Assembly: GCF_029893325.1 (NCBI RefSeq)
Contig: NZ_JARXWL010000003.1
Span: forward strand, 1 to 64,000
DNA: 64,000 nucleotides
Direction of reading: 5' to 3'
From: Enterococcus sp. PF1-24
GTDB lineage: Bacteria > Bacillota > Bacilli > Lactobacillales > Enterococcaceae
The position numbers and the translations under genes were made by a program. Numbering within the stretch: the first letter of the stretch is position 1; each line of letters begins with the position of its first letter. The notes below the pieces were generated by a model that did no database searches, was not told the origin of the DNA, and saw only the letters and a program-made list of their open reading frames with translations. Of this stretch, positions 1 through 64,000 are shown piece after piece.

Positions 1-39
1 AACTATTTTCAATTTGAGTTCAAAACTATATTTAGCCAT
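1..39 (-). CDS. IS3-family transposase OrfA, N-terminal 13 codons only
   Basis: The minus strand from 39 to 1 reads MAKYSFELKLKIV, the usual opening of the HTH-type OrfA of IS150-like elements. The Shine-Dalgarno GGAGG (complement of 51-55) lies 11 bases before the ATG. The gene leaves the window at base 1, so intactness cannot be judged. Confidence 0.7.
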   Translation of the reverse strand, partial: MAKYSFELKLKIV

Positions 40-44
40 AAAAA

Positions 45-93
45 TACCGACCTCCAAATGTTAGATTTTTGGTCTAACTTTTGGGGGTCGGTA
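45..93 (-). repeat. Inverted repeat at IS end that pairs with the transposase ribosome-binding site
   Basis: Arms 45-65 and 73-93 are complementary at 19 of 21 positions with a 7-base loop. In a minus-strand transcript entering from outside the element, the 3' arm that forms the hairpin contains the GGAGG of orfA. The fold would therefore hide the ribosome-binding site. Confidence 0.7.
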
Positions 94-114
94 CACTTAA
101 CTGAGTGGCTTTTT

Positions 115-681
115 TTAGGCTTTTTTCTCAATGCAAAATAAAATCGGCGGCGAGTTCCGTTGGTTAATAAATTGATAACGTAAAACGCTGTAAGCTTCTT
201 GCGGTAAAGTTTGACAATATTCTTCCACCATGGAAAGTTCAGCTGCCCCACCGTCGTGACCGTAATAAGCCACGATAATCACCCGACCCTTAGGTGCTAA
301 AAAAGTTAAAGCTGCATCTAAAGCTTGCTTGGTAGTAGCTGGTAAAGTGATAATTTGCTTATCGCTTTTTGGTAAATAACCTAAATTAAAAATACAAGCT
401 TTAATCGTCGTTTCCGCTGGTAAGACCGCCGCTAAAGTTTCGTGGCCTTGCAGCAACAACTCGCTTTGGCTTAACAAATTTTCTTTTGCTAAACGTGCTT
501 GCGTGTTGGCGACAGCGCTGGCTTGCACGTCAAAGCTGTAAACTTTGCCGTTTTCGCCAACTAGTTGCGCTAATAATAAAGTATCGTTACCGTTCCCCAT
601 TGTGGCATCTACCACGGTGTCGCCAGCTTCCACGACTTCTTTTAATAAAGTATGGCTATAATGTAAAGCCGTCGCTAACAT
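115..681 (-). CDS. mnmM: SAM-dependent methyltransferase YtqB/MnmM (tRNA wobble uridine)
   Basis: A Rossmann-fold class I methyltransferase of 188 residues, the usual length for the YtqB (rRNA_methylase) family. SAM-binding motif I is DATMGNGNDT near residues 25-34, followed by the acidic motif FDVQ and the family block FNLGYLP. In B. subtilis and S. aureus this family was reported to methylate nm5s2U34 to mnm5s2U34 in tRNA. It follows ytqA by 21 bases on the same strand, and these two genes are typically adjacent in Firmicutes. An IS3-type element sits directly downstream. Family call is firm; the substrate comes from the characterised homologues. Confidence 0.85.
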   Translation of the reverse strand: MLATALHYSHTLLKEVVEAGDTVVDATMGNGNDTLLLAQLVGENGKVYSFDVQASAVANTQARLAKENLLSQSELLLQGHETLAAVLPAETTIKACIFNLGYLPKSDKQIITLPATTKQALDAALTFLAPKGRVIIVAYYGHDGGAAELSMVEEYCQTLPQEAYSVLRYQFINQRNSPPILFCIEKKA

Positions 682-702
682 GAAATCTCTCCTTTTAAGT
701 CT

Positions 703-1629
703 CTAACGAACAAGCGCAAATTTTCCTTGGTAAGAATCACGGCGGCTGAGTTCATCGTCAATGCCGTTTAAAACTTCCCATTTCTTCAAGCTCCACATAG
801 GACCGATTAACGAATCCCAAGGGGCATCGCCAGTTAAGCGATGAATCACGATATTAGCAGGAATCATTTCTAATTGGTCACAAATCACGGAAATATAATC
901 TTTTTTTGACATTAATTGCAGGCGACCTTCGTGGTAATCCCGCAACATGCGGGTGTTTTTCATTAAGTGCATCAGATGCAGTTTAATCCCTTGAATATCG
1001 GAATCAAGAATCGTGCGGCGTAAATTTTCCCGCATCATCTCTAAAGATTCTCCTGGTAAGCCATTAATTAAATGGGTGCAAACATTAATCTGATGTTTGC
1101 GTAAACGAGCTACCGCATCAACGTAAGTGGCATAATCGTGAGCGCGATTAATTAAGCGGCTGGTTTCTTCAAAAGTCGTTTGCAAACCTAATTCCACCCA
1201 TAAATACAAGCGTTGATTTAATTCTGCTAAATAATCTACCACATCTGGCGGCAAACAATCAGGTCGGGTCCCAATGGCAATCCCCACCACACCGGGTAAA
1301 TTAACCACCTGTTCAAAACGTTCGCGAATCACAGCCACGGGGGCGTGAGTATTGGTGAAATTTTGAAAATAAACAATGTACTGATTGACTTCTGGCCATT
1401 TCTGATGCATAAAAGCCACTTCTTCATGAAATTGCTGCGGAATCGGGGCTTCAGGCGCTACCATGGTATCCCCAGAGCCAGAGACGCTACAAAACGTACA
1501 ACCGCCAAAAGCCACGGTGCCATCACGATTAGGGCAGTCAAAGCCAGCATCAATCGGCACTTTAAAAATTTTTCCGCCAAACTTTTCTTGTAAGGCATCA
1601 TTCCAAGTGTAATATCTTTTTTTCTCCAT
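703..1629 (-). CDS. mnmL: TIGR01212-family radical SAM protein YtqA/MnmL
   Basis: About 308 residues. A cysteine cluster near the N-terminus (CPNRDGTVAFGGCTFC) supplies the iron-sulfur ligands of a radical SAM enzyme, and the following SVSGSGD and GTRPDCLP segments are family features. YtqA has been linked with YtqB to an alternative route to xnm5s2U34 tRNA modification in Gram-positives, hence the name MnmL; that role is from the literature. I chose the ATG at 1629 because AAGGAAGC lies just upstream and conserved sequence begins there; a longer reading frame to 1728 would overlap the upstream gene. It is the middle gene of a three-gene minus operon. Confidence 0.82.
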   Translation of the reverse strand: MEKKRYYTWNDALQEKFGGKIFKVPIDAGFDCPNRDGTVAFGGCTFCSVSGSGDTMVAPEAPIPQQFHEEVAFMHQKWPEVNQYIVYFQNFTNTHAPVAVIRERFEQVVNLPGVVGIAIGTRPDCLPPDVVDYLAELNQRLYLWVELGLQTTFEETSRLINRAHDYATYVDAVARLRKHQINVCTHLINGLPGESLEMMRENLRRTILDSDIQGIKLHLMHLMKNTRMLRDYHEGRLQLMSKKDYISVICDQLEMIPANIVIHRLTGDAPWDSLIGPMWSLKKWEVLNGIDDELSRRDSYQGKFALVR

Positions 1630-1655
1630 TAAATAGCTTCCTTTTGTCGTTGTTT

Positions 1656-2306
1656 TTATGCTTGCTTGCCCTTGAAGCGCCAAGTGAAACGTAGCTGGTC
1701 GAAGAAGGGATAAGTGAAAGTTAACCAAGTCAGACCCACCAAATAGCCGCCGATAATATCGCTAGGGAAATGCACCCCTAAGTAAACTCGGCTGCAACCA
1801 ATTAATAAAATCAGCAAACCTAATAAAATTTGACTAGCTAAGCGCACTTTTTGATTGCTGATAAAAATTCCCAATAAAACAATCAAAGTGCCGTAAAAAA
1901 TCATACTAGCCGCCGCGTGACCGCTAGGGAAACTATAACTATGCTCAACCACCAAATGCTCTAGTGTTGGCCGGTTTCTTTGGAAAACTAATTTCAACAA
2001 AGGATTAAACACCCCAGAAACAATCGCTAAATTGCTAACCAGCCATAAACTTTCTATGTAGCGTTTGCCTTTTAATAGTAGTAAAGCACAAGCCGCCACC
2101 AATAAAACAATGCTTAACGGATTAGCGAATTTAGTAATCCACATAAAAAAGCCATGACCATTAGGATAGCTGAAACGAATAGCATTGGTTAAAATATCAT
2201 CAAAAGAGCGCAACCAACCTTCGTGGAAACGAACCACATAGCCTAAAAAAAAGCAGACTAACAAGCAGCAGCTGCTAAAAAATTGATAGTAAAGTTTATT
2301 TTTCAT
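1656..2306 (-). CDS. PAP2-family membrane phosphatase
   Basis: A 216-residue membrane protein with the three PAP2 phosphatase signatures in order: K-x6-RP in KLVFQRNRP, PSGH in SYSFPSGHAA, and SR-x5-H-x3-D in SRVYLGVHFPSD. About five or six hydrophobic segments are visible. Such enzymes dephosphorylate lipid substrates such as undecaprenyl pyrophosphate or phosphatidate on the outer membrane face; the substrate here is unknown. The ATG at 2306 is preferred because GAGG precedes it by about 8 bases, although the frame is open to 2357. It heads the operon with ytqA and ytqB, with a 26-base gap to ytqA. Confidence 0.85.
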   Translation of the reverse strand: MKNKLYYQFFSSCCLLVCFFLGYVVRFHEGWLRSFDDILTNAIRFSYPNGHGFFMWITKFANPLSIVLLVAACALLLLKGKRYIESLWLVSNLAIVSGVFNPLLKLVFQRNRPTLEHLVVEHSYSFPSGHAAASMIFYGTLIVLLGIFISNQKVRLASQILLGLLILLIGCSRVYLGVHFPSDIIGGYLVGLTWLTFTYPFFDQLRFTWRFKGKQA

Positions 2307-2377
2307 AATCAGAACCTCGAGTAATTTTCTTCTATTATAATTAGTAATTGAAATCATTTCAGATACTATGCTTGTCC

Positions 2378-2406
2378 ATTATACTGATAAAAAGTGGCGG
2401 TTACAA
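2378..2406 (-). promoter_or_regulatory. Sigma-A promoter of the PAP2-ytqA-ytqB operon
   Basis: On the minus strand TTGTAA (2406-2401) and TATAAT (2383-2378) are separated by 17 bases, about 70 bases before the PAP2 start codon. Confidence 0.65.
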
Positions 2407-2518
2407 CTTTTTAAAAGTTTTCTAAAAGTTTCTTAAACAAGTAAGAAAACAAATATTACAGTAAGTATTTGATTCATATTACAAAGTGTTTACGCAATAT
2501 TAAATTCGGCTGAATCGC

Positions 2519-2547
2519 TTTTCACACCCGTTTATTTTATATATAAT
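2519..2547 (+). promoter_or_regulatory. Probable promoter of the muramidase gene
   Basis: TTTTCA (2519-2524) and TATAAT (2542-2547) with a 17-base spacer, about 75 bases before the start codon. The -35 box is weak. Confidence 0.45.
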
Positions 2548-2623
2548 TGATAATGGACAATTAAGTAAAGCATGATTTTTATTTACAAAATGAATTCTAG
2601 GTAGACGGAGGGAAGTCAAAGAA

Positions 2624-4408
2624 ATGCGTAATCAACGTGAGATATCTCGGTACAATAAACGTATCGATAATCGTAAAAAAACTGAAAAGAGCATGGCCAT
2701 TTTAGGGACGGCTATGATTTCATGTACAGCTTTATTACCACTTACACCAACTATTCAAGCGGAAGCGACTAATACAGCAAATGTCGATCCATCAGCTTTT
2801 ATTAGAGAAATTGGCAGCTATGCTAGCGGTATTGCAGCAGCTAACGATTTATACGCTTCAGTTATGATGGCTCAAGCGATTGTCGAAAGTGGTTGGGGAA
2901 CTAGTGCTTTAGCATCAGCACCAAATTATAACTTATTTGGGATTAAAGGCAATTATAACGGACAAAGCGTAGCGATGCCTACTGGAGAATATTTAAACGG
3001 TCAGTGGGTCACTATTACGGATAGTTTCCGTAAATATCCATCTTATGCAGAGTCATTTGCAGATAATGCTTATTTATTGAAAAACCAATCTTTTGGTGGC
3101 GGCACTTATTACTATTCTGGTGCTTGGAAGAGCAATACTTCTTCTTACCGCGATGCAACTGCTTGGTTAACTGGCCGTTATGCAACGGATCCTAACTATT
3201 CAACTAAATTAAACAATATTATTACTACTTATAATTTAACTCAATATGATACAGGTGGCGCAGGCGGCGGTATCGGTGGCGGAATTAGCTCAGGTGGTAG
3301 CACAAGTGCAACACCAAGCGCTAACGGTCAAACTTATACTGTACAATCTGGTGATACTTTATATCGCATTGCTTTAAATCATAATGTTACAGTTTCTGAT
3401 TTGAAAGCTTGGAACGGTTTAAGTAGTGATAGAATTCAAGCTGGCCAACAATTAGTGATTGGTCAAGGTGGCGGCGAAAGCGCACCAACTAACACCACGA
3501 CAGCACCAAGTAACGGCGCAACTTACACTGTTCAGTCTGGCGATACTTTATACCGAATTGCGTTAAACAATAACGTAAGTGTTGATGAAATTAAAGGCTG
3601 GAATGGTTTAGCTGGCGACGGTATCCAAGTCGGCCAACAATTAGTTGTTTCTGCAAATGGTGGCGGGGCAGCCGCACCTGCTGAAAGTACTAATAATGGT
3701 GGCGCAGGTGGCACTTATACCGTGCAATCTGGCGATACCTTATATCGCATTGCTTTAAACAATCAAGTGAGCCTTGCTAATCTGAAAAGTTGGAACAATT
3801 TAACTAGTGATACGATTTATGTCGGTCAACAATTAAATGTTGGTAGTGGGGCAGCAACACCACCCGCTTCATCAGCACCAGCTAATAATCCTGGCGGCGT
3901 TTATACCGTACAAGCCGGCGATAATTTATATCGGATTGCTTTGAAAAATGGCGTCAGCGTTGCTGATTTGAAAGGCTGGAACGGTTTAACTAGTGATAAT
4001 ATTAGCATTGGCCAACAATTAGCGCTTTCTGGCTCTAGCGCAGGGGCACCAGCTCCCGTTGCTCCAGCCGCACCAAGTACACCAGCACCAAGCAATGGCG
4101 CAAAATACGTTGTACAATCAGGTGATAATTTATACCGCATTGCTTTAAATCACAATATTAGCGTCGATCAATTAAAAGCTTGGAACAACATCTCTGATGA
4201 TTCCGTTTATGTGGGTCAAGAGTTAACAGTTTCTGGTAATGGCGGCGGTACAAGCGTTAACGGTGAAGAAAAATATAAAGTTAAATCTGGCGATACTTTG
4301 TACTCAATCGCTAAAAAACATGACTTAACAGTTGATAAATTGAAAGAGCTGAACAATTTAACTTCTGATGACATTCAAATTGATCAAGAATTGAAAGTTA
4401 AAGAATAA
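2624..4408 (+). CDS. Secreted GH73 muramidase/glucosaminidase with six LysM repeats (Mur-2/AtlA type)
   Basis: 594 residues. A long basic N-region and hydrophobic stretch ending near ...IQAEA (residue ~47) form a secretion signal. Residues ~55-210 are a GH73 peptidoglycan hydrolase domain, with catalytic glutamate candidate E88 in AQAIVESGWG and the NLFGIKG block. A glycine/serine-rich linker leads to six LysM domains (about 236-280, 300-343, 364-408, 425-469, 492-536, 549-593) separated by Ala/Pro/Ser/Gly linkers. LysM binds peptidoglycan, so the enzyme should act on the wall during growth or cell separation. The architecture matches E. hirae Mur-2. GGAGGG lies 8 bases before the ATG. Monocistronic, with a terminator downstream. 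Confidence 0.9.
   Translation: MRNQREISRYNKRIDNRKKTEKSMAILGTAMISCTALLPLTPTIQAEATNTANVDPSAFIREIGSYASGIAAANDLYASVMMAQAIVESGWGTSALASAPNYNLFGIKGNYNGQSVAMPTGEYLNGQWVTITDSFRKYPSYAESFADNAYLLKNQSFGGGTYYYSGAWKSNTSSYRDATAWLTGRYATDPNYSTKLNNIITTYNLTQYDTGGAGGGIGGGISSGGSTSATPSANGQTYTVQSGDTLYRIALNHNVTVSDLKAWNGLSSDRIQAGQQLVIGQGGGESAPTNTTTAPSNGATYTVQSGDTLYRIALNNNVSVDEIKGWNGLAGDGIQVGQQLVVSANGGGAAAPAESTNNGGAGGTYTVQSGDTLYRIALNNQVSLANLKSWNNLTSDTIYVGQQLNVGSGAATPPASSAPANNPGGVYTVQAGDNLYRIALKNGVSVADLKGWNGLTSDNISIGQQLALSGSSAGAPAPVAPAAPSTPAPSNGAKYVVQSGDNLYRIALNHNISVDQLKAWNNISDDSVYVGQELTVSGNGGGTSVNGEEKYKVKSGDTLYSIAKKHDLTVDKLKELNNLTSDDIQIDQELKVKE
3329..4405 (+). repeat. Six tandem LysM-coding repeats
   Basis: Six related units of about 135 bases each begin with a TAYACYGTNCAATCTGGYGAT-like block, alternating with variable low-complexity linkers. 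The central units are the most alike at DNA level, so copy number could vary by recombination. Confidence 0.85.
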
Positions 4409-4414
4409 AAATTG

Positions 4415-4447
4415 ATAAACCTCCAGTTTTGGAGGTTTATTTTTTTG
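4415..4447 (+). terminator. Rho-independent terminator after the muramidase gene
   Basis: Stem ATAAACCTCC / GGAGGTTTAT with a 6-base loop, followed by a run of T. Confidence 0.85.
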
Positions 4448-4492
4448 TTGTGAGAGGTGCAGAACAAGCTTCTCCGCTTTTTGATAAAAAAT

Positions 4493-4521
4493 TTGCTTAA
4501 TCTTATAAAATTTGCTAGTAT
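4493..4521 (+). promoter_or_regulatory. Promoter of the leuS T-box transcript
   Basis: TTGCTT (4493-4498) and TAGTAT (4516-4521) are 17 bases apart; transcription would start near 4528, just before the T-box leader. Confidence 0.55.
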
Positions 4522-4529
4522 AAAGCTAA

Positions 4530-4772
4530 ATTGAATAGTTTGGCTTTGATAGAGGAGTAGTAAAACTGATGATTTTGTTAGAGAGTGCATGGTTGGTGGG
4601 AATGCATAGATTGGCGGTTTGAACTTACCTTTTAGCTATTTTCCTAAAAAATAGGGACGCAAAGCTGCGTTAAAAGCAAGAGGTCTATATGCAAATATAG
4701 ATGAAAATAGGTGGTACCACGTAATTTACGTCCTATAAAAGAAGGCAACTTTTTTTATAGGGCTTTTTATTA
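4530..4772 (+). promoter_or_regulatory. Leucine T-box riboswitch controlling leuS
   Basis: The T-box sequence GGTGGTACCACG lies at 4710-4721; its UGGU would pair with the ACCA end of an uncharged tRNA. Upstream is a long stem I region with GAACTTACC near 4621-4629, where CUU is the likely leucine specifier codon. A terminator follows, CCTATAAAA / TTTTATAGG plus a T-run (4732-4770). Uncharged tRNA-Leu would stabilise the antiterminator and switch leuS on. Confidence 0.9.
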
Positions 4773-4809
4773 TTTCCAATTAAATAAACTTTCAAAGGAG
4801 AAATAGGTA

Positions 4810-7323
4810 ATGAGTTTTAATCATAAGGTCATTGAGAAAAAATGGCAAAAATATTGGGCGAAAAATAATGTTTTCAATACCCACGATGAAGGGGATAAAC
4901 CGAAATTTTATGCTTTAGATATGTTTCCTTATCCGTCAGGGCAAGGTTTGCACGTTGGGCATCCGGAAGGTTATACGGCAACTGATGCGTTATCTCGTAT
5001 GAAACGCAGCCAAGGATACAACGTCTTGCATCCAATGGGTTGGGATGCCTTTGGTTTACCAGCAGAGCAATACGCTTTAGATACTGGGAATGATCCGGCT
5101 GAATTTACTAAGAAAAATATCGAAACTTTTAAACGTCAAATTAACTCTTTGGGCTTTAGTTATGACTGGAATCGTGAATTGAATACTACCGATCCTGAAT
5201 ATTACAAATGGACCCAATGGATTTTCACTAAATTATATGAAAAAGGCTTGGCTTATGAAGCTGAAGTGGCGGTTAACTGGGTGCCAGAATTGGGTACAGT
5301 TATCGCTAATGAAGAAGTCATTGACGGAAAAAGTGAACGTGGCGGCTACGATGTTGTCCGCAAACCAATGCGTCAATGGATGTTAAAAATTACTGCTTAC
5401 GCTGATCGTTTATTAGATGATTTAGAAACGGTTGATTGGCCTGAAAGCATCAAAGAAATGCAACGGAACTGGATTGGTCGCTCAGTTGGGGCCAATGTTA
5501 CCTTTAAAATTGCTGATAGCCAAGAAGACTTCACCGTTTTCACCACACGACCTGATACTTTATTTGGGGCAACTTATGCAGTTTTAGCACCAGAATTGGC
5601 TTTAGTTCAAAAAATCACGACCCCTGAGCAACAAGCAGCGGTAGCAGCTTATATTGAAGAAGCGGCTAAAAAATCTGATTTAAACCGGACGGATTTAGCG
5701 AAAGAAAAAACCGGCGTCTTTACCGGTGCTTATGCCATTAATCCTGTCAATAATCAACAAATTCCAATTTGGATTGCCGATTACGTTTTAGCTTCTTACG
5801 GAACTGGGGCGATTATGGCGGTGCCAGCCCACGATGAGCGAGATTACGAATTTGCTAAAACTTTCGATTTAGAAATTATTCCTGTTTTGGCAGGTGGCGA
5901 TGTGACGAATGAAGCTTTCGTTGGCGATGGTCTTCACATTAACTCTGGCTTCCTTGATGGCTTAAACAAAGCTGATGCCATTGAAAAAATGAACCACTGG
6001 CTGGAAGAACAAGGCGTTGGTAAAAAAGAAGTTAGCTATCGTTTGCGGGATTGGTTGTTCTCTCGTCAACGTTATTGGGGTGAACCAATTCCCGTGATTC
6101 ATTGGGAAGACGGCACAACCACAACGATTCCTGAAGAAGAATTACCATTACGTTTGCCGAAAACCGATGATATTAAACCAAGCGGTACGGGCGAATCACC
6201 TTTAGCTAACATTACTGAGTGGGTGAACGTGGTTGACCCCGTAACTGGTAAAAAAGGTCGTCGAGAAACTAACACTATGCCACAATGGGCAGGTAGCTCA
6301 TGGTATTATTTACGCTATATTGACCCACATAATAAAAAAGAATTAGCTAATTATGAAAAATTAGAGCGTTGGTTGCCAGTAGATATTTATATTGGTGGCG
6401 CTGAGCACGCGGTTTTACATTTATTATATGTGCGTTTCTGGCATAAATTCTTGTATGATATCGGCGTAGTGCCAACTTCAGAACCTTTCCAAAAATTATA
6501 TAACCAAGGTATGATTTTAGGAACTAGCTATCGTGATAGCCGTGGCGCGTTGGTACCAACTAACATGGTAGAAAAACGCGATGGTCAATGGGTGAATATC
6601 GAAAACGGGGAAGCTTTAGAAGAAGCACCAGCTAAAATGAGTAAATCGCTGAAAAACGTTGTCAACCCTGATGATGTGGTGGAACATTACGGCGCGGATA
6701 CGCTAAGAATGTACGAAATGTTCATGGGACCTTTAGATGCTTCAATCGCTTGGAGCGAAAACGGTCTGGAAGGTAGCCGTAAATTCTTAGAGCGGGTATG
6801 GCGCTTAATAGTCGATGAAAACGGCAAAATGCGAGATCGCATCAGCACCTTTAACGATGGTAAATTAACTAAAGTTTATCATCAAACAGTTAAAAAAGTT
6901 ACCGAAGATTATCAAAGTCTACACTTTAATACCGCGATTTCACAATTAATGGTCTTTGTGAATGAAGCATATAAATCTGAAGTCTTACCTTATGAATACG
7001 TTGAAGGCTTTGTCCAGTTATTAGCGCCAATCGCTCCGCATTTAGGGGAAGAATTATGGGAAATCTTAGGCAACCAAGATGGTATTTCTTATGTTTCTTG
7101 GCCGACTTATGACGAAAGCCAATTGGTGGAAGACAAAGTTGAAGTTGTTTTCCAAGTTAACGGTAAATTGCGAGCAAAAGAAAATGTTGCCCGTGATTTA
7201 AGCAAAGCTGATTTAGAAGCTGCTGCGATGGAAAATGCAGCTATCAAAGAACAAATTGCTGGCAAAACTATCCGCAAAATCATTGTTGTACCAAATAAAT
7301 TAGTAAATATTGTAGCAAATTAA
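4810..7323 (+). CDS. leuS: Leucyl-tRNA synthetase
   Basis: 837 residues, a class I synthetase that charges tRNA-Leu. The HIGH-type motif is HVGH at 48-51, inside [16 protein letters not shown], and KMSKS is at 609-613. The CP1 editing domain (threonine-rich TTRPDTLFG and [15 protein letters not shown] blocks) lies between. The C-terminal anticodon-binding and leucine-specific regions are complete, ending in a lysine/valine-rich tail. AAAGGAG precedes the ATG. Expression is governed by the T-box leader. It is transcribed alone and ends in a bidirectional terminator. Confidence 0.97.
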
Positions 7324-7328
7324 AAAAA

Positions 7329-7390
7329 GAATGTCCCGGCTGGAAAAACTAGCTTTGCGCTAAGTTTAGCCAGCGGGACATTCCCTTTTT
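7329..7390. terminator. Bidirectional terminator between leuS and the 7398 gene
   Basis: Inverted repeat GAATGTCCCGGCTGG / CCAGCGGGACATTC with an A-run before and a T-run after, so it can serve both converging genes. Confidence 0.85.
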
Positions 7391-7397
7391 TCCTATT

Positions 7398-7778
7398 TTA
7401 AATTTCTCGGCAAGCGATATAGGGACCAACGGGGAGTCGGGGATATCCTATGACAAAGGTTTGTAATTGAGGCTTAGTGACAGTAGCTTCATAGAGTGTT
7501 TCCCCTAAATAAAAGCGAATTGGTTTTTGTTTGGAGACAAATTTTAGCGGAACACTTTCGTTTTTTTCAGCATAGTGAATAATTTCAGCGACAATTTGCG
7601 GTTCAGTAGCTTTTTCAGGAAAATCGTCTTGCGGCTCAATCGAAAAGCCTTTTTTAGTCCAAGCATCTTTAAATTTGTTTAAATAACTACTCACTTTTAA
7701 GAACAACTCCATTCCTAATTTATAGAAAATCTGCCTGTTGCTTGAAGTAGAAAATACAGTCTGTGCATCCGTTTTCAT
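7398..7778 (-). CDS. Hypothetical small soluble protein
   Basis: Up to 126 residues. I do not recognise the family and see no signal peptide, membrane segment or metal motif. The middle is charged (KNESVPLKFVSKQKPIRFYLGE) and the end is YPRLPVGPYIACREI. The first ATG overlaps a TATAAT (7783-7778) and has no Shine-Dalgarno sequence. If that hexamer is a real -10, translation would have to start later, for example at the internal Met at 7712 (about 104 residues). It stands alone and converges with leuS. Confidence 0.55.
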   Translation of the reverse strand: MKTDAQTVFSTSSNRQIFYKLGMELFLKVSSYLNKFKDAWTKKGFSIEPQDDFPEKATEPQIVAEIIHYAEKNESVPLKFVSKQKPIRFYLGETLYEATVTKPQLQTFVIGYPRLPVGPYIACREI

Positions 7779-8076
7779 TATAACGCTTTTTCTTAATGAA
7801 ATATATTGGACTAAAGGCTTAGAAGATGGGGAATAGGCGATTTTTTATGAAAAAATCAAAAGACTAGGTTATTTCTGAAGTAACAGACTATTATTCTGAA
7901 CAAATATGCGTAAATTTCCGGAAAATTTTCAGATAATCTGACTTTTTTTCTGATTTTTCCTGAGTTATAAAAAAAATAGGAAAAACTCTTTAAAGATTTG
8001 CGAAAATAGATTGCTAGTTCTATCGTTTACAATTAAAATAGAAGTAATGTTTTGTGGAAAGTTGGGACCCTTTTTT

Positions 8077-9714
8077 ATGGAAAAAACAAAAAGAGAGTTA
8101 ACAAGTCAAGAAAAAATGGCACAAGGCTCAGCTTGGATGATGATTAGTAATATTACTTCCCGTTTATTAGGAGTAATTTACATTATTCCTTGGTATGCTT
8201 GGCTTGGTGCAAATGCGAAAACGGCTAACGGGCTGTTTAATATGAGTTATACCATTTATTCGCTGTTTTTGACAATTTCAACTGCGGGGATTCCTTCAGC
8301 TATTGCCAAACAAATGGCTTACTATAATTCAAAAAATGAATATGGCGTCAGCCAAAAATTATTTGTAAAAGCCTTACAAATTATGGGGATTTTAGGAGCC
8401 GTCTCGGCGGTGGTGATGTTCTTTGGGGCTTCCTGGTTAGCTGAGGCTTCCGGTGGCGGGGCAGAATTGATTCCTTCAATGCGGTCTTTAAGTGTTGCGG
8501 TTTTAGTTTTCCCAGTAATGGCGGTCATCCGCGGTTATTTCCAAGGAAATCAAGATATGATGCCTTATGCTTTATCGCAAATTGTTGAGCAAGCGGCGCG
8601 CGTATTTTATATGCTAATGGCGACTTTTATCATTATGAAAGTGATGAAAGGCGATTACTTAGCGGCAGTTACTCATTCAACTTTAGCAGCTTTTATCGGA
8701 ATGATTGGGAGTTTAATAGTTTTAGTTTACTATTTCCAAAAGCAAAGAGCGGTTCTGGATGACAGAGTGGCTCACAGTGCTAATCAGTTAGAGGTATCTG
8801 CTACGGATTTATTGATTCAGACGTTAAAAGAAGCTGTGCCTTTCATTATTGTCGGGGCAGGGATTACTTTATTCAAAATTGTTGACCAAGTAACCTTTGT
8901 GCGTTACATGGAAAGCATCACTGATTTTTCACATAATCAAGTGGTTGAATTGTACGCCACTTTTAATGCGAATCCTGATAAATTAACGATGGTGGTTATT
9001 TCCCTAGGAACTTCGCTGGCGTTAACCAGCTTACCGTTAATTACCGAAAGTTTTGCTTTAAACAAGCGTAAAGAATTAGCGAAAATGATTTGTGACAATT
9101 TCCAACTGTTTGCCTTTGTGATTTTACCCGCAACCATCGGGATGATTGTCTTGGCTTATCCTTTAAATACTTTGTTCTATCAACCAGATAAATTGGGTAG
9201 TCTAGTCTTGATTGAAGCCTGCTTTGCCGGTTTGTTTTTAGGCTTGTACACGTTGGTTTCCACTATGCTACAAGGCTTGTTTGAAAATATCGCAACCGTC
9301 CAATATTTATTAATTGGCTTAATGGTAAAAATTGCCGTTCAAATACCAGCGATTCGTTTAGCTGAAGTTTACGGCCCATTAATCGCAACAATTATTGGTT
9401 TAGCAGTAACTTGCTACTTAATCATTCGCAAAATTTATCATGTAACTCGTTTTGGTTTGACATTCACCTTGAAACGTTGCTTGTTAATCTTCATTTTAAC
9501 ATTGGTGATGGGGGTGGCGGCTTTGTTGACACGTCAAGTTGCTTACTTAGTTCTTGACCCAAATAGCCGCATGCAGTCCTTTATCATTATCTTGCTAGTG
9601 GCAGCGGTTGGTATCGCAGTTTATGGCTATTTAGCACTACAAACCGGATTAGCCGAAAAATTATTAGGTGAATCCATGGTTAACCGAGTAAAAAGTAAAT
9701 TACGAATGAAATAA
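8077..9714 (+). CDS. MOP-superfamily flippase, YtgP/MurJ-like
   Basis: 545 residues from the ATG at 8077, with about 14 hydrophobic segments and a charged N-terminal leader (MEKTKRELTSQEKMAQGSAW). Sequence and length fit the polysaccharide-biosynthesis (SpoVB/YtgP) branch of the MOP exporters. The pneumococcal relative YtgP acts as a MurJ-type lipid II flippase. The likely role is moving a lipid-linked cell-wall precursor across the membrane; the exact substrate is inferred. The frame is open back to 8011, but conserved sequence starts at 8077. The ribosome-binding site is weak (GGGA, 9 bases upstream). A terminator separates it from the pseudouridine synthase gene. Confidence 0.8.
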   Translation: MEKTKRELTSQEKMAQGSAWMMISNITSRLLGVIYIIPWYAWLGANAKTANGLFNMSYTIYSLFLTISTAGIPSAIAKQMAYYNSKNEYGVSQKLFVKALQIMGILGAVSAVVMFFGASWLAEASGGGAELIPSMRSLSVAVLVFPVMAVIRGYFQGNQDMMPYALSQIVEQAARVFYMLMATFIIMKVMKGDYLAAVTHSTLAAFIGMIGSLIVLVYYFQKQRAVLDDRVAHSANQLEVSATDLLIQTLKEAVPFIIVGAGITLFKIVDQVTFVRYMESITDFSHNQVVELYATFNANPDKLTMVVISLGTSLALTSLPLITESFALNKRKELAKMICDNFQLFAFVILPATIGMIVLAYPLNTLFYQPDKLGSLVLIEACFAGLFLGLYTLVSTMLQGLFENIATVQYLLIGLMVKIAVQIPAIRLAEVYGPLIATIIGLAVTCYLIIRKIYHVTRFGLTFTLKRCLLIFILTLVMGVAALLTRQVAYLVLDPNSRMQSFIIILLVAAVGIAVYGYLALQTGLAEKLLGESMVNRVKSKLRMK

Positions 9715-9717
9715 TTA

Positions 9718-9752
9718 AGAGCTGAGACCTTTAACAAGGCTCAGCTTTTTTC
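9718..9752 (+). terminator. Terminator after the flippase gene
   Basis: Stem AGCTGAGACC-type arm pairing with GGCTCAGCT, then six T. Confidence 0.8.
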
Positions 9753-9775
9753 AAAAAATTGAAAAGAGGATTTTC

Positions 9776-10498
9776 ATGCGCTTAGATAAATTTTTAGCTG
9801 AAGTTGGCTTAGGCAGCCGAAAAGAAGTCAAACAATTGATTAAGAAAAAATGCGTAACAGTCAATGAAAAAATCGTGACTAGCGATAAATTTCAAGTCTC
9901 TGAAACGAATGATGTAATAAAATATGAAGGAGAACTTTTGCAATATCAAGCATTTTTCTATTATTTATTGCATAAACCAGCCGGGGTTATCACCGCAACT
10001 AAGGACGCCCAGCAACAAACGGTGATGGATTTATTACCTGAAGTGTGGCGGGAAGGTTTATTTCCCGTGGGGCGCTTAGATAAAGATACCGAAGGCTTGC
10101 TGCTGATTACCAACGATGGTGAGCTAGCTCATCAGTTACTATCTCCCAAAAAACACGTTGAAAAAGAATATTACGCCCGCGTCGCTGGCGTTATGACCGC
10201 AGAAGACGTGGCAACTTTCGCAGCTGGCATTGAATTATCAGAAGTCCTGTTGCAACCAGCTGATTTAAAAATTTTAAAAGTGGATGAAGCTGCTGAAATT
10301 TCTGAAATTACGCTGATTATCCATGAAGGAAAATTTCATCAAGTTAAACGGATGGTTCACGCGGTAGGGAAAGAAGTTACTTATCTGAAACGCTTGCGAA
10401 TGGGGAGCTTGGTTTTAGATGAAGCTTTAGCTTTAGGGGAATACCGTGAGTTGACGGAAGAAGAAGTGAAGGGGTTGAAGCAAGGTAGCGGTTTTTGA
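9776..10498 (+). CDS. RsuA-family 16S rRNA pseudouridine synthase
   Basis: 240 residues. An S4 RNA-binding domain (MRLDKFLAEVGLGSRKEVKQ, residues 1-60) precedes the RsuA/RluB catalytic domain. The signature is GRLDKDTEGLLL with catalytic aspartate D102, and the LHKPAG block lies just upstream. Enzymes of this subgroup usually make pseudouridine 516 in 16S rRNA; B. subtilis YtzG is similar. GAAAAGAGG precedes the ATG. It is transcribed just downstream of the flippase, after a terminator. Confidence 0.88.
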   Translation: MRLDKFLAEVGLGSRKEVKQLIKKKCVTVNEKIVTSDKFQVSETNDVIKYEGELLQYQAFFYYLLHKPAGVITATKDAQQQTVMDLLPEVWREGLFPVGRLDKDTEGLLLITNDGELAHQLLSPKKHVEKEYYARVAGVMTAEDVATFAAGIELSEVLLQPADLKILKVDEAAEISEITLIIHEGKFHQVKRMVHAVGKEVTYLKRLRMGSLVLDEALALGEYRELTEEEVKGLKQGSGF

Positions 10499-10841
10499 GA
10501 AATAGCTTGCTATCTACCCAAGTGCGTATTCACTTGAAGATTTAGGAAAAGTAGAAATAGAGACAGAGTGGTAATTAATAGTTTATGAAAAAATAAAACA
10601 ACCACAACAAGCAACATAAATACTGATTTAACTCCGCAATTTACGGAGTTTTTTGTCTTCCTGCAATTTTTTCGCCACATTCCTTTAAAAAGTGCGTATC
10701 AATTGACTTTCAAAGCCTTTCGACTGACAATTAAGACGAGGTAAGATATTTTTTAAAGTAGCACAATTAATTGTCTATGGATTAGTGGGAAACGCTAAGT
10801 TTTTAATTGCTTAGTGATTTCTGCTTTTCAGGGAGAAAGTG
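10499..10841 (+). other. Intergenic region and kup leader
   Basis: About 340 bases without a gene. A terminator (AACTCCG / CGGAGTT plus T-run, 10630-10655) closes the rsuA-type gene. Further on TTGACT (near 10702) may begin a promoter. Near 10793-10818 the arms CGCTAAG / CTTAGTG form a 7-bp hairpin in the kup leader. I looked for a c-di-AMP (ydaO) riboswitch, which often precedes potassium genes in Firmicutes, and did not see its conserved core. Confidence 0.5.
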
Positions 10842-10850
10842 GTGTTTTTA

Positions 10851-12845
10851 ATGAAAAAGGGAAATAAACAAAAGTTATCAGCTGCGGGACTTTTAGTAGC
10901 GATGGGGGTTGTTTATGGCGATATTGGGACCAGTCCCCTTTATGTAATGAAGGCGATTGTTGGTGATAATGGCGGATTGGCCAGCATTAGTGAGGATTTC
11001 ATTATTGGTGCGATTTCACTAATTTTTTGGACGCTGACTTTATTAACAACGGTGAAATATGTGATGATTGCTTTAAACGCCGATAATCATGGGGAAGGTG
11101 GGATTTTCTCTCTTTATACTTTGGTGCGGAAGAAAAGTAAGTATTTGATTATCCCCGCGATGATTGGTGGGGCAGCGCTGTTGGCAGATGGTGTTTTGAC
11201 GCCGGCGGTAACAGTGACGACAGCGATTGAAGGATTGCGAGGAATCCCCAGCTTTTTAGAGCGCTTTGGTTATGACCAACAGATAATTGTTGTAATTACG
11301 CTAATTATTATTTCGGTTTTATTTATTCTGCAACGTTTCGGCACGGAATTTGTGGGGAAAGCGTTTGGGCCGATTATGTTTTTATGGTTCACTTTTTTAG
11401 GCGTGATTGGCTTGATGCACTTTAGTGAAGATTTAAGTGTGATTCGGGCGCTAAATCCTATGTATGCTGTGAAGTTGTTATTAAGTGAAGAAAATAAAAA
11501 AGGCCTTTTTATCTTAGGTAATGTCTTTTTAGCAACTACCGGAGCAGAAGCGTTGTATTCTGATTTAGGGCATGTCGGCAAGAAAAATATTCGTGTCAGT
11601 TGGCCTTATGTAAAAATTTGTTTGGTGTTAAATTATTTCGGACAAGCGGCTTGGCTACTACAAGTGAAAGATGACGTGGCGGTGCAAAAAATTGACAGCC
11701 TAAACCCTTTCTTCCAAATGTTGCCGCAAGAAATTCGCTGGTTCGGGGTGGGCTTTGCGGCAGTGGCAGCGATTATTGCTTCACAAGCCTTGATTTCTGG
11801 TTCTTTTACTTTAGTTTCAGAAGCGATTAAATTAAAACTTTTACCGAGATTAAAAATTATTTATCCTGGTAGCAGTATCGGGCAAATGTATATTCCGGCG
11901 GTAAATTTATTATTATGGTTGTCTTGTTCGCTAATTGTTATTACTTTTAGAACATCAACCCATATGGAAGCTGCTTATGGACTATCCATTACGGTAACAA
12001 TGTTAATGACAACTTTCTTATTGTATTTCTATTTAATCCAAAAAGGAACGGCGCGTTGGTTAGCCCATGTAATTACGCTCTTTTTTGCAGCAGTGGAAAG
12101 CATCTTCTTTATCTCTAGTATCACTAAATTTTTCCACGGTGGTTTCGTAGCGGTGGGGATTGCTTTGGTAATTTTATCAATCATGTTTATTTGGGAAGAA
12201 GGCACCAAGATTCAAAAAAGTGCGGTGGATGAAGTTTCTTTGAAGGAATATGTTCCCCAGCTAGCAGCTTTACGAGCGGATAAAGATGTGCCAGTATATC
12301 AAACGAATGTGGTTTTCCTAGTGCCAGAAATGGAAGAAGATGTGATTGATAAACGCTTTGTCTATTCTATTTTGGATAAACGTCCTAAACGTGCGATGGC
12401 TTACTGGTTTGTCAATGTTCAAGTGACGGACGAGCCCTTCACGCAAGAGTATGAAGTGGATATGTTAGATACCGATTTTATCGTCGGTTTAAAATTATAT
12501 CTTGGTTTCCGGATTTCACAAAATATCAATATTTATTTACGACAAGTAATTCAAGAGTTGATGGCAAACGGCGATTTACCGAAACAACCCCAAAGATACA
12601 GTTTAACTCATGGTCGAGAAGTGGGGGATTTCCGCTTTGTTTTAATCAACGAAGAATTATCAAATATTACCGATTTAAGCAAAGGCAAACGCCAAATTTT
12701 ACAAGCGAAATTGGCTTTAAAACGATGGACAACTTCGCCAGAGCATTGGTTTGGTTTAAGTTATAGTGATGTTACTTATGAAACGGTGCCGCTATTTATC
12801 GGTAGTCCCGCTCATACGGTTTTGAAAAAACGTTCAATCAATTAA
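10851..12845 (+). CDS. kup: KUP-family potassium uptake protein
   Basis: About 664 residues. The opening [14 protein letters not shown] is the hallmark of KUP/HAK/KT potassium-proton symporters. Twelve hydrophobic segments span roughly residues 10-440, followed by a hydrophilic cytoplasmic C-terminal domain. In lactococci such proteins are gated by c-di-AMP; whether that holds here is unknown. Start choice is open: AGGGAG at 10830-10835 sits 6 bases from a GTG at 10842 and 15 from the ATG at 10851; conserved sequence starts after either. Monocistronic. Confidence 0.92.
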
Positions 12846-12889
12846 AAAATGGCGTGCCAGCACCGATTAGCTGACACGCCATTTTTTAT
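12844..12889. terminator. Bidirectional terminator between kup and the MATE gene
   Basis: AAAAAATGGCGTG ... CACGCCATTTTTT, symmetrical A and T runs between convergent genes. Confidence 0.85.
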
Positions 12890-14241
12890 TCCCTAAGTAA
12901 TTCCTGCTCTTTCTCCAGCCCTTGCAATTGTTTGACTGCTTTAAAGTAAGAATACAAAAGCACCACCACTGAGCCAATCCACGCTAACGGAGAAGCGCTA
13001 GCAGCTCCGGCATAACCGAAAATCCCCGTTAAGAAAATCGCCGCTAAAGAACGCATAATCAATTCCATAATGCCGGCAATCGTCGGAATCACACTCTGCC
13101 CTAAACCTTGTAAAGTATAGCGAATAATAAATAAAATCGCTAAAATCCAATACATTGAGCCGTTAATATTGAAATAAATTTGCGCCAATTGAAAGACTCT
13201 GGTTTCTGACTGATTCACAAAGAGCTGCACTAAATTATGGCCAAAAGTGATGACGGTTACGCCGGCGATAATACTAAAACCACAGCTTAATAACAGCGAT
13301 TGTTTAACGCCAGTTAAAATCCGTCCATATTTTTTAGCACCATAGTTTTGAGCGGTAAAGGTTCCCATGGCAACGCCAAATGACATCATCGGCTGCGTAG
13401 CAAATTGGTCAATCCGTCCAGCTGCTGCTTGAGCGGCAACTTCATCGGTTCCTAAACTGTTTAAAGCACTTTGTAAAATCACCGCGCCAATCGCGATAAT
13501 TGAAGTTTGAAAAGCCATCGGTAAAGCGATATTTAAATGGTCGCGGATTTCTTTTTTATCAATGACAAAATCACTTTTACGTAGTTGTAAATTAGGCACT
13601 TTGAACTTAATAAAAATAATACAAGCGATACTGGAAGCTAGCTGCGCCAAAATCGTTGCATAAGCTGCACCAGCAACCCCCAAATGGAAAATGACGATAA
13701 AAGTTAAATCCAACCCCACATTAACAATCACGGCAATCGTTAAAAAGAGCAGCGGCGTCCGACTATCTCCCAGAGCCCGAATCATATTTGAAAGTAAATT
13801 GTAAGAAACCGAAGCAAAAATCCCAGCTAAAATCACCGAAATAAAACTTTTAGCCAAATCGAAAATTTCGGCTGGCGTTTGCATTAAAGTCAGCATTGGC
13901 CCTACTAATAGTAAGCTTAAAGCTGTTAAAACAACGGTCACGCCCATACAAATAATTATACTAGTGGCAAAACTGCGTTTCACCCCTTTATAATCTTGCG
14001 CCCCAAAGCGCTGCGCCGTTAAAATCGACAACCCCGACGTTAACCCTTGAGCAAAACCCAGAATTAAAAAGGTGATACTGCCGGTAGCTCCCACCGCCGC
14101 CAAAGCGTTTTTCCCTAGGGTCTGCCCGACGATAATCATATCCACCATGTTATAAAATTGTTGAAAAATATTCCCAATTAATAAAGGAATGGTAAAAAGG
14201 AAGATGAGTTTAATTGGACTTCCTGTTGTTAAATCACGCAC
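12886..14241 (-). CDS. MATE-family multidrug/cation efflux transporter
   Basis: 451 residues with about 12 membrane segments in two halves. The N-terminus MRDLTTGSPIKLIFLFTIPLLIG and the block NMVDMIIVGQTLG are typical of the DinF/MepA-like branch of MATE exporters, which exchange drugs for Na+ or H+. The start is a GTG supported by GGAGGG six bases upstream. It is transcribed alone. The substrate cannot be told from sequence. Confidence 0.85.
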   Translation of the reverse strand: MRDLTTGSPIKLIFLFTIPLLIGNIFQQFYNMVDMIIVGQTLGKNALAAVGATGSITFLILGFAQGLTSGLSILTAQRFGAQDYKGVKRSFATSIIICMGVTVVLTALSLLLVGPMLTLMQTPAEIFDLAKSFISVILAGIFASVSYNLLSNMIRALGDSRTPLLFLTIAVIVNVGLDLTFIVIFHLGVAGAAYATILAQLASSIACIIFIKFKVPNLQLRKSDFVIDKKEIRDHLNIALPMAFQTSIIAIGAVILQSALNSLGTDEVAAQAAAGRIDQFATQPMMSFGVAMGTFTAQNYGAKKYGRILTGVKQSLLLSCGFSIIAGVTVITFGHNLVQLFVNQSETRVFQLAQIYFNINGSMYWILAILFIIRYTLQGLGQSVIPTIAGIMELIMRSLAAIFLTGIFGYAGAASASPLAWIGSVVVLLYSYFKAVKQLQGLEKEQELLRE

Positions 14242-14426
14242 TGTTTCCCTCCATCTATCTAAATAAAAATTAAAAAGTTTATGCTAATAAGTTATCTTAG
14301 CATAAACTCGTTGCTTTGCAATGGATAAAATCATTACAAAAATGGGTATATTTTGTTTTTTCTGCTATAGAAAAGGCTTACTGTTTTAAATTGTGCATGG
14401 ATTTTGCTACTGCACTAAGTGCCAAC

Positions 14427-14455
14427 TTGCATTCCTCCGCTTTTTCTAATAAGAT
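14427..14455 (+). promoter_or_regulatory. Possible promoter of the two-component system
   Basis: TTGCAT (14427-14432) and TAAGAT (14450-14455), 17-base spacer. Confidence 0.4.
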
Positions 14456-14491
14456 AATTTTAAGTGAAAAAACGAGAAAGCAGGTGAGTTG

Positions 14492-15184
14492 ATGCAACAA
14501 CATAATAAGATTTTTTTAGTGGAAGATGATGAAAAAATTTGTCAGATTCTGCATGATGAATTAGAGAAATGGGCCTATGATGTGGCGGTGGTTAGTGACT
14601 TTCAAAAGGTTTTGGCGGAATTTCAAGAATTTCAGCCGGATTTAGTTTTGTTAGATATTTCGTTGCCTTATTTTAATGGTTACCATTGGTGTCAAGAAAT
14701 TCGCAAAGTATCGACGGTGCCGATTTTGTTTTTATCTTCAGCTAATGACAAGATGAATCAGTTGATGGCGATGAACATGGGTGGCGACGATTTTATCGGT
14801 AAACCTGTCGATTTAGATTTATTAGTAGCAAAGTTGCAGGCAGTTTTTCGTCGGAACTATACTTTTATTGAAAATGACCAGGAATTAGTTTATCAAGAAG
14901 CGGTGTTAAATGTTTTGGAAGGAGAATTGCGCTTAGGGGAAAAACGCGTCAACTTAACTCCGACAGAAACTAAAATTGTCGCTTTATTATTTGCTAACGC
15001 AGAAAAAACCGTAACGAAAGAAGCGATTATGGAAAAATTGTGGGAAAGCGAAGAATTTATTAGCAAAAATACTTTGACGGTGAATATGACGCGCTTGCGG
15101 AAAAAGCTCAACGCTAATGGGTTTCCGACTTTGATTCATACCATAAAAGGCATGGGCTACATGTTGGTGAAAAAAGATGCGTAA
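14492..15184 (+). CDS. OmpR/PhoB-family response regulator (BceR/SapR type)
   Basis: About 230 residues. The receiver domain carries the acidic pair EDDEK and phospho-acceptor D55 in LVLLDISLP, with the conserved lysine in GKPVD. A winged-helix DNA-binding domain fills residues ~130-230. The sequence resembles BceR/GraR-type regulators that respond to cell-envelope antibiotics. In E. faecalis the equivalent pair SapRS controls bacitracin-responsive ABC transporters encoded elsewhere. I use the ATG at 14492 rather than the TTG just before it, because AGGTGA is too close to the TTG. It overlaps the kinase gene by 8 bases. Confidence 0.88.
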   Translation: MQQHNKIFLVEDDEKICQILHDELEKWAYDVAVVSDFQKVLAEFQEFQPDLVLLDISLPYFNGYHWCQEIRKVSTVPILFLSSANDKMNQLMAMNMGGDDFIGKPVDLDLLVAKLQAVFRRNYTFIENDQELVYQEAVLNVLEGELRLGEKRVNLTPTETKIVALLFANAEKTVTKEAIMEKLWESEEFISKNTLTVNMTRLRKKLNANGFPTLIHTIKGMGYMLVKKDA

Positions 15185-16199
15185 AATTGTTAGTTTTATC
15201 GGGGAAGTATTGAAAGAAAATCTTGCTTTTATCAGTATTTATTTAGTGGTAGTGGCTTTGTTTGTTAGTACTTTTTATTTACATGATGTGGCTTTTGCTG
15301 TTTATAGCGATGCTTTATTTTTTACTTTGCCGGTACTAGGGATTTTTCTGTGTTATCGTGGTTGGCGCTTATGGCGGCAACATCAATTTTTAGTGAAGTT
15401 GCAAAAACAGCCCTGGTTTCAGTTGTTAGAAGAGGATTTTGTTAAAGGCGGCTTGTTGGAACGGGATTATCGACAACTTTTACAAAAAGTGTCGCAACAA
15501 ATTCAGCGATTAAATTCTGAAGCGGAGATTCAGGAAAAAGAATTAATGGACTATTATGGTTTGTGGACTCATCAAATAAAAACTCCTTTAGCGGCTTTGG
15601 ATTTAATGGTGCAGCAAACCCAACCGCCAATAAATAAAGAAATGAAAGATGAACTTTTCAAAATTCAGCAGTATTTAGATATGATGTTGCAATATTTACG
15701 CTTGCAGTCGATTCATAATGATTTCCGCTTTGAAACCTTTACCTTAGAAGAATTGGTGAAAAAAGTCATTAAAAAATATGCGAGTTTCTTCATCTATAAA
15801 GATTTAGAAGTTCAATTGGACAATTTAACTGGGAAAATCACTACTGATGAAAAATGGTTTTGCTTTATTTTAGAGCAAGTGATTTTCAATGCGATTAAAT
15901 ACACAAAAACTGGCGGGATTACGATTTTTTCACCAGCTGATTCAGCAGGTGCGTTGCATATTAAAGATACCGGCCAAGGGATTTTAGCTGAAGATGTCCC
16001 GCGGGTTTTTGAAAAAGGCTATACCGGTTTTAATGGTCGGGAAAATCAAAAAGCTAGTGGCTTAGGGCTGTTTATGAGTCGTGAAATTGCGCAACAGCTA
16101 GGAATTGAAATTTCTTTAACTTCAGAAATTGGTATTGGCACGGAAGTTGTTCTAGTCAGTCAACAAGGCTGGCAAAAAGAATGGAAAAAGGAACGATAA
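15177..16199 (+). CDS. Intramembrane-sensing histidine kinase (BceS/SapS type)
   Basis: 340 residues. Two N-terminal membrane helices joined by a very short loop (residues ~15-62) leave almost no extracellular sensor, the layout of BceS-like intramembrane kinases. The H-box is WTHQIKTPLAAL with H132. The N, G1 and G2 boxes (NAIKYTK, DTGQGI, GLGLFMS) are intact. Such kinases normally sense drugs through a BceAB-type ABC transporter, yet none is adjacent. The start overlaps the regulator stop, which suggests translational coupling. Confidence 0.88.
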   Translation: MRKIVSFIGEVLKENLAFISIYLVVVALFVSTFYLHDVAFAVYSDALFFTLPVLGIFLCYRGWRLWRQHQFLVKLQKQPWFQLLEEDFVKGGLLERDYRQLLQKVSQQIQRLNSEAEIQEKELMDYYGLWTHQIKTPLAALDLMVQQTQPPINKEMKDELFKIQQYLDMMLQYLRLQSIHNDFRFETFTLEELVKKVIKKYASFFIYKDLEVQLDNLTGKITTDEKWFCFILEQVIFNAIKYTKTGGITIFSPADSAGALHIKDTGQGILAEDVPRVFEKGYTGFNGRENQKASGLGLFMSREIAQQLGIEISLTSEIGIGTEVVLVSQQGWQKEWKKER

Positions 16200-16340
16200 A
16201 CCGAAAAAAATTGAGCTAAATTCTTAATAAAATAAAGATTTTTTGAAGTGCATTTAAGATGATTTAAAAGAAAACGCTCGCTTTTTATCAAAAAGTAGTA
16301 TAATTTAATTGCAACATAAAATGAAAGGAGCTTTATTTTA

Positions 16341-17108
16341 ATGAAAAAAATATTTTTTGGTCTAGTTGCAGTATTAGGTAGTGTTTTATTCTTTAGTAAG
16401 GAAGCTCAGGCAGTTGATATGTATCGCATGTATAATTCAAATAGTGGCGAACATTTATATACTTGGAATATGTTTGAGCGAGACAGCTTGTTTGTAGACG
16501 GTTGGGATTATGAAGGTGTTGCGTGGACCTATCCAGTTCATGCTGGCGGTCATGCGATTCATCGTCTGTACAATCCAAATACTGGTGACCACCATTATAC
16601 AATTAATGGCTACGAAGTAACTCATTTGGAAAAAAATGGCTGGAATAATGAAGGGATAACAGGTTATTCATCTCTAAATACAACCGTGCCAGTCTACCGT
16701 GTTTATAATCCACAAGCGGAAATTGGTAGCCATCACTATACAGTTAATATGGCTGAAGTGAAACAATTGATTAAAGCTGGTTGGCAAGACGAAGGAATCG
16801 GTTGGTATGTTTATTCTACCGATGTTTCTAAAGAAGTGATTCCAGCTGAAATCAGAGGGAACTTCGAAGGCCGTAGCGCTTCTGATAAATCAAAAATCCG
16901 CGTAGGCTTAACGAAAAATGAAGTCATCTATAAAGGCAAAGCCTACAAAGCGACTGAAGCTAAATATCAAGGCGGCGAATGGGTTATTAGCTGGGACGTT
17001 GATGATTTTGAAGAACGTTACAGTACAACCGTTACTAACACTCAACCATTTACGGTAGAAGTTGCCAAAAAAGGCATCGTATTTAACGGCGTTACTTACG
17101 ATAAATAA
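16341..17108 (+). CDS. Secreted protein with three DUF5648 repeats
   Basis: 255 residues. Signal peptide MKKIFFGLVAVLGSVLFFSKEAQA. Residues ~26-160 hold three ~43-residue repeats of the DUF5648 type (YRMYNSNSGEHLYT...GWDYEG-aromatic). The third has the longer NPQAEIGSHHYT form. A C-terminal domain of ~80 residues (EIRGNFEGRSASDK...) has no name I recognise. No wall anchor or transmembrane tail is present, so it is probably released. DUF5648 repeats often accompany cell-wall or carbohydrate-active exoproteins; binding is inferred. AAAGGAG precedes the ATG and a TATAAT lies at 16299-16304. Confidence 0.8.
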   Translation: MKKIFFGLVAVLGSVLFFSKEAQAVDMYRMYNSNSGEHLYTWNMFERDSLFVDGWDYEGVAWTYPVHAGGHAIHRLYNPNTGDHHYTINGYEVTHLEKNGWNNEGITGYSSLNTTVPVYRVYNPQAEIGSHHYTVNMAEVKQLIKAGWQDEGIGWYVYSTDVSKEVIPAEIRGNFEGRSASDKSKIRVGLTKNEVIYKGKAYKATEAKYQGGEWVISWDVDDFEERYSTTVTNTQPFTVEVAKKGIVFNGVTYDK

Positions 17109-17118
17109 TAAAAATAAA

Positions 17119-17160
17119 ACAGGCGATTATCAATTTGCGTTGATAACCGCCTGTTTTTTT
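17119..17160. terminator. Bidirectional terminator
   Basis: AACAGGCG-TTATCAA type arms with TTGATAACCGCCTGTT and a T-run on one side and an A-run on the other; serves two convergent genes. Confidence 0.85.
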
Positions 17161-17791
17161 AATCCTCAATCACTAACCCTAACCCCGTTGCGATGACAAT
17201 CGCTTGCTCTTGATTAACTTGCAAGCCGCGCAATAACTCAAGGGAAAGCGCAATCCACTGAAAGTGATTACTGCGGAAATCTAAACCTTGCAATTTAGTG
17301 TGGAACCAACTAGAATCATCTAAATTACAGTTTTTCAGCAATAAATTTTTCCAATCTACCTCGAAAAATTCACTGCGAGATAACTGACAGTTTTCAAAAG
17401 TAACTACTTTTAAATTTCCGTGACTAAAGGAAGTGAACTCGCCTAAGCAATCAATAAATTGACAATCCCGCAAATAACTTTCTGCAAAATTAGTGCCGAT
17501 TAATTTGCAATTTTTAAAAACGACTTGATGAAAGCTGGCAGCTAGCCATTCTGCATTAGATAAATCACAATGATCAAAAACCACATTACTACATTCAAAA
17601 CGCTCGAAGCGACTATTGCGCAGCGTAACATGATCTAACTGGCAACCGCGGAAAATAATGTTGCTACCAGAAGCATAACTAACATCTTGTTGGAAAAATA
17701 AATTACCATCAAAAAGCATTTCTTCTTCAACATCTAAAAAGTTTTCTGTTAATTTTGGCAAAATTGGTGAAATTGGCGTAACTTTTTTCAT
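17159..17791 (-). CDS. Pentapeptide-repeat protein, Qnr-like
   Basis: 210 residues built of repeated five-residue units with a central F or L (for example FERFE CSNVV FDHCD LSNAE), predicting a right-handed quadrilateral beta-helix. Length and tail (NQEQAIVIATGLGLVIED) resemble Qnr proteins, which end in QEQ...LGVIV, and E. faecalis has a chromosomal Qnr-like protein of about 211 residues. DNA-gyrase protection is therefore possible but inferred. The ribosome-binding site is weak (AGG about 14 bases from the ATG). It stands alone opposite the infC operon. Confidence 0.75.
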   Translation of the reverse strand: MKKVTPISPILPKLTENFLDVEEEMLFDGNLFFQQDVSYASGSNIIFRGCQLDHVTLRNSRFERFECSNVVFDHCDLSNAEWLAASFHQVVFKNCKLIGTNFAESYLRDCQFIDCLGEFTSFSHGNLKVVTFENCQLSRSEFFEVDWKNLLLKNCNLDDSSWFHTKLQGLDFRSNHFQWIALSLELLRGLQVNQEQAIVIATGLGLVIED

Positions 17792-17918
17792 AATCTGTTC
17801 ACGACCTTATTTATTTTTAAGCAATTGAAGTGCAATTAGCCTACTCTTGCTTTAATAGTAATAGATAGTTGGCGAAAGTTAAAGTCCTAAAAGAATAAAA
17901 ATATTTTGCAGGAATCGA

Positions 17919-17947
17919 TTGACAATTGACCTGCAAACCGTTAAACT
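17919..17947 (+). promoter_or_regulatory. Promoter of the infC-rpmI-rplT operon
   Basis: TTGACA (17919-17924), 17-base spacer, TAAACT (17942-17947). Confidence 0.6.
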
Positions 17948-17954
17948 ATAAAAG

Positions 17955-18090
17955 TTGAGAAATAAAAGCAGAGGCTCCCGCTTCTCGCCTTAGTTGACGA
18001 TTTAGTCGCTGGGCTAGATATTATTCCCTTACTAATTTACTTAGTGAGATTGAATAGGCGCGGGTTCTTACAAGAACTCGTTTTTTTGTT
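17955..18090 (+). promoter_or_regulatory. L20-type leader with attenuator before infC
   Basis: A structured leader of about 170 bases precedes infC and contains an intrinsic terminator at 18061-18087 (CGGGTTCTT / AAGAACTCG, then seven T). In B. subtilis, excess ribosomal protein L20 binds the equivalent leader and promotes termination. Position and terminator match that model; I could not verify the L20-binding fold by eye. Confidence 0.7.
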
Positions 18091-18130
18091 GCCTGGGATT
18101 GCTTTTACTCTCTAAATTATTTGGAGGTGA

Positions 18131-18652
18131 ATGACCATAGCAAAGGATATGATGGTGAACGACGGCATTCGTGCAAGAGAATTACGTTTGATCGGTTCTG
18201 ATGGTGAGCAGTTAGGTGTTAAGTCAAAAGTAGAAGCATTAGCAATTGCTGAGCGAGCAAACTTAGATTTAGTTTTAGTGGCACCAACAGCTAAACCACC
18301 AGTTGCTCGGATTATGGACTACGGGAAATTCCGTTTTGAACAACAGAAAAAAGAACGTGAAGCTCGTAAGAAACAAAAAGTGATCAGCGTGAAAGAAGTT
18401 CGTTTAAGTCCTACAATTGATGTAAATGACTTTAATACAAAACTTCGTAATGCACGGAAATTCTTGGAAAAAGGCGATAAAGTGAAAGCTTCAATCCGCT
18501 TCAAAGGCCGTGCCATTACCCACAAAGAAATTGGTCAAAAGGTTCTAGATCGTTTAGCAGCTGAAACGGCAGATATTGCCACAGTAGAGCAAAAAGCGAA
18601 AATGGACGGACGCAGCATGTTCTTAACGCTGGCACCGAAAAACGAGAAGTAA
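18131..18652 (+). CDS. infC: Translation initiation factor IF-3
   Basis: 173 residues from the first ATG. The N-domain ([14 protein letters not shown]), basic linker ([11 protein letters not shown]) and C-domain ([12 protein letters not shown]) are complete. IF-3 binds the 30S subunit and rejects wrong start codons. The true start is probably the AUA at 18137. GGAGG (18123-18127) is only 3 bases from the ATG at 18131 but 9 from the ATA, and B. subtilis and E. coli infC also begin with AUU. Such starts let IF-3 repress its own synthesis. First gene of infC-rpmI-rplT. Confidence 0.96.
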
Positions 18653-18699
18653 CATTCTAATTGAGAAACTTACGAAAGATTTTTGAGGAGGAAATAGTC

Positions 18700-18900
18700 A
18701 TGCCAAAACAAAAAACACACCGCGGTTTAGCAAAACGCGTTAAGCGTACTGGTAAAGGCGGATTGAAAAGATTCCGTGCTTTTACAAGCCACCGTTTCCA
18801 CGGGAAAACTAAAAAGCAACGCCGTCAATTGCGTAAAGCTAGCATGGTAAGTCGTGGCGATTACAAACGTATTCGTCAACAATTAGCAAGAATGAAATAA
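18700..18900 (+). CDS. rpmI: Ribosomal protein L35
   Basis: 66 residues, [20 protein letters not shown]..., the standard length and highly basic. The ATG at 18700 is preceded by GAGGAGG with 7 bases spacing. It lies between infC and rplT, as in most Firmicutes. Confidence 0.97.
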
Positions 18901-18961
18901 ACTGCCAATTAGGCGAAATACAGAAACTTAAAAGAGAGTAATCATTAGGAGGAATTAAACC

Positions 18962-19321
18962 ATGGCACGTGTTAAAGGTGGAACAGTAACTCGTAAACGT
19001 CGTAAAAAAATCCTTAAATTAGCAAAAGGATACTACGGTTCTAAACATACGTTATATAAAACAGCTAAAGAACAAGTAATGAAATCATACAGCTACGCAT
19101 ATCGCGATCGTCGTCAGAAAAAACGCGACTTCCGCAAATTATGGATTGCACGTATCAACGCTGCAGCTCGTATGAATGGCTTAAGCTATTCAAAATTAAT
19201 GCACGGCTTGAAATTAGCTGAAATCGACATCAACCGCAAAATGTTGGCTGATTTAGCAGTTAACGATGCAGCTGCATTTACAGCTCTTGCTGACCAAGCT
19301 AAAACAGCTTTAGCTAAATAA
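18962..19321 (+). CDS. rplT: Ribosomal protein L20
   Basis: 119 residues, [32 protein letters not shown]..., full length. A 23S rRNA-binding assembly protein and the likely autogenous repressor acting on the leader before infC. AGGAGG precedes the ATG. Last gene of the operon. Confidence 0.98.
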
Positions 19322-19337
19322 TTAAATTTTAAAGACT

Positions 19338-19369
19338 AATCCCTTGCTATTTTAGCAAGGGATTTTTTT
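19338..19369 (+). terminator. Terminator of the infC operon
   Basis: AATCCCTTGCTA / TAGCAAGGGATT with a 3-base spacer and seven T. Confidence 0.9.
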
Positions 19370-19442
19370 GGCTTTTCTATCTGGAAAAAGCTTTTTATTT
19401 TTAAAATAAAGTATAAAAGTTTGGTAATTATACATTTTATAA

Positions 19443-19479
19443 AAATATACTTGTTATTACAAAGTATATTTCGTATAAT
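19443..19479 (+). promoter_or_regulatory. padR promoter with overlapping operator dyad
   Basis: Promoter TTGTTA (19451-19456), 17-base spacer, TATAAT (19474-19479). A perfect 10-bp inverted repeat (AAATATACTT at 19443-19452 and AAGTATATTT at 19462-19471, 9-base centre) overlaps the -35 box. PadR regulators commonly bind such AT-rich dyads and repress their own operon. Confidence 0.75.
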
Positions 19480-19544
19480 AGCTTTATAAAAATAAAAAAG
19501 ATATTTAGTAAATAATTAATAGAACCTAAAGGAAAGGTGCTGTG

Positions 19545-19874
19545 ATGAAAAATATAAGGCAACAGTTAAAAAAAGGCGTGCTGGAAATTATTATTTTAAA
19601 ACTTATTTCCCAAGAAGATACCTATGGCTATAAAATTGTTAAAAGTTTGGCGGCCTACGAAAATTTATCGATTAAGGAAGGGAGTTTATATCCGATTTTA
19701 TATCGATTGGAAGAAGACGGGTTAATTGAAAGTAAATGGTTAATGGCTTCCGATAATGGTAAACCCAAAAAATATTATTGTATTACCGAGTTAGGAAAAA
19801 AAGAGTTAGAAATAATGGTTGCTGAATGGTCTAGCTTTTCTCAGGAAGTAACTAGTTTTTTAGGAGGAGAGTAG
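19545..19874 (+). CDS. PadR-family transcriptional regulator
   Basis: 109 residues. The winged-helix core LKKGVLEIIILKLISQEDTYGYKI and the wing KEGSLYPILYRLEEDGLI are characteristic of PadR-like repressors. The ATG at 19545 follows AAGGAAAGG. It is the first gene of an operon with the HAAS protein (3-base gap) and the S51 peptidase-like gene. Autoregulation is likely given the dyad over its promoter. Confidence 0.9.
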   Translation: MKNIRQQLKKGVLEIIILKLISQEDTYGYKIVKSLAAYENLSIKEGSLYPILYRLEEDGLIESKWLMASDNGKPKKYYCITELGKKELEIMVAEWSSFSQEVTSFLGGE

Positions 19875-19877
19875 CAG

Positions 19878-20732
19878 ATGTCAGAAAAATATCGTTATTT
19901 AGAAGAAGTAGAAAGATATTTGGCGTTGGCACCAGATAAATGTGTGGAAGTCATGAATGATTTGTTGGTGCGGATTGAAGATGAAGAAAGTGAAGGCGTT
20001 GAATTAGCACTGATATTAGCTAAAATGGGTTCGCCAGAAGCGCTAGCGCAAGAAATGAATGAAACCTATTTTGCTACAACACAAGTTGATTATTTTGAAT
20101 ATAAATCTAACCGAGATAGTGATTTTCCGCTAGTTCATATTGTTTTGAAAAATAGAAGCAATCGAAAAAATAGTTCAACGGCTAAAGCGCCTGTTGCCAG
20201 AGGAGTTTTTGCTTTTGGCCACTTTTCCCAAGGAATTGTTTCAGTTGGCTTGGTTTCACAAGGTGTCATTAGCTTAGGGTTAGTTAGCGCAGGGTTAATA
20301 TCTGTGGGGGGATTTTCTTTAGGGATTTTTGCTGCTGGTCTTTTAGCTTTAGGTGGTGTTTCTATCGGAACGTTGGCTGTTGGCGTATTGACTTTGGGGA
20401 ATATTTTGTGGGGCTATGCTACTTTTGGAAATGTTGTCGGTGGCCGATTTGCGTTAGGAAACATTTCTTCTGGTAAGTTTGGAATTTCGATGGGAAACAG
20501 TCCGACGATGAGGGAAGTAAAAAACTATTTAAATCAGATGGTTATTCAAAGTCAAAATAATGTAATTGCAAATTCATTTTTTAAAGGGATTCGCAATATG
20601 ATAGAACAGCCTTTTGTTTTTGTGTTGATTATGATGTTGTTTACTTTTGCTACGCTGGCTATATTTTATGTTTATTATATAAATTATAATAAAATTTATT
20701 CAGCTAAAGGAGGTAAGAGATGGAGATTTTAG
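19878..20732 (+). CDS. HAAS-domain membrane protein with glycine pentad repeats
   Basis: 284 residues in three parts. Residues 1-~75 are a HAAS/DUF1700-like helical domain (YLEEVERYLALAP...), the usual partner of PadR regulators. Residues 109-203 are 19 consecutive pentads G-h-h-(S/A)-h, with glycine at 109, 114, 119 and every fifth residue to 199 and no break. This resembles a pentapeptide beta-helix whose outer D/N positions are replaced by hydrophobics. Residues ~246-270 form a transmembrane helix with a basic tail. AGGAG precedes the ATG. The function of the repeat is not known to me; envelope stress or membrane remodelling would fit PadR/HAAS modules. Confidence 0.8.
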   Translation: MSEKYRYLEEVERYLALAPDKCVEVMNDLLVRIEDEESEGVELALILAKMGSPEALAQEMNETYFATTQVDYFEYKSNRDSDFPLVHIVLKNRSNRKNSSTAKAPVARGVFAFGHFSQGIVSVGLVSQGVISLGLVSAGLISVGGFSLGIFAAGLLALGGVSIGTLAVGVLTLGNILWGYATFGNVVGGRFALGNISSGKFGISMGNSPTMREVKNYLNQMVIQSQNNVIANSFFKGIRNMIEQPFVFVLIMMLFTFATLAIFYVYYINYNKIYSAKGGKRWRF

Positions 20733-21319
20733 TTAGTGATTTTTTTAAAAGTATGGAAGATCAATTATTTGTTGAAGCTTTAGCGGAAATTCTTGCGGTG
20801 AGGAATCGGGTATTATTTATTCCAACAAGCAAAGATGTTCAACAGTCAATGAAGTATCTGGAGAAAACAATGAATGCTTTTCAAGCGGCTAATATCTTTT
20901 TTGAAGAAGCTGTTTTATATGATAATACTGATGAAAAGTTAGATTTTACCAGTTTCAGTTGCGTATTTTTGATGGGTGGTTCGTTAACTAACCAAAATGA
21001 ATTGTTGCACAATGATTCTGAGCTAACGGCTTTTCTGAAAAAGACCGAAATTCCGTTAATTGGCTTTAGTGCAGGGGCTTTAAATTTAGGGGAAACAATT
21101 TTTATCAATCCAGATCATCAAGAAGAATTGACGACTGGGGCGAAAGGCATTGGTCGCTATGATTTTTTGATCGATGTTCATGTAGCGCATGAGTTGAAAG
21201 ATACTAAAGTCTATGCTGAAATAGAAAAAGATCTGTTTTTATTAACGGATGGTGCGGGCCTAATTCACGATAATCAGCAAATGACTTTCTTCGGTAAAGT
21301 GTTTTTGCTGAAAAGTTAA
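20720..21319 (+). CDS. Peptidase S51 / class I glutamine amidotransferase-like protein
   Basis: 199 residues. GFSAGA (residues ~115-120) matches the nucleophile elbow of dipeptidase E (Ser in GxSAGA), and VFLMGGS is the upstream oxyanion-side block. The catalytic triad could not be completed by eye. Relatives hydrolyse Asp-X dipeptides or cyanophycin-like polymers; the substrate is unknown here. It overlaps the HAAS gene by 13 bases with AAAGGAGGT before its ATG, so it belongs to the PadR operon. Confidence 0.75.
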   Translation: MEILVSDFFKSMEDQLFVEALAEILAVRNRVLFIPTSKDVQQSMKYLEKTMNAFQAANIFFEEAVLYDNTDEKLDFTSFSCVFLMGGSLTNQNELLHNDSELTAFLKKTEIPLIGFSAGALNLGETIFINPDHQEELTTGAKGIGRYDFLIDVHVAHELKDTKVYAEIEKDLFLLTDGAGLIHDNQQMTFFGKVFLLKS

Positions 21320-21338
21320 TATATTTAATCGTTATGGG

Positions 21339-21367
21339 AAGCAGGGCGAAATGCCCTGCTCTTTTTT
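21339..21367 (+). terminator. Terminator of the PadR operon
   Basis: AGCAGGGC / GCCCTGCT with a 5-base loop and a T-run. Confidence 0.9.
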
Positions 21368-21518
21368 GTTAAAGCTTAATGATTTTTTAGTGAAAATATT
21401 TATTTTGATATCAAAAGGAACTTTGATTATGCTATGATGTCAATAGAGAGTGTGTTGGATTTATCATTTGCAGCCAACGAGTTGATGATAGACATAAATA
21501 TTTAATAAGGGGTTTATA

Positions 21519-22220
21519 ATGAAGCGGGCACGAATTTTATATCTTGAAATTGTTGAAAAAATAAAAAATGATATTATTTCTGGCAGATATCCTGTGGGGA
21601 GTTTTTTGCCAACTGAAAAAGAATTTGAAGAAATGTTTGGTGTAAGTAAAATTACGGTGCGAAAAGCGATTGAGCTGTTAGCTAGTGATGAATACGTCGC
21701 CAAAAAAAGCGGTAAAGGCACGACAGTTTTAAGCGACCGCCCGTATAATAAATTATCGAAAGCCGCCAGTTTTTCACAAGTTTTACAAAAATCAAATTTG
21801 AAATTAGAAAAGCAAGTGTTGGACTTAGAGATCATCAATTTGCCGGCTGATGATAAGTTGCGGGAGCATTTTGGGGCGCGAGTGTTGCGTTTTCGACGGA
21901 TTTATTTATTGGAAGGAGTGCCTTATATTTATTTTAGTCACTATTTGCCGGTGGCTTTGGCTAAGTTGGCTTTGAAGGAATTTGCGGAAGAATCTTTATA
22001 TCGTTTGCTGAAAATTCATGGTTACGAGATTGCTTTTTTTGAAGATGATTTTTTAGCGGTTCAATTAACGGCTGAGGAACAAGAGATTTTAGCGGCAGAA
22101 GAAATGATTGGTATTCGTCGTGTGCGCCGTTCTTTTGCAGAAGATGGCAGCGTGGTTGAATATTCGCAAGCGATTTACGATACGGCGAAGCATCCTTATC
22201 ATATTGAATATGAAACGTAA
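21519..22220 (+). CDS. GntR-family (HutC-type) transcriptional regulator
   Basis: 233 residues. The N-terminal winged helix (LPTEKEFEEMFGVSKITVRKAIELL) is GntR and the C-terminal UTRA domain (residues ~80-230) binds a small ligand, often a phosphorylated sugar. AAGGGG precedes the ATG by 7 bases. It sits immediately upstream of and in the same direction as the PTS-dga operon, from which a terminator separates it. It is the obvious candidate for its repressor. Confidence 0.88.
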   Translation: MKRARILYLEIVEKIKNDIISGRYPVGSFLPTEKEFEEMFGVSKITVRKAIELLASDEYVAKKSGKGTTVLSDRPYNKLSKAASFSQVLQKSNLKLEKQVLDLEIINLPADDKLREHFGARVLRFRRIYLLEGVPYIYFSHYLPVALAKLALKEFAEESLYRLLKIHGYEIAFFEDDFLAVQLTAEEQEILAAEEMIGIRRVRRSFAEDGSVVEYSQAIYDTAKHPYHIEYET

Positions 22221-22225
22221 AAGGC

Positions 22226-22258
22226 AAGTCACTATGTTTAAATGTAGTGGCTTTTTTC
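22226..22258 (+). terminator. Terminator after the GntR gene
   Basis: AGTCACTA / TAGTGGCT stem (8 bp with one G-T) and six T. Confidence 0.7.
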
Positions 22259-22309
22259 GTGTTGACGTCAAGGGATATCTATTGAAAAAATTTATTTATT
22301 CAAACAAAG

Positions 22310-22346
22310 AAAAATCGTTTACATTTTATAAAAGCCATGGTATAGT
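22310..22346 (+). promoter_or_regulatory. Promoter of the PTS-dga operon with cre-like and GntR-like sites
   Basis: TTTACA (22318-22323), 17 bases, TATAGT (22341-22346). AAAAATCGTTTACA (22310-22323) matches the CcpA cre consensus at most positions and covers the -35 box. GTATAGTAC (22340-22348) resembles the GT-x-TA-x-AC core of HutC/GntR operators and overlaps the -10 box. Repression by both regulators is inferred. The leader is about 115 bases long. Confidence 0.65.
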
Positions 22347-22468
22347 ACAAGTGCAAACATTATAATGTTATGCATTTTTGAGAATTAGAGTTATCAGAAC
22401 TTGAAATTATTCTTATTATTCCAATATTGCTAAAGTTCTTATCGCTCTAAAAATTAGGAGGATGAAAC

Positions 22469-23761
22469 ATAAATGGGTTTAACGCTGTAATTGAACAAAA
22501 AATTATGCCTTTTGCAAACAAAATTGGTAATCAGCGGCACATGATTGCAATTAGAAAAGGGATTATTGCAACGATGCCACTAACAATTGTCGGGTCTTTT
22601 TTCACGATTTTACTTAATATTCCAATTGATTCACTGGCAGCAAAAATTGAACCATATCGAGCGGTTCTTGATGTGCCGTTTCGTTATACAGTTGGTTTAT
22701 TAGCTTTGTATGCAACTTTTGGAATTGCTGCTTCACTAGCACGTTCTTATAAATTGGATTCTTTAACGGCTGGTATTTTAGCAACAATGGCCTTTTTAGT
22801 TACTGCGGCACCACCTTTACGAGTTTTTGAAAGTGTGGAAGGTGTAATTGATGCTGGGCGGTATATTAACATTGCTAACTTAGGATCGGGTTCTTTGGTT
22901 GGAGCGATTTTAACAGCAATTGTTTCTGTTGAAATTTATCGCTTCTTTTTAGAGAAAAACATTACGATTAAAATGCCTGAAGGGGTACCGCCAGAAGTTA
23001 CTAATTCATTTATGGCTATGATTCCGGGTGCAGTTATTTTAATTTTATTCTGGGTAATTCGTCATATGTTTGGTTTTGACATTAATGGTCTGTTAAGTGA
23101 TTTGTTAATGCCTTTTAAAGATATTTTAGCTGGAAATAGTTTGTTTGGCGGTTTATTAACAGTTTTTCTAATCTGTTTCTTCTGGGTTTTAGGAATTCAT
23201 GGACCAGCAATTTTAGGCCCGGTTATTCGTCCTTTCTGGGATATGTCAATTGCGGAAAATGTTGAAGCTTTTACTGACGGTGTAAGTGCCAATGCTTTAC
23301 CTAATATTTTTACGGAACAATTCTTACAATGGTTTGTTTGGATTGGTGGTGCTGGAACGACTTTAGCTTTAGTAGTGCTATTTATGTTTTCTAAATCAAA
23401 ATATTTGCGTAGTTTAGGTCGATTATCATTTTTACCAGGTATCTTTAATATTAATGAGCCTGTGATTTTTGGGGCACCGATTGTTATGAATCCTGTTTTA
23501 GCGATTCCGTTTATTGTTGCACCGTTAGTTACAACGACTTTATCGTACTTTTTGACAATTTCAAATGTTGTTCCAAGAATGGCAGCTCGTTTAGGATTCG
23601 CTATGCCAGCACCGATTGCCGCATGGATGAGTACTAACTGGAGTGTTATGGCGGGGATATTAGTTATCATTAACTTTTTAATTGCTTTGGCAATTTATTA
23701 TCCTTTCTTTAAAGTTTTTGAAAAACAACAAGTTGAAAAAGAATTGAATGCAGCTGAATAA
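22469..23761 (+). CDS. PTS EIIC permease, lactose/cellobiose family, probable AUA start
   Basis: A ten-helix EIIC of the cellobiose/lichenan family with the GIHGPAI and NINEPVIFGAP blocks that form the sugar site. No EIIA or EIIB is encoded nearby, so shared components must serve it. The first in-frame ATG (22505) has no ribosome-binding site. An ATA at 22469 lies exactly 7 bases after AGGAGG and adds (M)NGFNAVIEQKI, which matches the canonical opening of CelB-like EIICs. I therefore set the start at the ATA. An out-of-frame ATG at 22474 would give only five codons. First gene of the catabolic operon. Confidence 0.85.
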   Translation: MNGFNAVIEQKIMPFANKIGNQRHMIAIRKGIIATMPLTIVGSFFTILLNIPIDSLAAKIEPYRAVLDVPFRYTVGLLALYATFGIAASLARSYKLDSLTAGILATMAFLVTAAPPLRVFESVEGVIDAGRYINIANLGSGSLVGAILTAIVSVEIYRFFLEKNITIKMPEGVPPEVTNSFMAMIPGAVILILFWVIRHMFGFDINGLLSDLLMPFKDILAGNSLFGGLLTVFLICFFWVLGIHGPAILGPVIRPFWDMSIAENVEAFTDGVSANALPNIFTEQFLQWFVWIGGAGTTLALVVLFMFSKSKYLRSLGRLSFLPGIFNINEPVIFGAPIVMNPVLAIPFIVAPLVTTTLSYFLTISNVVPRMAARLGFAMPAPIAAWMSTNWSVMAGILVIINFLIALAIYYPFFKVFEKQQVEKELNAAE

Positions 23762-23826
23762 TTTAATTATTTACTGATTTCTATTTTGGAAGGAAGAAGG
23801 CTAACATAAGTTCTCTTGGATTTTGG

Positions 23827-24135
23827 GTGAATATCCCTGATTTGCAAGAGACGGTTAGCCTTTTGGTGATTGAAATGATTGTTTATTATGTTTTTTTAGT
23901 GATTTTAAGTCAAGCGATTGTAGAAAAAAGAGGTTTACCTAAAAAAATAGCAACAGTGAAGCTACGTTATATTTTATTAGTTTCGTTGCTATTAATTGCG
24001 TTGAGCATTATTGTAGGAACGTGGTTACATATTGCTGGGCCTTTAGCAGCAACCGTCACTATTTTGACAAGTGCGGTTATTACTTATAAGTATCGTGAAA
24101 AATATTCTGAAATGGAACAGGGGAAAAACGTATGA
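23827..24135 (+). CDS. Small membrane protein of the PTS-dga operon
   Basis: 102 residues from a GTG, with three hydrophobic segments (about 10-32, 48-68, 70-87). I do not recognise the family. Its stop overlaps the DUF871 start (ATGA), which supports the frame and coupling. The GTG has no good ribosome-binding site. An in-frame ATA at 23806 lies 5 bases after AAGAAGG and would add MSSLGFW, a second possible AUA start in this operon. It could be an accessory to the EIIC; that is only inferred from position. Confidence 0.65.
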   Translation: MNIPDLQETVSLLVIEMIVYYVFLVILSQAIVEKRGLPKKIATVKLRYILLVSLLLIALSIIVGTWLHIAGPLAATVTILTSAVITYKYREKYSEMEQGKNV

Positions 24136-25217
24136 AACGACGATTGGGAATTTCGCTTTATCCAGATCATAGTGATTTGAAGGCTGATCAGGAGTACTTA
24201 AAATTAGCAAAAAAATATGGTTTTACTCGTATCTTTATGAGTATGTTAGAAGTTAGTGAAGGCGAAGAGGTAGTGGTTGCTAAGTTTAAAAATTTAATTC
24301 ATTTCGCTAAAGATTTGGGATATGAAACAATTTTAGATGTGGTACCAGGAATTTTTGACGATTTAGGAATTAGTTATGATGATATGACTTTTTTCCACGA
24401 GTTAGGTGCAGACGGGATTCGTTTAGATGCTGGCTTTGACGGTAATAAAGAGGCGATGTTAACCTATAATCCACAAGAGGTCATTATTGAGTTGAATATG
24501 AGTAACGATGTTGCTTATTTGGATAATATTTTAACCTATCAAGCCAATAAACCATTTTTGTATGGCTGTCATAATTTTTATCCACAAGAAGGTACGGCGT
24601 TGCCTTATGATTTCTTTGAAAAATGTAGTTTGCGTTTTAAACAACAAGGGATTCGCACGGCTGCTTTTGTAACTTCGCAAGTTGCTGAAATTGGTCCTTG
24701 GGACATTAATGATGGGCTGCCAACTTTGGAAATGCATCGACACTTGCCGATTGAAGTTGCTACTAAGCATTTATTTGCTACAGGATTAATTGATGATGTG
24801 ATTATTGGTAATGCCTATGCTTCAGAAGCTGAACTAGCTGCTATGGCAAATGTCAATCGCTATCAAGCGAAATTCACGATTGAATTCGTAAAAGGGATTA
24901 ATCCAGTGGAAAAAGAAATAGTTTTAAATGAACAACATTTTCGTCGTGGCGATATTACTGAACAAGTGGTGCGCTCTACGCAAGTTCGCAAAAAATATAG
25001 TCAAGTGGCTAACACTCCTCATGATAATGATCAAGAATTTCAACCTGGCGATGTTGTAATTGGAAACGATGGTTTTGGCAAATATAAAAATGAGTTGCAA
25101 ATTGTTTTAGTCCCTCATAAAGATAGTCGGAAAAATAAAGTGGGACAAATCGCCAAGGAAGAATTGATATTATTACCATTTATTAAACCTTGGAGCAAGT
25201 ATTTATTTTCAGTATGA
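24132..25217 (+). CDS. DUF871-family phospho-glycosidase, MupG-like
   Basis: 361 residues. An N-terminal TIM barrel (RLGISLYPDHS, ...LDVVPGIFDDLG, YGCHNFYPQEGT) spans residues ~1-240, with a cyclophilin-like C-terminal domain (GDVVIGNDGFG) after it; this is the DUF871 layout. The S. aureus member MupG is a 6-phospho-muramidase that cleaves MurNAc-6P-GlcNAc after PTS uptake. Here the gene follows a PTS permease, so cleavage of a 6-phosphorylated disaccharide is a fair guess. However no murQ is present, so the substrate may differ. Coupled to the preceding gene by ATGA. Confidence 0.82.
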   Translation: MKRRLGISLYPDHSDLKADQEYLKLAKKYGFTRIFMSMLEVSEGEEVVVAKFKNLIHFAKDLGYETILDVVPGIFDDLGISYDDMTFFHELGADGIRLDAGFDGNKEAMLTYNPQEVIIELNMSNDVAYLDNILTYQANKPFLYGCHNFYPQEGTALPYDFFEKCSLRFKQQGIRTAAFVTSQVAEIGPWDINDGLPTLEMHRHLPIEVATKHLFATGLIDDVIIGNAYASEAELAAMANVNRYQAKFTIEFVKGINPVEKEIVLNEQHFRRGDITEQVVRSTQVRKKYSQVANTPHDNDQEFQPGDVVIGNDGFGKYKNELQIVLVPHKDSRKNKVGQIAKEELILLPFIKPWSKYLFSV

Positions 25218-25259
25218 AAGTAAATGTTTAAAGTATAACGTACAGAAAAGGATGATGAA

Positions 25260-26366
25260 ATGTTTGATTTACTAATAAAAAATGCTCGCACAATCACTGG
25301 TGAAAAAGTTGAAGTAGCGGTAACAGCAGGTAAAATTGTTGAAGTAGCGCCAGAAATCACAGCAGAGGCGACTGAAGTTTTAACTTTAGCTGATGGACAA
25401 TATTTATCGGCTGGCTGGATTGATGACCATGTTCATTGTTTTGAAGAAATGGAATTGTATTACGATTATCCCGATGAAATCGGTGTAGAAAAAGGCGTAA
25501 CGACAGTTATTGATGCCGGTACGACTGGCGCTGAAAATGTTGGTATTTTTTATAAATACGCAGTGGCGGCAAAAACCAATGTTTATGCCTTAGTCAATAT
25601 TTCTAAAACCGGAATTGTGGAGCAAGATGAATTAGCTGATCTTTCAAAAGTTCGGGCGGATTTAATTACAAAAGCTTTAAAAGAATATCCTGATTTTATT
25701 ATCGGGATTAAAGCCCGCATGAGTAAAACGGTAATTGGCGACAACGGAATGCAACCGCTGATTTTAGCTAAGGAAATTCAAAAAGAAAATGCTGATTTAC
25801 CATTGATGGTGCATATCGGTTCAAATCCGCCAGAGTTAGTTGATATTTTAACAACGATGACGGCGGGCGATGTTTTGACCCATTGTTTCAACGGTAAACC
25901 AAACGGGATTTTAGATCAAGCTACTGATAAAATTAAAGATTTTGTGTGGGAAGCTTATGATAAAGGCGTTGTCTTTGATATCGGTCACGGCACAGACAGT
26001 TTTAATTTTCATGTGGCAGAAGTGGCGTTGGCAGAAGGCATGAAGGCTCATTCAATTAGTACTGATATTTATATTCGCAATCGCACTAACGGTCCGGTGT
26101 ATGATTTAGCGACAACGCTTGAAAAATTACATTTAATCGGCTATTCTTGGGAAGAAATCATTGAAAAAATCACGGAAGTTCCGGCAGAAAAATTCAATTT
26201 AACAACAAAAGGTCGTTTGGCGGCTGGCTTTGACGGTGATTTTACAATTTTTGAATTAGCACAAGGGGAAAAAGTTTTAACAGATTCAAATGGAAATCAA
26301 CGAACAACCAAAGAATTGATTCAACCGGTGAAAGCAATTATTGGAGGCAAGGTTTATGACTGTTAG
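25260..26366 (+). CDS. Amidohydrolase/deacetylase-family metallohydrolase
   Basis: 368 residues, dihydroorotase-like amidohydrolase superfamily. Metal ligands: H57 and H59 in DDHVHCF, a candidate carboxylated lysine in GIKARMS, histidines in MVHIGSN and LTHCFNG, and aspartate in ISTDIY. Close relatives in E. faecalis sit next to dgaE/dgaF-type genes. The likely job is removing an acyl or amide group from the amino sugar released upstream; the exact reaction is unproven. AGGATGATGAA precedes the ATG. The end overlaps dgaE by 11 bases. Confidence 0.8.
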   Translation: MFDLLIKNARTITGEKVEVAVTAGKIVEVAPEITAEATEVLTLADGQYLSAGWIDDHVHCFEEMELYYDYPDEIGVEKGVTTVIDAGTTGAENVGIFYKYAVAAKTNVYALVNISKTGIVEQDELADLSKVRADLITKALKEYPDFIIGIKARMSKTVIGDNGMQPLILAKEIQKENADLPLMVHIGSNPPELVDILTTMTAGDVLTHCFNGKPNGILDQATDKIKDFVWEAYDKGVVFDIGHGTDSFNFHVAEVALAEGMKAHSISTDIYIRNRTNGPVYDLATTLEKLHLIGYSWEEIIEKITEVPAEKFNLTTKGRLAAGFDGDFTIFELAQGEKVLTDSNGNQRTTKELIQPVKAIIGGKVYDC

Positions 26367-27456
26367 TTATGAAAAATTTGATTTGAAAGAGGTCATCAAT
26401 GCATCAGGCAGAATGACGATTCTCGGCGTATCTAAAGTTTCAGAAAATGTGATGGCAGCCCAACGTTTTGGCGGCGAACATTTTTTTGAAATGGCGGATT
26501 TAAGCGAAAAAACCGGAGCCTATTTAGCGAAATTGTTAAAAGTTGAAGATGCCCAAATCGTTTCTTCCGCATCAGCGGGTATCGCGCAAAGTGTGGCGGC
26601 CTTAATTGGTGAAGGAGATAGCTATCACGCGTATCATCCTTACACTGATAGAATTGTTAAAAGAGAAATCATTTTACCAAAAGGCCATAATGTTGACTAT
26701 GGTACGCCAGTTGAAGTGATGGTTGCGCAAGGTGGCGGTGAAGTGGTGGAAGCTGGTTACGCTAATATGTGTAGCCCTGAACACGTTGAAATGATGATTA
26801 CGAAAAAAACAGCCGCTATTTTATATATAAAAAGTCATCATACCGTTCAAAAAAGTATGTTAAGTGTCGCGGAAGCAGCGGAAGTTGCTCATAAACACAA
26901 TTTACCATTAATTGTCGATGCGGCGGCGGAAGAAGATTTATTCAAATATGTGGAAGCTGGCGGCGATTTAGTGATTTATTCTGGCGCAAAAGCGATTGAA
27001 GGCCCAAGTGCTGGTTTAGTAATCGGTAAAAAAGAATATATCCAGTGGCTACGCCTGCAAGGTAAAGGGGTTGGTCGGGCGATGAAAATCGGCAAAGACA
27101 ATATTTTAGGCTTCACTCAAGCGATTGAAGATTATTTGCAAAAGGGTAGTGAAGACGGCGCGTCAATGCAAGCTCGCTTAACGCTATTTATCACGAAAGT
27201 TAACGAAATCAACGGCTTATCAGCAAAAATTGTTCAAGATGGTGCTGGTCGTGATATTTATCGGGGCAGTGTCCTTGTTGCCGGCGAAAAATCTGCTAAA
27301 GAAGTAATTGCTGAGCTGAAAGCTGAAAATCCAGCGGTCTATACCCGGGAATATCAAGCCAACAACGGCATTATTGAATTTGATATTCGCTCTGTTAACG
27401 CAAGTGAAATGGAAAAAATCGTCAAACGCCTACAAGAAATTATGCTTGAGAAATAA
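26356..27456 (+). CDS. dgaE: DgaE-family PLP-dependent ammonia lyase
   Basis: 366 residues, fold type I PLP enzyme of the SelA-like group. Lysine K212 in SGAKAIEGPSAG is the expected Schiff-base residue and IVDAAAEED holds the aspartate that contacts the PLP ring. Salmonella DgaE converts D-glucosaminate-6-phosphate to 2-keto-3-deoxygluconate-6-phosphate and ammonia. The ATG at 26356 is 8 bases after GGAGG. Overlaps the metallohydrolase gene and is followed by dgaF. Confidence 0.85.
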   Translation: MTVSYEKFDLKEVINASGRMTILGVSKVSENVMAAQRFGGEHFFEMADLSEKTGAYLAKLLKVEDAQIVSSASAGIAQSVAALIGEGDSYHAYHPYTDRIVKREIILPKGHNVDYGTPVEVMVAQGGGEVVEAGYANMCSPEHVEMMITKKTAAILYIKSHHTVQKSMLSVAEAAEVAHKHNLPLIVDAAAEEDLFKYVEAGGDLVIYSGAKAIEGPSAGLVIGKKEYIQWLRLQGKGVGRAMKIGKDNILGFTQAIEDYLQKGSEDGASMQARLTLFITKVNEINGLSAKIVQDGAGRDIYRGSVLVAGEKSAKEVIAELKAENPAVYTREYQANNGIIEFDIRSVNASEMEKIVKRLQEIMLEK

Positions 27457-27465
27457 ACACGATAG

Positions 27466-27485
27466 CTTACTATTATAATAGTAGG
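27466..27485 (+). repeat. Palindromic hairpin between dgaE and dgaF
   Basis: TACTATTATAATAGTA (27468-27483) is a perfect palindrome extended by two more pairs. No long T-run follows directly, so it is more likely an RNA-processing or stabilising hairpin than a terminator. Confidence 0.5.
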
Positions 27486-27521
27486 AAAAAAATTAATTTT
27501 TTTAAAACGGAGGAATCTTTT

Positions 27522-28265
27522 ATGTCATTAACACCTAATTATTTAGAAAATCGAATTTGTTTAAATGTTTTAGCAAACTCAGTAGCAAACGCTGAAGCTT
27601 GTTATGAAGCGGCGGAAGGCCATGTGGTTTTAGGAGTATTATCAAAAAATTACGCAACTGATGAAGCAGCCATTGAAGATATGAAAAAATATCAAGCAGC
27701 TACTAACAATGCGTTATCTGTCGGCTTAGGTGCCGGCGACCCTAATCAAAGTCAAATGGTTTCACGGATTTCTGGCGTTTTACAACCACAACACGTGAAT
27801 CAAGTATTTACTGGCGTAGGGACTTCAAGAGCTTTATTAGGTCAAAGCGACACGGTGATTAACGGTTTAGTTTCACCAACTGGCAAAGTTGGTTATGTGA
27901 ATATCGCAACTGGTCCTTTAAGCTCACAAGGAGCAGAATGCATTGTACCGATTGAAACAGCAATTAAGTTGTTGCAAGATATGGGCGGTAGCTCAATTAA
28001 ATATTTCCCAATGAAAGGCTTAGCCCATATTGAAGAATATAAAGCGGTAGCAGCGGCTTGTGCGAAATATGATTTCTATTTAGAACCAACGGGCGGAATT
28101 GATTTAGAGAATTTTGAAGAAATTGTTCAAATTGCCGTGTATGCTGGCGTGAAGAAAATTATTCCCCATGTTTACAGCTCAATTATTGATTCAGCAACTG
28201 GTGACACGCGTCCGGAAGATGTGGCGACGTTATTAGCGATGGCTAAAAATACTTTGAAAAAGTAA
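27522..28265 (+). CDS. dgaF: KDGP aldolase family protein (DgaF type)
   Basis: 247 residues, a TIM-barrel of the KDGP_aldolase family (blocks VGLGAGDPNQ, FTGVGTSRALLGQ, VNIATGPLSS, KYFPMKGL, LEPTGGIDLENF). It should split 2-keto-3-deoxy-6-phosphogluconate into pyruvate and glyceraldehyde-3-phosphate. AACGGAGG precedes the ATG. The gap of 65 bases to dgaE holds a palindrome. Confidence 0.87.
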   Translation: MSLTPNYLENRICLNVLANSVANAEACYEAAEGHVVLGVLSKNYATDEAAIEDMKKYQAATNNALSVGLGAGDPNQSQMVSRISGVLQPQHVNQVFTGVGTSRALLGQSDTVINGLVSPTGKVGYVNIATGPLSSQGAECIVPIETAIKLLQDMGGSSIKYFPMKGLAHIEEYKAVAAACAKYDFYLEPTGGIDLENFEEIVQIAVYAGVKKIIPHVYSSIIDSATGDTRPEDVATLLAMAKNTLKK

Positions 28266-28304
28266 CTATCAATAAGTGAAAAGCACAAAAGGAGGGAACA
28301 GTTG

Positions 28305-29312
28305 ATGAAAATTGGCGCTTTTGGGGAAGTCATGCTACGTTTAAATCCGCCAGAATACTTTTTATTAGAGCAAACCAATACCTTGCTGATGTCTTTTACT
28401 GGTAGTGGCGTTAATTTGTTAAGTAATTTAGCCCATTTAGGTAAAAAATCTTATTTAATGACAATGGTTCCTGAAAATCGGATTGGCGAGGCGGCGATTG
28501 CTAATTTGAACAAATTGGCGATTGAAACGGTTTTTGTCGGTCAAAAAGATAGTCACATTGGTAGCTATTTCGCTGAAATGGGTTATGGCCCGCGGGCGAC
28601 GCAAGTGACTTATCAAAATCGTCGGAATAGTTCGTTTTGTAATAGTCAGTTGGCTGATTATGATTTGATGGCTTTTTTAGCGGAAGTTGATTTGGTGCAT
28701 ATTTGCGGGATTTCTTTGAGCTTAACGGATACTACGGCGGAAACGGCGCAAAAACTTGCAGAAGAAGCCAAGGCTCAAGGGAAGATTGTTTGTTTTGATT
28801 TCAATTTTAGACCAAGTTTAAATGATCAACCAGGACAACGAGAATTAATGAAGCAACGTTATGAAAAGATGATTCCTTATTGTGATTTACTTTTTGGTTC
28901 CGTGCGGGATTTAGTGGAGTTGTTAGGTTATGGTCCGCAACCGCAAGATAAGGCAGCCGCCACGACTTTGATTCAACAATTTATGGAGGAGTTTGAAATT
29001 CAGTGGTTTGCGGGCACTAATCGTCGTTATTATGAGGGTGCGCAAAGTTTAACAGGTAAAATTTATACGCCTAAAGAGGTTTTCATTTCTAAAGAGCATC
29101 AGTTGCAAGTATTAGATCGGATTGGTGCGGGGGATTCCTTTGCAGCAAGTGTGATTTATGGTATCGCTGAAAAATGGCCGTTAGCAAAAACTGTGGAGTT
29201 CGCCACAGCCAGTGCTATTTTGGCTCATACAATGCACGGCGATGTACCTTTGGTTACGGAAAAAATGGTCAATCACTATTTAGAGCATCCAAGCGTTGAT
29301 TTATTACGTTAA
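28305..29312 (+). CDS. PfkB-family sugar kinase (2-keto-3-deoxygluconate kinase type)
   Basis: 335 residues. The C-terminal PfkB signature DRIGAGDSFAAS contains the catalytic aspartate, and GEVMLRL, TGSGVNLLSNLAHLG and FDFNFRPSL match KdgK-like kinases. The role is phosphorylation of a keto-deoxy sugar acid that enters unphosphorylated, feeding DgaF. GGAGGG precedes the ATG by 8 bases; a TTG just upstream is an unlikely start. Last gene of the operon. Confidence 0.8.
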   Translation: MKIGAFGEVMLRLNPPEYFLLEQTNTLLMSFTGSGVNLLSNLAHLGKKSYLMTMVPENRIGEAAIANLNKLAIETVFVGQKDSHIGSYFAEMGYGPRATQVTYQNRRNSSFCNSQLADYDLMAFLAEVDLVHICGISLSLTDTTAETAQKLAEEAKAQGKIVCFDFNFRPSLNDQPGQRELMKQRYEKMIPYCDLLFGSVRDLVELLGYGPQPQDKAAATTLIQQFMEEFEIQWFAGTNRRYYEGAQSLTGKIYTPKEVFISKEHQLQVLDRIGAGDSFAASVIYGIAEKWPLAKTVEFATASAILAHTMHGDVPLVTEKMVNHYLEHPSVDLLR

Positions 29313-30122
29313 AGCAATCAAAAAGCTCATCCTTTTGCTTTGTGGCGACAAAAAAGTTTTTCTCGTTTTTTGAAAAAAAGAACTAATAAAATGATAAAAC
29401 GTAACGAGTTTGAGAAGCTTATTTTGTTGAAAAACAATAAAAAAACGTGATTAATGCTGATGATTTTTTAGGCTGGGAAAAATTTTTTGAAAAAAATTAT
29501 AAAATTATATAACAAGATAAAAAGATTTTTGCTAAGGTTATTTTAGTTGTTTTGCTAAGGTTGATTTTTCTTGAATTGTAATTAGGTGGTTTGAAATTGC
29601 GAATTATCAAGATATTAGGCTTGCTTTGATTTTACAGAAAATTCAAATTTGATTTTTTTGTTAAGAAATTTCCGCTTAAAAAATATCAAAAGCTTGCGCT
29701 TTTAAGTTTTCATAAGCTTACTTTAATTTTCAAAATTTTCGAATATTGCTTGACAGGTCAAAAATATGAGTTAAAATTGTTTATAGTAGGTATTCTTGAT
29801 GATACACTACGTTTTTTAACAACGTCCATGTAGTTGTTGTTTTGTTGTGACTAAAATCGAAAATGACAAGGTCGAGTTATACAAATTACTTTTATTTGAA
29901 TACGTAAGTTACAACAAGCAAAACAATTTATGGTTGGTTAGAATTCCCAGAGCAGTTTGCTAAGTATTGGTGCCAACAGCCAATAGTTAACAATTGTTAC
30001 TACTTCTTTCAATTAACTAGCTGCTGAGTATTGAAGGAATCAATAGTATTAACAAAAGAATCATCTTGTTGGAAGGTAAAATAGGAATTAATAATAAGGA
30101 AATATGGAGGTTTTAAAGCGTA
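29313..30122 (+). other. 810-base gene-free region and long leader of the next gene
   Basis: Very AT-rich. Right after the kinase, AAAGCAA / TTGCTTT arms (29311-29341) form a weak hairpin lacking a T-run. A promoter TTGACA (29750-29755), 16 bases, TAAAAT (29772-29777) would give a 5' leader of about 340 bases. The leader contains AACAAC / GTTGTT arms near 29818-29840, TATTGG / CCAATA arms near 29975-29995, and the palindrome TAACAATTGTTA (29988-29999). I see no reading frame with a ribosome-binding site. Confidence 0.55.
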
Positions 30123-31802
30123 ATGAAAAAGAAATTTTCTCGCGTAGCAATGGGTTCTTTATTCTTTGCTAGTGCATTAGTTGCATCTACTGTTGCAGCA
30201 CCAGTTGCACAAGCTGCAGTTATTGATGTTGAAATCGGTAAATACACTAGTTTAGATAATGACTACCCAGTAGTAAATCAAACAGGTGAAACTAAAGGTA
30301 ATTTTGCTCTTACTGCAGGTGCTCTTGCAGAATTACAAATTATCTTAAAAGGTGACAAATTAGCTACACTTAAAGTTCCTGAAGAATTAGTTGGTAAAAT
30401 TAATCCTGATGGCGATGCTGAAGTTCAAGTTGGTTTTACTATCGACTTAACTGAAATCAGTTTAGTTGACCAATTATTAACTGCTGCTGAAACAGCTGTT
30501 GGAACTTTAGCTTACTTAATCGACTCTCAAAGTCTTTTCGGTTTGAAAACTAATTTCCAAGAAGTAAACGAAGCGTTAAAAGCTTTTGATTACTTAAGAA
30601 ACTTAAACGTAAGCGTAACTTCTAGCCAAATCACTGTGTTAGACGGTGGCGAATACATGCAAGTTCAATTTGACGATGCTACTATGCGTTTTATTGCTAA
30701 CAAAATTAGTGAAGCTGTAGATAACTTACAAGCTGCTATCTTGGCGTTTGAATTAAGCGGAACTGGCGTTATTAGTTCAGCTGTTGCTGGCTTAATTGAT
30801 GTTGCTTTAGTACCAGTTAAAGCTATCATCAACGCTTTATTAGAAGTTGTTCCATGCATTGCTAACGGTTTTGCTGATATCACTAAATTCTTTGGTGCTG
30901 CTACGATGTTTAAAGAATCTACAGTGACATTCCCAACTGCAATGGACTTACCAATGGAATGGTTTGAAGAATTTGCTCCTAACGGTTTAACTGTTAACTT
31001 CTTAGGAACAATTGTTGAACCAGGAATCTTAGAATTTGAATTCTTCGAAAAAGAAAACAATGATAACGTATCTCCAGTAGTATTTGCTGATATCGTTAAA
31101 CCAGTTACTCCAGTTATTAAAGAAATCGCTGGCGATAAAGATACTGGTTACACTTTATTAGTTACTGCTGAAGCTGGATCAACTGTAAACGTTAAAGATC
31201 CTGAAGGAAACGTTATTGGTACTGCTGTAGTTCCTGGAACTGCTGATGGCAAAACTCAAGCTGACGTAACTGTTACAGTTAAGGGCGATGCTGTTAAAGA
31301 AGGTACTGATTGTGACGTAACTGCTACTGATGCTGCTGGTAACGAAAGTGACGCAGCTATCGCTCAATTAGGCGATAAAGTAGAACCAGTTGAAATCTTC
31401 CGTGCTTACAACCCTAACTCAGGCGAACATTTATACACTCCTTCTGAAAAAGAAATGGGTGAAGTAATCGCTGCTGGTTGGGATGATGAAGGTACTGCAT
31501 GGTACGCTACATCTCGTGGTAACACAGTTTACCGTCTATACAATCCAAATTCAGGCGAACATTTCTACACACTTTCTGAAAAAGAATATGAAGAAGTAGC
31601 TGAAGCTGGTTGGAAAAAAGAAGGTAGCACATTCTTCTCTAATGAAGAAGAAGAAGTTGAAATCTTCCGTGTCTTCAATCCAAACGCACAAGGACCTGGT
31701 TCTCACCATTACACTGTATACGGTGAAGAACGTGACGGTTTAGTTGACCTTGGTTGGACTGACGAAGCTGTTGCATTCTACGGAATGGCTGTTGCTGAAT
31801 AA
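30123..31802 (+). CDS. Large secreted protein: N-terminal adhesin-like domain, Ig-like domain, three DUF5648 repeats
   Basis: 559 residues. Signal peptide ends near ...APVAQAA (residue ~31). Residues ~32-315 form a domain I do not firmly recognise (YTSLDNDYPVVNQTGET..., then hydrophobic LVDQLLTAAETAVG helices); it resembles adhesive-domain exoproteins of enterococci. Residues ~325-418 look like a bacterial Ig-like domain (TVNVKDPEGNVIG, TDAAGNESD). Three DUF5648 repeats fill 424-557, the last in the longer NPNAQGPGSHHYT form. Codons are strikingly uniform, which suggests high expression. No LPxTG or membrane tail. GGAGG lies 12 bases before the ATG, after a long leader. Confidence 0.75.
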   Translation: MKKKFSRVAMGSLFFASALVASTVAAPVAQAAVIDVEIGKYTSLDNDYPVVNQTGETKGNFALTAGALAELQIILKGDKLATLKVPEELVGKINPDGDAEVQVGFTIDLTEISLVDQLLTAAETAVGTLAYLIDSQSLFGLKTNFQEVNEALKAFDYLRNLNVSVTSSQITVLDGGEYMQVQFDDATMRFIANKISEAVDNLQAAILAFELSGTGVISSAVAGLIDVALVPVKAIINALLEVVPCIANGFADITKFFGAATMFKESTVTFPTAMDLPMEWFEEFAPNGLTVNFLGTIVEPGILEFEFFEKENNDNVSPVVFADIVKPVTPVIKEIAGDKDTGYTLLVTAEAGSTVNVKDPEGNVIGTAVVPGTADGKTQADVTVTVKGDAVKEGTDCDVTATDAAGNESDAAIAQLGDKVEPVEIFRAYNPNSGEHLYTPSEKEMGEVIAAGWDDEGTAWYATSRGNTVYRLYNPNSGEHFYTLSEKEYEEVAEAGWKKEGSTFFSNEEEEVEIFRVFNPNAQGPGSHHYTVYGEERDGLVDLGWTDEAVAFYGMAVAE

Positions 31803-31861
31803 TTTGTAGTATAATTACGAAAATCAGAAATTGATTTAGTTTGCTACGATCTTGTCGAAAA

Positions 31862-31897
31862 AAAGAGCTAGTGATTTTTCACTAGCTCTTTTTCTTT
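31862..31897 (+). terminator. Terminator after the large secreted protein gene
   Basis: AAAGAGCTAGTGA / TCACTAGCTCTTT with a 4-base loop and T-rich tail. Confidence 0.9.
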
Positions 31898-31983
31898 GGA
31901 GAAATTCCAATAAAGCCTTTTCAATTTTTTTGACAGGAGCTAAAGTGAAATTTTTATTAAAAAAATAAGATAAAACTGTGAAT

Positions 31984-32016
31984 AAGCTTGCTAGTTCAAG
32001 CTTTTCAGTATATTCT
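31984..32016 (+). promoter_or_regulatory. Promoter with operator-like dyad before the lipoprotein gene
   Basis: TTGCTA (31988-31993), 17 bases, TATTCT (32011-32016). The perfect inverted repeat AAGCTTG / CAAGCTT (31984-31990, 31997-32003) covers the -35 box and looks like a repressor site for an unknown regulator. Confidence 0.55.
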
Positions 32017-32051
32017 AGTATTATCAAAGATTTAAGTAAGGAGCATATACA

Positions 32052-32546
32052 ATGAAAAAAGTAACATTATTAGCTGTAACATTATTAAGTGGTTTTGTTT
32101 TAGCTAGCTGTAAAAATCAAGATAATGATGACTTAGTGAGCCCGACAGATAAATCATCTGAGGTTCAAGATTCTAGTGCTGAGGATTCATTACCAGGACG
32201 GACAAAATCAACTTATGACGCTAACGCAATTGCCGATAGCTTTGGGGATCAAGAGTTTAAAGATCAAGTGAAAGAATTATCTGGTGACTATGATGAGTTA
32301 ATTAAAACAGCAGAAGGTTTCCTTGCTGATCCTTCAACTTATACAATGACTAATCTACAAGCACTTAATGAAAAATCAAGTCCGGCTGTTATTAAATATA
32401 GTGAACTAATGCTAGCTGTTGAAGATGAAAAAAGTGAAATTAGTGACGCTGACAAAAAAGATTTCGATAGCGTTACTCAAAAGAACGAAGATTTTCATGC
32501 TAAAATGCAAGAATTAGGAAACCTTTCAGTAATCACAGAAGAGTAA
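32052..32546 (+). CDS. Small lipoprotein of unknown function
   Basis: 164 residues. Signal peptide with lipobox LASC (cysteine ~20), then an Asp/Ser-rich linker and a helical, acidic domain. No family recognised. AAGGAG precedes the ATG by about 9 bases. It is monocistronic, flanked by terminators, and lies between two DUF5648 proteins. Confidence 0.8.
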   Translation: MKKVTLLAVTLLSGFVLASCKNQDNDDLVSPTDKSSEVQDSSAEDSLPGRTKSTYDANAIADSFGDQEFKDQVKELSGDYDELIKTAEGFLADPSTYTMTNLQALNEKSSPAVIKYSELMLAVEDEKSEISDADKKDFDSVTQKNEDFHAKMQELGNLSVITEE

Positions 32547-32553
32547 AAAAATT

Positions 32554-32598
32554 TAAGCCAATAAATGAGAGTAATTTCTTGTTTATCGGCTTTTTTTA
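32554..32598 (+). terminator. Terminator after the lipoprotein gene
   Basis: AAGCC-ATAAA arms pairing with TTTAT-GGCTT across a 16-base loop region, then seven T. Confidence 0.75.
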
Positions 32599-32739
32599 TG
32601 AAGTTATTAACGCATTTTTTAATTGTTATAAAAATCTTTACCTTTCCTTTACAGATTTTATTGAAAAATTATGTTATGCTAAAAATGGAGTAATAATTAG
32701 GCAAATTTTTATCGTGAAAAAGAGAGTTGGTGAACCTTT

Positions 32740-33663
32740 TTGAAAAAAGTGAAAATTGTTGGTAGCAGTCTATTTATTTTAATGGGGCTTGCTGGGTTTG
32801 GTCTGAAAGCTGAGGCTGCCACGAACACGAAAGAAATGTATCGTTTATATAATCCTAATTCAGGGGAACATTTTTATACAGCGGATACCAATGAAAAAGC
32901 TAGTTTAATCAGCGTTGGCTGGGAAGATGAAGGTTTGGGGTGGCTGGCACCTGATAAGGGTGATGAGGTTTATCGGCTTTATAATCCCAATGCTGGCGAC
33001 CATCATTATACGTTAAACGAAGCGGAAAAGAATCTTTTAATCGCTAATGGTTGGGAAGATGAGGGCTTAGGTTGGTATTCTTCGGTAGAGAAGGAATTGC
33101 CGCTTTATCGGGCTTATAATCCCAATGCTAAAACAGGTACCCATAACTATACCACTAAAGAAATTGAGCAAAATAACTTAGTTTCAGTTGGCTGGGAAGA
33201 TGAAGGCATTGCTTGGTATGCTTGTGGCGATAGCGATACGCCTTATGTGGCTAAATCGACGGTGACGGTGGGATATTATGACGAAACCGGTAATAGTATT
33301 AAAGCCGCGTTAGTGGATAAACAAGCAGTAGATACTGTTTCGAAATATACAGCACCGAAAATTGCGGGTTATCGCGTCAAAGGTGCGGATTTTCAAAATG
33401 TAACTTTTACCAAACGTGATCAAACGATTCGTTTTGTTTATGAAAAAATTGATGTAAAACTTTTACAAGTGAGAATTAATTATAAAGATATTTATAATAA
33501 AACGATTAAGAACACCGATGTTTTTAAAGTGGAAGAAAATAATTCTTATGTAGTAAAAGCGGTGAATATTGAAGGCTATCGTTTGCAAGGTGAGGAACAA
33601 CGGATTTTAAGTAATATTAAATCTGATCAGTCAGTAACTTTTGTTTACGAGAAAATAGAATAA
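32740..33663 (+). CDS. Secreted protein: three DUF5648 repeats plus two MucBP-like domains
   Basis: 307 residues from a TTG start, which keeps the basic KKVK start of the signal peptide (cleavage near KAEA, residue ~26) and has GGTGA about 7 bases upstream. Residues ~30-168 are three DUF5648 repeats, the third in the NPNAKTGTHNYT form. Two MucBP/beta-grasp-like domains follow (about 175-235 and 240-307), each ending in FVYEKI. MucBP domains often bind mucin or glycans. No LPxTG anchor is seen, unusual for MucBP proteins. Confidence 0.78.
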   Translation: MKKVKIVGSSLFILMGLAGFGLKAEAATNTKEMYRLYNPNSGEHFYTADTNEKASLISVGWEDEGLGWLAPDKGDEVYRLYNPNAGDHHYTLNEAEKNLLIANGWEDEGLGWYSSVEKELPLYRAYNPNAKTGTHNYTTKEIEQNNLVSVGWEDEGIAWYACGDSDTPYVAKSTVTVGYYDETGNSIKAALVDKQAVDTVSKYTAPKIAGYRVKGADFQNVTFTKRDQTIRFVYEKIDVKLLQVRINYKDIYNKTIKNTDVFKVEENNSYVVKAVNIEGYRLQGEEQRILSNIKSDQSVTFVYEKIE

Positions 33664-33664
33664 G

Positions 33665-33712
33665 AAAAACGGTAGGAATTAGCTTATCAGGCTACTTCTT
33701 ACCGTTTTTTTA
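33665..33712. terminator. Bidirectional terminator
   Basis: AAAACGGTA ... TACCGTTTT arms with A and T runs between convergent genes. Confidence 0.8.
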
Positions 33713-35224
33713 TTTAGGTTTTTCGCTGAGTTTAATTAAAATGATATCATCTTGAACTTTCACCGAACCTTCCGCTGGGAAAATTGGCATTTCTTCAAGT
33801 TGAGCAAAGACCGATAAATAATCTTTAAAGGGAATTCGCTGTTGCGGATTATCCATCATTTCAAAGAAATTAGAGATGCGGTAACTACTTTGCACCGCGC
33901 TGTTAGTATCCCAGTCATAAAAACTATGGCCTAAAACGTCACCGGTGGTTTTGGCGAAATTTTTATTACCATAAACAGCCAGTTTATAATAATATAAATC
34001 GTCTACCCCTTCGTCGTGAATGGCGCTTAATAAGTCTTTGGTAAAATCTTGTTGGGCTTTGTAAATCTGATGCTCTTGAATGGCGAAATTAGCGGTAATT
34101 TTCCCTTGGTTAAAAGTAATCAGGCAAATCGCTAAGGCTAAGCTCATTCGTAAATATTTATTGCTGAAATTGCGATAAGCAAAATAATAAATAAATGCGA
34201 CGCCTAATGGGAAGAAAGGCGCTAAAGCGCGAATCGGGCCGATAGAACCTAGTAGGAAAAATTCCAAATTCATTGCTAAAAATAAAGAAACATAGAGAAA
34301 AGCTAAGCTGCCACGATTGTTTTTGCTAAGGAAAACAGCTGCGACCCCTAAGAGAATCGCAATGGGGACAGCGTAACTAAAGAAAATCGACTGATTGCCG
34401 GAATAAATCGTAGTTAAGGTTTTGCCAATGCGGCCAAAAATCTTCCCGACAGAAGTATTGCCCCAGGGGATACTGGCGCCAATATAATTGATTTTTTTAA
34501 CATCTAAAGCTTTCATGGTGGCGTTATAAGCCAATTGGTTCCCGAGATAAGTAATCAAAAAAGTCAGTAAAAAAGGCGTTATCTTAGCGGCTAGTTGCTG
34601 CCAAGATAATTTATTTTCACTTTGGTTAATTTTGGCAATCAAAATCGCAATCGTTAATAAAATAAATAAAATATAGTTAGAGGGATAAACAGAAAAGCCG
34701 ATAATCCCTAAAATGACACTGAAAAGCAGAAAATAGCTTTTTTTATAATGGGTAAATAAATGAACCATAAAGACGGAAATCACCACTAAAAAATTGGCGG
34801 TTACTACTTCAAAGCTTTGCAAAATAAAATTGTATTGCTCCAGCAAAATCGCGGAAGTTACAAACAGAGAAGGGATAATCAGCAAGCCTTTTTTCTTCTG
34901 ATAAATCCGATAAAAAATAAAGCACAAATAATTGGTCATCAAGCCTAACATAAAATAAGTCCCAAAGTTAATTAAATAAGGATTGATATGATAGCCGGTA
35001 AAAATTTTTTTGAAATAATACAGGCCGTAACGCCCCATCTGCGCCCACTGAACAAATTGGTTAACAGGGGAGAGCATAATAAATTCTTCGGTATCTACCG
35101 AAAAATTATAGAATATTAATTTCGCTCCGTAACACAGCACAATTAATAAATAAGTATAGCCGATTAAAAATTTATTTTTTGTGACAAAATTTTTAATTTC
35201 CTGCCACTCGCGTTTAAAGGTCAC
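33710..35224 (-). CDS. GtrII-like membrane glucosyltransferase
   Basis: 504 residues, about 10-11 membrane segments and an extracellular C-terminal domain. The early block SVDTEEF, followed by the GRYGLYYFK stretch, matches the glucosyl transferase GtrII family, which uses undecaprenyl-phosphate-glucose to decorate surface polysaccharides or teichoic acids. The lipid-glucose synthase (GtrB) and flippase are not nearby. The start is the GTG at 35224, 8 bases after AAGGAG; a TTG at 35263 has no ribosome-binding site. Confidence 0.78.
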   Translation of the reverse strand: MTFKREWQEIKNFVTKNKFLIGYTYLLIVLCYGAKLIFYNFSVDTEEFIMLSPVNQFVQWAQMGRYGLYYFKKIFTGYHINPYLINFGTYFMLGLMTNYLCFIFYRIYQKKKGLLIIPSLFVTSAILLEQYNFILQSFEVVTANFLVVISVFMVHLFTHYKKSYFLLFSVILGIIGFSVYPSNYILFILLTIAILIAKINQSENKLSWQQLAAKITPFLLTFLITYLGNQLAYNATMKALDVKKINYIGASIPWGNTSVGKIFGRIGKTLTTIYSGNQSIFFSYAVPIAILLGVAAVFLSKNNRGSLAFLYVSLFLAMNLEFFLLGSIGPIRALAPFFPLGVAFIYYFAYRNFSNKYLRMSLALAICLITFNQGKITANFAIQEHQIYKAQQDFTKDLLSAIHDEGVDDLYYYKLAVYGNKNFAKTTGDVLGHSFYDWDTNSAVQSSYRISNFFEMMDNPQQRIPFKDYLSVFAQLEEMPIFPAEGSVKVQDDIILIKLSEKPK

Positions 35225-35490
35225 TACTTTTACTCCTTCGCATGAAGTTGCCTGCTTAATCAATCCTAAACAAAGTAAACTGTTTGGTTGTTGGCTAAAG
35301 CGGGCAAAATTGCTTTCATTTCATTGTACCATTTTATTTATTAAAGCAAAAGGAAGCCTGAAAAAGTCCCTGAGTTTTCCCGGAAAAATTGGTGGTCACG
35401 ATAAATTCTCTTGAAAATTTTCAGGGCGTAGAAACTTGCGTTTTTATTGCTAAAAATTAAAAAATAGGTGTTTCTTAATCGCAATTTTCT

Positions 35491-35499
35491 TGGTATGAT
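35491..35499 (+). promoter_or_regulatory. Extended -10 promoter of the nucleotidase gene
   Basis: TGG-TATGAT, an extended -10 box with no clear -35, about 70 bases before the start codon. The rest of the 345-base divergent gap (35225-35569) shows nothing else I can support. Confidence 0.45.
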
Positions 35500-35569
35500 A
35501 GAAGTGAAAGAGTTTGTTGGAACAAGTTTTTGAAAAAGTAGATTGTAATATTTTAGGGAGGCTTTACAC

Positions 35570-38500
35570 ATGTCAGGGAAAAACTATTTGAAAAAGGGGT
35601 TGCGAGGGATAGTTGCTAGTGCGTTAGCGGTATCCTTATTTGCGCCTACCGCATTAGCGACAGAAGCAAAAACCACGGCTAACAAAAATATGCCAGCTAA
35701 AACGGAAGTTACTGAAGGGGAATTGACGATTTTAGGAACTTCAGATGTTCATGGTCAATTGTGGAATTGGTCTTATGAAGATGACAAAGAAACACCAGTT
35801 GGTTTATCACAAATCAGCACAGTAGTTAAAGAAACCCGGGCCGAAAATCCACGGGGCACAGTTTTAATTGATAATGGGGATATCACGCAAGGCACCATCA
35901 TGACTGATGATATTTACAACAAAACTAAAACTGAAGATGCCAATCCAATGATTGCGGCTATGAATTACATGGGTTATGATTCAATGACTCTAGGTAATCA
36001 TGAATTTAACTTTGGCTTGGATTTAATTAAAAAAATTCAAACCGAAGCTGAGTTTCCAATTTTAGCCGGTAACGTTTATCAAAAAGATGGTGGCGAACGT
36101 TTTGTTCAATCAACCACTACTAAAGAAATGGACTTAGATGGCGATGGCGACAGCGATTTAACAGTCGGGATTTTAGGTTTAGTAACACCCCATATTCCAC
36201 ATTGGGACGGCGCCAAAGTTGAAAGCTTAACTTTCAATGCCTTAAAAGAAGAAGCTGAAAAATCAGTGGCTGAATTAAAAGCCCAAGATGCTGATATTAT
36301 CGTAGCTTCAATTCATGCCGGCCGTGAAGATAAAGATCCAGCCGCTAGCGCTAACGAAGTGATTGAAAACGTAGCGGGCATTGATGCTTATATTTTAGGT
36401 CATGACCATAGCTCATATGCTTTAAAAGTTGAAGGACCAAATGGTGAAGTACCAGTTGCTGGCCCTAAAGATACCGGCACTGAAATGATTCGCATTGATT
36501 TAGATGTTGAAAAGAAAAATGATCAATGGCAAGTTGTTGAAAGTGGCGTGGAAATTGTCAGCACCACTGAAGTTGCTGCGGATGAAGAATTAAAAGAATT
36601 AACTAAAGAATATCACGAAACTACCCGTGAATTTATCGCGGCTAAAATTGGTGAAGCAACCGCTGATTTCTTACCACCACAAGAAGTGCCTGGTATTCCT
36701 GAAGCGCAATTACGCCCAACAGCAATGATTTCTTTAATCAACAATGTCCAAAGAGAAGTAACTGGCGCGCAATTAGCTGCTTCTGCGCTATTTAAAGCTG
36801 ACAGCGAATTTCCAGCGGGCGATTTAACTTATTCAAATGTTTTTGATATTTACAAATATCCAAATACTTTAGTCAGTGTTGAAATCACTGGTGAAAAATT
36901 ATTGGAATACATGGAAAATCAAGCAGCTTACTACCAAACACCACAAGCTGACGATTTAACAATTGCTTTTAACGAAAATATTCGCGTTTACAACTATGAT
37001 ATTTTCTCTGGGATTGATTATAAAATTGATATTTCAAAACCTGTCGGCAACCGGATTGTTAATCCGACGATTGATGGGGAAGCTGTTGATTTAGCAGGAA
37101 CTTATACAATTGCTATGAACAATTACCGTTATGAAGGCTTGTTAAGCCAAGGAATCGTAACTGGTGAACCAATCGTAACGACTGACCCAGAAACTTTGCG
37201 GGGCTTAATCACTGATTATATTCGTGAAAAAGAAACGTTAGTACCCGCTGAAGAAATCGAAAACAACTGGGAAGTTATCGGTTATGAATTCGATACAATG
37301 TGGCGCAATGCAGCGATTCAATTAGTTAAAGACGAAAAATTAACGATTGAACCTTCATTTGATGGCAGAACACCAAATGTCAAAGCGATTACTAAAGAAG
37401 ACGTGATTAAAGCAGGGGGCTCACCAATTGCTTCAATTATGCATACTAACGATATTCACGGTCGTTTAGAAGGCAATAGCAATGATGTTTTAGGTATGGC
37501 TCGTTTGAAAACTTACAAAGAGCAATTAAAGCCAACTTTAATGTTAGATATGGGGGATGCTTTCCAAGGGCTACCAATTTCTAACTACTCTGAAGGTGCT
37601 GATATGGCAGCGGTTATGAATGCCATTGGTTATGATGCGATGATCGTGGGTAATCATGAATTTGATTTCGGGATTGAAACAGCGGCAGCTTATGCAGAAA
37701 AATTAAATTTCCCAATTTTATCTGCTAACACTTATAAAGATGGCGAACGCATTTTTGATGCTTATACAATTGTTGAAAAAGATGGTTATAAATATGCGGT
37801 TATCGGTTTAACAACACCAGAAACAGCTACTAAAACCCATCCGAAAAATATTGAAGGGGTAACTTTTGCTGAACCGCTTGATGAAGCGAAAAAAGTCATG
37901 GCTGAATTAGCTGATCAAGAGATTGATTTATATGTTGTGGCGGCTCACTTAGGCGTTGATGAAACAACACCAAAAGCTTGGCGTGGTGATACTTTAGCAG
38001 AAGAATTAAGCAAAGCTTACGCTAAAGAAAATATCGTTGTTTTAGATGGTCATTCTCATACTGAAGTTGATGGTGGTTTACAATTTGGTAATGTTTTATA
38101 CAGCCAAACAGGTAACTATTTAAATAATGTGGGGATGGTAACAGCTAGCATTGAAGATCCAGCTGCTAAAAGCGCTCATTTAGTCAAAGCGGCTAACTTG
38201 CAAACTTTAGTGGAAGAACCAGCTGTGAAAAAATTAGTCGATCAAGCGAAAGCGACTTTTGAAGAGTGGGGCGCAACCACAGTTATTGACAACAATCCTT
38301 ATTTATTAAACGGGGAAAGAGATAATGTCCGGACTCGTGAAACTAACTTAGGTAATTTAATCGGTGATGCCATGTATTACTATGGTCAAACTGGTTTTGA
38401 AAATGGCGCAACTGATTTCGCCATGACTAACGGTGGCGGCATTCGCGCTAACATCGAAGCCGGCGAAGTAACTCTAGGGGATATAATTGCGGTTTTACCA

Positions 38501-39088
38501 TTTGGTAATAGCATTTCTCAAATTAAAGTAACTGGTGCCCAAGTGCAAGAAATGTTTGAAATGTCTTTACGTTCAATGGCACAAACTGATGAAAGTGGTG
38601 CGATTGTTTTTGATGACTTCGGTCAGCCAAAATTAGGGGCTAACGGTGGCTTCTTACACGTATCAAGCAGCATTCGTGTGTATTATGATTCAACTAAAGC
38701 CGGTAGCCTTTTAGCTAACGACAAAGGCAATGAAACGGGCAAGAGTATCGTTGGTGAACGTGTATTAGCGATTGAAATTCAAAATCGTGAAACTGGCGAA
38801 TTCGAAGCTTTAAATCCTGAAAAAGAATATCGCATGGCAACTAATGATTTCTTAGCTGCTGGTGGCGATGGTTACGATATGCTTGGTGGTGAACGTGAAG
38901 AAGGACCTTCTCTAGATACTGTTTTAATTGAGTATTTACAAGCTGCTAGTCAATTACGCGTTTACGATGCTAAAACAAATATTGATTTAGCACAATACGA
39001 AGCAGAATTTCCAAATAGTCGGATTGTTTCAATTTCTGAAGCAGACTTTAAAAAATTAGCTGAACCAAAAATGGCGAAAGCTAGCTAA
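35570..39088 (+). CDS. Secreted double-domain 2',3'-cyclic nucleotide phosphodiesterase / 5'-nucleotidase
   Basis: 1172 residues. The signal peptide ends near TALATEA. Two calcineurin-like metallophosphoesterase modules lie in tandem: the first with SDVHGQ, DNGDITQG and LGNHEFNFG (from ~residue 55), the second with TNDIHGR (~626), DMGDAFQG and VGNHEFDFG. Each is followed by a 5'-nucleotidase C-terminal domain (the second with TNGGGIRANIEAG). B. subtilis YfkN and streptococcal CdnP-type enzymes are similar and degrade extracellular nucleotides. The protein ends after the second nucleotidase domain without LPxTG or a membrane tail. GGGAGG precedes the ATG by 8 bases. Confidence 0.9.
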   Translation: MSGKNYLKKGLRGIVASALAVSLFAPTALATEAKTTANKNMPAKTEVTEGELTILGTSDVHGQLWNWSYEDDKETPVGLSQISTVVKETRAENPRGTVLIDNGDITQGTIMTDDIYNKTKTEDANPMIAAMNYMGYDSMTLGNHEFNFGLDLIKKIQTEAEFPILAGNVYQKDGGERFVQSTTTKEMDLDGDGDSDLTVGILGLVTPHIPHWDGAKVESLTFNALKEEAEKSVAELKAQDADIIVASIHAGREDKDPAASANEVIENVAGIDAYILGHDHSSYALKVEGPNGEVPVAGPKDTGTEMIRIDLDVEKKNDQWQVVESGVEIVSTTEVAADEELKELTKEYHETTREFIAAKIGEATADFLPPQEVPGIPEAQLRPTAMISLINNVQREVTGAQLAASALFKADSEFPAGDLTYSNVFDIYKYPNTLVSVEITGEKLLEYMENQAAYYQTPQADDLTIAFNENIRVYNYDIFSGIDYKIDISKPVGNRIVNPTIDGEAVDLAGTYTIAMNNYRYEGLLSQGIVTGEPIVTTDPETLRGLITDYIREKETLVPAEEIENNWEVIGYEFDTMWRNAAIQLVKDEKLTIEPSFDGRTPNVKAITKEDVIKAGGSPIASIMHTNDIHGRLEGNSNDVLGMARLKTYKEQLKPTLMLDMGDAFQGLPISNYSEGADMAAVMNAIGYDAMIVGNHEFDFGIETAAAYAEKLNFPILSANTYKDGERIFDAYTIVEKDGYKYAVIGLTTPETATKTHPKNIEGVTFAEPLDEAKKVMAELADQEIDLYVVAAHLGVDETTPKAWRGDTLAEELSKAYAKENIVVLDGHSHTEVDGGLQFGNVLYSQTGNYLNNVGMVTASIEDPAAKSAHLVKAANLQTLVEEPAVKKLVDQAKATFEEWGATTVIDNNPYLLNGERDNVRTRETNLGNLIGDAMYYYGQTGFENGATDFAMTNGGGIRANIEAGEVTLGDIIAVLPFGNSISQIKVTGAQVQEMFEMSLRSMAQTDESGAIVFDDFGQPKLGANGGFLHVSSSIRVYYDSTKAGSLLANDKGNETGKSIVGERVLAIEIQNRETGEFEALNPEKEYRMATNDFLAAGGDGYDMLGGEREEGPSLDTVLIEYLQAASQLRVYDAKTNIDLAQYEAEFPNSRIVSISEADFKKLAEPKMAKAS

Positions 39089-39108
39089 GTTTAAGTAATG
39101 ATATAAAG

Positions 39109-39163
39109 CAAAAAAACTATGAAATTCAGAGGTGAAAAACTCTGTTATTTCATAGTTTTTTTA
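39109..39163. terminator. Bidirectional terminator
   Basis: AAAAAAACTATGAAAT ... ATTTCATAGTTTTTTT with an inner GAGTTT/AAACTC-type pairing; serves the nucleotidase and LacI genes. Confidence 0.85.
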
Positions 39164-39165
39164 TT

Positions 39166-40143
39166 TTATTGATTAACTGAACCACGTAAAATTAATTTGG
39201 GGCTAAGCTTGACAACTTTGTTGGTGGATTTGCTGGCTTTCAATTCTAGGTATTGATTAACTACTTCTTCGGCCCATTCTTTTTTATCTACTTGGACCGT
39301 TGTTAACCCTGGTGAGACCACGCTGGAAACATAACTATCATCGAAGCCGACAATACTAATATCTTTGCCGACTTTAATATTTAAATCGCTAGCAGCGTGA
39401 TAAATTCCTAAAGCCATGTCATCATTAAAACATAAAAAAGCATCATATTGATCATTTTCTAAAAAACGTTTCCCTAGTTGATAAGTTACGATAGGATCGT
39501 ACTGGCCTGAATAAACATGCTGAGAAAAATCATTTTTCTTGAATGATTTCGTATAAAATTCTTTGGCGGCATTGTATCGTTGCTCGCTGTTGAAGGAATT
39601 ATCATCACCAGTAATGAAGCAAATTCTTTCGTTTTTTGATTTTTTCAGGACATCAAATAAATATTTGATGCCTAATCTGTTATCAATAACTACGCTGGCA
39701 GAATTTGCTGTATTAATTTCATTTGTCATAAAGACAATTGGTTTATTTAGGGTGTTAGTGAATTGTTGCAGTTCAGTTGAGTCGGCGCGATAATTCAGCA
39801 TTAAGACACCATCAATAATATCTGTTTTGACGATATCAGGAATGGAGCCACTAAATGCTAGTAACTGAAATCCTTTGCGTTCAAGAATATCTTGAATTTC
39901 TTGTAAAACATCACCATTGAAGTTGCCTTGATAAGTGTTGACGATGGCGCAAATCAAATTAGAGTTATTGGTTCTGAGATTTTGAGCAGAGAGATTAGGG
40001 ATATAATTTAATTCATTGGCGATTTTCTTAATCTTAGCTCTAGTGACCTCGCTTACTTGAGAGCTATTATTTAAAGCGTAAGAAACAGTCGCGACTGAGA
40101 CGTTAGCGATTCGGGCGATATCTTTTAAACTTGCCTTTTCCAT
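39166..40143 (-). CDS. LacI-family transcriptional repressor
   Basis: About 325 residues. The HTH (SLKDIARIANVSVATVSYALNN) and hinge (LNYIPNLSAQNL) are followed by a periplasmic-binding-protein-like sugar domain. I use the ATG at 40143, which has GGAAAG about 10 bases upstream; the in-frame GTG at 40152 is too close to it. Divergent from the GH88-ABC operon, whose promoter carries two LacI-type palindromes. Confidence 0.9.
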   Translation of the reverse strand: MEKASLKDIARIANVSVATVSYALNNSSQVSEVTRAKIKKIANELNYIPNLSAQNLRTNNSNLICAIVNTYQGNFNGDVLQEIQDILERKGFQLLAFSGSIPDIVKTDIIDGVLMLNYRADSTELQQFTNTLNKPIVFMTNEINTANSASVVIDNRLGIKYLFDVLKKSKNERICFITGDDNSFNSEQRYNAAKEFYTKSFKKNDFSQHVYSGQYDPIVTYQLGKRFLENDQYDAFLCFNDDMALGIYHAASDLNIKVGKDISIVGFDDSYVSSVVSPGLTTVQVDKKEWAEEVVNQYLELKASKSTNKVVKLSPKLILRGSVNQ

Positions 40144-40189
40144 AGAGTTCACTCTTTCCTTGATTATTTCCTATCTCTAATTTACTACA

Positions 40190-40203
40190 CTTTAACGATT
40201 AAG
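40190..40203. promoter_or_regulatory. LacI-type operator, imperfect
   Basis: CTTTAACGATTAAG matches the perfect palindrome at 40333 in 12 of 14 positions and lies just upstream of the lacI-type gene, fitting autoregulation. Confidence 0.6.
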
Positions 40204-40253
40204 TAAAAGGTTTTTATTTTCAAAAAAAGATAATTTTTTTAATAAAGAAAACG

Positions 40254-40282
40254 TTGACAAGGAGAATTTTTCAATTTATACT
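40254..40282 (+). promoter_or_regulatory. Promoter of the GH88-ABC operon
   Basis: TTGACA (40254-40259), 17 bases, TATACT (40277-40282). GAAAACGTTGAC at 40248-40259 is cre-like and overlaps the -35 box, suggesting CcpA control as well. Confidence 0.75.
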
Positions 40283-40332
40283 AAGCTCATAACAAATACT
40301 AGTGGCTGTTAAATTATATTTTTTGAGTTTTA

Positions 40333-40346
40333 CTTAAACGTTTAAG
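40333..40346. promoter_or_regulatory. LacI-type operator, perfect palindrome
   Basis: CTTAAACGTTTAAG, a perfect 14-base palindrome with central CG, lies downstream of the GH88 operon promoter, where a bound repressor would block transcription. Confidence 0.75.
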
Positions 40347-40364
40347 AAAGGTGAAAAACGTGTA

Positions 40365-41504
40365 ATGATGGGTAAAGATGTAGATAAAAAATGGCTAGAA
40401 ACCATGCAAAACCAAGTAATTGCTACAATTGTAAAAAATAATGAACGCTATGGTGCGTTATTTCCAGAACCAGCTTCTAAAAATTTGCAATACTATTTTG
40501 GTGAGAATCGTCAATGGACACCGTCGTTTTGGACGGGAATGCAATTTCTTGCTTATGAGTTGACGGCTGATGAAAAATTTTTGACAATTATTGAAAAGCA
40601 TTTAGATAGTTTTGATGAGCGTTTGCGAAATAATATCGAAATGGACAATCACGATGTAGGTTTCTATTTTTCGCTTTCTCATATTCCTGCTTATGAAAAA
40701 TTGCAGCGAAGTGCAAGTCGTCAAACAATTATTTCAGCAGCAGATAAGCTTTTAGAACGATATGAACCGCATTCGAAAATTCTTCAAGCTTGGGGAGCGA
40801 TTGATGATCCGAGTGAACAAGGCCGGATGATCATTGATTGCAACATGAATCTTTTCTTACTATACAAAGCTTTTTATTTAACTGGTAATCAAAAATACTA
40901 TGATATTGCTTATGGTCATATAAAAAAAGCCCAACAGTATCTTGTGAGAGATGATTATTCGACTTATCATACTTATTTTTTTGATGTGAATAGTGGCAAG
41001 CCTTTGAGAGGAACTACTGCCCAAGGCTATTCTGACCAATCTTGTTGGGCCCGGGGACAAGCGTGGGCTGTTTATGGTTTTGCTTTAAATTATCAATATA
41101 CAGGAGATTTGAGCTTACTTGAAACGGCAATGAAAACAGCAGATTATTTTATTGAGTATTTACCTGAAGATTATGTACCTTACTGGGATTTGATTTTTAC
41201 GGAAGGAAAGCAATATCGCGATGCATCTGCCGGTGCGATTTTAGTCTGTGGTCTGTTAGAATTAGTAAAAGTTTTACCTGTGACCAACAAAGACAGAAAA
41301 AAATACGAACAAGTGGCTTTGGCTATTCTGTATTCTTTAGGTGAAAACTATACTGTCAAACAAGAAAAATCAAATGGTGTACTACTACATTCGGTGTACT
41401 CAATTCCCCATGATTTAGGAGTTGATGAATGCTGCTTGTGGGGAGATTATTTTTATTTTGAAGCTTTGGTTAGTGCTTCGACAGCCTGGAATAGCTATTG
41501 GTAG
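40365..41504 (+). CDS. GH88 unsaturated glucuronyl hydrolase
   Basis: 379 residues, (alpha/alpha)6-barrel family. Catalytic aspartates correspond to D97 (DNHDVGF) and D158 (IIDCNMN); the 61-residue spacing equals that of D88 and D149 in the Bacillus GL1 enzyme. GH88 removes the 4,5-unsaturated uronic acid left by polysaccharide lyases on glycosaminoglycan or similar disaccharides. No signal peptide, so it acts inside the cell on imported disaccharide. AAAGGTG lies 11-12 bases before the ATG. First gene of an operon with an ABC importer. Confidence 0.88.
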   Translation: MMGKDVDKKWLETMQNQVIATIVKNNERYGALFPEPASKNLQYYFGENRQWTPSFWTGMQFLAYELTADEKFLTIIEKHLDSFDERLRNNIEMDNHDVGFYFSLSHIPAYEKLQRSASRQTIISAADKLLERYEPHSKILQAWGAIDDPSEQGRMIIDCNMNLFLLYKAFYLTGNQKYYDIAYGHIKKAQQYLVRDDYSTYHTYFFDVNSGKPLRGTTAQGYSDQSCWARGQAWAVYGFALNYQYTGDLSLLETAMKTADYFIEYLPEDYVPYWDLIFTEGKQYRDASAGAILVCGLLELVKVLPVTNKDRKKYEQVALAILYSLGENYTVKQEKSNGVLLHSVYSIPHDLGVDECCLWGDYFYFEALVSASTAWNSYW

Positions 41505-41571
41505 CATTTAAAATTTTCTGAGATAAATGAAATTAAAAAAATAAATATTTTGAAATGTTTAGAGAGGAAAG

Positions 41572-42906
41572 ATGGAAATGGAAAAGAAAAAATTAATTAA
41601 GATGTTAGGTGTTGTCGCTTGTTTTAGCGTACTGCTGGCTGGTTGTGGAAAAAAAGCGGAAAAAGCTGACGAGCAAGATTTTTCGCAAGCAGAACGGGTT
41701 GAAAAAGCTGAGCTTAAAGTATATGCCCCTAAAGGTAAAAATACGGATTGGTTAAACGATGTCGCTGAACGCTATAACGAAAAATATAATACAGAAATTA
41801 CGATTAAAGCAACAGATGTAGCTCCCCCGGCGATTACTCAAAAAATGACACCTCTTTTAATTGGTAATGAAACTCTGCCGGAACTTGCTTATATTCAAGA
41901 TTCGGATATTACTGGCTTGTTAGAAAAATTCCCTAAATCTTTTGAAAATATTAGCGGGATTGGTTTGGAAGCAGATTTTGCTGACAGTATTTATCCAGCT
42001 AAAATTGCTACTTTAAAAGCAACTGCACCTAATAATGATTTATTCGGTGTTCCTCAGGATTTAGGCATGGTGATGATGTTTTATCGAGCGGATATCTTTG
42101 AAGAAGCAGCTGTAGATGCAACTGAGCTAACTGACTGGGATGCCTTAATTGAAGCGGGTAAGAAAATTAAAGCCGCTACTGGCAAGAATTTATTAGCGTT
42201 AGATGCTAACGGGGAAACATCTTTGATGCTTTATATTATGCAACAACAAGATGTTCCAATCGTTGATAAAGATGGCAATACCAATATGAATACAGAGGCT
42301 GCAAAAAATGCTTTGAAAATCATTGATAAGTTAAAAGAATCAGATGTAGTTGCTTATTATTCAAGTGATAAAGATCGTTATACTACTTTTCAAGATTGTG
42401 CGGTTATTATTGAAGGAACTTGGTTAGCGGGGAATATGACTAATAATTATCCTGAACAAACAGGTTTGTGGCGAGTGGCGCCAATCGTTGGCTATAGTAG
42501 TTCTGAACAAGGAAAGAATCCAGTGAGTGGCGGTTCTTCTTGGTATATTGGAGCAAATGCAGAAAATAAAATCGCTGCTTTACAATTGATGGAATTTGCT
42601 ATTCAAGATAGTGTTTCACAAGATGATTTGCTAAATCGTGGTAGTGCTTCGGCTGTGATGTCTTCTTACGAAAGTGAAGCTGGTCAAGCAGGGTATCCTT
42701 ACTTTGGGGACCAAAAAATATATGATGAAGTTAAAAAAGCCGGTAACAATGCCATCGAATTATTCCACTACCCTTATGCTGCTGATGCAAATAGTTATTT
42801 GAAAATGGCGGTTTATGATTACTGGCAAAAAGGTGATATGGATAAATCTTTACAAACACAAGCAGAACAGTTCGCCCAAAAATATGCGATTGAAGTAAAC
42901 AACTAA
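41572..42906 (+). CDS. ABC transporter sugar-binding lipoprotein
   Basis: 444 residues, family 1 extracellular solute-binding protein. Lipobox LLAGC (cysteine ~25) after a basic signal. The mature part is Asp/Lys-rich and ends ...FAQKYAIEV. It should capture the oligosaccharide handled by the GH88 enzyme; the ligand is inferred from context. GAGAGGAAAG precedes the ATG; a second ATG six bases on is also possible. Confidence 0.87.
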   Translation: MEMEKKKLIKMLGVVACFSVLLAGCGKKAEKADEQDFSQAERVEKAELKVYAPKGKNTDWLNDVAERYNEKYNTEITIKATDVAPPAITQKMTPLLIGNETLPELAYIQDSDITGLLEKFPKSFENISGIGLEADFADSIYPAKIATLKATAPNNDLFGVPQDLGMVMMFYRADIFEEAAVDATELTDWDALIEAGKKIKAATGKNLLALDANGETSLMLYIMQQQDVPIVDKDGNTNMNTEAAKNALKIIDKLKESDVVAYYSSDKDRYTTFQDCAVIIEGTWLAGNMTNNYPEQTGLWRVAPIVGYSSSEQGKNPVSGGSSWYIGANAENKIAALQLMEFAIQDSVSQDDLLNRGSASAVMSSYESEAGQAGYPYFGDQKIYDEVKKAGNNAIELFHYPYAADANSYLKMAVYDYWQKGDMDKSLQTQAEQFAQKYAIEVNN

Positions 42907-42918
42907 TAGCGTAAACAA

Positions 42919-42973
42919 GGGGATACAAGTTTTTCATAATTAAAGAAAAAATCCTTGTATCTCCTTTTGTTTT
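42919..42973 (+). terminator. Partial terminator between binding protein and permeases
   Basis: GGGGATACAAG / CTTGTATCTCC, an 11-bp stem with a 24-base loop and TTTTGTTTT. Inside the operon it likely lets more transcript cover the binding protein than the permeases. Confidence 0.7.
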
Positions 42974-43010
42974 AAGTTAACGAGTATTGACTAAATGGAG
43001 GAATGTTATT

Positions 43011-43874
43011 GTGGAAAAGCAAATAAAAAGGGCACCCTATATTTTCTTAAGTCCATTTTTAGTTTTATTTGGATTAACCATTTTGGTTCCAATCGTAATA
43101 TCTTTAGCTTTTAGCTTTATGGATATTAGAGGTGAAAGTTTCACTTTTGTTGGTTTAGATAATTTTAAGGCATTGTTTAATGATCCGATGTTTTTAAAAT
43201 CATATGTCAATGTTTTAATCATTATGATTGGTACAATTCCTTTTTTTATTTTGTTGGCATTGTTATTTGCAGTATTATTGAATAATCCGACGATTAAAGG
43301 AAAAGGAATTTTTAGAACGGTTTATTATTTGCCAGCAGTTACTTCGTTAGTGGCTGTTGCTTCGGTATTTATGACTTTTTACAATCCGTTAGGGATCTTA
43401 AATACATTATTAGGTATGATTAATATTGATCCGATTCCTTGGTTGTCTGATCCGTTTTGGGGAAGAATCGCAATGTTTATTGTGATAATTTGGCAAAATG
43501 TTGGTTACTATACCATTCTATTTCTTGGTGGTTTGCAAGGGATACCGTCTGAAGTTTATGAAAGTGCCGATATGGATGGTGCTTCACCTTTTGTCCGATT
43601 CTTTTATATTACTGTACCGATGTTAAAACCGATTGTCTTGCTTAGTACGGTCTTAGCGACGATTAACGGCTTAAACACTTTTGAAATTCCTAATATTCTA
43701 TATGGCAATACTTTTGGGCCAGGGGGGATTGCCCAGACGGTGGGCGTGAATTTATATAAAATCAGTTTCGAAATGATTGATTTTGGGAAAGCTTCAGCGA
43801 TTGCTTGGAGTATGGTTTTTGTAGCAGCTATTATTTCTCTAGTACAATTTAAGGTAGGGAAGAAGTATGAATAA
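43011..43874 (+). CDS. ABC sugar transporter permease (MalF type)
   Basis: 287 residues, six membrane segments. The EAA loop is EVYESADMDGASPFVRFFYITVPML, contacting the ATPase. The GTG at 43011 is 9 bases after GGAGG and is preferred over a TTG at 42987. It overlaps the next permease by 8 bases. No ATPase gene is in the operon; a shared MsmX-type ATPase is expected. Confidence 0.88.
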   Translation: MEKQIKRAPYIFLSPFLVLFGLTILVPIVISLAFSFMDIRGESFTFVGLDNFKALFNDPMFLKSYVNVLIIMIGTIPFFILLALLFAVLLNNPTIKGKGIFRTVYYLPAVTSLVAVASVFMTFYNPLGILNTLLGMINIDPIPWLSDPFWGRIAMFIVIIWQNVGYYTILFLGGLQGIPSEVYESADMDGASPFVRFFYITVPMLKPIVLLSTVLATINGLNTFEIPNILYGNTFGPGGIAQTVGVNLYKISFEMIDFGKASAIAWSMVFVAAIISLVQFKVGKKYE

Positions 43875-44694
43875 AAAAAGATTAATCACAGTATTGATGT
43901 ATGTCTGTTTAGTTTTTGGTGGTATTATTTTTCTAGTGCCTTATGTTTATATGCTAATAGCATCAACGCAAAATAACGGAATGATTTTGAGTAAAACGCT
44001 GAATTTAAATATCGGAGGCTTTTTCGGCGATAATATCAAGTATTTACTGGATAACTATCAGTATATCAAAGTTGTCTGGAACAGTTTATTTGTGACTGTA
44101 ATTGGAACGCTTGTATCGACTTTTGTGACAACGCTAGCGGGTTATACATTAGCTAAGTATAGATTTTTAGGTAATAAGTTCATTTTTAGTTTGATTATGT
44201 TATCGCGGATGATTCCTGGTTTTGCGGTATTGATCCCGACTTTTTTACTATTCAGTAAATTTGGGTTAACTAATTCGTATGCCGGTGTTATTCTGCCGTT
44301 GGTCGCTTCAGCTAATGCAGTTTTTATTATGAAACAGTATGCTGATTCATTTCCCTATGAATTGATTGAAGCAGCAAGAATTGATAGTGCTTCTGAATGG
44401 ACGATTTTTTATCGAATTGCGGTACCGTTATTAAAACCTAACATTATAACTTCTGCATTATTGATTTTTATGGGCTATTGGAACTCGTATTTGTTCCCGT
44501 TAGTAATGATATCTGATTCAGAAATGTATACTGTTCCGCTAGTCATCAGAAATATAACGCAAGCATCACAAGATGATTTGAATTATGGTGCAATGATGAC
44601 TGCTTTGGCAACGTCGGTTATTCCAGTCATTATTTTATATACTTGGGTTCAATCGAAATTTAAGCAAACTAATGCTTCTGTTGGAATTAAATAA
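43867..44694 (+). CDS. ABC sugar transporter permease (MalG type)
   Basis: 275 residues, six membrane segments with EAA loop ELIEAARIDSASEWTIFYRIAVPLL. Overlaps the upstream permease. Last gene of the GH88-ABC operon and followed by a shared terminator. Confidence 0.88.
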   Translation: MNKKRLITVLMYVCLVFGGIIFLVPYVYMLIASTQNNGMILSKTLNLNIGGFFGDNIKYLLDNYQYIKVVWNSLFVTVIGTLVSTFVTTLAGYTLAKYRFLGNKFIFSLIMLSRMIPGFAVLIPTFLLFSKFGLTNSYAGVILPLVASANAVFIMKQYADSFPYELIEAARIDSASEWTIFYRIAVPLLKPNIITSALLIFMGYWNSYLFPLVMISDSEMYTVPLVIRNITQASQDDLNYGAMMTALATSVIPVIILYTWVQSKFKQTNASVGIK

Positions 44695-44700
44695 GTGAAA

Positions 44701-44748
44701 AAAATCTCTTTGCCAGCCGCGATTTGTGGTAAAGAGATTTTTTTATTT
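44701..44748. terminator. Bidirectional terminator
   Basis: AAATCTCTTTGCCA / TGGTAAAGAGATTT flanked by A and T runs; closes the ABC operon and the opposing sigma operon. Confidence 0.85.
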
Positions 44749-44753
44749 TGCGC

Positions 44754-45548
44754 TTAATGATGTTGTTCTCGGTGATGTTCGTTATTGCTAGTGTTATTGG
44801 TTTTTGATTCAGTAGCGGAATCAGTTGTTTTTTCTTTATGTTGCTTACCGTTTCCATTTTGTTTTCGTTGACGCTTCTGATGACAGTTATCAATTTCTTG
44901 ATAAATTTCTGATAGCGAATGGTGACGACAAGTTTCAAAAGAAGCAGTTTCGTCTAGCTCTTGCAGTTCTTTAATTGCTAAGTATCTAGCAGGAGTGACG
45001 GCTTCGATTGTGGCTGCCGTTTTGGTAGCTTCGTCAATTTCAAAAACTTGATAGTTAACTGTTTGTTGATGGTGAGCTAAGCTGGTGGTTACTTGCTTTT
45101 CTAAGTTTTTTTGCCATTTTTCAGCATTTTTTTTTTTTGTTTGAACAGAAATTGCTAATTGAGCATCAGGGGTCAGCAATTCTTCTTGAGAAAATTCAGC
45201 AACTAACAGGTTGACTGCTTGTTGATAAGATTTATTTTTCAAAGAAAGCTTAGTTAAAATTTCTTCTCCATCTGCATTATAAGCTTTCACGTCAATGATT
45301 CGCTGGAACGGATTGACGGTTAATTCCAAGCTGGGATTAACATCAATATCCACATAGGCCGCTTTGCTGTAATAAGTGGAATAGGCGATGAATAATAAGC
45401 AAGCGAAGGCACAAGCGATACCGTAAATTATTTTGGTTGCTGGCTTGCGCTTTTTTTGTTGACGTAAAGGGAGATTGGCTAGCGTTTTTTGTTTCAATTC
45501 GTCAGTTGCTGTGATTGATTGAAATGCTGTATTCAATTTATCCTTCAA
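44754..45548 (-). CDS. RsgI-like anti-sigma factor with His-rich tail
   Basis: 264 residues. A cytoplasmic N-terminus (~45 residues) is followed by one transmembrane helix (~42-62). The extracellular domain begins AYVDIDVNPSLELTVNPFQRIIDVKAYNADG, the hallmark of RsgI-type anti-sigma factors. The C-terminal ~60 residues are hydrophilic and histidine-rich (HQKRQRKQ, HHREQHH), which could bind metal. It overlaps the sigma gene by 11 bases, so the two are co-translated. Clostridial RsgI proteins sense polysaccharides; here the tail suggests another signal. Confidence 0.8.
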   Translation of the reverse strand: MKDKLNTAFQSITATDELKQKTLANLPLRQQKKRKPATKIIYGIACAFACLLFIAYSTYYSKAAYVDIDVNPSLELTVNPFQRIIDVKAYNADGEEILTKLSLKNKSYQQAVNLLVAEFSQEELLTPDAQLAISVQTKKKNAEKWQKNLEKQVTTSLAHHQQTVNYQVFEIDEATKTAATIEAVTPARYLAIKELQELDETASFETCRHHSLSEIYQEIDNCHQKRQRKQNGNGKQHKEKTTDSATESKTNNTSNNEHHREQHH

Positions 45549-46023
45549 AATAATCCGCCCCCAATTCTTTTTGTAGCTGCTCTCGTCCCCGTGCTAGCCA
45601 AGTGTAAATGGTATTGCTTTTCTTCTTTAAAATATCCGCAATTTCAACTGCTGAATAACCTTCTATGTAAAAAAGATAGATGACTTGACGATAATTTTTA
45701 GGTAAGCGGGTCATGGCGGTTAAGATTTCTTGGTTTTCTTGTGGTAAGGTAGCAGGTTCAGCGACTAATTGCTCTAACGGAATAACATTTCGCTTGAAAA
45801 AATTCTTTAAATTATCTTTGCTAGTGTTGATAGCAACCCGAATAAGCCATGCCTTTTCGTGAGCATCGCTTTGAAAGGGTTCCGTCCGCAGGAAGTATTT
45901 TAAAAATACTTCCTGAAAGACGTCTTCCGTATCTTGAACATTTTTTAATTGGATAAAACAAATCCGTTGAATCATGTCAGCGTATTTATCCATTGCTGCC
46001 GCTACGGCTGCTTCACTAGCCAC
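45538..46023 (-). CDS. ECF-type RNA polymerase sigma factor
   Basis: 161 residues. Region 2 (TEDVFQEVFLKYFLR) and region 4 (LPKNYRQVIYLFYIEGYSAVEIADIL...TIYTWLARGREQL) are both present, with no region 1 or 3, so this is a compact ECF factor. GTG start 8 bases after AGGGAT. It should recruit polymerase to ECF promoters such as the one before the Cys-His protein gene in its own operon. Confidence 0.88.
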   Translation of the reverse strand: MASEAAVAAAMDKYADMIQRICFIQLKNVQDTEDVFQEVFLKYFLRTEPFQSDAHEKAWLIRVAINTSKDNLKNFFKRNVIPLEQLVAEPATLPQENQEILTAMTRLPKNYRQVIYLFYIEGYSAVEIADILKKKSNTIYTWLARGREQLQKELGADYFEG

Positions 46024-46057
46024 GTTTTAATCCCTACATTTCTATAAAAGCTTTCGA

Positions 46058-46579
46058 TTAATGATGATTTCCGCCATTATTGTGTTGTTTCCTATGTTGT
46101 TCTTGTTGACCGTGATTCCCACTCCAAGTGGTATCTGGCGCCGTTTGCTGCTGGTGTTGGTGAACGCCGGTTTTGCCACAATTATCCACGCCGCAATTAT
46201 AAGTAAAGTTAGTTTCTTGTTGGGCCGTTTCTTGGTGTTGATGAAAACCGTTCTCTTCGCAAGTCGCTATACCACAATTATAAAAAGTAGCTGACTCTGT
46301 GTTGTCGCTCCAGTTGTTGTGCTGATGGTCGCTAACTTCTAGGCAATTTTCAACAGGACAATTGCTTTGCTTTTTAGGAAAATAACCAATTCCTTGATGT
46401 TGATGAAACCCGTTGGAAGTGCAGTTTTCTTGATTACAGCTTTGCGGCTGGCGTGCTGCCAATTCTTCGACTGTAATTGTTGCTAAATTGGGTTTTGGTT
46501 GATTGTTTAACGCCGCAGTTGAAAGACTAGCGTTTCCTAAAAATAAACTAGCTGTTAAAGTGATGATTAAATGATTCAT
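46058..46579 (-). CDS. Secreted protein with four C-x4-C-x5-H-x-H repeats
   Basis: 173 residues with a signal peptide (MNHLIITLTASLFLGNASLS). Four copies of exactly C-x4-C-x5-H-x-H occur at C48-H61, C74-H87, C102-H115 and C129-H142, spaced 26-28 residues apart; typical units read CGVDNC...GVHQHQ. The tail is rich in His, Gln and Asn (HRKQHNN...NHH). Each unit offers a CCHH site for zinc, copper or a similar metal. I know of no named family. The ATG at 46579 is 6 bases after AGGGAA. First gene of the sigma operon, 34 bases before the sigma gene, behind an ECF-type promoter. Confidence 0.8.
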   Translation of the reverse strand: MNHLIITLTASLFLGNASLSTAALNNQPKPNLATITVEELAARQPQSCNQENCTSNGFHQHQGIGYFPKKQSNCPVENCLEVSDHQHNNWSDNTESATFYNCGIATCEENGFHQHQETAQQETNFTYNCGVDNCGKTGVHQHQQQTAPDTTWSGNHGQQEQHRKQHNNGGNHH

Positions 46580-46619
46580 GTAATTCCCTGCTTTCACTAT
46601 TTTTTTACCGTACACTTAT

Positions 46620-46648
46620 AATACGATTCAAGCAGGGAAATCCTTTCA
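46620..46648 (-). promoter_or_regulatory. ECF-type promoter of the sigma operon
   Basis: On the minus strand TGAAAG (46648-46643), 17 bases, CGTATT (46625-46620). This follows the TGAAAC-N16/17-CGTA pattern of ECF sigma promoters and suggests autoregulation. A sigma-A reading of the same region would need a 20-base spacer. Confidence 0.65.
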
Positions 46649-46649
46649 A

Positions 46650-46697
46650 AAAAATTAAAAAATAATGAAACCTCTCAGATAAATGACCTGAGAGGTT
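46650..46697 (-). terminator. Terminator of the pit operon
   Basis: AACCTCTCAG / CTGAGAGGTT hairpin (46669-46697), followed on the minus strand by a T-rich tract. Confidence 0.75.
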
Positions 46698-46703
46698 GAA
46701 AAA

Positions 46704-47327
46704 TTACATGTTTTTAATGACAACACGAGCGATTAAATCAACGATTTGCTCACAAACGTTAACGACGTTTTCTAATTGATCGAAGATGTCTTTCCATTTA
46801 ATGACTTCGATAACAGGCACGTCAGTTGTGAATAAAACTTTAGTTAAGCTGCTATATAGTTCGTCCGCTTGCGTTTCTGCGGCGCTAACTTCTTTAATCA
46901 TTTGTGCTAGTTTTTTAGAATTTTTAAATTTTGAAAATTCTTTAGTAGCCACTAATAAACCTGAAGTTGCAGTAGCGATACATTCCACTAAAGCGTCGGT
47001 ATTTGGTCGTATTTCAGTAACTGCTAAGTTTTCAAATAAATAAGTTGTACTGTTGATGCCGTCAATAACATCATCTAAACGTTCCGTAATTTCAACAATA
47101 TCTTCGCGGTCGATTGGTGTAATAAAAGAATCATATAGCTCAGCCATTACTTCCGAAACGATTTCATCCGCTTGGTGCTCTAAATCATGAATTTTTTCAG
47201 AAGTGGTTGCTAAGTTTTCGACTCCGTAATTCTTAACTAAAGTATCTAAATGAGTCGCTGCTTCAGCCGTCCATTGTGCTAATTTTACTAAAGAATCAAA
47301 ATAATTATATTGTTTTTTTCTAGCCAT
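46704..47327 (-). CDS. DUF47-family phosphate transport accessory protein
   Basis: About 207 residues, all-helical, PhoU-like: HDLEHQADEIVSEV and FITPIDREDIVEITERLDDVIDGI are family signatures. DUF47 proteins typically accompany and modulate Pit phosphate transporters. The ATG at 47327 (MARKKQYNYF) is chosen, with GGGGTG upstream. It lies directly downstream of the pit gene on the same strand. Confidence 0.88.
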   Translation of the reverse strand: MARKKQYNYFDSLVKLAQWTAEAATHLDTLVKNYGVENLATTSEKIHDLEHQADEIVSEVMAELYDSFITPIDREDIVEITERLDDVIDGINSTTYLFENLAVTEIRPNTDALVECIATATSGLLVATKEFSKFKNSKKLAQMIKEVSAAETQADELYSSLTKVLFTTDVPVIEVIKWKDIFDQLENVVNVCEQIVDLIARVVIKNM

Positions 47328-47410
47328 GTTTTTACACCCCATAATTTTTCTTTTAAATCAGTTTGTATAATTAAGCTTTGCTCGTGAGCTGAACGAGCCC
47401 TTTCTGCTTT

Positions 47411-48424
47411 CTAAAATAACATCATAAATAATTTGGCCATGATAAAGGCAATAGCGCCGCAGCCTGGGAAAGTTAAAATCCAGGCGATGAGCATTTCTTT
47501 AACGATTTGCCAATCGACACTGGATAAACGGCGAGAAGCGCCGACACCCATGATGGCAGTTGTTTTTGTATGTGTTGTTGAAACGGGAATCCCGAAAACG
47601 GAAGCTAAGAACAAGCAAATTGCTGCGCTAAAATCGGCTGAAAAGCCTTGATAACGTTCTAATTTTACCATGTCCATCCCAACAGATTTAATAATTCGCA
47701 TGCCACCAACGGAAGTTCCAAAGCCCATTGTCAATGAACATAAGGCCATCACCCAAAGTGGAATGGTAAAGCCGTTACCGGTTTTTTCTGCTAAATTGTT
47801 GTAGTAGAGGCCTAACATGAAAACCCCCATAAATTTTTGACCATCTTGCGCCCCGTGTAAAAAGGCATTTGCCGCTGCGGCAATTCCTTGACCGGTAGTA
47901 AAGAAGCGATTCGCTTTGCGCCGGGAAACATTGGCAAATAAAACTACCAATAACTTAGTGAATAAATAACCTCCACCAAAACCAAGCACTGTCGACATGA
48001 CCAGTCCGATTAAAACTTTCAGCCACTCACCGCCGTTAACTGCGCCTATGCCACCTAAAGCCATAGCTGAGCCGGTTAAGCCAGCAATTAAAGCGTGAGA
48101 TTCACTGGTAGGAATTCCGAAATACCAAGCGGCTACTGACCAAACGACAATTGAAAATAAGGAAGCCGCTAAAGCAACCTGTGAAGCGTTCCCTTGGCCG
48201 TCAAAACTAACGATATTACTGATGGTTTCAGCAACCTGTGAATTGAAGTAAGTCATTACTAAAGCGCCACAGAAGTTCATGGCGACCGCCAACCAAATGG
48301 CTGTCCGGGGTTTTAAAACGCGGGTTGAAACGGCTGTTGCGATGGCATTAGGAGCATCGGTCCACCCATTAACAAAGATTACGCCTAAAACCAGTATAAT
48401 TGTCACAAAAAATGCAATACTCAT
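47411..48424 (-). CDS. pit: Low-affinity inorganic phosphate transporter, Pit family
   Basis: 337 residues, about ten membrane segments, with the duplicated PiT signature: GWTDAPNAIATAVSTRVL at the N-terminal half and FGIPVSTTHTKTTAIMGVG at the C-terminal half. Imports phosphate with a cation. GAGGTGA precedes the ATG. Operon with the DUF47 gene. Confidence 0.9.
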   Translation of the reverse strand: MSIAFFVTIILVLGVIFVNGWTDAPNAIATAVSTRVLKPRTAIWLAVAMNFCGALVMTYFNSQVAETISNIVSFDGQGNASQVALAASLFSIVVWSVAAWYFGIPTSESHALIAGLTGSAMALGGIGAVNGGEWLKVLIGLVMSTVLGFGGGYLFTKLLVVLFANVSRRKANRFFTTGQGIAAAANAFLHGAQDGQKFMGVFMLGLYYNNLAEKTGNGFTIPLWVMALCSLTMGFGTSVGGMRIIKSVGMDMVKLERYQGFSADFSAAICLFLASVFGIPVSTTHTKTTAIMGVGASRRLSSVDWQIVKEMLIAWILTFPGCGAIAFIMAKLFMMLF

Positions 48425-48520
48425 GATTCACCTCAAAATAATGTTGCAACAGAAATTAGCAGCATAAATTCTGCAAATTTCTCCCGCTTAATAGTAAAAA
48501 AATAATCTTCAGACAAAGCT

Positions 48521-48549
48521 AGTATCCCTTATATTTAACGAACGCGCAA
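48521..48549 (-). promoter_or_regulatory. Promoter of the pit operon
   Basis: Minus strand TTGCGC (48549-48544), 17 bases, GATACT (48526-48521). The ~95-base leader contains a hairpin around TTGCA...TGCAA (48435-48474). The remaining part of the 309-base divergent gap shows nothing else. Confidence 0.5.
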
Positions 48550-48688
48550 GTACTTTTTTGAAAAAAACTCAGAACTTCTTTTTTAGGGTGGAAAAGAAGG
48601 CTATTTAATAGGAAATTAAACGTCATAAAATAAAGAAAACAGGCTTTATTTATTGCTACTTTAGGCTGATTATTCTTACAAAAAACTG

Positions 48689-48697
48689 TGGTATACT
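48689..48697 (+). promoter_or_regulatory. Extended -10 promoter of the MutS-like gene
   Basis: TGG-TATACT with no convincing -35, about 37 bases before the start codon. Confidence 0.5.
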
Positions 48698-48733
48698 GAA
48701 AGAAAAAATGCGTGATAAAAAGGCGGCTGGAAG

Positions 48734-50386
48734 ATGACTTGGCAAATCGTAATTATAAGCGTTATTTTGGTGATTGTAGTAGCGGTAATTGGATTTAGTA
48801 TTTACGATAGTTGGAAGTTGCGGCGAAAAGTCCGTAATAATTGGCAGAAACTGCCTTATGAACCCCGCTTTGATAAAGAGGAAAGTCTGCAACAAGCTTA
48901 TCAAAATGCAGCAGCTTTTACTACTAAAGACAGCTACGTGGATGATATCACTTGGTATGATTTGGATTTGTTTGAAGTTTTTCAGCAGATTAATCACACC
49001 TATTCCAGCATTGGCTCTGAGCAGCTGTATCAGCGTATACGGGGCTTTGATTTTACTAGTCAAGAAGAAGGGGAGCTAGAAGCCTTAATTCAATATTTTG
49101 ATGAAAATCCGCAAATGCGAGAAGATACCGAATTTATTTTTGCTAGTTTAGGGAAAAAAGATAAAAATTTTGTCGCTAGCTATTTAGCGGACGGTAAAAA
49201 ACAGCAGTTAGCCAACATTAAATTTCATGTTTTATTAGGGCTATTGCCGATTTCCTGTGTGATTACTGGACTTTTTATTCCGCAATTTATGTTAGTAGCG
49301 CTAGCTGCCCTTTGTTTTAATCTTTTTTATTACATGGGGAAAAAGCAGACGGTTGAGCGGGAATTAAATAGTATGGCTTATCTTGTGCAAATGATTAGTG
49401 CAGCGAAAAAAATCCGTAAACTACCTTTGCCGAATCAGGCGGCTTTAACTAAGGCGGTTAAGCCGTTAGAGAGCATTTTGAAATTCTCTTTTTCTTTTCG
49501 GGTAAAAACCAATACGGAAATGGATATGTTTTTTGACTACATTAATATGATGTTTATGCTACCTTTGATTACTTATCATTTCATTTTAGCTCGTTTGGAA
49601 AAAGAAAATGCCGCAGCGATTCAAGTTTGGCAATTATTAGGTAAGCTGGAAGTGGCCTACGCAATTTTAAATTATCGTAAAATTGTGCCACTAAATTGTC
49701 GGCCGACTTTTACTGAAACTGGCGGAATTATCGGGGAAGCTGTTTACCATCCTTTAGTGGATAATGCAGTTGCTAATCCGGTTGCTTGGCAGAAAAATAC
49801 TTTAGTGACAGGCTCAAACGCTTCCGGTAAATCAACTTATGTAAAAGCAATCGCCATTAATGCAATTTTATCGCAAACGATTTATACGACGCTGGCGGAA
49901 TCTTTTACGATGCCGGCGGGACATGTGCTAACTTCAATGGCGGTGGAAGATAATATTTTTGCTGGCGATAGTTATTTTGTAGCGGAAATTAAATCGGTGA
50001 AGCGAGTATTGCAACAAGTCGCTAGCGGAGAGTGCTGCTATTGTTTTATTGATGAAATTTTGAAGGGTACCAATACGATTGAGCGAATTTCCGCTTCGGC
50101 TAGTATTGTCAATTGGCTGAAAGATAAAAATGTTTTAGCTTTTGTGGCGACTCATGATATTGAGTTAACGGAAATTTTAAAAGATAGCTGTGATAATTTG
50201 CATTTTGAAGAGCAAGTTACCGAGGAAGAAGGTATTGCCTTTGATTATCGGCTGCGTAAAGGGCCAGCAGTTTCCCGCAATGCCATTCAGCTATTGAAGA
50301 TTTTAGATTACCCGCAGGCGATTGTAGATGAGGCTTTTGCGGAGGCGGAAAGTTTTGATGCACAACGACAATGGCGTCAACTTTAA
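48734..50386 (+). CDS. Membrane-anchored MutS-like ATPase
   Basis: 550 residues. A transmembrane helix at residues ~4-23 and a hydrophobic pair near 160-200 place it in the membrane. The C-terminal part is a MutS domain V ATPase: Walker A GSNASGKST at 360-368, Walker B CYCFIDEIL with D440, and the following ATHDIEL. It lacks the MutS mismatch-recognition and clamp domains. The function of this Firmicute family is unknown to me. Start supported by GGCTGGAAG upstream. Monocistronic. Confidence 0.82.
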   Translation: MTWQIVIISVILVIVVAVIGFSIYDSWKLRRKVRNNWQKLPYEPRFDKEESLQQAYQNAAAFTTKDSYVDDITWYDLDLFEVFQQINHTYSSIGSEQLYQRIRGFDFTSQEEGELEALIQYFDENPQMREDTEFIFASLGKKDKNFVASYLADGKKQQLANIKFHVLLGLLPISCVITGLFIPQFMLVALAALCFNLFYYMGKKQTVERELNSMAYLVQMISAAKKIRKLPLPNQAALTKAVKPLESILKFSFSFRVKTNTEMDMFFDYINMMFMLPLITYHFILARLEKENAAAIQVWQLLGKLEVAYAILNYRKIVPLNCRPTFTETGGIIGEAVYHPLVDNAVANPVAWQKNTLVTGSNASGKSTYVKAIAINAILSQTIYTTLAESFTMPAGHVLTSMAVEDNIFAGDSYFVAEIKSVKRVLQQVASGECCYCFIDEILKGTNTIERISASASIVNWLKDKNVLAFVATHDIELTEILKDSCDNLHFEEQVTEEEGIAFDYRLRKGPAVSRNAIQLLKILDYPQAIVDEAFAEAESFDAQRQWRQL

Positions 50387-50396
50387 AATAAAAAGG

Positions 50397-50433
50397 AATC
50401 AAGTTCATTTTTGAGCTTGATTTTCTTGTTTTT
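50397..50433 (+). terminator. Terminator after the MutS-like gene
   Basis: AATCAAGTTCA / TGAGCTTGATT (11 bp, one G-U), TTTT loop, T-rich tail. Confidence 0.8.
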
Positions 50434-50480
50434 AGACAAAAAAAGACCTACTAGTAAAATCTAGCAGGCTAGGAGTAAAA

Positions 50481-50564
50481 ATGAAAAAGTGTTGGTTGTT
50501 TGTTGGTAATTACATTATACAAAACGATTGTGTGTTTTTTGTGAAGAAAAGCAAAAAAGTATAA
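50481..50564 (+). CDS. Possible 27-residue peptide
   Basis: ATG at 50481 lies 6 bases after AGGAG and opens 27 codons (MKKCWLFVGNYIIQNDCVFF..., lysine-rich end) in the 332-base gap before queA. A hairpin (CCTACTAG / CTAGCAGG, about 50448-50469) precedes it. The peptide is short and hydrophobic with two cysteines. There is no homology evidence, so it may be chance. The rest of the gap shows only a TTGACT (50588-50593) without a good -10. Confidence 0.3.
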   Translation: MKKCWLFVGNYIIQNDCVFFVKKSKKV

Positions 50565-50718
50565 ATAAATGAAAATTTTTTTATTAGTTGACTAAAAACG
50601 TTAAAGCTTCGCATTTCTATAGATTCTTTGGAAAGAAACAAATGATTTTAATTCGCCATCAGCTGAAAATCGTGATAGAATAACCAAGGATAATATCGGA
50701 AAGATTTGAGGAAATAAA

Positions 50719-51750
50719 ATGTTAACAACAAATGATTTTGATTTTGATTTGCCAGAAGAATTAATCGCCCAAACCCCTTTGAAAGACCGTGCCAGCTCTC
50801 GCTTATTAGTTTTAGAAAAAGAAACCGGCGCGGTTAAAGATGGCACTTTTACAGATATCATCGAGGAGTTGCAAGCCGGCGATGCCTTAGTGATGAATGA
50901 TACCCGCGTTTTACCCGCCCGCTTATACGGGGAGAAACCGGAAACTGGCGGCCATTTAGAAGTCTTGCTTTTAACCAATACGGCCGGCGACACTTGGGAA
51001 ACGTTAATTAAACCAGCTAAACGAGCAAAAGTTGGTACGGAAATAGTTTTCGGCGATGGTCGCTTAAAAGCTGTTGTTGAAAAAGAGTTGGACCACGGCG
51101 GACGAATCATCACTTTTAAATATGAAGGGATTTTCTTAGAGATTATTGAAATTTTAGGGGAAATGCCTTTGCCACCTTATATTAAAGAGCGCTTGGAAGA
51201 TTCCGAACGTTATCAAACCGTTTACGCCAAAGAAAGTGGTTCAGCCGCTGCCCCGACAGCTGGTCTGCATTTTACGCCAGCCGTGTTAAAACAGTTGGAA
51301 GCAAAAGGCGTGCAATTGGTTTATTTGACTTTACATGTTGGCTTAGGAACTTTCCGACCAGTCAGTGTCGATAATTTGGCAGAGCATCAAATGCACAGCG
51401 AATTTTATCGTTTAACGGAAGAAGCCGCGGCTCAACTGAATCAAGTGCGAGCAAATGGTGGAAAAATCGTCGCAGTCGGCACCACTTCCATTCGCACGTT
51501 AGAAACCATCGGTACTAAATTCGCCGGTGAAATTAAAGCCGATAGTGGTTGGACGGATATTTTTATCACACCGGGATATCAATTTAAAGTGGTGGAAGCT
51601 TTCTTGACTAATTTCCATTTGCCAAAATCCACTTTAGTGATGTTAGTCAGCGCTTTTGCTGGCAGGGAAAATACTTTAGCGGCTTATCAACATGCCATAG
51701 CCGAAAAATATCGCTTCTTTAGTTTTGGCGATGCAATGTTTGTCAAATAA
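50719..51750 (+). CDS. queA: S-adenosylmethionine:tRNA ribosyltransferase-isomerase
   Basis: 343 residues, full length. [27 protein letters not shown] and [13 protein letters not shown] are family blocks. QueA transfers the ribosyl part of SAM to preQ1 in tRNA to form epoxyqueuosine. It partners functionally with tgt found at 60.7 kb. GAGGAAATAAA precedes the ATG. Transcribed alone. Confidence 0.96.
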
Positions 51751-51758
51751 AATAATTG

Positions 51759-51804
51759 AAAAACGAGAGAACAGCTAGTTTTGTAGCTGTTCTCTCGTTT
51801 TTTT
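51759..51804. terminator. Bidirectional terminator
   Basis: AAAACGAGAGAACAGCTA / TAGCTGTTCTCTCGTTTT with T and A runs, between queA and the AraC gene. Confidence 0.9.
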
Positions 51805-52675
51805 AATCTTCTTGTAGTAAATATTTCTTCTGAAATTGAAAAGGTGCCATACCCACGGCGGCTTTGAAAACGTGGTGGAAAGTTTTGATGCTGGCAAATC
51901 CGGAACGGGAGGCGACTTCAGTCATAGGAATATTTTCAGTGCCTAAAATGTATTTGGCATGATTGATGCGATATTCCATTAAGTAGCGGGAAAAAGTTAA
52001 ACCGACATTTTTTTTGAAAAAGCGAGAAAAATAGCTAGAACTAAACCCAATATGACTAGCCACTTCATCTAAAGTAATCGTGTTTTCAAAATGAGCTTCC
52101 ACATATTCAAAAATCAAATTCAATTGTTCCAAAGCTTCCGTTGGATAAATTTTCTTAGCTGATTGCAACTGTTGCTGGGTTTCTTTAATTGGCAAACGGT
52201 AAAAAAGACTGATAATTTGATAAAGTTTGCCGGTAATGGCGTATTGTTGCCCTTCAATCGCTTGTTGGCTGATTTCAAAAATTTCTAAGAGTAGTTTCTT
52301 GATTTCGGCTGTCATTTCAGTGGGCCAAGCAGCGCTGTGATTTAAAACTTCAAGAAAAAGCTGGTATAAATTGCGGTCAGTTTCTTGCAAATTGGCGTTT
52401 TCGTGAAACATTTTTAAATCAAATTGATAAACAATACGTTCGCTATCAGGAGAAGCCAAGAAAAATTGCGGTTCGCCACTATAGAAAAAATAAATTTCCC
52501 CTTCTTGCAACTGAATAATGCGGTCGTTGGTGCCTAAATTGACGCTGCCTTTTAAACAATAAATAAACTCGATTTCCTTATGCCAATGAGGATATGTAAT
52601 TTCCCAACCTTGACAAATAAAGGTGCGAAAAGGAAAAAGCGGATTTAAGTCGGGAATCTCTAAGTATAAACTCAT
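51803..52675 (-). CDS. AraC-family transcriptional regulator
   Basis: 290 residues. An N-terminal cupin-like ligand domain (WHKEIEFIYCLKG) and two C-terminal HTH motifs (ITLDEVASHIGFSSSYFSRFFKK and MTEVASRSGFASIKTFHHVFK). The ATG at 52675 is preceded by GGAGG. Divergent from the Gfo/Idh/MocA-ThuA operon, which it most likely activates. Confidence 0.9.
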   Translation of the reverse strand: MSLYLEIPDLNPLFPFRTFICQGWEITYPHWHKEIEFIYCLKGSVNLGTNDRIIQLQEGEIYFFYSGEPQFFLASPDSERIVYQFDLKMFHENANLQETDRNLYQLFLEVLNHSAAWPTEMTAEIKKLLLEIFEISQQAIEGQQYAITGKLYQIISLFYRLPIKETQQQLQSAKKIYPTEALEQLNLIFEYVEAHFENTITLDEVASHIGFSSSYFSRFFKKNVGLTFSRYLMEYRINHAKYILGTENIPMTEVASRSGFASIKTFHHVFKAAVGMAPFQFQKKYLLQED

Positions 52676-52788
52676 GATAACCTCCAATTAAGCTGTTTTT
52701 CTTATTATACTGTAAAAATTCAAATAACAGGACAAAAATCGGGAACTTTTTGAAAAAGATGAGGGAAGAATGCAGCTGCTCAATTGGT

Positions 52789-52823
52789 TATAATGAAGGC
52801 GGAAATTAGTAAAAGCATTTACT
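52789..52823 (+). promoter_or_regulatory. Promoter -10 and operator-like dyad before the oxidoreductase operon
   Basis: TATAAT at 52789-52794 without a clear -35, as in activator-dependent promoters. Downstream, AGTAAA / TTTACT (52808-52823, 4-base centre) is a perfect dyad of unknown binder; its centre is GC, so it is not a standard cre. Confidence 0.5.
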
Positions 52824-52855
52824 TTTAAGCAGATAAGCAAGAGGAGGATTTTATA

Positions 52856-53935
52856 ATGGTTTTAAAAATTGGAGTAATCGGCTGTGGCGGTATCGCCAAT
52901 GGCAAGCATATGCCGGCGCTAGCGCAAGTTGAAGAAGTCGCAATGGTGGCTTTTTGTGATATTATTGAAGAAAGAGCAGTCGCTGCAAAAGAAAAGTATG
53001 GCACAGAGGATGCAAAAGTCTATACTGATTACCAACAAATGTTAGCGGAATCACAATTGGATGTGGTACATGTTTGTACACCAAATAATGCCCACGCACC
53101 AATTTCAATTGCGGCCTTAGAGGCGGATTGCCATGTCATGTGTGAAAAACCAATGGCGAAAACACCTGAGGAAGCACGTCAAATGGTGGTCGCTGCCAAA
53201 CGCACTGGGAAAAAATTAACAATTGGCTATCAAAATCGTTTCCGAAAAGATTCTCTTTACTTACATGAAGTTTGTCAAGAAGGAGCGTTAGGAGATATTT
53301 ATTTCGGTAAAGCCCATGCGATTCGTCGCCGGGCGGTACCGACTTGGGGTGTCTTTTTGGATGAAGAAGCCCAAGGCGGTGGGCCATTGATTGATATCGG
53401 CACCCACGCTTTAGATTTAACTTTATGGATGATGAATAATTATCAACCGAAATTTGTAGTAGGGAAAACTTACCGTGAGTTAGCTGAAACTAAAAATGCT
53501 GCTAATGCTTGGGGCCCTTGGGATCCAGAAAAATTCACAGTGGAAGATTCCGCTTTTGGCTTTGTCACGATGGAAAACGGAGCCACAATTTTCTTGGAGT
53601 CTAGTTGGGCTTTGAATACCTTAGATGTTAAGGAAGCAAAAACTTCTTTATGCGGCACTAAAGCCGGCGCTGATATGAATGACGGCCTGAGAATCAATGG
53701 GGAAGATCACAGCTTGTTGTATGAAAAACAAGTGGAATTAGAAACCGGTGGTGTTGATTTTTATGACGGTGCGGGTGATGATCCTTCTTTAATTGAAGCG
53801 AAATCATGGATTTCAGCAATTTTAAATGATACTGAACCTGTTGTGAAACCGGAAGAAGCATTGGTAGTTACGGAAATCTTAGCAGCGATTTATGAATCAT
53901 CTAAAACCAATCAACCAGTTTATTTGAATAAATAA
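52856..53935 (+). CDS. Gfo/Idh/MocA-family oxidoreductase
   Basis: 359 residues. The NAD-binding [13 protein letters not shown] opens the Rossmann fold. CEKPMAK carries the catalytic-region lysine and [15 protein letters not shown] is the substrate-side motif. Oxidises a sugar hydroxyl, often C3 of glycosides. AGAGGAGG precedes the ATG. First of four genes with gaps of 2-39 bases. Confidence 0.88.
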
Positions 53936-53951
53936 GACACAGGAGAATAAA

Positions 53952-54674
53952 ATGAAAGTTACTGTATGGAATGAATATCGACACGAAAAAATTGACGAAG
54001 CCGTCAACGAAATGTATCCCGCGGGAATTCACGGCCAGTTGGCTAAGTTTATAGCTGATGAAGAAACCGTCGTTCAAACAGCGACGCTAGATGAAGCAGA
54101 ACATGGACTTTCTTCCGAAGTTTTAGCCGAAACCGATGTTTTGTTATGGTGGGGTCATGTCGCCCACGAGGAAGTGGCGGATGAAATCGTTGAGCGGGTT
54201 TATCAACGGGTGCTGGAAGGCATGGGCTTAATCGTATTGCACTCTGGTCATTTTTCAAAAATATTTAAAAAATTAATGGGGACTTCTTGCGATTTAAAAT
54301 GGCGGGAAGATGAAAAACATTGCCGCGTGTGGAATATTAATCCCGGTCATCCGATTGCCACGGGGATTGAAGACTATTTTGAGTTGGAAAAAGAAGAAAT
54401 GTATGGGGAACACTTTGATATTCCGCAACCAGATGAATTAATTTTTGTTAGCTGGTTTCCTGGTGGCGAAGTTTTCCGTAGCGGTTGTACGTATCGTCGG
54501 GGCAATGGCAAAATTTTCTATTTCCAACCAGGTCATGAAACGTACCCTAGCTACTATGATGAAAATGTACAAAAAATTATTAAAAATGCGGTAAAATGGT
54601 GCGCACCAACGAAAGCCAGCTACCCTAAATACGGTCATTTTCAAGCGTTAGAAAAAAATTTGGAAGGAAGATAA
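53952..54674 (+). CDS. ThuA-domain protein
   Basis: 240 residues, trehalose-utilisation (ThuA-like) fold related to class I glutamine amidotransferases: [51 protein letters not shown]. ThuA in rhizobia works with the oxidoreductase ThuB on disaccharides, probably through 3-keto intermediates. ACAGGAG precedes the ATG. Confidence 0.87.
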
Positions 54675-54676
54675 CT

Positions 54677-55645
54677 ATGAAATTAGGCGTTTTTACACCT
54701 CTTTATAATAATTTGAGCTTTGAAGAAATGATTGAAAAAGTTGCCAGCTACGGTTTGGAGGCCGTTGAAATCGGCACCGGCGGTTCGCCAGGGAATGCCC
54801 ATTTAGATATTGATAAATTATTAGCTAGCAGCGAAACCCGCCAAGAATATTTGGCGAAATTGACAGATAAAGGTTTAACGATTTCCGCTTTAAGTTGCCA
54901 TAACAATCCAATTTCACCATTGAAAAATGTAGCGCAAGAAGCCGATGAATTATTGCGAAAAACGATTAAATTAGCGAGCTTAATGAATGTGCCAGTTGTT
55001 AATGGCTTTTCTGGCGTTGGCGGCGGTAATCCTACCGATACACAAGTGAACTGGCCGGTTTTACCTTGGCCGACAGAATACAGTGATAACTATGAATATC
55101 AATGGGAAAAAGTGTTAATTCCTTATTGGCAAGGCATCAATCAAGCGGCAGAAACCGCGGGTGTAAAAATTGGTATCGAGCTGCATGGTGGCTTTTTAGC
55201 CCACACCCCTTATACGATGTTGCGTTTACGGGAAGCGACCGGCAAAGCAATTGGTTGTAATTTAGATCCAAGCCATTTATGGTGGCAAGGGATTGATCCA
55301 GTGGCGGCAATCAAAATTTTAGGAGAAGCTGGTGCGATCCATCATTTCCACGCCAAAGATACTTATTTAGATCAAGATAATATCAATATGCACGGCTTAA
55401 CCGATATGCAGCCTTATGAAAATGTCAAAACACGGGCGTGGACCTTCCGTTCAGTTGGTTGCGGTCATGATTTGAAAGTTTGGTCAGATATTATTTCAGC
55501 CTTGCGAATTTATGGCTATGATTATGTTTTGAGTATCGAGCATGAAGACCCAATTATGTCCATTGAAGAAGGGCTGAATCGAGCGGTGGTTAATTTGAAA
55601 TCATTGATGATTAAAGAACAGCCTTCTGGTATGTGGTGGGCGTAA
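54677..55645 (+). CDS. Sugar phosphate isomerase/epimerase-family TIM barrel
   Basis: 322 residues, xylose-isomerase-like TIM barrel. Likely metal ligands lie in IGIELHGG, NLDPSHLWWQG, HFHAKDT and SIEHED. Relatives of this fold epimerise or eliminate 3-keto sugars. Starts 2 bases after the ThuA stop, with GGAAGG upstream. Confidence 0.87.
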   Translation: MKLGVFTPLYNNLSFEEMIEKVASYGLEAVEIGTGGSPGNAHLDIDKLLASSETRQEYLAKLTDKGLTISALSCHNNPISPLKNVAQEADELLRKTIKLASLMNVPVVNGFSGVGGGNPTDTQVNWPVLPWPTEYSDNYEYQWEKVLIPYWQGINQAAETAGVKIGIELHGGFLAHTPYTMLRLREATGKAIGCNLDPSHLWWQGIDPVAAIKILGEAGAIHHFHAKDTYLDQDNINMHGLTDMQPYENVKTRAWTFRSVGCGHDLKVWSDIISALRIYGYDYVLSIEHEDPIMSIEEGLNRAVVNLKSLMIKEQPSGMWWA

Positions 55646-55684
55646 AATAATTTTGAACAATGGTTCGTTGGAAAGGAAAACGCA

Positions 55685-56713
55685 ATGAAAGCAATTAATT
55701 TTGTAGTGGTGGGCTACGGTGGTATGGGGTCTTATCATGTGGCTGAGTTAATGCCTGCAGAGCAAGATAAAATTCAAGTAATCGGTACTTTTGATATTAA
55801 AACTGAGCGGCAGCAAGCTGCGGCGGCGCAAGGATTGAAAGCTTATGCAAGCTTTGAAGCGGTTTTGCAGGATCCACAAGTTGAAGCTATTTTAATCGCA
55901 ACCCCTAATGATGCCCATAAAGATTTAGCGGTAGCCGCCTTAAAAGCCGGGAAACATGTGATTAGTGAAAAACCGGTAGCGATGAATGTGGCGGAATTAG
56001 ATGAGATTTTAGCGGTAGCCCAAGCTCACGAAAGAGTCTTTATGGTTCATCAAAATCGTCGTTGGGACCCAGATTTTCTGATTATTCGTGATTTATATCA
56101 AAAACGCCAAATCGGTGAATTGTTTCAAATCGAGTCTCGCGTTCACGGCGCTAACGGCATTCCTGGCGACTGGCGTCATTTAAAAGCCCAGGGTGGCGGT
56201 ATGTTGCTGGATTGGGGCGTTCATTTATTTGACCAGATACTTTGGCTAGTCGATAGCCCGATTAAAGAAATTCACACGGATTTAAGCTATGTTTTAGGGG
56301 ATGAAGTGGACGACGGTTTCTTTACTTCAATTCTCTTTGAAAATGGCTTACGGGCTTTGATTGAAGTAGGAACCACCAATTATACGCAACTGCCCCGCTG
56401 GTATGTGAAAGGTTATGAAGGTACCGCCAAAATTGATGATTGGGATTTATCTGGAGAAATTATTCGGGCAACTGGTAATACCGCTGCTCAAGCACCAGTG
56501 CCAATTCAAGCCGGCGTTGGTTTAACGAAAACGATGGCACCGCCATCTGAAGAAGCGATGGAACGAATTGCTTTTCCTGAAGCTAAAGCGGAATATCCGT
56601 CTTTTTACGGTAATTTTTACCAAGTGGTGCGAGAAAATGCCGAACCACTGATTAAAAATAGTGAAGTTCGCAAAGTGCTACAAGTGATGGAAGATATTTT
56701 AAATCAAGGGTAA
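55685..56713 (+). CDS. Gfo/Idh/MocA-family oxidoreductase, second copy
   Basis: 342 residues. NAD motif VVGYGGMGSYHV, SEKPVAM and GGGMLLDWGVHLFDQ. Clearly different from the first oxidoreductase of the operon, so the two may run opposite redox steps and recycle NADH. GGAAAGG precedes the ATG. Last gene of the operon. Confidence 0.88.
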   Translation: MKAINFVVVGYGGMGSYHVAELMPAEQDKIQVIGTFDIKTERQQAAAAQGLKAYASFEAVLQDPQVEAILIATPNDAHKDLAVAALKAGKHVISEKPVAMNVAELDEILAVAQAHERVFMVHQNRRWDPDFLIIRDLYQKRQIGELFQIESRVHGANGIPGDWRHLKAQGGGMLLDWGVHLFDQILWLVDSPIKEIHTDLSYVLGDEVDDGFFTSILFENGLRALIEVGTTNYTQLPRWYVKGYEGTAKIDDWDLSGEIIRATGNTAAQAPVPIQAGVGLTKTMAPPSEEAMERIAFPEAKAEYPSFYGNFYQVVRENAEPLIKNSEVRKVLQVMEDILNQG

Positions 56714-56736
56714 TAATGAATAACAGGAATGAAAAT

Positions 56737-56769
56737 GAAAACAGTCAGCTGAGAAGCTGGCTGTTTTTA
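56737..56769 (+). terminator. Terminator of the Gfo/Idh/MocA operon
   Basis: AACAGTCAGCT / AGCTGGCTGTT with a GAGA loop and T-run. Confidence 0.85.
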
Positions 56770-56783
56770 TCTATAATTCCACA

Positions 56784-57201
56784 CAAAAAAGCCGGGCTCT
56801 CGATAAACCCGGCTTCGTTAAGCTTTCGGAAGGAATCAGTATCGCTGAATGGTTGATTACTCTCATTATACATGTAAAGTATTGTTGAATTTCTTCGGTA
56901 ATTGTTAACAAAAAATCTTGTTTTACTTTAAAAGATTAACACACATTTTACGTTTAAGATCAAACTATTTATATTAATTGTTTTACTTTAAACTTTCCTA
57001 AGTCTTATTTGACAAATCACTTTGTTGAATATTGTAACTATTCACTTGTTCACATATCAATTTTAATTAGGTTGTCGTGCTTGGCTACTTCACAAGTACA
57101 ATGCTTTGGTGAATCTTAATTTGCTTGAACAACTTTATTGTTTACAGGTTCTACTTAATCGAGAAATTCTTCAACGCTACTGATTAATCCTCCTTCCTTA
57201 T
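56784..57201 (-). ncRNA. Probable ~0.4 kb noncoding RNA under CcpA control
   Basis: A strong minus-strand promoter (57236-57208) and a strong minus-strand terminator (AAGCCGGG / CCCGGCTT, 56789-56815, followed by six T) bracket about 415 bases with no credible reading frame. All three frames are full of stops, and the purine-rich GGAAGGAGGA near the 5' end leads to no start codon. Two identical 15-base copies (plus strand 56918-56932 and 56988-57002) lie 70 bases apart. Function unknown; regulatory RNA is the best guess. Confidence 0.6.
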
Positions 57202-57207
57202 GTTTTT

Positions 57208-57236
57208 ATTATAGCACAGAAAGAAAGCGTTTGCAA
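57208..57236 (-). promoter_or_regulatory. Promoter of the noncoding RNA with internal cre site
   Basis: Minus strand TTGCAA (57236-57231), 17 bases, TATAAT (57213-57208). TGCAAACGCTTTCT (57235-57222) fits the cre consensus and sits between the two boxes, so CcpA should repress it when glucose is present. Confidence 0.75.
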
Positions 57237-57483
57237 GTCGGCGGTTTGATTTTTTATGATTTGTTTTAAAAAAGTTATAAGGCGAATGGTTTGTCAAAAT
57301 TAATTCAAGCATGGTACATTTTTAATAGGAAGAAAAAATATTTTTTTGAAGAAGTTTAACGAATTTTAAGATAGGCATTATGGTTATTTTATAAACAGTA
57401 AAAAAGTAGAGGGAGCTTCTTGCAAAAATTGCTTTTAAAATAAGTAATATTTAAGGAGTTTTCGCTAGAAATGGAGGCTATTT

Positions 57484-60109
57484 ATGGAAGCATATCAGAA
57501 AAAAGTTGAATTATTGCAACAGGAAAGCCAGGTGGATTTTGACGTGGGGCTTTCGCCAGCAGAAGTTAAAAGGCGTCATGAAGAATTTGGCTTGAATCGT
57601 TTCGAAGAAGAGCGGAAAAGTTCTTTTGTCAAAAAGTTTCTTCATAGCCTAGGGGATTTTACGACGATTATTTTATTAGTAGCGGCGGGGATTTCTTTTT
57701 ATACCGCGATTGCTACTGATCATGGGGATTACTTTGAAGGGATCTTGATTATTGCGATTGTTTTGATTAATTCCTTGTTGGCGATTATTCAAGAAGGGAA
57801 TGCTGAGAAATCGTTGCAAGCTTTGCAACAAATGAATAAACAACGCGCTGTTGTAAAACGAGCAGGTCAAGTGGTGGAAATTGATGCCGAAGAAGTGGTG
57901 CCAGGAGACATTTTGGTTTTAGAAACCGGTATGTCAGTCGTTGCAGATGGTCGTTTAATTCAAAATAGCCAATTGCGGGTGGATGAAGCATCTTTAACCG
58001 GTGAAAGTGAAGCGATTGAAAAGACTGTTGATTTTGTAGGGGAAGCTGATACGCCGCTAGGTGATCGAAGAAACATGGTTTATAAAGGTACAACCATTTT
58101 AAATGGCCGCGGTCAAGTTTTTGTGACGGCGACTGGGATGGCAACGGAGATGGGGAAAATTGCGGAACTGTTAAATCGTGAGACCAACGATAAAACACCG
58201 TTACAAAAGCGTTTAAACCAGTTAGGTAAAAGAATTAGTTTGATTGCTTTGGCAGCGGCAGGCTTAGTCTTTTTCATAGGTCAGTTGCAAGGAGAGCCTT
58301 TGTTAGAAATGTTTATGACGGCTGTTTCTTTAGCGGTGGCGGCTGTGCCAGAAACGTTAACGGTTATTGTAACACTAACTTTAGCTTACGGTGTACAGCA
58401 GATGGCAAAAAAACATGCGATTATTCGGCAATTACCGGCAGTGGAGACTTTAGGGACCGCTAATGTGATTTGTTCTGATAAAACCGGAACTTTGACGCAA
58501 AATAAAATGCGGGTGCGACAAGTTTGGCGTCAAGGCGATGAAGTAACCGACATTGAAAATTTAATGACGGATGAAGCGATGGAAGTTTTACAATTTGCCG
58601 CTTTAAATACCGATGTAATTGTTACTTATGAAAACGATGAGGTCATCGTTAAAGGCAATCCCACTGAAGCAGCGATTGTACGGGCAATTGAAGAAAATTA
58701 CCACACAAAAGCTGAATTAGAGGAGAAATATCCGCGAGTTGGCGAGATTCCCTTTGACTCTGACCGTAAGATGATGACCACTGTGCATAAAATGGGGAAA
58801 CGTTACCTTTCAATTACTAAAGGGGCCTTTGATATCTTGTTGCCGAAATTTAAATACGGCAATGTTGAACAGGCAGCGGTGGTAAATGATCGCTTTGGTA
58901 AACGGGCTTTACGAGTGATTGCCGTTGGTTACGCTAAAACCACCCGTGATAGCGCCGGAAGCCTTAGAAAAAGATCTTCATTTATTGGGCTTAATCGGCA
59001 TGATTGATCCTCCGCGACCTGAAAGTAAAGGTGCCATTGCTCGCGGGAAAAAAAGCCGGTATAAAAACAGTGATGATTACCGGCGACCATGTAGTTACCG
59101 CCAGTGCGATTGCCAAAGAGTTAGGTATTTTAACAGATAAAAAAGAAGCAATAACCGGTACGGAATTAAGGGAAATGAGCGATCAAGAATTAGCAGAACG
59201 AGTAACAGAGTTATCCGTTTATGCCCGAGTGACGCCCGAAGATAAAATCCGCATCGTTAAAGCTTGGCAAAAACTGGCGCCGTTGTTGCGATGACTGGCG
59301 ACGAGGTAAACGATGCGCCGGCTTTAAAAGTTAGTGATGTGGGCGCTGCCATGGGGATTACCGGTACGGATGTTGCGCAAAGTGCTGCGGATATGATTTT
59401 AACTGATGATAATTTTGCGACGATAGTCGATGCAGTTGCGCGAGGTCGGACGGTTTATCGCAATATTCGTAAAGCGATTAACTTTTTGCTAAGTTGTAAT
59501 ATTTCAGAAATTTTTATCGTCTTAATTGCCATGTTGTTAGGTTGGGGGGCGCCTTTTACCGCTGTACAATTGCTGTTTGTTAATGTAGTGGCTGATGGCT
59601 TGCCTGGTTTTGCATTAGGACGTGAGCCAGCCGAAGCGGGAATTATGGAAGAAGCTTCCATTCCTAGAGAAGAAAGTATTCTTGGCCGAGGCTTATGGCA
59701 AAAAATCTTAGTGAATGCTGTCAGTTTTACAGTTGTTGCCTTGTTAGGTTTTTATTTAGGGAGCTTTGTTGACGGTATCAGTCATTGGGTGACAGCCAGT
59801 CAAGAAGTAGGACAAACGGTAGCTTTTCTGGTGTTAGCTTACTCTTCTATTTTGCACGTCTTTAATGTTCGCAGTAGTCGTTCAATTTTTAAAGTAAACT
59901 TAGGAAGAAATAAATCGCTATTTGAAATGGCGCTATTAGCGATTTTCATTACAACTGTCATTGCTTTATTACCAGTAACACAAACCTTATTTGGTTTAGT
60001 GATAATTAGTTTAAATCATTGGTTATTAGTTATCGGTTTATCAATTGTACCGATTTTTGTCAACGAATTAATCAAATTCCGCTTTTCACCAGAGCTTGAA
60101 GAGGAATAA
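57484..60109 (+). pseudogene. P-type cation-transporting ATPase, broken by three frameshifts
   Basis: Together the frames encode a P2-type (Ca2+-ATPase-like) pump of about 875 residues: actuator LTGES, phosphorylation site CSDKTGTLT (D332), MITGDH, GD.VNDAP and the C-terminal helices. The frame changes near 58936-58945, near 59045-59055 (a run of seven A) and at 59269-59273 (five A where six would restore the frame). Two hallmark residues are also altered: TGDGVNDAP reads TGDEVNDAP (GAG at 59303), and the second proline of PExLP is threonine (58360). GGAGG precedes the ATG. It is probably dead, although homopolymer miscalls could explain part. Confidence 0.8.
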
Positions 60110-60121
60110 ATTTTATTTAAC

Positions 60122-60155
60122 GGAAAAGATATCAAATTTTGGTATCTTTTTTTCT
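60122..60155 (+). terminator. Terminator after the ATPase pseudogene
   Basis: AAAGATATC / GGTATCTTT stem with a T-run. Confidence 0.7.
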
Positions 60156-60196
60156 GTTTGTGAAAAATGTTATACTGATTGAAAAAAGGTGAGCGG

Positions 60197-60586
60197 GTGT
60201 TTGAAATGGGAAATTTCAAAATGATTGCTAAGCGTTTGGGGAAATTTTTTGCTATCTATATTGTTGTCGTGGGAGGGGTAGCAGGACTGTATTTTTTTAT
60301 AAGCGCCAGTAATAAACAATTTGTTGAAGAAAAAACCGAAAAAGCTGCTGCATTAGCAGAATTATCTATTGGTGATAGATACCAGTGTTTTCGTCCTTTT
60401 ACGGTTAATGTATCAGTAGCGGAAATGAGTGAGGACTATTCAGTTGAAGAAGATAGCTTGTGGAAAATTGAAAAAATTAGAGAAGACTCTGTTATTTTAG
60501 TAGATGAAGCTGATGTCTTAATAGAGCTTAGGCCGAGTCAATTACGAATTTACTTTGTTAAATTAGGAGACTATGTGATTAACTGA
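60197..60586 (+). CDS. Small single-pass membrane protein, unknown function
   Basis: 129 residues from a GTG that follows AAGGTGAG by 4 bases (other possible starts: TTG 60179, ATG 60206). One membrane helix near residues 15-38, then a mostly acidic extracytoplasmic domain (IGDRYQCFRPFTVNVSVAEMSEDYS) predicted to be beta-rich. Family not recognised. It lies alone between the pump pseudogene and tgt. Confidence 0.6.
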   Translation: MFEMGNFKMIAKRLGKFFAIYIVVVGGVAGLYFFISASNKQFVEEKTEKAAALAELSIGDRYQCFRPFTVNVSVAEMSEDYSVEEDSLWKIEKIREDSVILVDEADVLIELRPSQLRIYFVKLGDYVIN

Positions 60587-60628
60587 TTGTGGTTGTTGGA
60601 AAATGCGTTTCACTTTTCTAATTCACAG

Positions 60629-60657
60629 TTGCAAATCCTGTTAAAACAAAGTAAAAT
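60629..60657 (+). promoter_or_regulatory. Promoter of tgt
   Basis: TTGCAA (60629-60634), 17 bases, TAAAAT (60652-60657). Confidence 0.65.
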
Positions 60658-60687
60658 TAACGGGTTACATAGAAAATTTGAGTTTAA

Positions 60688-61854
<1,167 letters not shown>

Positions 61855-61978
61855 AAACGCTAGAGTTTAGCTGAATTATTTGCTACAGTTATCCTTAGAG
61901 AAAAGTGGCGGAAATCCACTTTTGATTTGTGTGCAAATAAACTATATTAATTCGTTTAAGAAATCGGAGGAACAAAAC

Positions 61979-62302
61979 ATGTGGGTTTATCTAGTTGCTA
62001 TCGTAGCAATGATTGGGATGATGTATTTTACATCAAGAGGACAAAAGAAACAACAGCAAGAACGTCAAAATTTATTAAATGCTATGAAACCTGGTGACAG
62101 CGCGATTACAGCCGGGGGTTTACACGGTGTTGTTTCTGAAATTGACACAGAAAAAGGTACTGTAATTCTTGATTGCGAAGGAATCTATTTAGAGTTTGAA
62201 CGTAATTCAATTCGGTCAGTTACACCTAACGTAGCTGTTGATGCTGCTGAAGAAACAGTAATTGAAGAAACTATTTCTGAAGAAGATACAACAGAAGAAT
62301 AG
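61979..62302 (+). CDS. yajC: Sec translocon accessory subunit YajC
   Basis: 107 residues. One N-terminal membrane helix (MWVYLVAIVAMIGMMYF), then RGQKKQQQERQNLLNAMKPGD and a small beta domain (GGLHGVVSEID), with an acidic tail. YajC associates with SecDF. The ATG at 61979 is 9 bases after GGAGG; the frame is open upstream to 61880 but that part is not conserved. Confidence 0.94.
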   Translation: MWVYLVAIVAMIGMMYFTSRGQKKQQQERQNLLNAMKPGDSAITAGGLHGVVSEIDTEKGTVILDCEGIYLEFERNSIRSVTPNVAVDAAEETVIEETISEEDTTEE

Positions 62303-62335
62303 TCATTACTAAATAAATAACGACTAATTATTGCG

Positions 62336-62396
62336 GTTTTGACCACCTTGCCATTTTATTTTTGAAATGGTAGGGTGGTCAACCTTTCTTTTTACA
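62336..62396 (+). terminator. Terminator after yajC
   Basis: TTGACCACC-TGCCATTT arms pairing with AAATGGTA-GGTGGTCAA, then a T-rich tract. The next gene starts 30 bases on, so it may receive read-through. Confidence 0.75.
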
Positions 62397-62425
62397 TAAT
62401 TAATCTGATAGAAAAAGGAAAAAAG

Positions 62426-62707
62426 ATGAAAGAATTTAATCAGTGGCAAAAATTTCGTTTGCGACAAACCATTAAGCGAAAGTGCAAAGCTTTTAATCAA
62501 GCAGGCTACCCTGAAATAGATAAAGAAGCTTTAGAAAAATATTTTTGGGAGTTTCGCTGGAAAAGAAAGAATTTCACGACATTGACAGAAGCCTTGGCTG
62601 ATATTGCTGAAACCAACGTCAACGATTTTTTCGATTACCAACAATTTTTAATTCAAACGAAAAACAGCAGTTTAGCAGAATTTGATGACTTTTCTGATTT
62701 ATTTTAA
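62426..62707 (+). CDS. comN: ComN-type post-transcriptional regulator
   Basis: 93 residues, the size of B. subtilis ComN (YrzD). The core WEFRWKRKNFTTLTEALADI followed by NVNDFFDYQQFL matches the Post_transc_reg family. In B. subtilis ComN helps control comE mRNA, and the gene lies by secDF; here it follows yajC. The ATG at 62426 has AAAGGAAA upstream. Confidence 0.75.
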   Translation: MKEFNQWQKFRLRQTIKRKCKAFNQAGYPEIDKEALEKYFWEFRWKRKNFTTLTEALADIAETNVNDFFDYQQFLIQTKNSSLAEFDDFSDLF

Positions 62708-62729
62708 GAGATTGTGCAAAAATTCATTT

Positions 62730-62767
62730 GTTCAGACCGTGAAATTGACGGCCTGAACTTTTTTTAT
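62730..62767 (+). terminator. Terminator after comN
   Basis: GTTCAG-CCGT / ACGG-CTGAAC with a T-run. Confidence 0.8.
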
Positions 62768-62871
62768 TTGTATTAAAATTATGAAAACGCATTCTTTGAA
62801 AAAACAGAGAAACGCTTGTTTTTATTAGGAAAATCACTTTCTAAAATTAAGTTTTCAAGCTTTTTGAAATT

Positions 62872-62925
62872 TTGTGAAAAAAATCACGAAAAACTATTTA
62901 CAAATTACTCGGGATGTTGTATATT
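62872..62925 (+). promoter_or_regulatory. adhE promoter with Rex operator
   Basis: TTGTGA-N6-TCACGA (62872-62889) matches the Rex consensus TTGTGA-N6-TCACAA in all but one base. It is followed by TTTACA (62897-62902), 17 bases, TATATT (62920-62925). Rex leaves DNA when NADH rises, so adhE should be induced under fermentation. Confidence 0.8.
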
Positions 62926-62979
62926 GAGTATGTGAAAAAGTTAACAATCGAAAGTTGACATATATTTAGGAGGAAGACA

Positions 62980-64000
62980 ATGGCAAAGACACCAAAGAAA
63001 ACAGAAACTGTTGATGTTTCAACAATGATCGATGAATTAGCTGCAAAAGCAAACGTTGCTTTAAAAGAAATGGCTAATTTTGATCAAGAAAAAATTGACC
63101 ACATCGTTCATGAAATGGCAATGGCAGCCTTAGATCAACATATGCCTCTTGCTAAAATGGCGGTTGAAGAAACTGGCCGTGGTATCGTAGAAGATAAAGC
63201 TATTAAAAATATGTATGCTTCAGAGTATATCTGGAACAGCATTAAACATGATAAAACTGTTGGCGTAATCAGCGAAGACAAACAAAAAGGAATCGTTGAA
63301 ATTGCTGGACCAGTCGGCGTAGTTTGTGGGGTAACACCAACAACTAACCCAACTTCAACAACAATCTTTAAAGCAATGATCGCTTTAAAAACAGCAAACC
63401 CAATTATTTTTGCATTCCATCCAAGCGCTCAAAAATGTTCTGCTGAAGCAGCTCGTATTGTTCGCGATGCAGCGATTGCAGCTGGCGCACCTGAAAACTG
63501 TGTACAATGGATTGAACATCCATCAATTGACGCAACTTCAATGTTAATGAACCACGAAGGCGTAGCAATTGTTTTAGCAACTGGTGGACCTGGTATGGTT
63601 AAATCAGCTTACTCAACTGGTAAACCTGCTTTAGGTGTTGGTGCTGGTAACGTACCATCTTACATTGAAAAAACTGCTAAAATCAAACGTGCTGTTAACG
63701 ATTTAATCGTTTCTAAATCTTTCGATAACGGTATGATTTGTGCTTCTGAACAAGCAGTTATCGTTGATAAAGAAGTTTACGCAGCTGTTAAAGCTGAATT
63801 TGAAGCACATCAAGTATACTTCGTTAAAGCTAACGAATTGAAAAAACTTGAAGATGCTGTAATGAACGAAACTAAAACAGCTGTTAACCCTAAAATCGTA
63901 GGTTACTCTGCAGAACATATCGCTGACTTAGCTGGTATTAAAGTTCCTGCTGGTACTAAAATTTTAGTTGCTGAATTAGAAGGCGCTGGCGCTGAGTACC
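62980..64000 (+). CDS. adhE: Bifunctional acetaldehyde-CoA/alcohol dehydrogenase, N-terminal part
   Basis: 340 codons up to the window end, no stop. Begins MAKTPKKTETVDVSTMIDEL and continues through GVTPTTNPTSTTIFK, ATGGPGMVK and FDNGMICASEQA, which holds the catalytic cysteine of the aldehyde dehydrogenase half. The iron-dependent alcohol dehydrogenase half lies beyond the window. Converts acetyl-CoA to ethanol and regenerates NAD+. AGGAGG precedes the ATG. Codons are uniform, as expected for a highly expressed gene. Confidence 0.96.
   Translation, partial: MAKTPKKTETVDVSTMIDELAAKANVALKEMANFDQEKIDHIVHEMAMAALDQHMPLAKMAVEETGRGIVEDKAIKNMYASEYIWNSIKHDKTVGVISEDKQKGIVEIAGPVGVVCGVTPTTNPTSTTIFKAMIALKTANPIIFAFHPSAQKCSAEAARIVRDAAIAAGAPENCVQWIEHPSIDATSMLMNHEGVAIVLATGGPGMVKSAYSTGKPALGVGAGNVPSYIEKTAKIKRAVNDLIVSKSFDNGMICASEQAVIVDKEVYAAVKAEFEAHQVYFVKANELKKLEDAVMNETKTAVNPKIVGYSAEHIADLAGIKVPAGTKILVAELEGAGAEY

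Follow-up and report, generated by a model that had tools for sequence, protein, structure and literature searches.

ECF factors control extracytoplasmic metal proteins in several settings, such as the copper bufferins and the Cnr nickel system. The signals perceived by RsgI-type self-cleaving sensors outside polysaccharide degraders are, to our knowledge, largely open. RsgI signalling in C. thermocellum is described as proceeding from periplasmic autocleavage through RseP to ClpP with an AAA+ unfoldase (PMC12203970), and SigI promoters are characterized by an A-tract and a CGWA motif (PMC10575876). The lysozyme-linked SigV-RsiV pair has been described as well (PMC4183432, PMC5014341).

Here, we analyze a three-gene operon in a 64,000-nucleotide stretch of DNA from Enterococcus sp. 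PF1-24 (the whole stretch analyzed, hereafter the window). The operon represents a recurrent and apparently undescribed ECF-RsgI module: no description of an ECF-RsgI operon with such secreted proteins turned up in the searchable open-access literature, in agreement with an earlier note on this DNA that knew of no account of the combination. With a probability of roughly 50%, we interpret it as an autoregulated envelope-sensing operon, responding to a presumed extracellular signal, the output of which is a secreted, putatively metal-binding Cys2His2 protein.

The operon and its secreted Cys-His protein

The full transcription unit, a promoter-like element and three genes, occupies the minus strand of the window from 46648 to 44754. 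The genes are arranged in the order secreted protein, ECF sigma factor, anti-sigma, and the anti-sigma gene starts within the 3' end of the ECF gene (45548 versus 45538, minus strand). On the upstream side, the operon is insulated by the intrinsic terminator of the PiT/PhoU_div genes (46697-46669, minus strand; 12-pair stem in the terminator scan). An inverted repeat with a T run, spotted by eye at 44699-44740 (minus strand), is the likely terminator of the operon itself; its 13-base loop exceeds the limits of the terminator scan. The claim of a single operon is supported by its structure and insulation and by conservation from the window's family to Clostridia. The adjoining upstream pair, a PiT phosphate transporter and PhoU_div (DUF47) at 46704-48424, has its own terminator and is ordinary.

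The first gene (46058-46579, minus strand), delineated by its reading frame and motif units, encodes a 173-aa protein with a signal peptide at approximately residues 1-23, as judged by eye. The protein contains 8 Cys and 14 His residues, and all eight Cys are used by the four exact C-x4-C-x5-H-x-H units that the earlier note had described and that the motif search recovered in full on the minus strand: CNQENCTSNGFHQH (residues 48-61, 46397-46438), CPVENCLEVSDHQH (residues 74-87, 46319-46360), CGIATCEENGFHQH (residues 102-115, 46235-46276), and CGVDNCGKTGVHQH (residues 129-142, 46154-46195). A GTG start at 46615 was discarded: about 5 nt separate it from the -10 element, which places it no later than the transcription start to be expected there. 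The possibility that the four units arose by chance was rejected as well, none of 200,000 shuffles of the mature part having reached three units (maximum, two).

Homologous Cys-His units were identified in loci L004, L062, L063, L074, and L075. The C, C, H, and H positions are invariant in nine units from two genomes, and the Cys/His positions are also invariant in further Clostridia units, the longer of which contain an extra invariant His. Searches of the protein against Pfam and NCBIfam, metal-binding and zinc-finger families included, gave nothing above cutoff; a match to OAF_C (E 0.0015) is under the gathering score of that family. Its AlphaFold2 model is unstructured, which fits a chain that folds only upon metal binding and proves nothing. 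From the ligand chemistry and the invariant ligand positions, we infer that the Cys2His2 units bind Zn- or Cu-like ions.

The ECF factor and its RsgI-type partner

The second gene (45538-46023, minus strand) encodes a 161-aa protein with matches to Pfam Sigma70_r2 (7.6e-8) and Sigma70_r4_2 (2.6e-14), that is, regions 2 and 4 without region 3, next to an anti-sigma gene, which bears out the earlier assignment as an ECF sigma factor. It is 54-57% identical to the ECFs of L004, L062, and L075 and scores far under every NCBIfam equivalog cutoff (SigV, SigW, SigM, and SigC included), the best match being PRK09415, with 115 bits versus a cutoff of 198.

The third gene (44754-45548, minus strand) encodes a 264-aa membrane anti-sigma that consists of a short cytoplasmic part, one transmembrane (TM) helix, an RsgI_M (SEAL-type) domain (PF23750, 1.6e-30), and a short tail. 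The AlphaFold2 model, built with seven homologues, has a pLDDT of 80, with values higher than 90 for the greater part of the extracellular domain and the tail modelled as disordered; its best PDB fold matches are the RsgI periplasmic domains of B. subtilis and C. thermocellum (best E 3.8e-9). Alignment to solved RsgI chains places a predicted self-cleavage site (DVNPS) at Asn71-Pro72 (codons at 45333-45338, minus strand). The site is in register, given that four solved, cleaved C. thermocellum RsgI chains start exactly at the residue aligned by sequence to Pro72, and by homology to RsgI the anti-sigma is predicted to cleave itself there.

The SigI-binding RsgI_N domain gave no match in this protein (PF12791, searched up to E 1), and the adjacent partner is an ECF factor instead of SigI; therefore, judging by sequence, the protein is an ECF anti-sigma with an RsgI-type sensor and not a canonical RsgI. 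RsgI_N is present in the SigI-linked RsgI of L063. The original description of an RsgI-like anti-sigma thus stands for the extracellular RsgI_M domain of a TM sensor and fails for RsgI_N. Likewise, the His-rich extracellular tail that it mentioned is real in the window, with eight His in about 60 residues, but is not a conserved property, the tail in L075 being Gly/Asn-rich.

One alternative is that the module senses polysaccharides or surfaces, as in cellulolytic clostridia, with the anti-sigma detecting a polymer and the secreted protein serving at the surface or in adhesion. Substrate sensing is indeed described for the RsgI proteins of C. thermocellum (PMC12203970), and some secreted proteins of sister operons have weak dockerin or Excalibur calcium-loop scores. 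Against this, the domain search found no carbohydrate-binding module in the anti-sigma, the tail is short and modelled as disordered, and the sugar ABC genes that adjoin the window operon are not kept next to the orthologous modules examined. We consider this explanation highly improbable.

The promoter and the related loci

The ECF-type promoter proposed in the earlier note, TGAAAG-N17-CGTATT, is present on the minus strand at 46620-46648, with TGAAAG at 46648-46643, a 17-nt spacer, and CGTATT at 46625-46620. In its extended form, TGAAAGGAT-N14-CGTATT, it was detected with at most one mismatch 5' of the first gene in 12 of the 13 orthologous loci (the window, L004, L062, L075, L077, and L079 to L085), L078 being the one in which it was not found. 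No such site was seen in 20 control ECF loci, which amount to some 135 kb over both strands. Three Bacilli ECF-RsgI loci, L012-L014, contain the sigma/anti-sigma pair and the promoter as TGCAAGGAT-N14-CGTAT, with one or two mismatches, and no secreted gene between the promoter and the sigma gene.

The recurrence in orthologous loci puts the promoter above chance, and its retention over wide distances, in front of first genes that themselves differ, strongly supports regulation of the operon by its own ECF factor. On the strength of this conservation across loci, from the window's family to Clostridia, the promoter is probably autoregulated, in line with the self-activation suggested earlier. 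A housekeeping promoter, the sigma-A alternative raised at that stage, was rejected: the sigma-70 scan yielded no minus-strand site in the region, and sites were no more numerous than in shuffled sequence. The only other exact match to TGAAAG-N17-CGTAT in the genome falls inside an ABC-transporter gene, so that no second exact match occupies a promoter position, and the operon itself is probably the principal target of its sigma factor. A wider regulon was rejected on this exact-match search, with its one intragenic hit, and on three further matches in genome G019, all within long reading frames.

Among 106 genomes of the window's family, the anti-sigma was found in one other, G019, which belongs to a different genus and has the order ECF, RsgI, secreted protein, the latter with five C-x4-C-x5-H-x-H units. 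When 278 Clostridia genomes were searched with four ECFs, the best match exceeded 170 bits in ten of them, the next reaching 161. Altogether, the sigma/anti-sigma pair is found in one other genome of the window's family and, among Clostridia, in at least nine. Since homologous loci extend to a second genus of this family and to Clostridia, a single-genome oddity can be rejected. Spread on mobile elements was also rejected, as no ECF relative was confirmed in viral contigs and no RsgI relative was found on plasmids.

The intact Clostridia loci of the ECF search share one architecture, in which a small secreted protein is followed by the ECF factor and an RsgI_M protein. The secreted protein itself is exchanged: Cys-His units are present in 4 of the 13 loci, the first gene encodes a DxDGDGxCD loop protein in L077, L078, L080, L082, and L084 (the last truncated by a contig end), and another Cys-rich protein takes this position in L079, L081, L083, and L085. 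In sequence terms, then, the module keeps the sensor, the sigma factor, and the promoter and swaps the secreted protein. The small proteins of the DxDGDGxCD group contain YVDADGDGVCDN-like EF-loop motifs with a Cys inside the loop; the two that were scanned, from L077 and L078, belong to no curated family. L085 is a decayed copy, in which the promoter and the secreted gene are intact, the ECF frame is broken by a TGA, and the anti-sigma gene is missing.

Profile searches in Clostridia recovered L062 and L047, which have the gene order of the window and two longer units with a further conserved His. L075, also from Clostridia, has this gene order too, with one unit within a Cys-rich protein. 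L074 contains a Cys-His gene and no sigma gene within the available sequence. Of the weak profile matches, those examined (L048-L050, L056, and L057) showed no matching operon.

Secreted Cys-His genes accompany RsgI-type anti-sigmas of both the ECF and the SigI kinds. In L063 (5476-7490), the Cys-His secreted protein is encoded divergently from a true SigI-RsgI pair, and an A/T tract with a CGTA motif located 5' of the Cys-His gene could be a SigI-type promoter. Comparison of the loci also revealed a CRHHS motif in the extracellular part of the window anti-sigma (residues 207-211; 44916-44930, minus strand), with CREHS, CRDHS, and FKHHS as counterparts in three other Cys-His loci and CRNSS in L075. 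In most operons with other secreted proteins, the anti-sigma lacks CRxHS and has a Cys pair elsewhere in the outer domain.

These associations would suit a dedicated anti-sigma partner, that is, a secreted protein that docks on the RsgI-type domain in a free, metal-loaded, or disulfide-linked form and either tunes the threshold or turns the switch off, which would amount to feedback and not buffering. In its favor, the Cys-His proteins follow RsgI-type domains irrespective of the sigma type, CRxHS-type motifs go with Cys-His partners, and the Cys pair goes with most other Cys-containing partners. However, the RsgI tree groups the Cys-His-linked anti-sigmas together (L063 weakly), and because the motif follows this tree, ancestry is enough to explain the correlation; the co-occurrence appears to be largely a matter of common descent. 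The Bacilli loci L012-L014, with pair and promoter and no such gene in between, also speak against such a partner. We regard this explanation as rather unlikely.

Another explanation, which we find unlikely, is a general envelope or thiol-redox stress response, in which the secreted surface protein would be sacrificial or cross-linking, its Cys would act as thiols, and any metal would be incidental. Cys is common to all the exchanged proteins, whether Cys-His, DxDGDGxCD, or Cys-rich, and the conserved outer-domain Cys pair in most anti-sigmas of the other operons points in the same direction, but thiol chemistry would require neither so strict a C-x4-C-x5-H-x-H spacing nor the extra conserved His. 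The metal hypothesis remains plausible from the sequences yet too narrow for the whole module: metal capture is not necessarily the shared purpose, given that in sister operons the same promoter precedes genes for different kinds of secreted protein.

Some observations concern individual loci. The L079 anti-sigma (1967-2806) is an RsgI_M protein with LDADGS in place of the Asn-Pro cleavage motif, and having lost this motif, the sensor may signal without self-cleavage. In G019 (L061, G019:C41:22000-37867), a VanC/E/L/N-type cluster (3346-7997) lies directly upstream of the ECF-RsgI-Cys-His module, with a D-Ala-D-Ser ligase above cutoff, VanXY just at cutoff, and VanT as two open frames; a D-Ala-D-Ala carboxypeptidase comes before it. 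The same locus also encodes, about 1.8 kb further downstream than the Cys-His gene, a heavy-metal P-type ATPase of the Zn/Cd type, the N-terminus of which is His-rich, along with an ArsR/SmtB regulator (13319-15627). These metal-ATPase neighbours are suggestive of a metal theme and are not conserved in the other loci examined.

The proposed circuit and its relation to known systems

In the circuit that we favor, an autoregulated envelope-sensing operon with a metal-binding output, the ECF factor would be kept at the membrane by the anti-sigma, the outer RsgI/SEAL-type domain of which, by homology, would cut itself at Asn71-Pro72 and stay non-covalently joined. An extracellular signal would part this domain, whereupon a site-2 protease and Clp would destroy the anti-sigma, as in the RsgI pathway. 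The released ECF factor would then transcribe its own operon from TGAAAGGAT-N14-CGTATT, a step supported by conservation across loci. The first output would be a bead-on-a-string secreted protein, whose Cys2His2 units, given their invariant ligands, may bind soft or borderline metals (Zn, Cu, or similar) and so buffer or capture extracellular metal.

This model is favored by the insulation of the operon, the RsgI_M domain with its fold and cleavage register, the conservation of the promoter and its single genomic occurrence in promoter position, the invariant C, C, H, and H, and the travel of Cys-His proteins with RsgI-type anti-sigmas. The other secreted proteins in sister operons, the uninformative AlphaFold2 model of the secreted protein, L079 without Asn-Pro, and L074 without a sigma gene in the available sequence weigh against it. 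More speculatively, the ion bound by the secreted protein may also be read by the Cys/His motif of the anti-sigma. The secreted protein would then serve as an output and, at the same time, as a component of the sensor, in a new kind of extracellular metal (or thiol) switch, of which sister bacteria retain sigma factor, promoter, and sensor and swap the partner. We hold this extension to be tentative and on the doubtful side.

In this compact module, a single conserved promoter predicts the regulon as well as the secreted effector, over the whole range from the window's family to Clostridia. The first genes, being interchangeable, form a natural series with which to probe what the sensor detects, and since the output consists of a single small protein whose ligands are regularly spaced, one laboratory strain suffices for tests of signal and function.

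Among described systems, the module resembles SigI-RsgI (B. subtilis; SigI1-9/RsgI1-9 of C. thermocellum) in the outer RsgI_M/SEAL domain, the Asn-Pro site in register, the single TM helix, and the probable cascade of autocleavage, site-2 protease, and Clp (PMC12203970). It differs in that the sigma factor is an ECF, RsgI_N and a carbohydrate-binding module are absent, the promoter is TGAAAG/CGTATT as opposed to the A-tract/CGWA of SigI (PMC10575876), and the operon includes a small secreted protein. With Gram-positive ECF operons such as SigV-RsiV, it shares an ECF factor with regions 2 and 4, a co-transcribed TM anti-sigma (PMC4183432, PMC5014341), an autoregulated promoter, and activation via regulated proteolysis, the last two predicted in the case of the window; the RsgI_M sensor domain, the distance of the ECF from the SigV, SigW, and SigM cutoffs, and the metal-ligand-rich secreted protein encoded first in the operon set it apart.

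The likeness to bufferins and Cnr is confined to the broad principle that an ECF factor governs a metal-binding protein, here putative, outside the cytoplasm, with no sequence similarity claimed, and the window operon lacks a maturation enzyme and a CnrX-like sensor. Counterparts of the secreted protein are the small Clostridia DxDGDGxCD proteins, which are likewise encoded first in the operon, after the same promoter, and have EF-loop-like Asp ligands plus Cys, in contrast to the Cys2His2 units of the window.
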